Of a DNA stretch of 25,514 nt, positions 1 through 25,514 are shown one piece after another (position 1 is the first letter of the stretch; every line of letters starts with the position of its first letter). The notes under the pieces were generated by a model. That model ran no database searches and was not told the origin of the DNA. It was given only the letters and a program-made list of their open reading frames with translations. Origin of the DNA: a virus. A program made the position numbers and the translations under genes. Where the stretch lies: positions 1 through 25,514 of the IMG/VR virus record IMGVR_UViG_3300015261_000017; one strand, 5' to 3'.

Positions 1-47
1 GCTACACTTGATCGCATCGCGGTTCCCAAGCCGTGTTGCAGCACACC

Positions 48-123
<76 letters not shown>

Positions 124-147
124 AACACTCGCCCGAAGGGGCGCGAA

Positions 148-190
148 GAAGGCCGGAATACCTGCAAAAACAGGGCTTCCGGCCTTTTTC
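148..190 (+). terminator. Intrinsic terminator of tRNA-Ala
   Basis: AAGGCCGGAA (149-158) pairs with TTCCGGCCTT (177-186). A second small stem, CCTG/CAGG, sits inside around an A-rich loop, and a run of T (185-189) follows. This is a strong rho-independent terminator on the plus strand that would end the tRNA transcript and insulate int from it. Confidence 0.8.
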
Positions 191-218
191 ATTGGCCGGT
201 CCAGACCGGTCCGTAGCG

Positions 219-290
219 TTGCAGCTGGTGAGACAGTGGGGGCATATTTTGGGGCACCTGCCCTCCGCCCCCAAAACCGATGCCCCCACT
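219..290 (+). promoter_or_regulatory. Nested inverted repeat over the int start codon, with possible int promoter
   Basis: AGTGGGGGCAT (235-245) is perfectly complementary to ATGCCCCCACT (280-290), which includes the int ATG. Nested inside, TTTTGGGG (247-254) pairs with CCCCAAAA (269-276). Together this gives 19 bp of helix with a 14-nt loop. TTGCAG (219-224) and CATATT (243-248), spaced 18 bp, could be a weak sigma-70 promoter whose -10 lies inside the left arm. The motif GGGGGCA occurs in both orientations and may be an arm-type Int site or an operator. A smaller dyad, CCGGTC-CA-GACCGG, lies upstream at 196-209. The repeat is seen directly; its role is inferred. Confidence 0.6.
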
Positions 291-1497
291 CTCCGATCTC
301 GCGATTCGGCGTTCCAAGCCGACCGGCAAAACCCAGAAGCTCTTCGACGGCGGCGGTCTCTACCTGGAGATCTCCCCAGCCGGTGGCCGGTGGTGGCGGA
401 TGAAGTACCGCTTCAACGGGAAGGAGAAGCGGCTGGCGTTGGGGGTGTACCCTGAGGTCTCGCTGCAGCTCGCGCGCAACCGCCGCGAGGACGCCAGGCG
501 GCTGCTGGCCGCCGGTACCGACCCCGGCCAGCAGAAGAAGGATGCCGCGGCCGCCAAGGCCGGCATGGACGCACTCACCTTCGGCGCGATAGCGCGCGAG
601 TGGATGAAGGGGCGGATCTGGGCCGATTCCTACCGCGTGAAGGTGGAGGCCTGGATGGAGAACGACGTGCTGCCGTGGATCGGGTCCCGGCAAGCAGCCG
701 ACCTGGAAGCGCCCGACTTCCTTTCGATCGCTAGGCGCATGGAGCGCCGCGGAGCCATCGAGTCGGGGCACCGGGTAATCCAGAACTGCGGCCAGATCAT
801 GCGGTATGCCATCGCCTCGGGCATCGCGAAGCGAAACCCGGTGGCCGACCTGCGCGGCGCCCTGCAGCCGAAGCCGAAGCGCCACTACGCGGCAATCACC
901 GATGCCAAGGACCTGGCGCCGCTGCTGCGCGCCATCCACGCGTACACCGGGCGTGCGGTCACCCGCTGGGCCCTCGCCCTGGCGCCGCTGGTGTTCCTGC
1001 GCCCCGGGGAGCTGCGACAGGCGGAGTGGTCGGAGTTCGATCTGGACGCCGGCCTCTGGCTGATTCCGGCCTCCCGGATGAAGATGCGCACGGAGCATCT
1101 GGTGCCGCTGTCGCGCCAGGCGATGGAGATCCTTCGCGAGATCCACCCGCTCACGAACCGGGGCCGGTTCGTGTTCCCCGGCCGCAACAGCAGCGCGCGC
1201 CCGCTGAGCGAAAACACAGTGAACAGCGCCCTACGGCGCATGGGGTTTGAGGGTGACCAGATGACCGGGCACGGGTTCCGGGCCACGGCGCGCACCATCC
1301 TGGACGAGGTGCTGGGCTTCCGGCCCGATATCATCGAGCACCAGCTGGCGCACGCGGTAAAGGATCCGAACGGCCGGGCCTACAACCGAACCACGCACCT
1401 GGCAGAGCGCACCCGGATGATGCAGGATTGGGCGGACTACCTGGACCGCCTGCGCTGCGGGAATGTGGTGGCGATGCTCTCAAGCGAGGCTGCCTAG
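280..1497 (+). CDS. int: P4-type tyrosine integrase
   Basis: Site-specific tyrosine recombinase (405 aa) that inserts and excises the element at the adjacent tRNA-Ala. The N-terminus (about 1-90) is the arm-binding DUF4102-type domain, with the motifs FDGGGLYL and RLALGVYP. A core-binding SAM-like domain covers about 98-190, and the catalytic domain runs from about 205. Visible catalytic residues are Arg241 (FLRPGE), probable Lys268, His331 and Arg334 (HGFR), His358 (QLAH) and the Tyr368 nucleophile (AYNR), so the enzyme looks intact. The chosen ATG gives the family-typical start MPPLSDLAIR. No clear Shine-Dalgarno is present, and the start codon sits in a large inverted repeat, suggesting low or controlled translation. 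It is transcribed in the same direction as the tRNA, away from its 3' end. The length is normal for the family. Confidence 0.96.
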   Translation: MPPLSDLAIRRSKPTGKTQKLFDGGGLYLEISPAGGRWWRMKYRFNGKEKRLALGVYPEVSLQLARNRREDARRLLAAGTDPGQQKKDAAAAKAGMDALTFGAIAREWMKGRIWADSYRVKVEAWMENDVLPWIGSRQAADLEAPDFLSIARRMERRGAIESGHRVIQNCGQIMRYAIASGIAKRNPVADLRGALQPKPKRHYAAITDAKDLAPLLRAIHAYTGRAVTRWALALAPLVFLRPGELRQAEWSEFDLDAGLWLIPASRMKMRTEHLVPLSRQAMEILREIHPLTNRGRFVFPGRNSSARPLSENTVNSALRRMGFEGDQMTGHGFRATARTILDEVLGFRPDIIEHQLAHAVKDPNGRAYNRTTHLAERTRMMQDWADYLDRLRCGNVVAMLSSEAA

Positions 1498-1562
1498 GTA
1501 ACCTTGCAACGCGAGCTCCGATGCGCGAATCTGCTGCGAACTCAGAGAACAAGGACAGTCCT

Positions 1563-2258
1563 GTGCGGAAAATCGATCCAACCTCGGTGAAGACGGACTT
1601 CATTGACCAGGTACAGGGAATCCGAACTTTCTACGCTGCGGGCCTGGACGGATTACCGAACAAAAGCGATCAGTCAACTCTTAGCGAGCATATGCTGATG
1701 GCGGCAGCCGTGAGTTGGGAGGGCTTCGTCAGCGACATGTTCATCGCTTACATGAATCGCAATCCATCACAGCTAAAAATTCACCTGCAAAATTCCTTCG
1801 ACGAGCAGCTGCGCAATAGCGGAAAGCCCAAAGCACTACATGATCGTTTTGGAAAAATCACATTTCCGACTCATCTCAGCAAGGCCGACGTGCAATCGCT
1901 AGCCAATCCTTCAGGCAATAACATCACGTACTCGAATTACGCGTTACTCAAAGAAGGTGCAGTGCGACTTCTTTCTCCCGATCATGCGGAAAAGTTCACG
2001 AAAGTATCTTCTAAAAGTAGCGCGACCATTGACGCGTTGATCTCGATAAGAAATCACATTGCACACAGAAGTGAGCGGTCGGGCCAGGCAATGAACGATG
2101 CTCTGAACGCTGCGGCGCTGCACTCGACTGGCCTAAAACGTGGGGTGAACAAGCCGGCGAACGTAGGAGCGTGGCTCAAGGCAAAGGCGAAGGGCAAAGC
2201 GGATAGTCGTTTGGAAATTGTGCTCACGACGTTGGATAGCATCGCGAACACCTTCTGA
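1563..2258 (+). CDS. HEPN-domain protein, probable RNase-type defence cargo
   Basis: The product is 231 aa from a GTG at 1563, preceded by AAGGA (1551-1555) at 7-nt spacing. An upstream in-frame ATG at 1521 lacks a good ribosome site. Near the C-terminus the motif RNHIAH (Arg163 to His168) matches the R-x4-H catalytic signature of HEPN ribonucleases. The preceding helical segment, including HMLMAAAVSWEGF (43-55), resembles the first helices of RiboL-PSP/MAE_28990-type HEPN families. No signal peptide or membrane segment is visible. The gene is clearly AT-richer than int and the structural genes, which points to separate acquisition. Its position just behind int is a common place for prophage-carried anti-phage or abortive-infection genes. 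No partner antitoxin gene is evident. The RNase role is inferred; the motif is seen. Confidence 0.7.
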   Translation: MRKIDPTSVKTDFIDQVQGIRTFYAAGLDGLPNKSDQSTLSEHMLMAAAVSWEGFVSDMFIAYMNRNPSQLKIHLQNSFDEQLRNSGKPKALHDRFGKITFPTHLSKADVQSLANPSGNNITYSNYALLKEGAVRLLSPDHAEKFTKVSSKSSATIDALISIRNHIAHRSERSGQAMNDALNAAALHSTGLKRGVNKPANVGAWLKAKAKGKADSRLEIVLTTLDSIANTF

Positions 2259-2281
2259 AACTTGGCGGTGGCACAGCGGCG

Positions 2282-2566
2282 TCATGCAGCCTCGTCGTCC
2301 GGGCGGGGATTTAAGCGGGTCGCGATTCGATCAAAACGCGCCGCCTCGGCGCGGAGGCGCTCAGCGCCGCGCCGGCAAGTCGCCCTCGAGCGCCAGTCGC
2401 CGCTGTGATTCATGTCCAAGGCGTCGGCCTGCTGCCACAGCGAAGCCGCCCGTGCGCGCGCCCAGCGCGCCTTGCCGCTGTCTGCTTTCGTCATGGGGTA
2501 ATGGTGAATGCGGGTCGTCGCACGGGACGATACGTAGGCAACGGCGGCTGACTGCCGCGGGCTCAT
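2282..2566 (-). CDS. Small hypothetical protein (94 aa)
   Basis: Function not recognised. The protein is basic and rich in Ala and Arg (many AR and RA dipeptides), probably mostly helical, with no signal peptide or membrane segment. Its ATG overlaps the stop of the upstream minus-strand gene as ATGA (2563-2566), which suggests translational coupling and supports it as a real gene. It ends 23 bp from the convergent HEPN gene with no clear terminator between them. The strong Arg/Ala bias is also what a chance frame in GC-rich DNA looks like, so confidence is moderate. Confidence 0.5.
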   Translation of the reverse strand: MSPRQSAAVAYVSSRATTRIHHYPMTKADSGKARWARARAASLWQQADALDMNHSGDWRSRATCRRGAERLRAEAARFDRIATRLNPRPDDEAA

Positions 2567-2868
2567 CGCATCAGGAACGGCTTCCCGATGCGCAGCTGCT
2601 TGATCCGCTGATCCACCTCAGCGCGCAGCCTCTCCTGGTGGCGTGCCGCCCACAGCTCTGCGCCGGCCTTGCCCTGCTCGTAGCTGCTGCACTCGCGGTG
2701 CTTCCGCAGGTTCCAGTCGTCCCTCTGGTTGTTCAAGCTGACCCACCAGGTGCCATCGTCTACGCGCCTGTGCAGGCGCAGGACCTCGGTGCTGTCCAGC
2801 AGCAGCGAGTTGGGCTGGTCGAAGGGTGCGGTGCCGACGGAATGCCAGCGGAAGTCGGGCGGGAGCAT
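2563..2868 (-). CDS. Hypothetical phage accessory protein (101 aa)
   Basis: No known domain was recognised. The sequence has a balanced, folded-looking composition, with several Trp residues (FRWHSVG, GTWWVSL) and a helical charged C-terminus (ELWAARHQERLRAEV). It starts at the ATG at 2868, preceded by AGGA with 9-nt spacing; a longer TTG start at 2898 is less likely. The stop overlaps the next gene's ATG, so the pair is probably co-translated. It follows a structured non-coding stretch (2869-3078). Short unknown proteins of this look are common in accessory regions of Xanthomonadaceae prophages; that is recollection, not a search result. Confidence 0.6.
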   Translation of the reverse strand: MLPPDFRWHSVGTAPFDQPNSLLLDSTEVLRLHRRVDDGTWWVSLNNQRDDWNLRKHRECSSYEQGKAGAELWAARHQERLRAEVDQRIKQLRIGKPFLMR

Positions 2869-2931
2869 GGCGCGGAATCCTACGGGTCCGGCTCTCAAAT
2901 CCTGCGACGGTGGCCGGGGAACGTCCGCCTC

Positions 2932-3018
2932 GCGGATCCGCAGGGTGATCGGGCGAGTGCGGTGTCGCCCTGCCCTGCGGATCCGCGCCGCGTCCAGCTG
3001 GAGTCCACCCGTAGGTGG
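2932..3018 (-). other. Strongly structured non-coding stretch between small genes
   Basis: No convincing gene lies in 2869-3078. GCGGATCCGCAGGG (2932-2945) is a perfect inverted repeat with CCCTGCGGATCCGC (2973-2986). Nested inside, GGGCGA (2951-2956) pairs with TCGCCC (2965-2970) around an 8-nt loop. Read on the minus strand, it is preceded by a short hairpin, CCACC-TACG-GGTGG (3005-3018), whose loop is of the stable UNCG type. There is no T-run, so it is not a standard terminator. It could be a small RNA, a 5'-UTR control element for the downstream gene, or a protein-binding site. Confidence 0.55.
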
Positions 3019-3078
3019 TGTCTCCCCCGATGTTGGGAAGAGGATTGCGCTGGCGCGGTGAAGGCAACGCGAATCGGA

Positions 3079-3447
3079 TTACCCACACCGCTGGGTAGGC
3101 AGGCCAGCGACTGCCGGCAACGCCGGCGGGCGCGCGGGCAGCCTGCATCGACCAGGAATCGCCCAGAGTCCTTCCCGATTCACATCACAGTTCCAATCCT
3201 GGCCCACCAAGGTCTCGGAGGGACCATGCGGACGGCGGCACGAGCGATAGATCGCATCCGCCACCGCCTCCATCTCGGTGGAGAACCACCGGTAGCCGTC
3301 TACGCAAATCTCAACCGGGTGGTCGGCGGGGTGTGGGTACTGAGGGACGAGCTCTTCGAGCTGCGCAGCCGCTTCGTCGATGGTGAGTTCACGGAAGCCC
3401 GGGGCGGCCGCCCATCGGTCCAGTTTGCTGATCGCACCTGGGGTCAT
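3079..3447 (-). CDS. Hypothetical protein (122 aa)
   Basis: Function not recognised. It starts at the ATG at 3447 with GGAG seven bases upstream; a longer version from 3486 lacks such a site. The N-terminal two thirds look like a folded acidic domain (ELTIDEAAAQLEELVPQYP, then VEICVDGYRWFSTEMEA). The last 25 residues are Pro/Arg/Ala-rich and may be a disordered tail. No signal peptide or membrane segment is visible. It is the first of three minus-strand small genes and is divergent from the SRAP gene; the 97 bp between them should hold both promoters. Confidence 0.6.
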   Translation of the reverse strand: MTPGAISKLDRWAAAPGFRELTIDEAAAQLEELVPQYPHPADHPVEICVDGYRWFSTEMEAVADAIYRSCRRPHGPSETLVGQDWNCDVNREGLWAIPGRCRLPARPPALPAVAGLPTQRCG

Positions 3448-3544
3448 TGTGGTGCTCCCTTCACGAGCCGGGCACCAGATAATCACGCAACAAAGGTAAA
3501 AGTGGCGCGAATGGCCAATATCAAATAGGGAAGAAGGTCACATT

Positions 3545-4207
3545 ATGTGCGGCCGATTTGTCCAAACTCCTATCCGAGACGCTGCCGGCCTGGGCGTCCC
3601 TCAGCTGGTGGGAGACCTGCTGTCCCTGCCGGCCAGCTACAACCTGGCGCCAACGCAGCGCGCAGCGGTCGTGCTGGACAGGGGCGAAGGCCTGCAGGTG
3701 CAGAGACTGGCTTGGGGCCTGCTGCCGTTCTGGGCCACCACTAAGGGTCTGCAGGGCTCGACCATCAATGCCCGCATCGAGACGGTGGCCACGAAGCCGG
3801 CGTTCCGCAGCGCGTTCAAGGCGCGGCGTTGCCTGATCCCGATGGCCGGCTACTACGAGTGGTCCGTCAACCCCGATGACAACGGGAAGGACCCATGGTT
3901 CATCCATGCAGCCACGCCATTGTGGGCAGCCGGGCTGTGGGAGGACGCGAGCAAGCTGCTGGATGATGGCAACGTCGGGACCTTCACCGTCATCACCGGG
4001 GACAGCAGCGGGGTGTCGGCGGATATCCACGACCGCATGCCGGTGTGGCTGGCCCCTGGTCAGGCCGAAGAGTGGATGAAGGCGGACGCCAACGGGGCCA
4101 TGGCGATGCTGTTGGCCAGCGAGCCCCCGGCAATGGAGGCGTACCGCGTCAGCCGCGACGTCAACGCCCCGCGCAACAACACCGAGGCGCTTTTGGAGCC
4201 CGTGTAG
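3545..4207 (+). CDS. SRAP-family DNA-protein crosslink / abasic-site sensor (YedK/HMCES-like)
   Basis: SOS response-associated peptidase family (220 aa, normal length). Members bind abasic sites in single-stranded DNA and form a thiazolidine crosslink through Cys2 once Met1 is removed, shielding the lesion at replication forks. The key residues are visible: Cys2 (MCGRF), Asn33 (YNLAPTQ), Asn75 and Arg77 (NARIET), Glu105 (GYYEW) and His162 (HDRMPV). All positions match the family pattern, so the protein should be active. It starts at the first ATG, whose Cys2 context makes the start certain; GAAGAAGG lies upstream. The gene is on the plus strand in the accessory region, opposite to the structural genes, and likely has its own promoter in 3448-3544. 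I saw no clear LexA box there. It probably protects phage DNA or helps survival of host DNA damage during induction. Confidence 0.93.
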   Translation: MCGRFVQTPIRDAAGLGVPQLVGDLLSLPASYNLAPTQRAAVVLDRGEGLQVQRLAWGLLPFWATTKGLQGSTINARIETVATKPAFRSAFKARRCLIPMAGYYEWSVNPDDNGKDPWFIHAATPLWAAGLWEDASKLLDDGNVGTFTVITGDSSGVSADIHDRMPVWLAPGQAEEWMKADANGAMAMLLASEPPAMEAYRVSRDVNAPRNNTEALLEPV

Positions 4208-4225
4208 CCCCAAGGCTGGGTGGCT

Positions 4226-4242
4226 GTCGGGGAAACCCCGAC
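4226..4242 (+). other. Short hairpin downstream of the SRAP gene
   Basis: GTCGGGG (4226-4232) and CCCCGAC (4236-4242) form a perfect 7-bp stem with an AAA loop, 19 bases after the SRAP stop. No T-run follows on the plus strand, so it may stabilise the mRNA end or cause a pause rather than terminate. The strand is nominal because the repeat is symmetric. Confidence 0.4.
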
Positions 4243-4294
4243 TGGAAGAGCAGCGAAGCCTCTGCCAAGGTGTTTACATATCCTTGGAGGGCTT

Positions 4295-4513
4295 ATGAGC
4301 GCAGATTGGCTTGACGCAGATCCTTCCCCGGTGGTCGGGTCAGGTATCGCGATTGCGACCGTAATCGCCGCTATCGTGCTGGGAAGTGCCATGTACCACC
4401 AGCAGGACAGCCGGATATGCAAGGGTTTTGACGGCCTGCAACCCAACAGCTACGAGTACGAAAAGAAGCTGCAGCAGTGCATGGCCGACGGCAAGTCGGT
4501 TCCCGGAAAGTAG
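4295..4513 (+). CDS. Small single-pass membrane protein (72 aa)
   Basis: Function not recognised. The ATG at 4295 has GGAGGG at ideal spacing (4287-4292), which fixes the start; an upstream in-frame start at 4220 would run through a hairpin and lacks a site. Residues 13-34 form one hydrophobic helix (VVGSGIAIATVIAAIVLG). The hydrophilic C-terminal part carries two cysteines (Cys42, Cys62), which might pair if the tail is periplasmic. It lies 87 bp after the SRAP gene on the same strand and may be co-transcribed. Small phage membrane proteins in this position often act in superinfection exclusion or lysis, but nothing here is specific to either. Confidence 0.7.
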   Translation: MSADWLDADPSPVVGSGIAIATVIAAIVLGSAMYHQQDSRICKGFDGLQPNSYEYEKKLQQCMADGKSVPGK

Positions 4514-4584
4514 CGAGTCGCCGCGCTCGACACGGGCAGGGTTCGCAGACATTCGAGTAGACCAAACGCGAATGCTTCTCTCAC

Positions 4585-4601
4585 AGGCGAGGGCCTTTTT
4601 T
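4585..4601 (+). terminator. Weak candidate intrinsic terminator
   Basis: AGGC (4585-4588) and GCCT (4593-4596) enclose a GAGG loop and run into six T (4596-4601). The stem is short, so termination would be weak. It lies between the small membrane protein and the secreted protein. Apart from this, nothing is recognisable in 4514-4646. Confidence 0.35.
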
Positions 4602-4646
4602 GGGCGCTAGTCTGGTGGTGTTCCTTCATCACACATTGAGAGCGTC

Positions 4647-5090
4647 ATGCGCGCAGTGTTCATCACTACCCTTTTCGCAATCGCCGGCGCCAGCACCGCG
4701 GCCGCCGCCCCTGCAACCCACGTCTACGAAGAAGTTTCCGCGCTGGGCGAGACCATGGACCAGTTCGTGGTCCGCATCAGTGCCCGCGCCGTGGCCACCA
4801 CCGAGCAGAGCCGCGTAATGCACTGCGGCGTCATCGGCCAGGCCGGTGATAGGTACAGCATCCGGATCGGTACTAGCGGCACGTGGCAGAGCTGCCTGAT
4901 CGATCTCTCCAGTACTGCGAACGGCTTCCAGTCGACAGGGGTAACCTTCCGCACCGCGACCAACGACCTGGACAGCAAGCGCGGGTTTACGGGCGAGGAC
5001 TTCCAACGCCCGCGCGGCTACATCGCCTTCGGCGACGTGGTCCGCTACCAGGAGGGGCGGACCAGGGATAGGCCGGTCAGTACCCGGTGA
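4647..5090 (+). CDS. Small secreted protein of unknown function
   Basis: The product is 147 aa. The N-terminus is a clear Sec signal peptide: a basic start (MRAVF), a hydrophobic core and an Ala-rich cleavage region near residue 22 (STAAAAPA). There is no lipobox cysteine. The mature part looks beta-rich, with two cysteines (MHCGV, QSCLI) that could form a disulfide in the periplasm. No domain was recognised. GAGAG lies four bases upstream of the ATG. The last 14 bases overlap the 3' end of the convergent tail gene (5077-5090), so the two transcripts are antisense to each other at their ends. A lysogenic conversion (moron) role is plausible from plus-strand orientation and a probable separate promoter, but unproven. 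Confidence 0.75.
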   Translation: MRAVFITTLFAIAGASTAAAAPATHVYEEVSALGETMDQFVVRISARAVATTEQSRVMHCGVIGQAGDRYSIRIGTSGTWQSCLIDLSSTANGFQSTGVTFRTATNDLDSKRGFTGEDFQRPRGYIAFGDVVRYQEGRTRDRPVSTR

Positions 5091-5784
5091 TATCCAGCGC
5101 CAGGAACGCCGCCACGCCGTTGGAGATGTATCCGATGTCGGCGGGCGTTCCTGGCGACGACTGCGTAACGTCCACCCGCATGCTCATGCTCGACAGTACG
5201 CCACCCAGCACACGCGCCCCAATGATGTTGGTCTGCTGGTCAACCACCGCTGGATTGGTCTCAGGCCAGTTCTGCCATTGCCTCGTCTGGTTCATCGCTG
5301 CTGCGGCATACGCGACCGCGTAAGTGCGCGTGGGATCCGCCAGCCCTACAGAGGCATCGGCGCCAAGCAGCTGACCTGCGACCCGCATCCACTTCATCCC
5401 CGTGTCGAACACCAGGCGACCGTCGCTCGGCCGCCAGACCTTCAACCCTACCGTGCTTGGAGCGATGTCCGTGGGGATGGTGAAGACGTACCAATCAAAG
5501 GCGACTGGACCGCCCTGCGTGCGGATGAGAAACGTGTATGTCCCTCCACTTCTGGCAGCGCCGACGATGCCGATGTACTGGGACGGATCGTGTGCCCTGA
5601 GAGCGAGCTGGGGAATTCCCGCCGATGGAAGGGAAAGTGAAAGGGTGTACAACCCATAGCTCGCCCCAGGCGTGGCAGCGGAGGTTTGAGCACTGCCGGA
5701 TGAGTGGAGCGACAGATTTTCGTAGGACTCATCGATGGTGAGAATGCTGCCGTTGTTGGTCCAAACCTTGAAGCCTGTCGCCAT
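5077..5784 (-). CDS. Tail-tip accessory protein, larger paralogue (235 aa)
   Basis: The start is the ATG at 5784, which overlaps the upstream gene's stop (TAATG); longer starts lack support. The N-terminus MATGFKVWTNNGSI matches the start of the neighbouring gene (MATGMRVWNPDGSI), so the two share a module. The motif recurs inside this protein (GLKVWRPSDGRLVF, about residues 117-130), which suggests internal duplication. The sequence is beta-rich, with many Ser, Thr, Gly and Val. It is the last gene of the late operon, just after J, where small phage proteins often decorate the tail tip or take part in host binding. Assignment is by position and composition; the exact function is unknown. Its 3' end overlaps the convergent secreted-protein gene. 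Confidence 0.75.
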   Translation of the reverse strand: MATGFKVWTNNGSILTIDESYENLSLHSSGSAQTSAATPGASYGLYTLSLSLPSAGIPQLALRAHDPSQYIGIVGAARSGGTYTFLIRTQGGPVAFDWYVFTIPTDIAPSTVGLKVWRPSDGRLVFDTGMKWMRVAGQLLGADASVGLADPTRTYAVAYAAAAMNQTRQWQNWPETNPAVVDQQTNIIGARVLGGVLSSMSMRVDVTQSSPGTPADIGYISNGVAAFLALDITGY

Positions 5785-6062
5785 TACCAGAGCCCGTAGT
5801 AGAGAGTGCATGCCGTGCGGACGTTCTCCACGAACGTCCAAGACAGCCGATTTCCGGAAATTCCGATGACCGGAATACCCCGTGTCGGTTGAGCGGGATC
5901 AATGGAAATGATGAAGAAGAATATCTGGTTGCCCTGGTTTGGAATGTCGATGAACCCGTCCTGGTTCCCTGTTTGAACTGACCCCAAGAGGCGAGTCAGG
6001 CGCGTGGTCACCTCAAACTTGATCGAACCATCTGGATTCCACACGCGCATGCCGGTAGCCAT
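5784..6062 (-). CDS. Tail-tip accessory protein, small paralogue (92 aa)
   Basis: The ATG overlaps the J stop codon (TAATG at 6060-6064), so translation is coupled to J. The first 30 residues (MATGMRVWNPDGSI, then TTRLTRLLGSV) are of a type I recall downstream of J in many lambdoid prophages, with the pattern MAxGxxVWxxxGxL. The rest is beta-rich and aromatic (IFFFIIS). It shares its N-terminal motif with the next gene. It is likely a small structural component or receptor-contact module at the tail tip; no enzymatic motif was seen. Confidence 0.75.
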   Translation of the reverse strand: MATGMRVWNPDGSIKFEVTTRLTRLLGSVQTGNQDGFIDIPNQGNQIFFFIISIDPAQPTRGIPVIGISGNRLSWTFVENVRTACTLYYGLW

Positions 6063-9000
6063 TAGATCCCGTCCCCGATTGCAACCAGTGGATTGCCGTT
6101 TGGCAGTCGAACGAAGATGTTCTGGTCATTAACCCTTAGCGAGCCGCCGCCTACCGGCCCCGTCATGGTCAGGCTGCCGTTCTTGTCCAACTTCCACCGC
6201 GGCTGGCCACCGGCACCAATTGCATTGGACTGGATCACGTCGCCGATCATGGCATTCTGGATCCAGCCGGTGCCGATGAGCGCCTGGCTGATGAAGGTCT
6301 GTCCGCCTTGGATGACGAACGGTGAGGTGATGCTGCCGTTGATGACGTTGATCACGGCGAACCGGTCAGCCTGCATCAGGATCTGGGACTGGTAGCTACC
6401 GTCCGGCTGCTGCTCGACGCCCAGTCCCATGCCCGATGCGTAGATCTGCCCACCCGACGCTACCTGCGCTCGGATGGTGTACGTCGCGCTCACCTTTCCA
6501 TTGAGCGTCACGACTGCCTGGGAAACCTGCGAAACGGACGCGGTCGTCTGCTGCAGATCCGAGTTCGTCTGCTGCAAGCTTGCCTGCACAGTGGTGATGT
6601 TCTGGGCCAGTGCGGAATCACCGGTCACGCGAGCGAGCGATTCCTGCTGCACCGTGGCGCTGAGGCCGGACAGGCCGGCGTTGACCTGGTCCACGCGCTT
6701 GGCCTGAGCCAGATCTCCGGAAGCGATCACCGACTGGATGGTAATCGTGCCTGCATAGACGTCCGCATCACCGGCACCCCAATCCGTGTCGCCGGCTGCG
6801 TTCACGTCGAGCTGAACGAACAGGCCGTCGAGCTTCTGCCCCTGCGCGGTTACCTCGCCATCGATGTTGGTGATGTCCAGCTCAATCTGGTCTACACGCC
6901 CGACCAACGCCCCGGCCTCGCTGATCGCCACACCGACGTCCAGCCATTGAGTGCCTGGCGGTTCTTCGTTGCCTGCCGACGTACCCTGCCAAGACCATAT
7001 CTTGCCTCCGTAGATCACTGTCTGGCCCGGATCGTAAGTCGCGTCTGGGTCCCAAACCAACGGCACGATCTGGTCGATGGAATCAATCTTGGTGAGCAGA
7101 TCCTGTCCCAACGCGCTCTCGGTGATGCGGCCGGAGAAGTAAGCGTCGTACTCGGTCTGGTCGGTGCTGGCTTCCCCCATCACGCCAGCCTCGAGCTCCG
7201 ACGGATACCAGGGTCCGACGTTGCCGGACCGGTCGATCAAGCGCCCCCAGAAGAAGAAGCGTGTGCCAGCCGCAAGTCCATTGAGCTGGTGCCTATTCTG
7301 GGGGTACGCGAAGTCGCCCAGCTTGATGGTGCTCTCCGCGCCGAGGTTCGGCGAAGGCCCGTACCAGATCTCGGTGCGCTGGGTATCGGTGGCGCCAGGC
7401 GGGAAGCCCCAAGCCAGCCCGATACCGAAGACTATGCTCGTCGTGGAGAGCGCGGTCAGCGCCGGCGGCGGTTCTGTTTTTCCCTCAATAGTTGTCAGGG
7501 GGCTCATCGCCGGGATGGACACCGCATTGAGCGCGTTTACAGCGCGCACCCGCGCCAGGTACTGGCCAGCGTAGATGCCCGGCACCTCGATGCTGGCCGT
7601 GGCCACTCGGCCTGCGCGCACCCAGTTCAGATCGTCGCGCTTCCATTCAACGTCGTAGGCAATGGCCTTATCTGCCGCGTCCCACGCGATGGTCAGCGTC
7701 GGGGTAGCGATCCCTTGGTCGATCACCACGCGGGAGGAAAGCCGCACATTCGTGGGCGACGGCTGCACGCTCGGAGGAACGATGCTGACGGGCAGCTGTT
7801 CCAGCCGGGTGCCGTCGTCGATCGCAGCGAACTTCCCGGGGACGTGCTTCAAAGCGGTCACGCGGTACGTGATCCCCTCCTCCGCCGTAATAGGGTTTTC
7901 GGCAACGCCTAGAACGCGGAACTGCTGCAGGGCCAGCTCTGCACTCTCAAGCGACCAGATGGACTGCGGGACCGGCACAGCGGACCACGGGACGGTCACG
8001 GTCACGGTGTTGCCACTCACCGACTCGACGGTGCGGGCTTCGGTCCGCCCGCTAGGGAGCGTGGCGCGCAGGGTGTCACCAGGCTCGATCACCTCCGGCA
8101 ACTTGTCCAGAACCAAAGTGTCGGCCCCAGCGGTGCGAATGCGCCCAGCATTGCGCCGGCCGGCACGGTAGGGGTCAGCCACCTGGATGATGTCGCCCGG
8201 CATGCAGTTCAGCGAATCGAGGCCCACCGAGAATTCGACGGTCCCGGTCTCCAGCAACTCGGTATAGAGGATGTGGTTACCGACCCGTTGAGCCTGCGAG
8301 CGGGAGTGGCAGCCAATCGCGGTAACTTCGGTCTGCTGAATGCCGTATCGCTGAACACCCCAGAGGACCTGGATCGGTTCGACCTTCTGCCGGCCAAAGT
8401 CCTCCGGGTCCGTCCACGACACGAGTGCAACGGTGTGCCGGGTCTTCCTCGCACTGCCCGGGTAGCTGAACTTGCCACCGATCACGTTCGCTTGGGTGAA
8501 GGTGAAGACCGGGTCCTGCGGCATATCCGCAGACGCCATGACCTGACCGGCGGCGTAGTAACTGATGCCTCGGAAGATCGAGGCCATGTCCTGGAGAACA
8601 CGGTAGGCATCCGCGCGAGTCTGCATGTACAGGCTGCAGGTGAAGCGCGGCTCCATGCCACCTTGGCCGTCGCTCACCAGCTGATCGCAGTACTGGGCGA
8701 TCTGGTAGAGCTTCCACTTGTTCACCCAGTCCAGCGGCAGACGGTCGCCCAGTCCAAACCGGTCGTTAGTGACGATGTCGAAGAAGCCCCACGCCGGATT
8801 GTTGGTCCACGCCGACTTGAACGTGCCGTCCCACACACCGCTGTAGGTGCGATCGATCGGGTCGTAGTTGCTCGGCACCCGCACGATTCGACCCCAGATC
8901 CGGTACGACCGGGTCGGGATGTTCTGGAACTGGCTTGCATCCACCTCTACGGCGGCCAGCGCGCAGTTGGGGTAGCGGAGCTTGGCGTCGATCACCTCGG

Positions 9001-9691
9001 TCATTGAAAGAACGTTCACGCGGTCAGTGATCAGGCCGCTGTTGGCGTTCGGGGTGAGCCGCCTCACGCGCACCTGCCATTGGCCACCGGCCGGCAGATC
9101 AATACGATGGCTGCGCTGGTACTCTGTGGTGGTCTTGCCGTTGAAGGCGTTGGTCAGCACCGTGCTGTAGGGACCGCCATCCGTGGAGAGGTCAACGGCG
9201 TAGCTGACCACATACCCGTTGGTGTCGCCGTTCTCGCTATTGATCTTCTGCAGACCGGGCACACCGAACCGCAAGCGGACGGCGGAGAGTTCGGATCCAG
9301 TCGCACTGCGCACGACGGGGCTGTCGCTCCGCAGCTCCACGTTGACCGGGATCTCGTTTTCCACTGACGGGAAGCCGGGGATGTGGCTCTGATCCTGAGT
9401 ACCCGCACGGGTTTCGACACGCACGCCCTGGAAGTTAAAGGTGCCGTCGGCATTCTGGATTGGAACCTGGTCCAGGTAGATGGACTGATTTCCGGCCACG
9501 AGGCCGCGGATCTCTCCCTCGCTGATGAGGTCCAGAATGCGTGCGCGCGCGATGGAATGCAGGCTGTCTGGGGTTTCCACGGGCGTGCGTGCATTGCTCC
9601 CGCTCTTGCCGCCGGCGCCCACAAGGTCGCGGCAGACCGGCACGACTGCTAGCTGGGTGCCAGGGTGGCTGTACGCGACAGGCAGATTCAC
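6062..9691 (-). CDS. J: Tip attachment protein J (host specificity, central tail fibre)
   Basis: The product is 1209 aa, close to lambda J (1132 aa). It forms the hub and central fibre of the siphovirus tail tip and contacts the host receptor. The N-terminal third (about 40-480) has the lambda J pattern, with ARILDLISEGEIRGLV near 50 and the phage tail_3-type region ending around CMPGDIIQVADP. Fibronectin type III-like segments lie at about 630-740 and 750-840. The C-terminal 300 residues hold a coiled-coil-like Gln/Thr/Ser repeat and a DUF1983-type tip domain (MQADRFAVIN, about residue 1115). It ends soon after (NPLVAIGDGI) without a long variable receptor domain, so receptor contact may be shared with the two small genes behind it. 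The ATG overlaps the I stop (ATGA). Confidence 0.95.
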   Translation of the reverse strand: MNLPVAYSHPGTQLAVVPVCRDLVGAGGKSGSNARTPVETPDSLHSIARARILDLISEGEIRGLVAGNQSIYLDQVPIQNADGTFNFQGVRVETRAGTQDQSHIPGFPSVENEIPVNVELRSDSPVVRSATGSELSAVRLRFGVPGLQKINSENGDTNGYVVSYAVDLSTDGGPYSTVLTNAFNGKTTTEYQRSHRIDLPAGGQWQVRVRRLTPNANSGLITDRVNVLSMTEVIDAKLRYPNCALAAVEVDASQFQNIPTRSYRIWGRIVRVPSNYDPIDRTYSGVWDGTFKSAWTNNPAWGFFDIVTNDRFGLGDRLPLDWVNKWKLYQIAQYCDQLVSDGQGGMEPRFTCSLYMQTRADAYRVLQDMASIFRGISYYAAGQVMASADMPQDPVFTFTQANVIGGKFSYPGSARKTRHTVALVSWTDPEDFGRQKVEPIQVLWGVQRYGIQQTEVTAIGCHSRSQAQRVGNHILYTELLETGTVEFSVGLDSLNCMPGDIIQVADPYRAGRRNAGRIRTAGADTLVLDKLPEVIEPGDTLRATLPSGRTEARTVESVSGNTVTVTVPWSAVPVPQSIWSLESAELALQQFRVLGVAENPITAEEGITYRVTALKHVPGKFAAIDDGTRLEQLPVSIVPPSVQPSPTNVRLSSRVVIDQGIATPTLTIAWDAADKAIAYDVEWKRDDLNWVRAGRVATASIEVPGIYAGQYLARVRAVNALNAVSIPAMSPLTTIEGKTEPPPALTALSTTSIVFGIGLAWGFPPGATDTQRTEIWYGPSPNLGAESTIKLGDFAYPQNRHQLNGLAAGTRFFFWGRLIDRSGNVGPWYPSELEAGVMGEASTDQTEYDAYFSGRITESALGQDLLTKIDSIDQIVPLVWDPDATYDPGQTVIYGGKIWSWQGTSAGNEEPPGTQWLDVGVAISEAGALVGRVDQIELDITNIDGEVTAQGQKLDGLFVQLDVNAAGDTDWGAGDADVYAGTITIQSVIASGDLAQAKRVDQVNAGLSGLSATVQQESLARVTGDSALAQNITTVQASLQQTNSDLQQTTASVSQVSQAVVTLNGKVSATYTIRAQVASGGQIYASGMGLGVEQQPDGSYQSQILMQADRFAVINVINGSITSPFVIQGGQTFISQALIGTGWIQNAMIGDVIQSNAIGAGGQPRWKLDKNGSLTMTGPVGGGSLRVNDQNIFVRLPNGNPLVAIGDGI

Positions 9692-10272
9692 TGCTGATCC
9701 TCCGCCAGGATGCCGCCGCTGATCACTGCCGAGCCGACCAGCATTCCGAGCTCGTCATGGCCACCGAAGGCGTACGGCACCGGGTTGCCCTGGGCTTGCG
9801 TGTTGACGGTTCCGTTCATGCTGTAGCTCGGCCGGTTCTCCACGCTGTCCTGGGCGCCAAGGCCCTTTGGCTGCGGCGAGAGCATCTGCACAACGCCCCC
9901 CACGACCAGGCTCACGCCGAGCTGGATAGCTGGCTGGAAACCCGTGTAGGCACCCACCACGATCAGGACGATCCCGATGATGGTCTGCAGAACACCGCCG
10001 CGCTTCGAGCCGACCATCACGGGCGCGATCCGGATGTCGTCGTCGCCCGGCGGATCATCGATCTGGTCCTCGCGCAGGTTGGCCTTGCCGAGGAAGACCG
10101 CGAACTCCATGCCCTTGGACTTCGCCTGCTGCATGAACTGCCGGAAGCCGGGGATCATCACGCTTAGGGCAAAAGCCGCTTCGCGAGGGCTATTTACGGC
10201 AAGCTTGAACTCTCGGCCGAAGCGCGCGCCGAGCACCCCGTACAGGCGAACAGTGCGAACGCGCTCAGTCAT
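9688..10272 (-). CDS. I: Tail assembly protein I
   Basis: The product is 194 aa, in the range of the lambda tail I family. The N-terminal half is a small folded domain starting TVRLYGVLGARFGREF, typical of the family. Residues about 105-140 form two hydrophobic stretches (IIGIVLIVVGAYTGF and LGVSLVVGGVVQML) also found in homologues. The C-terminus is Gly-rich (YAFGGHDELGMLVGSAVISGG). It assists assembly of the tail tip around J and is probably not a major part of the virion. It overlaps K by 8 bp and J by 4 bp. Confidence 0.92.
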   Translation of the reverse strand: MTERVRTVRLYGVLGARFGREFKLAVNSPREAAFALSVMIPGFRQFMQQAKSKGMEFAVFLGKANLREDQIDDPPGDDDIRIAPVMVGSKRGGVLQTIIGIVLIVVGAYTGFQPAIQLGVSLVVGGVVQMLSPQPKGLGAQDSVENRPSYSMNGTVNTQAQGNPVPYAFGGHDELGMLVGSAVISGGILAEDQQ

Positions 10273-11026
10273 GGCGCACCTCGCGGTGGCGGACGATGTG
10301 CCGCGTACGCTCCGCCCACATACCGCCGTAGGGCACGACCTCGGACAGACGACCGTGCATGTGGTGAAGCATCTTTCCGTCGCCCAGATAGACCCCGGCG
10401 TGGTTCGGCACCTGCGACCGCACCTGCATCAGGATCAGGTCGCCGCGGCGTGGCTCATCAGGGATCGGGTAGAAGCCCTCGGCATCGAGCCGATCCATGC
10501 TGTAGAGATCTTGGCCCTTGGACCACCAGTCGTCTTCTCGCTCGTACTGGCTGAGCTCGACGCCCAGTTCGCGGGCGTAGAAGTCACGCACCAGGCTGTA
10601 GCAGTCGAGGATGCCGTGGGCGAACTGCCGGCCAACCAGCGGGGCTTCGTAGCCACACGGTGCAATGGTCTGGACGTCGCCGCACACCGGGTCCTCGCCC
10701 ACCACTTGGCCAACGCTGATGACGTGCCAGGGAACTCCGGAGCCCGGGCACAACTGCTCCGGGACTTCGCACATGACACGGTCGGCCTGTGAGGGCGTTG
10801 CAGCGGCGTTTGGATGGCTGTGCACCAAGGCCAATACCGCACCTTCGTCCTCAGCGGCGGCATAGTCCTCGCCAGGCAGGCGGAAATGCTCGCTGGGCGT
10901 GCTGGCGGTGTTACGGCAGGGGATGTAGACCTCGCCGGCAGCAGTGGCCACGATCAGCCCGCAGCATTCGCGCGGATACTCGGCCACGGCGTGAGCCTGG
11001 ATGGCCTGCAGGGTGCTCTGTTGCAT
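10265..11026 (-). CDS. K: Tail tip protein K: JAMM metallopeptidase plus NlpC/P60 hydrolase
   Basis: The product is 253 aa with two enzymatic domains. The first is a JAB/MPN domain with the full JAMM zinc motif: Glu20 (PRECCG), then HSHP with His69 and His71, then Ser79 and Asp82. The second is an NlpC/P60 cysteine peptidase with Cys142 (LDCYSLV) and His209 (NHAGVYLGD). In lambda-type phages K acts in tip assembly, and the NlpC/P60 part probably cuts cell-wall peptides during DNA entry. The start at 11026 (MQQSTLQ) is chosen; the ATG at 11038 adds four residues but abuts the T-run of the hairpin upstream. Neither has a strong ribosome site. Both active sites look complete. Confidence 0.94.
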   Translation of the reverse strand: MQQSTLQAIQAHAVAEYPRECCGLIVATAAGEVYIPCRNTASTPSEHFRLPGEDYAAAEDEGAVLALVHSHPNAAATPSQADRVMCEVPEQLCPGSGVPWHVISVGQVVGEDPVCGDVQTIAPCGYEAPLVGRQFAHGILDCYSLVRDFYARELGVELSQYEREDDWWSKGQDLYSMDRLDAEGFYPIPDEPRRGDLILMQVRSQVPNHAGVYLGDGKMLHHMHGRLSEVVPYGGMWAERTRHIVRHREVRHD

Positions 11027-11039
11027 GGTTCCGCCCATG

Positions 11040-11062
11040 AAAAAGCCCGCTCAAGGCGGGCT
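11040..11062 (-). terminator. Intrinsic terminator-like hairpin between L and K
   Basis: On the minus strand, AGCCCGC (11062-11056), a 5-nt loop and GCGGGCT (11050-11044) form a perfect 7-bp GC-rich stem, followed at once by five T (11044-11040) and then by the K start region. It has the form of a rho-independent terminator, yet lies inside the late operon. It may reduce expression of K, I and J, or be bypassed by an antiterminated polymerase. Confidence 0.65.
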
Positions 11063-11089
11063 GAAAGGGAGTGGTTCTAATATCGCTCG

Positions 11090-11785
11090 TCAGGTGCGGA
11101 GCAAGCCGGCCGCAGGGAAGCCGCCGTATGGAAGTTCGGAGTTCTCGCCGAAGCGCAGCTTGCAGCTCCTGACGCGGCCCCCGCACTGGTCCCGTGACGG
11201 GTCATCGGTAGGGTTGTCGTCGGCATCGGCCACGGCCGGGCCGGTGTACCCGCAGTACGGCCCACGGTAGCCGCCGATGGTCACCCAGCCGCACAGCCCG
11301 GCCACGATCTGCCGGCGCGGAAGCTGCTCGCCGTTGAGATCGATTGCCGTGGTCAGTTCGAACTCAACGACCTCGTAGTCCTCCACCACCTTCCGCTCTA
11401 TGAACCAGACCTCGTCTTGGAAGTGCTCGGCCGGATCTGCAGTCGGGTTGCCCTCGGGGAAGTTGGCCGCGTCGAGGTATTTCACCAGTGTCTGCCGGCG
11501 GATGATCCGCGCACCCACCAGGTCATCAAACATCAGGCAAAGCGCGCCGATGCGGCCATCGATGTTCCCGACCCGGAGCCGAGGACTCGGCGGCTGGTCA
11601 CTGGTGCGCTCGAAGCCGCTCGCCTCGATGGGCCAGGCTCCATACTCCTGGCCCTGCCACCAGATGACGCCAGACTTTAGGTGCTGATGGAAGAACAATT
11701 GGTCGGCGCCGAAGCTGCTGGCGTCGAGCTCATATACGGTGATGCGCCCGCCCGGCTCGAGCTGCTGTGTGTCTGCGGTGATCAT
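11090..11785 (-). CDS. L: Minor tail protein L (iron-sulfur tip protein)
   Basis: The product is 231 aa, like lambda L (232 aa). It belongs to the tail tip complex. The C-terminal region has four cysteines in the family arrangement (Cys165 LCGW, Cys178 PYCGY, Cys201 DQCGG, Cys208 RSCKL), which in lambda L bind a 4Fe-4S cluster. A fifth, Cys83, is in the N-terminal domain. The ATG overlaps the stop of the upstream chaperone gene (ATGA). Between this gene and K sits a terminator-like hairpin. Confidence 0.95.
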   Translation of the reverse strand: MITADTQQLEPGGRITVYELDASSFGADQLFFHQHLKSGVIWWQGQEYGAWPIEASGFERTSDQPPSPRLRVGNIDGRIGALCLMFDDLVGARIIRRQTLVKYLDAANFPEGNPTADPAEHFQDEVWFIERKVVEDYEVVEFELTTAIDLNGEQLPRRQIVAGLCGWVTIGGYRGPYCGYTGPAVADADDNPTDDPSRDQCGGRVRSCKLRFGENSELPYGGFPAAGLLRT

Positions 11786-12243
11786 TCCAGCGGCGCACCA
11801 GCCTCAGCGCCAAGAGGAAGCTCGACCTGCGCGGGCCAGGCGTACCGCTCGGGCTGCGGGAGTATGGCCTTGACCTGTTCCCACGTTTCGATGCCGTCGG
11901 GCGGTGCCACCACCAGCGCTTCGAGCGCCTGGTTGATATCGTCGCGCCACGCGATCATGGCCATGGCCTCGGCCCGATATCGCGGCACGGTGCTGTTGGC
12001 ATAGCTGCAGCAGCTCTCGACTGAGTCATATCGCCGTTCCTGCACGGACGCCGTCATCCATTTCCAGGCCGCCTCGCGGATTGCTGCGTAGTGCTGGGGG
12101 CTGTGCAGCTCGTAGGGAGGCGGAGCCGGGGCGGGCGTGTTGGTGAGCAGCCACTCTTCGGGCCAGTCCCGGTGCCCGCGTGGGATCCACGCCCCGGTCT
12201 CCACACAGAAGATGACGTCGGGGTCACAGGTCTCTCGGTACAT
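11782..12243 (-). CDS. Probable tail fibre assembly chaperone (153 aa)
   Basis: The start at 12243 is two bases after the fibre stop, with GGAG seven bases upstream; a longer frame from 12300 lies inside the fibre gene. The C-terminal half carries a pattern I recognise from small phage fibre-assembly proteins: a Tyr-Asp-Ser turn with cysteines (RYDSVESCCSYANS), then an Ala-rich helix ending AWRDDINQAL, then a Pro-rich tail. The N-terminal part is Pro-rich (TPAPAPPPYE) and variable. Such proteins fold or trimerise the fibre encoded just upstream. Tight spacing to the fibre gene supports a dedicated pair. It overlaps L by 4 bp. Confidence 0.7.
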   Translation of the reverse strand: MYRETCDPDVIFCVETGAWIPRGHRDWPEEWLLTNTPAPAPPPYELHSPQHYAAIREAAWKWMTASVQERRYDSVESCCSYANSTVPRYRAEAMAMIAWRDDINQALEALVVAPPDGIETWEQVKAILPQPERYAWPAQVELPLGAEAGAPLE

Positions 12244-12244
12244 G

Positions 12245-13303
12245 TCAGAACTCCGCGTCAGCTGTGTAGTGGAAGGATGCGCCGTATTGCCCAGAGCCAT
12301 TAACGTAAGTCACCTGGAATCCGTTTTGCCCCACCGCGCCCAAGCTATTGATAGCGACGTTTGTACCGCTAGCCTGCGATACCGCATTCGCCTGGCCGTT
12401 CTCCGATGCATACACCGCCAGTGATGGAGTTGCTCTCTTCATGACGGAGAAGCGCTGTACCCAGGAGTTCGCGGTGTTTCGTGGGTTGACACCCAAGAAC
12501 TCCCCGCAGCGCCCGAACCCGGATCCCGTTCCCGGAAACACCCCGATGTCGTAGCTCTTCTCGTAGTAGCGCATGCAGCGTTGCAGCTCGTCGCTCGCGA
12601 ACGGGTACTCAAAGTCCGTGCGGTCCGGGCCTTCTTCCAGCTGAACACCCACGATCCAATAAGTGGTGGGCGCCAGAAAATCAAAGATGATCTGTAGGCA
12701 GTTGTTGCCACCGATTACCTTTCCTACGATGCCCGGAACAGTGAGCGGGACGGTGTAACGAACCCAGCCGGTGGTAAGTGAGATGTTGCCCCCGCCTACC
12801 AAACTTGTGTTCGCGCTGCCTCCGGAACCGAAGACCTGAGTGCCTCGTGTCCCGAGCGCAGCCCCTGCGGCATTTGCACGCGCCCAGAAAGACAGGATTG
12901 CCGTGCGCCCGCCCAAGGTATGCACGCCCTCAATGGACTGCCGCATGTTGACGCCGCCGCCCAGCGCAGAGATTCCGATAGCCATAGACCACGGGAACAG
13001 GTCCACCTCGCCGAGGGCCATCTGAATTCGGCTTACGGTCGCGCTTACTCCCGCCCCCGTGTTGAAAAGCCATCGGTCAGCGGTGTATATGCCGGCACTT
13101 GCGGGAAGAGCAAACGATATCTGCCGCTGCCAGACGTTCATGGTGCCGTTGATCAGTTTGTTCTTACCGGATCGCGTGGCCAGCTGGCCTTGTAAGTCGT
13201 AGAGCTCAGCAAAATTCTCGTTGACCTTTTCGAATGCCACCACCGCAGGATCGCCAATGTACGCTCCGTTGTTGGTCGTGGTGTCGATTATCTGGCGTGT
13301 CAT
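12245..13303 (-). CDS. Tail fibre / receptor-binding-like protein (352 aa)
   Basis: The N-terminus (about 1-45, MTRQIIDTTTNNGAYIGD onward) resembles virion-attachment segments of fibres. From about residue 47 comes the segment KNKLINGTMNVWQRQ, followed by YTADRW, a pattern common in phage fibre carbohydrate-binding modules. A jelly-roll-like domain follows (about 60-235), closing with VGVQLEEGPDRTDFEYP. The C-terminal 110 residues are Gly, Ser and Asn-rich and probably form the receptor tip. AGGG lies upstream of the ATG. The gene sits between M and L, where lambda has no fibre gene, and is followed by its likely chaperone. It is a probable side fibre or tip fibre that binds cell-surface glycans. 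Confidence 0.75.
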   Translation of the reverse strand: MTRQIIDTTTNNGAYIGDPAVVAFEKVNENFAELYDLQGQLATRSGKNKLINGTMNVWQRQISFALPASAGIYTADRWLFNTGAGVSATVSRIQMALGEVDLFPWSMAIGISALGGGVNMRQSIEGVHTLGGRTAILSFWARANAAGAALGTRGTQVFGSGGSANTSLVGGGNISLTTGWVRYTVPLTVPGIVGKVIGGNNCLQIIFDFLAPTTYWIVGVQLEEGPDRTDFEYPFASDELQRCMRYYEKSYDIGVFPGTGSGFGRCGEFLGVNPRNTANSWVQRFSVMKRATPSLAVYASENGQANAVSQASGTNVAINSLGAVGQNGFQVTYVNGSGQYGASFHYTADAEF

Positions 13304-13313
13304 CGGGGTCCCT

Positions 13314-13643
13314 TTACGGCTGGAAAGTCTGATCGAACGTGGCGGTGACGGTGTGCGTCAGCCCGTTCGGAAGTGGCTCGGTGCGGGTATCGCAGGCATA
13401 CAGGGCCGTGCCCCTTGGGCCAGTCCAGAAGAAGGAACGGCCCACGTGGGCATCGAGGAAGTCGATGATTGCGTCGATGCGAGCCTTGGACCCGGTGAAG
13501 GTGAGCTGGTAGCTGCGGGTGGTGGGGTTGATCCCTTCAGCAGCCCTCTGCGCATATCCGTCGCCGAACTGTGCCTTGCGTACAACGGAGGTGACCGTAG
13601 CCGCTCCGCTACTGGTCGGCTTCCACAAGAAGGTGTCTGTCAT
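13314..13643 (-). CDS. M: Minor tail protein M
   Basis: The product is 109 aa, like lambda M (109 aa). It shows the pattern of the phage minor tail family: an N-terminal FLWKPTSSG, the segment QFGDGYAQR at about 25-33, and FFWTGPRG in the C-terminal half. It is part of the tail tip, connecting the distal tube end to the L/I/J complex. The ATG overlaps the tape-measure stop (ATGA), so it is coupled. The gene following it is the inserted fibre rather than L. Confidence 0.95.
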   Translation of the reverse strand: MTDTFLWKPTSSGAATVTSVVRKAQFGDGYAQRAAEGINPTTRSYQLTFTGSKARIDAIIDFLDAHVGRSFFWTGPRGTALYACDTRTEPLPNGLTHTVTATFDQTFQP

Positions 13644-16600
13644 CGACGTGCCCCCACTGCGTGGAGCGCGCCGCCGGGGCGCATGTCCTTCAACTGGAGC
13701 TCGCGGTACTTGCTCTCCACGAACCGGCCAAGCTCCTGGCCGAACTGCTGCATGAGCGAGGTGTCCCCGCTGGTCTCCGTGGTTCCGTCGCTATTGACGA
13801 TCACCTGGACGTGCACCGCGGCGGCGCCGGCGGTTGATGCGCCGGCACTCGCTGCAGGCGCCGCAGGTATCACCCGACCATCGTTACCAGGGATGAGGTA
13901 GGTTCGGCCCCTGCCGTCGTCGAACAGCTCAGGCCGGCCGCCCTCGCCCACCTCGTACAGGGTCGAGCCGCGCACAGGGCCACCCTTCGCACGACCGCCG
14001 CCGAAGCCAACCCCCTCGTTTAGCCAGCCAGTGTTGTTGCCGAAGCTCTGAGCGCCATAGGTGGACATGCTCGTTCCGCCACCGCCGCCCCACGCCGAGG
14101 CCACCGCGTTGATGATGCCCACGGCGGCCTGCTTTGCGGCGATACGTGCCAGGTCAGCGACGATGGAGTTGGCCAGATCCTTGAACGACAGCTTTCCGGT
14201 CCTGGCGAACTGAACCCACGCATCCTCCCATCCGGAGAGCGCCGTGTTCATGAGGCTGCTGGCGTTCTCCATCGCGTTGTTCGCCGCGAAGGCGTAGTCC
14301 TCCCACGCCCGCCGTGCGCCGGCCCGCCAGTCGCCCAGCATGGCCAGCCGCGCCTCCTGGAACGCGCGCTCCTTGGCCAGCTCCTGGTCACGGAAGGACG
14401 CCGCATTGGCCGCCATCAGGTCCCAAGTCTCCTTGTCCTTGGCCACGTCACGGCTGCCCAGGCGCTTCAGCTCGTCCTGGTACTCGCGCTGGATGTCGAG
14501 CTGCCGGCGCAGCATCGCCACCGCGTCGCCACCGCGCCCCATGCCCATGAGGTCCAACTCGTTGGCGCGGTCACGATTCATGCTGGCTTGGGTGAGGATC
14601 GCCTGCTGCCTGGCCAGTGCCTCGGTGGCCTGCCGCTCCTTCTCGAACGCGGCGGCCTTCTGGCCGGAAGTGAGCAGCTGTTCGCGCTCGGCCACCAGCA
14701 GCGCCCGCGTGGAAGCGGTCATGGTGTTGGTCTTGTCGTCCAGCTCCTGCTTGATCTTCGCCGCCAGGCGCTCGCTCTCGGTCACCTTGAGCCCGGTGTC
14801 CACCAACTGCTTGTTGGCTTCGATCTGGCGTTGGGCGTTGGCCAGCATCGACTGGGCCGCGCTGTCATCAGCGTTCCGCTTGCCCACGCCGGCGGCCCGG
14901 TTGAACTGCTTGTCGACGCCGGCCTCCGCCTTGGCGATGAGTCGCTGCATGGACCCATCGAAGTGCCGGGCGTCGTTGTCGGCCAGGCGGTTGTACTGGG
15001 CAATGATCTTCAGGCGCGCCGCTTCCTTCGCCGTGGCGCGATCGAGCCCGGCGATCTGTGCGTTGATGGCCTCGGACGCTGACTGCTCGGCCGTGGCACG
15101 CTCCTGACTCGCCGCCGCCAGGTCGCGGGCGGTTTGCGGGTCCAGCGCGCCGCCCTCATCGATGGGGGTGGGCATCCGGGGCATGCCACGCATGCGGGTA
15201 GACAGGCCGTTGAGGGCTTCCGTGAGCGACGGCAGGCCCAAGTTCTTCACCACCGTGCTGCCCACGGCACCGAGCCCCAGCATGTCGCTCAGGCGCGGCA
15301 GGCGGGCTAGGATGCCCCACTCGCCGGCCAGGTCGGTGATGGCGCCGGTGACGCTGGCGATGGCGCTCCATGCGCCGCCGATGTCGTCCTTTAGGTCGCG
15401 CCACCACTTCGACATGCCCGGCATCACCGCTTCGGTGCGGTTGGCCACCTCGTCCAGATGCGTGGCATACAGCTGGATTGCCTCATTGGCTGCCTGCTGG
15501 GTCCGTCCCTCCTCCTCCAGCGCGGTGATGCGCTGCAGCTGCGCGGCGGTCAGGAAGCGCTCCGCGTCGTTGAGCTTCAGCAGGCCCTCTACCGGATCCT
15601 TGGCGATGGACTGGAACGCAGCCACGGTCGCCGAGGCGGCGCGGCCGGTGGATGCCTCCATGCGCGCTGCGGCGGCGGCGACCAGCTCGAACTGCTCTCC
15701 CGCGAAACGGCCTGCTTTGGCCGTCTCGGTCAGCGCGGACACGGCACCGCCCCGGGAGACGCCATCCAGCCGGTCGATGCTGTTGGCCAGGGCCTCGAAG
15801 CCGTCGACGCCCACCACGGCGCCCTGCCCGCTGAGGATCAGTGCCTTCTGGAACTGGAACAGCTCGTCCTGGCTCTGCTTGGCCGCCAGTGCCATTGCCG
15901 TGAGAGCCGCTGCACCCAGCGTCAGCGGGTTGACGAGGCCCATGACGTAGCCACCGACCGCGCGCGCCGCCGGCCCAATGCCGCCGAACTGGTCCTTCAG
16001 CTGGCCGCCCTGCTGGATCGCCACCATCCAGAACGGCTGACCGCTGGCCAGGCTGGTAGCGATGTCGGTCACCTGCATGGGCACCATCCGCAGGTTGTTC
16101 TGCAGCTGCCGGGCAGACATCCCCATGCCGTTCTGCGCGTTGGTGGCGTTGAGCACCGCGGTGCGCATGCCCTCGATCTTCGTCTGGTACTGGTCGAAGA
16201 CGCTGGCGTTCACCAGGCCGGCCTTGTGCGCGCGCTCCAGGCGGTCCTCCATGGCCGCCAGGCGGTTCAGCGCCGCAACCGTCGGATCGATCTGCCCCAG
16301 CAGCTGCTGCAGGTTGATCTTCTGAGCCTCGGCAGCTGCAGCGGCCTGGCGCTGTTCGTTCGTCGCCCGGGCCTCTGCCTCCTGCAGCGCCTTCGCACGC
16401 GCTGCCATGCGCTCCTGCTCGCTGCCGGCGGAGGCCATGGACCGCGCCTTGTGATCGATCCCCAGTGCAGCGTCACGGGCAACCTCGGCGAGGGCACGCT
16501 CGGAGACGTTCGCTGCCTGGTTGCTCTGGGTCCACGCCATGGCCTGCTGTGCCACAGCCTTGAGGCGGGCCTCCTGCTGGCCCAGCTGCTGCTCCAGCTG

Positions 16601-16987
16601 CTGGCTGGCAGTCGCCACCTGAGCCGTGGATGCGGCGGCTGCAGCGCCGGCGGCACCGTAGGCCTGAACCTGCCCGGCGGTGCTGGCCAGCTTCCCGTCC
16701 AGCGCTCCCAGCGATGCCAAGATCTCGGCATTGGTCCGGTTGAGCGTCTGCAGCTCGCCAATGACCGCGCCGGTACCGGTGCCGATACGGTCCAGCGCAC
16801 CGCCGAGCCGGTCACCCAGCACGCTGGAGGAGCGCTCCACGGTCCTGGCCAGCGACTGGTAATCCCGGTCGAGGCGATCAGCAGCACCGCCGGCGCGATC
16901 AGCGGCCGCTGCGTTCTCGTCCAGTGCCTTCGTGCCCTCGACCAGGCCACTACTGTCGACCTTGTAGCCAAGCTCGGCGATATCCAT
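13640..16987 (-). CDS. H: Tail tape measure protein
   Basis: The product is 1115 aa. It sets tail length and is ejected into the host envelope. The N-terminal 290 residues are a long Ala/Gln-rich helical coiled coil. A conserved lambda-type tape-measure block follows (SARQLQNNLRMVPMQVTDIA, about 291-310), then hydrophobic helices at about 345-370 (LVNPLTLGAAALTAMALA). More coiled coil fills 600-930. The C-terminus has the lambda H-type end domain (FKDLANSIVADLARIAAKQA), then a Gly-rich tail. GGGAG precedes the ATG. At the usual 1.5 angstroms per residue the tail would be roughly 165 nm, somewhat longer than lambda's; this is an estimate. It follows the G/T chaperone pair, the standard order. 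Confidence 0.96.
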   Translation of the reverse strand: MDIAELGYKVDSSGLVEGTKALDENAAAADRAGGAADRLDRDYQSLARTVERSSSVLGDRLGGALDRIGTGTGAVIGELQTLNRTNAEILASLGALDGKLASTAGQVQAYGAAGAAAAASTAQVATASQQLEQQLGQQEARLKAVAQQAMAWTQSNQAANVSERALAEVARDAALGIDHKARSMASAGSEQERMAARAKALQEAEARATNEQRQAAAAAEAQKINLQQLLGQIDPTVAALNRLAAMEDRLERAHKAGLVNASVFDQYQTKIEGMRTAVLNATNAQNGMGMSARQLQNNLRMVPMQVTDIATSLASGQPFWMVAIQQGGQLKDQFGGIGPAARAVGGYVMGLVNPLTLGAAALTAMALAAKQSQDELFQFQKALILSGQGAVVGVDGFEALANSIDRLDGVSRGGAVSALTETAKAGRFAGEQFELVAAAAARMEASTGRAASATVAAFQSIAKDPVEGLLKLNDAERFLTAAQLQRITALEEEGRTQQAANEAIQLYATHLDEVANRTEAVMPGMSKWWRDLKDDIGGAWSAIASVTGAITDLAGEWGILARLPRLSDMLGLGAVGSTVVKNLGLPSLTEALNGLSTRMRGMPRMPTPIDEGGALDPQTARDLAAASQERATAEQSASEAINAQIAGLDRATAKEAARLKIIAQYNRLADNDARHFDGSMQRLIAKAEAGVDKQFNRAAGVGKRNADDSAAQSMLANAQRQIEANKQLVDTGLKVTESERLAAKIKQELDDKTNTMTASTRALLVAEREQLLTSGQKAAAFEKERQATEALARQQAILTQASMNRDRANELDLMGMGRGGDAVAMLRRQLDIQREYQDELKRLGSRDVAKDKETWDLMAANAASFRDQELAKERAFQEARLAMLGDWRAGARRAWEDYAFAANNAMENASSLMNTALSGWEDAWVQFARTGKLSFKDLANSIVADLARIAAKQAAVGIINAVASAWGGGGGTSMSTYGAQSFGNNTGWLNEGVGFGGGRAKGGPVRGSTLYEVGEGGRPELFDDGRGRTYLIPGNDGRVIPAAPAASAGASTAGAAAVHVQVIVNSDGTTETSGDTSLMQQFGQELGRFVESKYRELQLKDMRPGGALHAVGARR

Positions 16988-17001
16988 CAGGGGCTCCCGT
17001 T

Positions 17002-17301
17002 CTACTGCTGCTGTGCCCGCTCACGCGCGGCTTTCTGGTCTTCGCGCACCGCGCGGAGGTACTGGTCATCCATCGCCAGGAGCATCTGCACTTCCTCCGG
17101 CAGGAGGTCGATCTGCAGCAGGCGACTCCATTCGCCCACGTCAGCAAACGTCAACGCCTCGGGACCGCTGTGCCGGCGGCCGGAGAGCTGCCAGAACCAG
17201 TCCCAGACGTGTGCAATCGCGTCCGGAACCTCGAGCTCTGGTGACTTGGCGTCGAAGCGCTGGTTGCGCTGGCGCCGGGTTTCGCCGTTCTCATCCGCCA
17301 T
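17002..17301 (-). CDS. Tail assembly chaperone T, probably made as a G-T frameshift fusion
   Basis: The visible ATG frame gives 99 aa (MADENGETRRQ to AQQQ), with a Trp-rich helical middle (AHVWDWFW) and a charged C-terminus. It lies between G and the tape measure, the place of lambda T. The ATG at 17301 has no Shine-Dalgarno. The same frame stays open upstream to within the end of G and encodes plausible protein there (LTKQADAAYIAVRYD), so T is more likely translated by a +1 (or -2) shift from G, giving a G-T fusion of about 239 aa. Such fusions guide tube subunits onto the tape measure. The ATG-initiated form may not exist in the cell. Confidence 0.8.
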   Translation of the reverse strand: MADENGETRRQRNQRFDAKSPELEVPDAIAHVWDWFWQLSGRRHSGPEALTFADVGEWSRLLQIDLLPEEVQMLLAMDDQYLRAVREDQKAARERAQQQ

Positions 17302-17329
17302 GTCGTAGCGGACGGCGATGTAGGCAGCG

Positions 17330-17722
17330 TCAGCCGCCTGCTTCGTCAGTCCCGCGAAAGAACGCCGCCCGGTCGTTGAGTGCCAGGTCGGCCTGCTCTG
17401 CCACCCACGGCAGCTCCTTCAGCAGGCTCTTCAGGGTCTGCTCTTCGAAGACCGGCTTCTCGCCATGGAACGTCAGCTCGCCCTTCCACTCCCAGCCGCT
17501 GATCGAGGCGACCAGCATTCCCATGCGCGCGGCTTCCAGCTGCTCCGCCGTCACCTTGCCGCGGTGGCTCATGCGCTCGTTGGCAGTCTTGCGCCCCGCC
17601 GCCCTGACCTGCGGATGGCTGTCGGGCAGGAGGATGAGCACCAGGCCCACCGGTTCTTCGGTAGCCGGGTGCAGGATTTCCAAGCGGCGCTCTGCCGCCA
17701 CGATGTTGGACAGTTCGGTCAT
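17330..17722 (-). CDS. Tail assembly chaperone G
   Basis: The product is 130 aa, located between the tail tube and T plus tape measure, the conserved site of the G gene. It is a small acidic/helical protein (MTELSNIVAAERRLEILHP; later LLKELPWVAEQADLAL) without membrane segments. AAGGA lies seven bases before the ATG. In siphoviruses G is made in large excess and a few percent of ribosomes shift frame near its end to make G-T. The end of this gene carries a possible shift site (17356-17359). The family is assigned by position, size and the adjacent overlapping frame. Confidence 0.85.
   Translation of the reverse strand: MTELSNIVAAERRLEILHPATEEPVGLVLILLPDSHPQVRAAGRKTANERMSHRGKVTAEQLEAARMGMLVASISGWEWKGELTFHGEKPVFEEQTLKSLLKELPWVAEQADLALNDRAAFFRGTDEAGG
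17356..17359 (-). other. Candidate +1 ribosomal frameshift site in the G/T overlap
   Basis: In the G frame, Phe-Phe codons TTC TTT are followed by CGC. A tRNA-Phe on TTT can re-pair perfectly with TTC one base on, moving the ribosome into the T frame. That frame is then open through the T start (reading A-G-L-T-K-Q-A-D-A-A-Y). A -1 shift meets a stop (TGA) within four codons, so it is excluded. A -2 shift would enter the same frame but with poorer re-pairing. Confidence 0.6.
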
Positions 17723-17752
17723 GTCGTGATCCTTGTTGCGATCCGGGAAGGA

Positions 17753-17811
17753 ACCGGCGGGGAAGCTGTCGGATCAGGCAGCCTTTCAGGCGCGCGCCCT
17801 ACCCCGCCGGT
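17753..17811 (-). other. Inverted repeat between tail tube and G
   Basis: ACCGGCGGGG (17753-17762) and CCCCGCCGGT (17802-17811) are perfect 10-bp inverted repeats 39 bases apart, filling most of the gap between the tube stop and the G ribosome site. There is no T-run. It may protect the abundant tube mRNA or slow readthrough to G; the role is inferred. Confidence 0.45.
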
Positions 17812-17817
17812 ATTCGG

Positions 17818-18288
17818 TTACGGGGTGACCGGGGCGGCCACCACCAGCGGCGGCTGGTTGAGGCCCAGGGTGTAGGTGTTCAGGACGAAGTCCTCATTGC
17901 GGCCGCCCGGAACGTTGGGGCCAGCCACCAGCCCACGCAGGTACTCCACGGAGCCGTCGGCGCGCTCGACCTTGAACGCGTAGGCGTCGGGCACGTCCGG
18001 GGCACCTGCAGCACGCATTGCGATCTGGCCGGGATCGGTCAGATCCTCGGCCACTTCCACCGGGGGGTCGCCGGCGTTGGTGATGCCCTTGCCCTTCAGG
18101 GAGACCGAGGTATCCCAGGTGTCGTAGGTGACGATGTTGGTGTTGATGCCGCGCTCGCCGACGCTGCCGACCTTCTTCACCTGGACATAGGTCAGCGCGG
18201 CGAACTCGGCCTGGGTGAGGTCTTCGTTCTGGGGGGTAACGCAGATGAAGAACTTGGAACCTGCGTTGGTTTTTGCTTCAGCGGCCAT
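17818..18288 (-). CDS. Major tail tube protein
   Basis: The product is 156 aa and is the subunit that stacks into hexameric rings forming the non-contractile tail tube. It starts MAAEAKTNAGSKFFI with GAGGAG nine bases upstream, the best ribosome site in the tail region, as expected for an abundant protein. The middle has the tube-family features of a beta-rich core with TYDTWDTSVSLKG, and the end carries the segment NEDFVLNTYTLGLNQPP. The size and the position ahead of G, T and the tape measure fit. Two terminator-like hairpins lie just upstream, separating it from the neck genes. Confidence 0.88.
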   Translation of the reverse strand: MAAEAKTNAGSKFFICVTPQNEDLTQAEFAALTYVQVKKVGSVGERGINTNIVTYDTWDTSVSLKGKGITNAGDPPVEVAEDLTDPGQIAMRAAGAPDVPDAYAFKVERADGSVEYLRGLVAGPNVPGGRNEDFVLNTYTLGLNQPPLVVAAPVTP

Positions 18289-18314
18289 GGCCGTGGTCTC
18301 CTCGCGATGGGCGT

Positions 18315-18337
18315 AAAAAAACCCGCCACGGGGCGGG
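18315..18337 (-). terminator. Intrinsic terminator ahead of the tail tube gene (distal of a tandem pair)
   Basis: On the minus strand, CCCGCC (18337-18332), a 4-nt loop and GGCGGG (18327-18322) are followed by seven T (18321-18315). The geometry is a classic rho-independent terminator. It lies 27 bases upstream of the tail tube start and would end transcripts coming from the head and neck genes. Confidence 0.75.
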
Positions 18338-18352
18338 GTCGTTGGAAAAGCG

Positions 18353-18376
18353 AAAGGCCCGCTGATGGGCGGGCCT
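18353..18376 (-). terminator. Second hairpin of the tandem pair ahead of the tail tube gene
   Basis: On the minus strand, AGGCCCGC (18376-18369) pairs with GCGGGCCT (18362-18355), giving 8 bp with a 6-nt loop. TTT, then CG and four more T, follow. It has a stronger stem but a poorer T-run than its neighbour 16 bases downstream. Together they look like a deliberate transcription boundary between the neck and tail-tube genes. Confidence 0.6.
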
Positions 18377-18425
18377 CTGGAATTGTTTTGGGAATAATTT
18401 GCGGTCGGTTCTGTCGCTACCTCGC

Positions 18426-18662
18426 CTACTGCGGGCTCAACTTCGCCGCAACCAGCTTAAGCGCCTCGGCCGGCTTGAAGCCGGCGCGGATGTATTCCTC
18501 ATACTCGTTGCGGACCCAGATGGCCTGCTCTTTGTTGAACTCGTACATCAGGCTGCGAGATGCCTTCATGCGGTCGACGGCGTCCCGCAGTTCCTTCAGG
18601 GCTCCCTCGCTCAGGGGGCCATCGTTCCGGACCAGGTGCAGGTTGGGCGGCTTGGGACTCAT
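18426..18662 (-). CDS. Small hypothetical protein (78 aa)
   Basis: Function not recognised. It is mostly helical and charged, with LKELRDAVDRMKASR in the middle and FKPAEALKLVAAKLS at the end, and it has no signal peptide or membrane segment. It lies 10 bp after the tail terminator gene and just before the tandem terminators, so it is the last gene of that transcription block. No clear ribosome site is visible; coupling to the gene before it is likely. Balanced composition and location in the late operon support a real gene. The C-terminal repeat of hydrophobic residues could be a small dimerising helix-turn-helix-like fold, but that is a guess. Confidence 0.65.
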   Translation of the reverse strand: MSPKPPNLHLVRNDGPLSEGALKELRDAVDRMKASRSLMYEFNKEQAIWVRNEYEEYIRAGFKPAEALKLVAAKLSPQ

Positions 18663-18672
18663 GGGCCGGAGT

Positions 18673-19083
18673 CTACCCCGAAATAAACCCCCTCCACCGT
18701 ATGGTCACGGGGTGCATGACCCGCTCCGGATCTTGGATGATGCTGCTCGTGGACGGCCGCTCGTAGACGGCCATCCCGGCGAACTTCGTGCCCTTGGCGA
18801 AGGCGGCGATGATCTGGTCCGTGATGGCGGTGCCTACCATGATCCCCTGCCCGGGCCGGTAGCAGGCGGCCACCTGGGCGAACCCCTGCATCAGGGACGG
18901 GCCGTCGTCGGCCAGGCCATAGTTCTGGGTCCGGTTGGGGAACCACTGCAGTTCCAGCCAGCGAGCGCCATTCCCAGTCGGCGGAGCGAACGGGATCCCC
19001 GGGTATGAGCAGACCAGGTCGGCGCCGGCGGCGAACTGGGTCACCAGCTGGGTGAAGGCGTCGTAGATCGCCGTGTCGTTCAT
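18673..19083 (-). CDS. Tail terminator-like protein (DUF4128 type)
   Basis: The product is 136 aa. It has the DUF4128 pattern: LELQWFPNRTQNYGLADDG in the first half, a stretch of the form QGFAQVAACYRPGQGI, then repeated alanines and AAFAKGTKF. Such proteins cap the tail tube and join it to the neck, as lambda U does. The ATG overlaps the stop of the preceding HK97-gp10-like gene (ATGA). Order and size fit the neck-tail junction. Confidence 0.85.
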   Translation of the reverse strand: MNDTAIYDAFTQLVTQFAAGADLVCSYPGIPFAPPTGNGARWLELQWFPNRTQNYGLADDGPSLMQGFAQVAACYRPGQGIMVGTAITDQIIAAFAKGTKFAGMAVYERPSTSSIIQDPERVMHPVTIRWRGFISG

Positions 19084-19505
19084 CGCATCCGCCCCTTCAC
19101 CTCTGCCGCAACCTCAGAAACGATGAAGTCCCAGCGCTGAGCCGCCGCCCGCGCGAAGCCCTTGCCGGGCTGGGCGTACGTCCTGCCGAGACTGTCTTCA
19201 CCGTAGAAACCGTGCTCCATGCGCATCGCGTAGGCAGCCGTCCAGCCGGCCCACACTGTCTGGCCAAGATCCAAGCCCGCGAACACCAGCGGCGGATCCA
19301 CCGCGCCGTCCCTTGGCATGCCGTCAACGGACGCGGCCGAGGAGTTGCGCAGGAACCCGGTGTCCACCGGCATCCGCCCGCCCTGCCCCTCTGGCGTGTT
19401 TGCTTCCTCCATCAGGCGCTGAGCCGACTCTCGGAAGATAGACAGCTGCATGCTCTTGGCCTTCTCGGCAAAGGCGCGCACCTGGGCACCGAACTTAGCT
19501 GCCAC
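19080..19505 (-). CDS. HK97 gp10-like neck/tail completion protein
   Basis: The product is 141 aa. It contains features of the HK97 gp10 family: a long N-terminal helix (FAEKAKSMQLSIFRESAQRL), then MPVDTGFLRNS, then AYAMRMEHGFYG, and a C-terminal helix that begins FARAAAQRWDFI. The PVDTGxLR pattern followed by xxYxxxxExG is the family signature. It is thought to act at the head-tail interface before the tail terminator. It overlaps the MuF-like gene by 11 bp and the tail terminator by 4 bp. Confidence 0.88.
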   Translation of the reverse strand: MAAKFGAQVRAFAEKAKSMQLSIFRESAQRLMEEANTPEGQGGRMPVDTGFLRNSSAASVDGMPRDGAVDPPLVFAGLDLGQTVWAGWTAAYAMRMEHGFYGEDSLGRTYAQPGKGFARAAAQRWDFIVSEVAAEVKGRMR

Positions 19506-20571
19506 GCCGCACCTCTGCTGCCATATCGACCCGGTAGGTCTTCGTGCACCGGCAACCGATGGTTTCCTCCGCCGGCGCCCCGAGCGCGGTGTCGCCCGGG
19601 AACCTCATCAGCGCACCGGACGGAGTCTGGAACGGCTCCCCGAACCGCCGCTTCTGGCCGTTCATCGCCTTGTGGCTGTGCCGCGTGCGGTCGTCGCCGG
19701 TGGCAGACCAGCCGCAGGTGACGTTCTCGGGGGCCAGACGGCCCGATTCGATCTGCTGCCGGTATGCCTCATCGCGGCCTGCGTTCATGGCGGTCAGCGT
19801 CTCGGTCCTCGCGATCATCTCGCCGCGCAGCGACAGCAGGCGGTCGGCGTAGCGGCCCGCAATCTTCTCGATGTCCGCCGCCGCCACCGGTTTGCCGCCC
19901 GCGATCGCGCGTTTGACGATGCCGTCCAGGCGCTTGTCCCGGCGCTGCCGGTCAAAATATGCCGCCATCTGTGTGGGGTCGCCGCTGGCCAGCTGCTGCC
20001 TCACGTTTGCAACGTACTGCGCCTGCTGTGAAGTCAGGCCCACCACCCCGCCGGCGCGCCGTCCGGTCTCGCCTACCCGGCCTACGAGCTCCAGCGCGCT
20101 CTGGCGTGGGTTCTGCCCAGCGGCCATGCCGCGCACCAGGTGCTGCCGCACCATCTGCCGCTGGTCCTCCACGATCCCAACGATCAGACGCGACGAGTTC
20201 TCCTGCAGCCAACCTTCAGCGCCACGGTTGCGCATGTCGAACCGGAACCGCAGCGTCGGCGTAGCGACAGCCGGGTTGTAGCCGCCGCGCACCTGCTGCC
20301 GCATCGACAGCCGCGGTAGCTCCTTGATACCCGCATCGCCACCGGCGACGAAGGCCTGCCGCACGGATTCAGCCAACGGTGAGAAGGCCTCCGAATCGAA
20401 GCCCAACGCCTCCAGAACCATGTCGACCTGGCCAGCGCGCAGCAGCTCTGCCAGGTGATCGACCTGCGCCTGGTTCCGCATGCCGGCGACTGCCTGCTCG
20501 AAGGAACGGCGGAGGGCCGGCTCCAGGCGACGCGCCAGCAGCTCCAGCTCGCGTGGGGTGAGGTAGTCCAT
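19495..20571 (-). CDS. Phage head morphogenesis (MuF / SPP1 gp7-like) minor head protein
   Basis: The product is 358 aa. The C-terminal third carries the MuF family pattern: ARTETLTAMNAGRDEAY (about 262), then CGWSATGDDRTRHSHKAMNG (about 293), and the end motif IGCRCTKTYRV with paired cysteines. The N-terminal two thirds are helical and charged. Members bind the portal inside the procapsid and may travel with the DNA. They are most often encoded next to the portal; here the gene sits between connector genes and the gp10-like gene, which is less usual. The ATG overlaps the preceding stop by one base (TGATG). Confidence 0.9.
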   Translation of the reverse strand: MDYLTPRELELLARRLEPALRRSFEQAVAGMRNQAQVDHLAELLRAGQVDMVLEALGFDSEAFSPLAESVRQAFVAGGDAGIKELPRLSMRQQVRGGYNPAVATPTLRFRFDMRNRGAEGWLQENSSRLIVGIVEDQRQMVRQHLVRGMAAGQNPRQSALELVGRVGETGRRAGGVVGLTSQQAQYVANVRQQLASGDPTQMAAYFDRQRRDKRLDGIVKRAIAGGKPVAAADIEKIAGRYADRLLSLRGEMIARTETLTAMNAGRDEAYRQQIESGRLAPENVTCGWSATGDDRTRHSHKAMNGQKRRFGEPFQTPSGALMRFPGDTALGAPAEETIGCRCTKTYRVDMAAEVRRGS

Positions 20572-20927
20572 CAGCGTCGGGCGTGGAATTCGTAGAGCAG
20601 GACTTGGCCACTCGGGGAGAGGGGCTGCAGGTCGATGAAGTGGTACGTCTCGCTTCCCAGCAGGATCCGATCATCCTTGCCCGGCACGGTGTCGATCGAC
20701 GTGGAGATAAGGCCCAGCTTGTCGCCCTGCAGCACCAGCGTGGCGTCACGATCGGTCAGGCTGTACTCAATCTCCACCACCTTGCAGCCGTGCAGTGTCG
20801 GCGGTCCCGGCTGCGGGTTGTGCGGCGGGCCGGTCGGAGCCCCATCGCGTTCCAACTGGGTGGCGTAACCGTAACGCGCGATCAGCCGCTCAGCTGTGGC
20901 CTGCATGCGGTTGTAGAACCGGCTCAT
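20571..20927 (-). CDS. Probable head-closure / head-tail connector protein (118 aa)
   Basis: It is assigned by place and fold look: a short N-terminal helix (RMQATAERLIARYG), then a beta-rich body (CKVVEIEYSLTDRDATLVLQ and SETYHFIDLQPLSPSG), ending in YEFHARR. This matches small stopper/head-closure proteins of siphoviruses in size and order (after the adaptor, before the neck protein). No sequence motif is decisive. It overlaps its upstream neighbour as ATGA and the MuF-like gene by one base, so the block is translationally coupled. Confidence 0.7.
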   Translation of the reverse strand: MSRFYNRMQATAERLIARYGYATQLERDGAPTGPPHNPQPGPPTLHGCKVVEIEYSLTDRDATLVLQGDKLGLISTSIDTVPGKDDRILLGSETYHFIDLQPLSPSGQVLLYEFHARR

Positions 20928-21436
20928 ACGACGCGCACCGCCGGGCCGACCGCAGGCGTGCGCAGCAGCGGTGCCAGGATCTCGTCAATTGCAGGGATCA
21001 CCGGCCGGTTCGGCAACTGTCCGGCCACCACCGCATCGGCATAGGACACCTCGACGGGACCGACCTTTTCCCTCGTCACCGCTTCGCTGGCCAAAAAGTC
21101 CGGCGAAAGGCTGCCGGGGGCGACCAGCTCGCGCAGCGCCGCCTCGTAGGTAGCCCGCTCAACTTCCTCCGGGATCTCATCCGGCTGGATCGGGTCACCG
21201 TCGTAGTCAGCAGCACCGGTGCGGGGCCACTCGTTCGGCTGGCCCCGCCCAGCAGTGCGCACGCCAGGGAACATGGACGCCCAGCGGCCGGATGCGAGCA
21301 GCACCCGGTACCGGCCGTCGATGTAATCCGTGGCGCGGACCAGCGCGCCGGTGCGGGCTTCTTCCGTTCCCGCTGCCCAAGCGGCGTTGCCGCGCGCCTG
21401 GTGGTAGCTGTCCGCGCCTTCCAGCGTGCCGTACAT
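20924..21436 (-). CDS. Head-tail adaptor-like protein (annotated elsewhere as DnaT-like)
   Basis: The product is 170 aa from the ATG at 21436, two bases after the previous stop; a longer frame from 21502 lies inside that gene. The sequence has YHQARGNAAWAAGTEEARTG and ATDYIDGRYR near the start and EEVERATYEAALRELVAPG in the middle, which I recall from phage proteins labelled putative DnaT-like ssDNA-binding. Position next to the capsid genes and the helical character suggest an adaptor ring protein rather than a replication factor. The functional name is inferred from position. Confidence 0.75.
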   Translation of the reverse strand: MYGTLEGADSYHQARGNAAWAAGTEEARTGALVRATDYIDGRYRVLLASGRWASMFPGVRTAGRGQPNEWPRTGAADYDGDPIQPDEIPEEVERATYEAALRELVAPGSLSPDFLASEAVTREKVGPVEVSYADAVVAGQLPNRPVIPAIDEILAPLLRTPAVGPAVRVV

Positions 21437-21438
21437 GC

Positions 21439-22023
21439 TCAGCCCTCGCCCTTCTTCGCTTCGGCCGCTGCAATGGCTTCCTGCAGCTTCGGCACGCCCC
21501 ACGTGGCCTTGGCGGCGATCCCAAGCGCCTTGGCACGGGCGATCAGCGCGTCCTTGTCGCCACCATCCGAGGAACCGGGAGCACCACTGGTGCCGGTGCT
21601 GCCGCCAGCATCGCCAGTGCCAGTGCCAGCGCCGGCCTTGCTGGCCTCGGCCGCGTTGATGGCTTCCGACCGCAACTGCTCGACGGCATCCGCCAACTTG
21701 GCCTCCCGAATCGTGCTGTCCAGCTCGTTCCAGCCTTCGATTGACAGGCCCGAGGCCTCGTGAGCACGGCGAACCACGTCGCCTAGCGCCACCGCGACGT
21801 CATCTACCAGATGCACCTGCGACGGCAACAGGTCGGAACCCAGCAGCGAGGGTTGCGCAGCGTTGCCGCCCGCAGCGGTCAGGATGCCGGCGTCCAGCCA
21901 GCCCTTCACCACGGCGTTCTTCTTGAGGTCATTCCAGTTGACGACCGGGGTTGCCTCACCCGGCAGCAGAATGGTGCCGTCCGAGAGCCCCAGCGGGCCC
22001 TTGTGGTTGTTGGTGATCTTCAT
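21439..22023 (-). CDS. Hypothetical protein with C-terminal HeH/LEM-like motif (194 aa)
   Basis: It starts at the ATG at 22023, where AGGAG sits six bases upstream. Residues 1-50 form a compact N-terminal segment (MKITNNHKGPLGLSDG; ATPVVNWNDLKKNAVVKGWL). Residues 65-128 are helical. A flexible Gly/Ser/Thr/Ala linker spans about 129-157 (GAGTGTGDAGGSTGT), followed by a short two-helix unit (DALIARAKALGI, then WGVPKLQEAI, about 158-184) that looks like a HeH/LEM or SAP-type motif. Such motifs often bind nucleic acid or act as tethers. It comes directly after the capsid gene; possible roles are a capsid accessory protein or a DNA-interacting connector. Function not established. Confidence 0.75.
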   Translation of the reverse strand: MKITNNHKGPLGLSDGTILLPGEATPVVNWNDLKKNAVVKGWLDAGILTAAGGNAAQPSLLGSDLLPSQVHLVDDVAVALGDVVRRAHEASGLSIEGWNELDSTIREAKLADAVEQLRSEAINAAEASKAGAGTGTGDAGGSTGTSGAPGSSDGGDKDALIARAKALGIAAKATWGVPKLQEAIAAAEAKKGEG

Positions 22024-22038
22024 GCTTCGCTCCTGTGA

Positions 22039-22061
22039 GGCCCCGGCACGTGGCCGGGGCC
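22039..22061 (-). other. Strong hairpin after the major capsid gene
   Basis: GGCCCCGGC (22039-22047) and GCCGGGGCC (22053-22061) form a perfect 9-bp stem with a 5-nt loop, eight bases after the capsid stop. There is no T-run on the minus strand. It likely protects the 3' end of capsid mRNA or lowers transcription into the next gene, helping capsid protein to be made in excess. Confidence 0.6.
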
Positions 22062-22068
22062 ATTGCAA

Positions 22069-23004
22069 TCAGATGCCGTCCAGGTAGACGACTTCCTTCG
22101 GCAGGCGGACGTCCAGGCCACCGAGGCGCATGACGCCCGGGATGTCCCAGCGCAGCGGGCCGCTCTGCCAGGCCGGCAGGAAGCGGTGCGGCATCGGCAT
22201 GTGCAGCTTCAGCACTTCCGGATCGTTGCGGTAAGCAATCAGGCGGGCCGTGCCGCCGACACCGGCGGTATCGAGCCCGCGCACCCCGCGCAGGGTCAGC
22301 TGCTGGCCCGTCTGCACCGTGTACAGGTTGTTGGCCATGTACCACTGGATGACGGTCATGTCGCTGTTGTCACTCATCTTGCGAGTGGCCAGCAGGTTGA
22401 ACTTCGTCCAAGGGAGCAGCAGCGTGTCCGCGATGGACACCGTGTTCGTGCCGTTGAACACGTTGAGCAGTGCCTGATTCAGCACGCTGACGATCAGGTT
22501 GGTATCCGTGGTGGCGTCCCAGCTGCCGGTCTGCGCCGCGATCGGTGTCACACCTGCGGCGTTGAACAGGCCGGTGAAGCCCTTCGCCTCGTCGCCCTGC
22601 AGCGCCACGCGATCAACCATTTCTTCCGACGCCTTGCGAGCAGCGGCCGCGTCGTCGGATTGCAGACCGATGCCCAGGAGTTGCGCACGGCCGATCTCTT
22701 CCCAGCCGAAGCCGTAGCCGATACCTGCGGTGTGCACTCCGGTCTGATGCTGGGCGCGGTTAGTGCCAGCCTTCGGAATATCGTCGGCATTGCCGTTGAT
22801 CCAGCCAGCCTTGCCGAACTGGTCCTGGGAGTAGTAGGTGACCGAGGTGGCGAACTCGCTACCCGACGTATCGACCGGGATCAGGTCGCGGTACTGAACC
22901 GCGGGATAGCGCGTCTTGTAGACGCCCGGCTCGATGATCGATGCCTGCGCGACAACGAAGCCCAGTGCGACCTGGGCATCGAAGAGGGGGATTGCTCCAT
23001 TCAT
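22069..23004 (-). CDS. Major capsid protein (DUF2184-type, HK97 fold)
   Basis: The product is 311 aa and forms the icosahedral shell. It has the DUF2184 pattern: TRYPAVQYRDLIPVDTSGSE near the N-terminus, GIGYGFGWEEI at about 95-105, a central region reading ASEEMVDRVALQGDEAKGFT, and the end segment PMPHRFLPAWQSGP then RLGGLDVRLPKEVVYLDGI. No N-terminal scaffold-like delta domain is present, which agrees with a separate scaffold made from the upstream gene. GGAG lies eight bases before the ATG. It is followed by a strong hairpin. Confidence 0.93.
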   Translation of the reverse strand: MNGAIPLFDAQVALGFVVAQASIIEPGVYKTRYPAVQYRDLIPVDTSGSEFATSVTYYSQDQFGKAGWINGNADDIPKAGTNRAQHQTGVHTAGIGYGFGWEEIGRAQLLGIGLQSDDAAAARKASEEMVDRVALQGDEAKGFTGLFNAAGVTPIAAQTGSWDATTDTNLIVSVLNQALLNVFNGTNTVSIADTLLLPWTKFNLLATRKMSDNSDMTVIQWYMANNLYTVQTGQQLTLRGVRGLDTAGVGGTARLIAYRNDPEVLKLHMPMPHRFLPAWQSGPLRWDIPGVMRLGGLDVRLPKEVVYLDGI

Positions 23005-23016
23005 GAGGTTGGCTCC

Positions 23017-23469
23017 TTAGCCGAGACGGACGACGGCCAGCTGGCCGGCGGCGGTGGTGCTGGTGTCCCAGCGGGCGCCTGCGAAGGCGGTGTTGCCGGT
23101 GTCCACGTTGGTGAACGTGCCGGCGCCAGTGACGTACACCGGGTCACCGGCCTTGACCGCGACAGCAGCGGTGACCCACACGTCGCCCTTGGTAATCACA
23201 CGGGCGGAGGTGCGCTGCGCGAAGCTGTCGGGGACGCCGGCGCTGCCGACGGCGGAGCGGTCCAGCAGGGTGATGCCGACGAGCTTCAGCGCACCGGTAC
23301 CGGCCAGGACGACGCCCTTGTCTGCCGTACCTTGCGCAACCGCGCGGCCGAAACCGATGCCCGGTGCGGTTTCCACGTCGCGGGAGATGATCGTGGCCGG
23401 GAGCATGGTCGCCTGCGCGCCGAGAGCGGCCGCCGGCTGGGTGTCCGGATAGTTGGTCTGCAGTGCCAT
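23017..23469 (-). CDS. Capsid decoration / structural cement protein
   Basis: The product is 150 aa. It is beta-rich, small-residue-rich and lies directly before the capsid gene in transcription order. It has features of DUF2190/gp24-type cement proteins: an N-terminal segment ending ATIISRDVETAPGIGFGRAV, a middle with VITKGDVWVTAAVAVKAGDPVYVT, and the end GARWDTSTTAAGQLAVVRLG. It binds the outside of the shell at symmetry axes and stabilises it. It starts three bases after the stop of the protease-scaffold gene, with AAGGA upstream inside that gene. Confidence 0.88.
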   Translation of the reverse strand: MALQTNYPDTQPAAALGAQATMLPATIISRDVETAPGIGFGRAVAQGTADKGVVLAGTGALKLVGITLLDRSAVGSAGVPDSFAQRTSARVITKGDVWVTAAVAVKAGDPVYVTGAGTFTNVDTGNTAFAGARWDTSTTAAGQLAVVRLG

Positions 23470-23472
23470 GGC

Positions 23473-24015
23473 TTAGGCGTCCTTCTGGTTGCGGGTGCGG
23501 TAGTCGAGGCCGGCCACGGAGGCCTGCCAGCCGTTGTCCTGCACGGTGGTGCGCTGGCCACCGTTATCGCGCATGGCCTGCACGACCGGATCCTTCGGCG
23601 CGGCGTTGGTGTAGAGGCCGTCGAACAGCGCCTCGACATAGGCTTCGTGCTTTCCGGTCACTGCGGCGTCGCCGAGCTTGGCCACCACGGCAGCCTGACG
23701 CACCTGTGCGTCGGTCTTGCCGCTGTAGTCGGCGTCGTGCACGGCCTTGGCCTTGGCAAGCAGGTCGCCGCGCTGCTGGACGCGCTTGTCCAGGTCGGCA
23801 TCGCTCAGGACCTGGGCCTTGAGCGCATCTCGCTCGCCTTCGGCCTTGGCGATGGCCGCGTCCTTTGCGGTGATGGTGGCCTGATGCGCGGCCTCGGCGG
23901 TGCCAGCCGCCGTCTGCGCATCCTTCAGCTGCTGCTGCAGCTTGCTGATGGCCTGGGCGCCGGCGTCGTTGGTGACGACGGACAGCCCATCGACCAAGAT
24001 GGTCTTGTCGCTCAT
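23473..24015 (-). CDS. Internal in-frame scaffold protein (nested start)
   Basis: At 24015 an in-frame ATG (MSDKTILVDGL) follows AGGAGA at five-base spacing, better than the ribosome site of the full gene. It falls exactly at the boundary between the Pro-rich linker and the coiled coil, giving a 180-aa protein equal to the scaffold part. This copies the lambda C/Nu3 arrangement, in which scaffold is made in excess from a start within the protease gene. Seen: site and boundary. Inferred: that it is used. Confidence 0.75.
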   Translation of the reverse strand: MSDKTILVDGLSVVTNDAGAQAISKLQQQLKDAQTAAGTAEAAHQATITAKDAAIAKAEGERDALKAQVLSDADLDKRVQQRGDLLAKAKAVHDADYSGKTDAQVRQAAVVAKLGDAAVTGKHEAYVEALFDGLYTNAAPKDPVVQAMRDNGGQRTTVQDNGWQASVAGLDYRTRNQKDA

Positions 24016-24594
24016 GTGGTTCTCCTGGGGTTGGGGATGGGCGCTTGGATCCGGAGCACCGGGGGTGCGCCCATCCCCGATGCGAAACTGAGAGCCGGCC
24101 CGGCCGCGCTGGACAAGGGCCAGATGGTTGTTGCGGATGTTTCGCTGGACCGCGTCGTAGGGTTCACCCTCCGGCGTCACCCCGTCGGTCCAATCGATCT
24201 CCGAGGAATACCCCTGCGACAGCTCGCGCTTGCCGGCCTCGTAGTCCGCGATCGCGTCCTGATCCATCAGCACCAGCGGAACACGCACTCGGTTCTTGTC
24301 GTGCACGACCTCGTCGCCGGTCTGGCCAACGGCATACTTTTTCCAGTTCTGCGCGTTCACCTGTTCCGGCGGGTGGTCGTTGGTCATTGGCCGGTGCGCG
24401 AAACTACGCAGCGTTGCATCGGAGAACACTTCCTCCGGTGGCCGATAGACCCGAACGTTCAACAGGTCAGGCCGCCCCAGCTCTTCTCCCAAATAGGTCT
24501 GGATGCCGGTCCGCGCCACGTATGCATCGGCCACGAGGTAGCCGTCCACGGTGCGGCGGGGCGCCGACACCGAGACGTGATCGATTAGGTACAT
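23473..24594 (-). CDS. DUF2213 prohead protease with fused scaffold
   Basis: The product is 373 aa from the ATG at 24594, with GAGAGGA eight bases upstream; a TTG start at 24636 is less likely because it overlaps the portal. Residues 1-180 form a protease domain of the DUF2213 type. Candidate catalytic residues are His74 (TNDHPP) and Ser126 (ELSQGYS), as in herpesvirus-like prohead proteases. A Pro-rich linker follows (PDPSAHPQPQ). The C-terminal 180 residues are a long coiled coil (ISKLQQQLKDAQTAAG onward), the usual look of a scaffold. The protease cuts the scaffold and itself during head maturation. An internal start with a strong ribosome site (24015) can make the scaffold alone. Confidence 0.88.
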   Translation of the reverse strand: MYLIDHVSVSAPRRTVDGYLVADAYVARTGIQTYLGEELGRPDLLNVRVYRPPEEVFSDATLRSFAHRPMTNDHPPEQVNAQNWKKYAVGQTGDEVVHDKNRVRVPLVLMDQDAIADYEAGKRELSQGYSSEIDWTDGVTPEGEPYDAVQRNIRNNHLALVQRGRAGSQFRIGDGRTPGAPDPSAHPQPQENHMSDKTILVDGLSVVTNDAGAQAISKLQQQLKDAQTAAGTAEAAHQATITAKDAAIAKAEGERDALKAQVLSDADLDKRVQQRGDLLAKAKAVHDADYSGKTDAQVRQAAVVAKLGDAAVTGKHEAYVEALFDGLYTNAAPKDPVVQAMRDNGGQRTTVQDNGWQASVAGLDYRTRNQKDA

Positions 24595-24598
24595 GGGG

Positions 24599-25514
24599 TC
24601 AGTCCTCTCGGATCTCTTCGAAGATTTCCGGGCCAAGCACGATGCGGCCGCGGTACGGCTTGACCTTCAGCAGGTCGACGGGAGCCTTGGTAAGGCTGAT
24701 GTGCGGCGTGTAGTCCGGGTAATCGTGCGAGCCGCCGGCGCGGATGATGCTTTCGTGGCGCCAGCACAGCTGCGAAGACGCGAATAGCAGCACCGCCGAC
24801 ATGCCGCCCAGCGGCTCCACTGCCCGGGGACCGCCTTCCGGAATCACCAGCTGGTCGGATCCGTCGGTGCCCCAGTCATTGGCGTTGCCTGCCTTCATCC
24901 AGTCGAAGGCCTGGCGCGCGTAAGCGACCGTTACGTGCAGGTCGTCCCGCAAATCGGTGATGCCCTGCTCCTTCGCCCAGGCCGCGACGTCGCCGGTGTT
25001 CACCACCTTCCGGTGTACGTAGAGCGACCGGGGCGCGGCATCGACCACCGGGGTCACCGGCGCGCCGCCATCCTCCAGATCGTCCTCTTCCTGGTCGATC
25101 ACGTCTGGGTTGGCTTGCGCCCACTCCAGCATCTCTGCTTCCAAGCCAGGCACGACGCCGGCCTCGGTCAGCATGTTCACCGCCACAGTGGACATGACCG
25201 CGTCGGGCACCAGGCGGGTGTCGGCGATGGTCTTGATCGTGTCAGCCGTGGTCTTGCCGATGGTCGCCCGCTCCGTGTCGGTGGTCTGCCACAGGCTGCG
25301 CCAGTTGTAGAACACCTCCGGCGGCCTGCTGCCCAAAGCCGAGCGGATCAGGCATTCGTCCAGTACCTGCAGCGCCGGCGTCAGCACCAGCTCTTGCCCG
25401 GAGCTGATCCGGTCGTAGTAGTTGCGCAGGTCGCCCTCGCCCGTGGAGTTCAGCCCAGCCGGCGACTGGCCCAGCAGGCGGGTCATCGGGATGTCGGACG
25501 CTCCCGAGGACAGC
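24599..25514 (-). CDS. Portal protein (DUF1073 type) with C-terminal Acb1-like 2H phosphoesterase domain, partial
   Basis: The 5' part is beyond the right edge; about 305 residues are visible. The portal part shows the hallmark RLLGQSPAGLNSTGEGDLRN and YYDRI, then a helical stem/wing region with LVPDAVMS and EAGVVPGLEAEM. After an acidic/Pro linker (EEDDLEDGGAPVTP), a second domain begins at LYVHRKVVN. It contains two H-x-T/S motifs: HVT (24932-24937) and HIS (24698-24703), plus the segment LLFASSQLCWRHESI. This is the 2H phosphoesterase signature of Acb1-type anti-CBASS enzymes, which degrade cyclic nucleotide signals. The portal forms the DNA entry ring, so the enzyme domain would be carried on the head or made free by cleavage. 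It ends four bases before the protease start. Confidence 0.88.
   Translation of the reverse strand, partial: LSSGASDIPMTRLLGQSPAGLNSTGEGDLRNYYDRISSGQELVLTPALQVLDECLIRSALGSRPPEVFYNWRSLWQTTDTERATIGKTTADTIKTIADTRLVPDAVMSTVAVNMLTEAGVVPGLEAEMLEWAQANPDVIDQEEDDLEDGGAPVTPVVDAAPRSLYVHRKVVNTGDVAAWAKEQGITDLRDDLHVTVAYARQAFDWMKAGNANDWGTDGSDQLVIPEGGPRAVEPLGGMSAVLLFASSQLCWRHESIIRAGGSHDYPDYTPHISLTKAPVDLLKVKPYRGRIVLGPEIFEEIRED

Follow-up and report, generated by a model that had tools for sequence, protein, structure and literature searches.

An Acb1-family phosphoesterase domain at the C terminus of a phage portal protein, a putative anti-CBASS cargo

The portal protein of a 25.5-kb virus record (IMGVR_UViG_3300015261_000017; the whole stretch of 25,514 nucleotides is referred to as the window) ends with a 2H phosphoesterase domain of the Acb1 family, the anti-CBASS nuclease known from T4 (gene 57B) and Erwinia phage FBB1 (PDB 7t26/7t27; characterised in 2022, PMC9117128). 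The domain belongs to this family in sequence and predicted fold, retains the catalytic tetrad, is conserved among its relatives, and proved to be dispensable and frequently gained and lost. As to activity, substrate, timing and place of action, we infer that it is probably a catalytically competent enzyme carried as accessory portal cargo, which most likely opens host CBASS cyclic di- or trinucleotides in the producing cell.

Portal body, linker and Acb1 domain

At the left of the window lie a tRNA and an integrase, followed by a minus-strand head/tail operon, which reads from the right end through portal, head maturation protease, virion protein and major head protein to the connectors, tape measure and tail tip J. 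The contig is that of a temperate siphophage. The positions of the features discussed are listed in Table 1.

Table 1. Features of the portal-Acb1 gene and its neighbours in window coordinates
Feature	Position	Strand	Remarks
Portal gene, visible part	24599..25513	-	304 aa; 5' end cut by contig end; stop at 24599
End of portal domain proper	25232..25507	-	PF06381 profile positions 265-356; includes SPAGLNSTGE
Acidic linker, portal body to Acb1	25028..25141	-	Counterpart in L002 model: residues 432-449, pLDDT < 50
Acb1 (2H phosphoesterase) domain	24602..25027	-	PF23474
Tyr equivalent to Acb1 Y12 (nucleobase stacking)	25019..25021	-	Y16 of domain; in 200/200 fused relatives
First catalytic motif HVT	24929..24937	-	Domain residues 44-46; Acb1 H44, T46
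Second catalytic motif HIS	24695..24703	-	Domain residues 122-124; Acb1 H113, T115
Glu aligned with Acb1 E141 (adenine contact)	24617..24619	-	E150 of domain
Head maturation protease gene	23473..24636	-	phrog_530, E 2e-107; directly downstream, overlaps portal stop
Major head protein	22069..23004	-	phrog_264; late head operon context

The Pfam profile Phage_portal_3 matched residues 3-94 of the visible portal far over the cut-off (E 4.3e-33), and the motif SPAGLNSTGE, by which the earlier note had recognised a portal, lies at residues 17-26 of the visible frame. A complete portal of 596 aa is available from a relative (L002) with an Acb1 domain 98% identical to that of the window, and by Foldseek this full portal matched the Pam3 portal 8hds_A with E 6e-33. 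Based on the profile match, the position within the head operon and the match to 8hds_A, the protein was assigned to the PF06381 (HI1409-type) portals. About 70 residues, comprising helices and an acidic low-confidence linker, separate the end of portal homology from the Acb1 domain. Across the fused family the linker has a median length of about 42 residues with approximately 25% D/E, and that of L002 is predicted to be disordered.

The Acb1 profile PF23474 matched residues 163-304 with E 4.7e-29 (101 bits against a curated cut-off of 27), the single match to this profile in the window record. By phmmer the domain was aligned with solved Acb1 7t26 (E 1.6e-6), both catalytic motifs included, and also with the Pam3 portal in its C-terminal region. 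The order of acidic linker and Acb1-like domain, as read from the letters in the earlier note, was confirmed. The tetrad consists of H, T, H and S at the positions of Acb1 H44, T46, H113 and T115. The two motifs were found exactly as described, with a spacing of 78 residues (H44/T46 to H122/S124), but the second should be corrected to H-x-S, versus H-x-T in T4 Acb1. Chance as the origin of this spacing was ruled out by the profile scores, the predicted fold and the near-invariance across 200 sequences.

An AlphaFold2 model of the window domain, built with 48 relatives, showed a pLDDT of 87.6. Its best PDB matches were 7t26 and 7t27, the apo and cGAMP-bound forms of Acb1 (E ~1e-6, probability 1.00, TM 0.55-0.62), and within the predicted Acb1 fold both histidine motifs align with the Acb1 active site, in agreement with the earlier expectation. 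Next came 9q2y (a Burkholderia phage phosphodiesterase) and LigT, and the weaker matches comprised LigT, a plant cyclic phosphodiesterase and Usb1. L033 was left out of the structure predictions.

Among the ligand-contacting residues of Acb1 (roles according to Hobbs et al. 2022, PMC9117128), Y12 and E141 have equivalents in the window domain (Table 1), and the aromatic at the F107 position is Y116. The region of W74 contains insertions, and no unambiguous counterpart could be placed. The lid tryptophan W147, which covers the ligand in Acb1, is absent from the window domain because the protein stops at ...FEEIRED; it is missing throughout the window clade and kept by other fused relatives. This absence lowers the claim that substrate is handled identically as by Acb1. 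By sequence and fold the domain is still a member of the family, but such membership does not imply that it functions exactly as Acb1 does.

Conservation, gain and loss of the domain

The named relatives with Acb1 domains closest to that of the window are prophages of Stenotrophomonas/Xanthomonas. A fusion unique to the window was ruled out by 32 phage records with full-length matches and by at least 284 fused portal-Acb1 ORFs in the loci examined, which contain 200 distinct Acb1 domains among the matches listed; these counts were drawn from best-80 lists and do not estimate prevalence. The 200 distinct domains (median pairwise identity 57%) all carry Y12, T46 and H113, and all have T or S at position 115 (Ser in 72). 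H44 is kept in 197, and the H-T-H-T/S tetrad is complete in 197; the three exceptions carry Tyr (L157 and L081) or Arg (L249) in place of H44. E141 is kept in 165 of the 200 and replaced in about 17%. In view of this, of the missing lid tryptophan and of the unplaced W74, the substrate range may differ from that of Acb1. In the Xanthomonadaceae-type clade the median dN/dS was about 0.18 for the Acb1 domain versus 0.23 for the portal body. The Acb1 domain evolves under purifying selection. As judged from these sequences, a working enzyme should look like this, rather than a decoration, although the pattern is no proof of activity.

In a survey with the portal-body profile, many relatives were found without the Acb1 domain. 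The portal bodies of L181 and L182 are 86% identical to that of L002 and lack the domain; in comparison of these two with fused L007, DNA identity was 85-89% upstream and 93-96% downstream, the difference being confined to about 440 bp. The same pattern was observed between domainless L196 and fused L070, with DNA 93% and 96% identical on the two sides. Since near-identical phages exist with or without it, the domain is dispensable accessory cargo. A structural need for it was ruled out by these domainless near-twins, and the structural role that the earlier note had considered for an inactive domain does not agree with this accessory behaviour. Compensation by a stand-alone Acb1 is unlikely, as no Acb1 was found elsewhere in the seven domainless IMG/VR records or in CUB19, all possibly incomplete.

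On the portal-body tree, well-supported branches force at least 12-13 changes between fused and domainless states. Thinning of the rows had been done separately for the two states and raises the number of mixed sister pairs; a shuffle test was for this reason set aside, and only the minimum of forced changes was used. The portal-Acb1 fusion is common and has often been gained and lost. Short Asn-rich tails (QPNSNSED, NPANNE, NPANIDP) were found to end the domainless portals of L181, L182, L188, L196, L032, L175, L203 and L207, as if such a tail and the Acb1 domain replaced each other as alleles of the portal C terminus. In Synechococcus phage Yong-M3-232 (L178:158-2144), Acb1 is encoded as a separate gene overlapping the portal end in a different frame; this arrangement of two ORFs may reflect a genuine split of the gene, a programmed frameshift or an error in the sequence.

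Most fused Acb1 domains are located on PF06381 portals, a few on HK97-type portals (PF04860; L150, L151, L160, L268-L272, L274 and L275) and one on a Mu-type portal (PF06074; L157). In the tree the domains of the HK97- and Mu-type portals nest, with moderate support, among those borne by PF06381 portals, and the portal-fused domains form branches separate from the stand-alone enzymes of the T4 type. The Mu-type protein (L157:6720-8708) has YVT as its first motif, with Tyr for the first catalytic His and the rest kept, and an identical Acb1 domain is present in L258. Additional residues follow Acb1 in L160 and L274, and in L095:1848-4223 portal, Acb1 and a PBECR3 nuclease are joined in a single protein. 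In a Rubellimicrobium prophage (L159:5732-8897), a MuF gene that contains an intein-like stretch precedes a distinct gene in which Acb1 is fused to Gp49 (HigB-like).

Place of action and substrate

The portal C terminus points into the head in the related phage E217 (PMC10329688). For the Pam3 portal of the same architecture (8hds), 442 of 621 residues were modelled, with the Acb1 region outside the model; this, together with the predicted disorder of the L002 linker, suggests that the domain is either flexibly tethered in the head interior or removed by cleavage. After ejection the portal remains outside the cell together with the capsid. We know of no portal that enters the next cell, and therefore the particle as such should not quench the signal there; the earlier proposal that it might do so is left unsupported, in view of the inward-pointing C terminus of E217 and the unmodelled region of Pam3. 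For delivery, the domain would have to be set free, or else freshly made portal would have to act in the cell that produces the phage.

The second of these routes is favoured. The portal would be made with the Acb1 domain attached by a flexible linker, the paired H-x-T/H-x-S motifs would open CBASS cyclic di- or trinucleotides, and newly made or unassembled portal would act late in infection, in the phage-producing cell. CBASS-type SMODS cyclases were found in 7 of 99 genomes of the host family, making such a target plausible.

The main rival, itself rather unlikely, is that the domain is freed inside the head, for instance by the maturation protease cutting the linker, and is injected to disarm the cyclic-nucleotide immunity of the next host at once. 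The predicted disorder of the acidic linker, the location of the Acb1 domain outside the mature Pam3 portal model and the head maturation protease gene adjoining the portal, which makes the protease a candidate for freeing the tail domain, all agree with injection, and injection was already proposed for 2H-portal/MuF fusions in two papers (PMC5512222, PMC9503650). However, the absence from the cryo-EM model is explained equally well by flexibility, and L178 carries Acb1 as a separate gene after the portal. The chance appears low that a mobile, portal-specific Acb1 subfamily crosses between unrelated kinds of portal and, once set free in the head, is injected to act against CBASS before phage gene expression.

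It is also unlikely that the domain is an RNA-acting 2H enzyme, which would trim or cleave RNA (2',3'-cyclic phosphate ends) in the manner of LigT or Usb1 instead of destroying an immune signal. LigT, plant cyclic phosphodiesterase and Usb1 do appear among the weaker fold matches, base-contact residues vary, a PBECR3 nuclease domain follows Acb1 in L095, and an RNase is among the options offered by Iyer et al. 2017 (PMC5512222); nevertheless both sequence and fold are nearer to Acb1 than to LigT or Usb1, the Acb1-type Y12 never varies, and the window domain retains E141. That an inactive 2H fold merely decorates the portal crown is very improbable, because the loss of the first catalytic His in three of 200 fused domains stands against all four catalytic positions kept in 197, the lack of the domain in near-identical phages and its location outside the Pam3 portal model.

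Relation to known systems and additional observations

With Acb1 the window domain shares the sequence family, the fold, the H-x-T/H-x-[T/S] tetrad and the equivalents of Y12 and E141, but in contrast to the free enzyme it is fused to a portal, carries S for T115, belongs to a separate branch of the family, lacks the lid tryptophan as does its clade, and has a predicted activity only. Pam3 (Pseudanabaena phage, 8hds), phiPSA1 and RHEph04 possess the same portal family with a C-terminal Acb1 and are 44-52% identical over the visible length; Pam3 and RHEph04 retain the lid tryptophan, unlike the window clade, and the hosts differ. PHROG 146 already spans the portal-Acb1 fusion. No published activity was found for any portal-fused Acb1.

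Fusions of 2H domains to MuF or portal were described by Iyer et al. 2017 (PMC5512222) as possible RNases or as possible degraders of the nucleotides used in counter-invader systems, and by the same group in 2022 (PMC9503650) as proteins that may be carried in the virion, enter the host by injection and interfere with immune signalling. As far as the accessible parts of the two papers extend, these polyvalent effectors share architecture and proposed role with the window fusion, packaging and injection are predicted, and the name Acb1, dispensability and repeated gain and loss do not appear. The portal-2H fusion and the idea of counter-signalling were thus already published in 2017 and 2022, and the window adds another example. 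A literature search for Acb1 together with portal gave nothing relevant, the earlier proposals appearing under 2H and portal. New here are the Acb1 assignment checked by residue, the three portal families, the natural pairs with and without the domain, and the unmodelled domain of Pam3; no paper joining these points was found by a search that most subscription papers lay beyond. If the domain is active, an essential structural protein includes a counter-defence that is switched on or off among close relatives, for which the near-identical phage pairs are ready-made for testing, and annotation as portal only would overlook anti-CBASS potential.

PADLOC gave no match for the window portal and five other window ORFs. 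Between the integrase and tail genes (1428-4207, plus strand), one ORF showed a weak RiboL-PSP HEPN match just below the cut-off, overlapped by a 436-aa ORF without matches, and a SRAP protein is also encoded there; these ORFs are possible prophage-borne defence cargo. Two E. coli RefSeq partial portal pseudogenes (L266:2501-3259 and L267:2498-2935) are named 'anti-CBASS protein Acb1 family protein'. Their matches are to portions of the SEN34 portal, a protein with the portal domain alone, and this misleading name wrongly implies anti-CBASS potential for domainless portal fragments.
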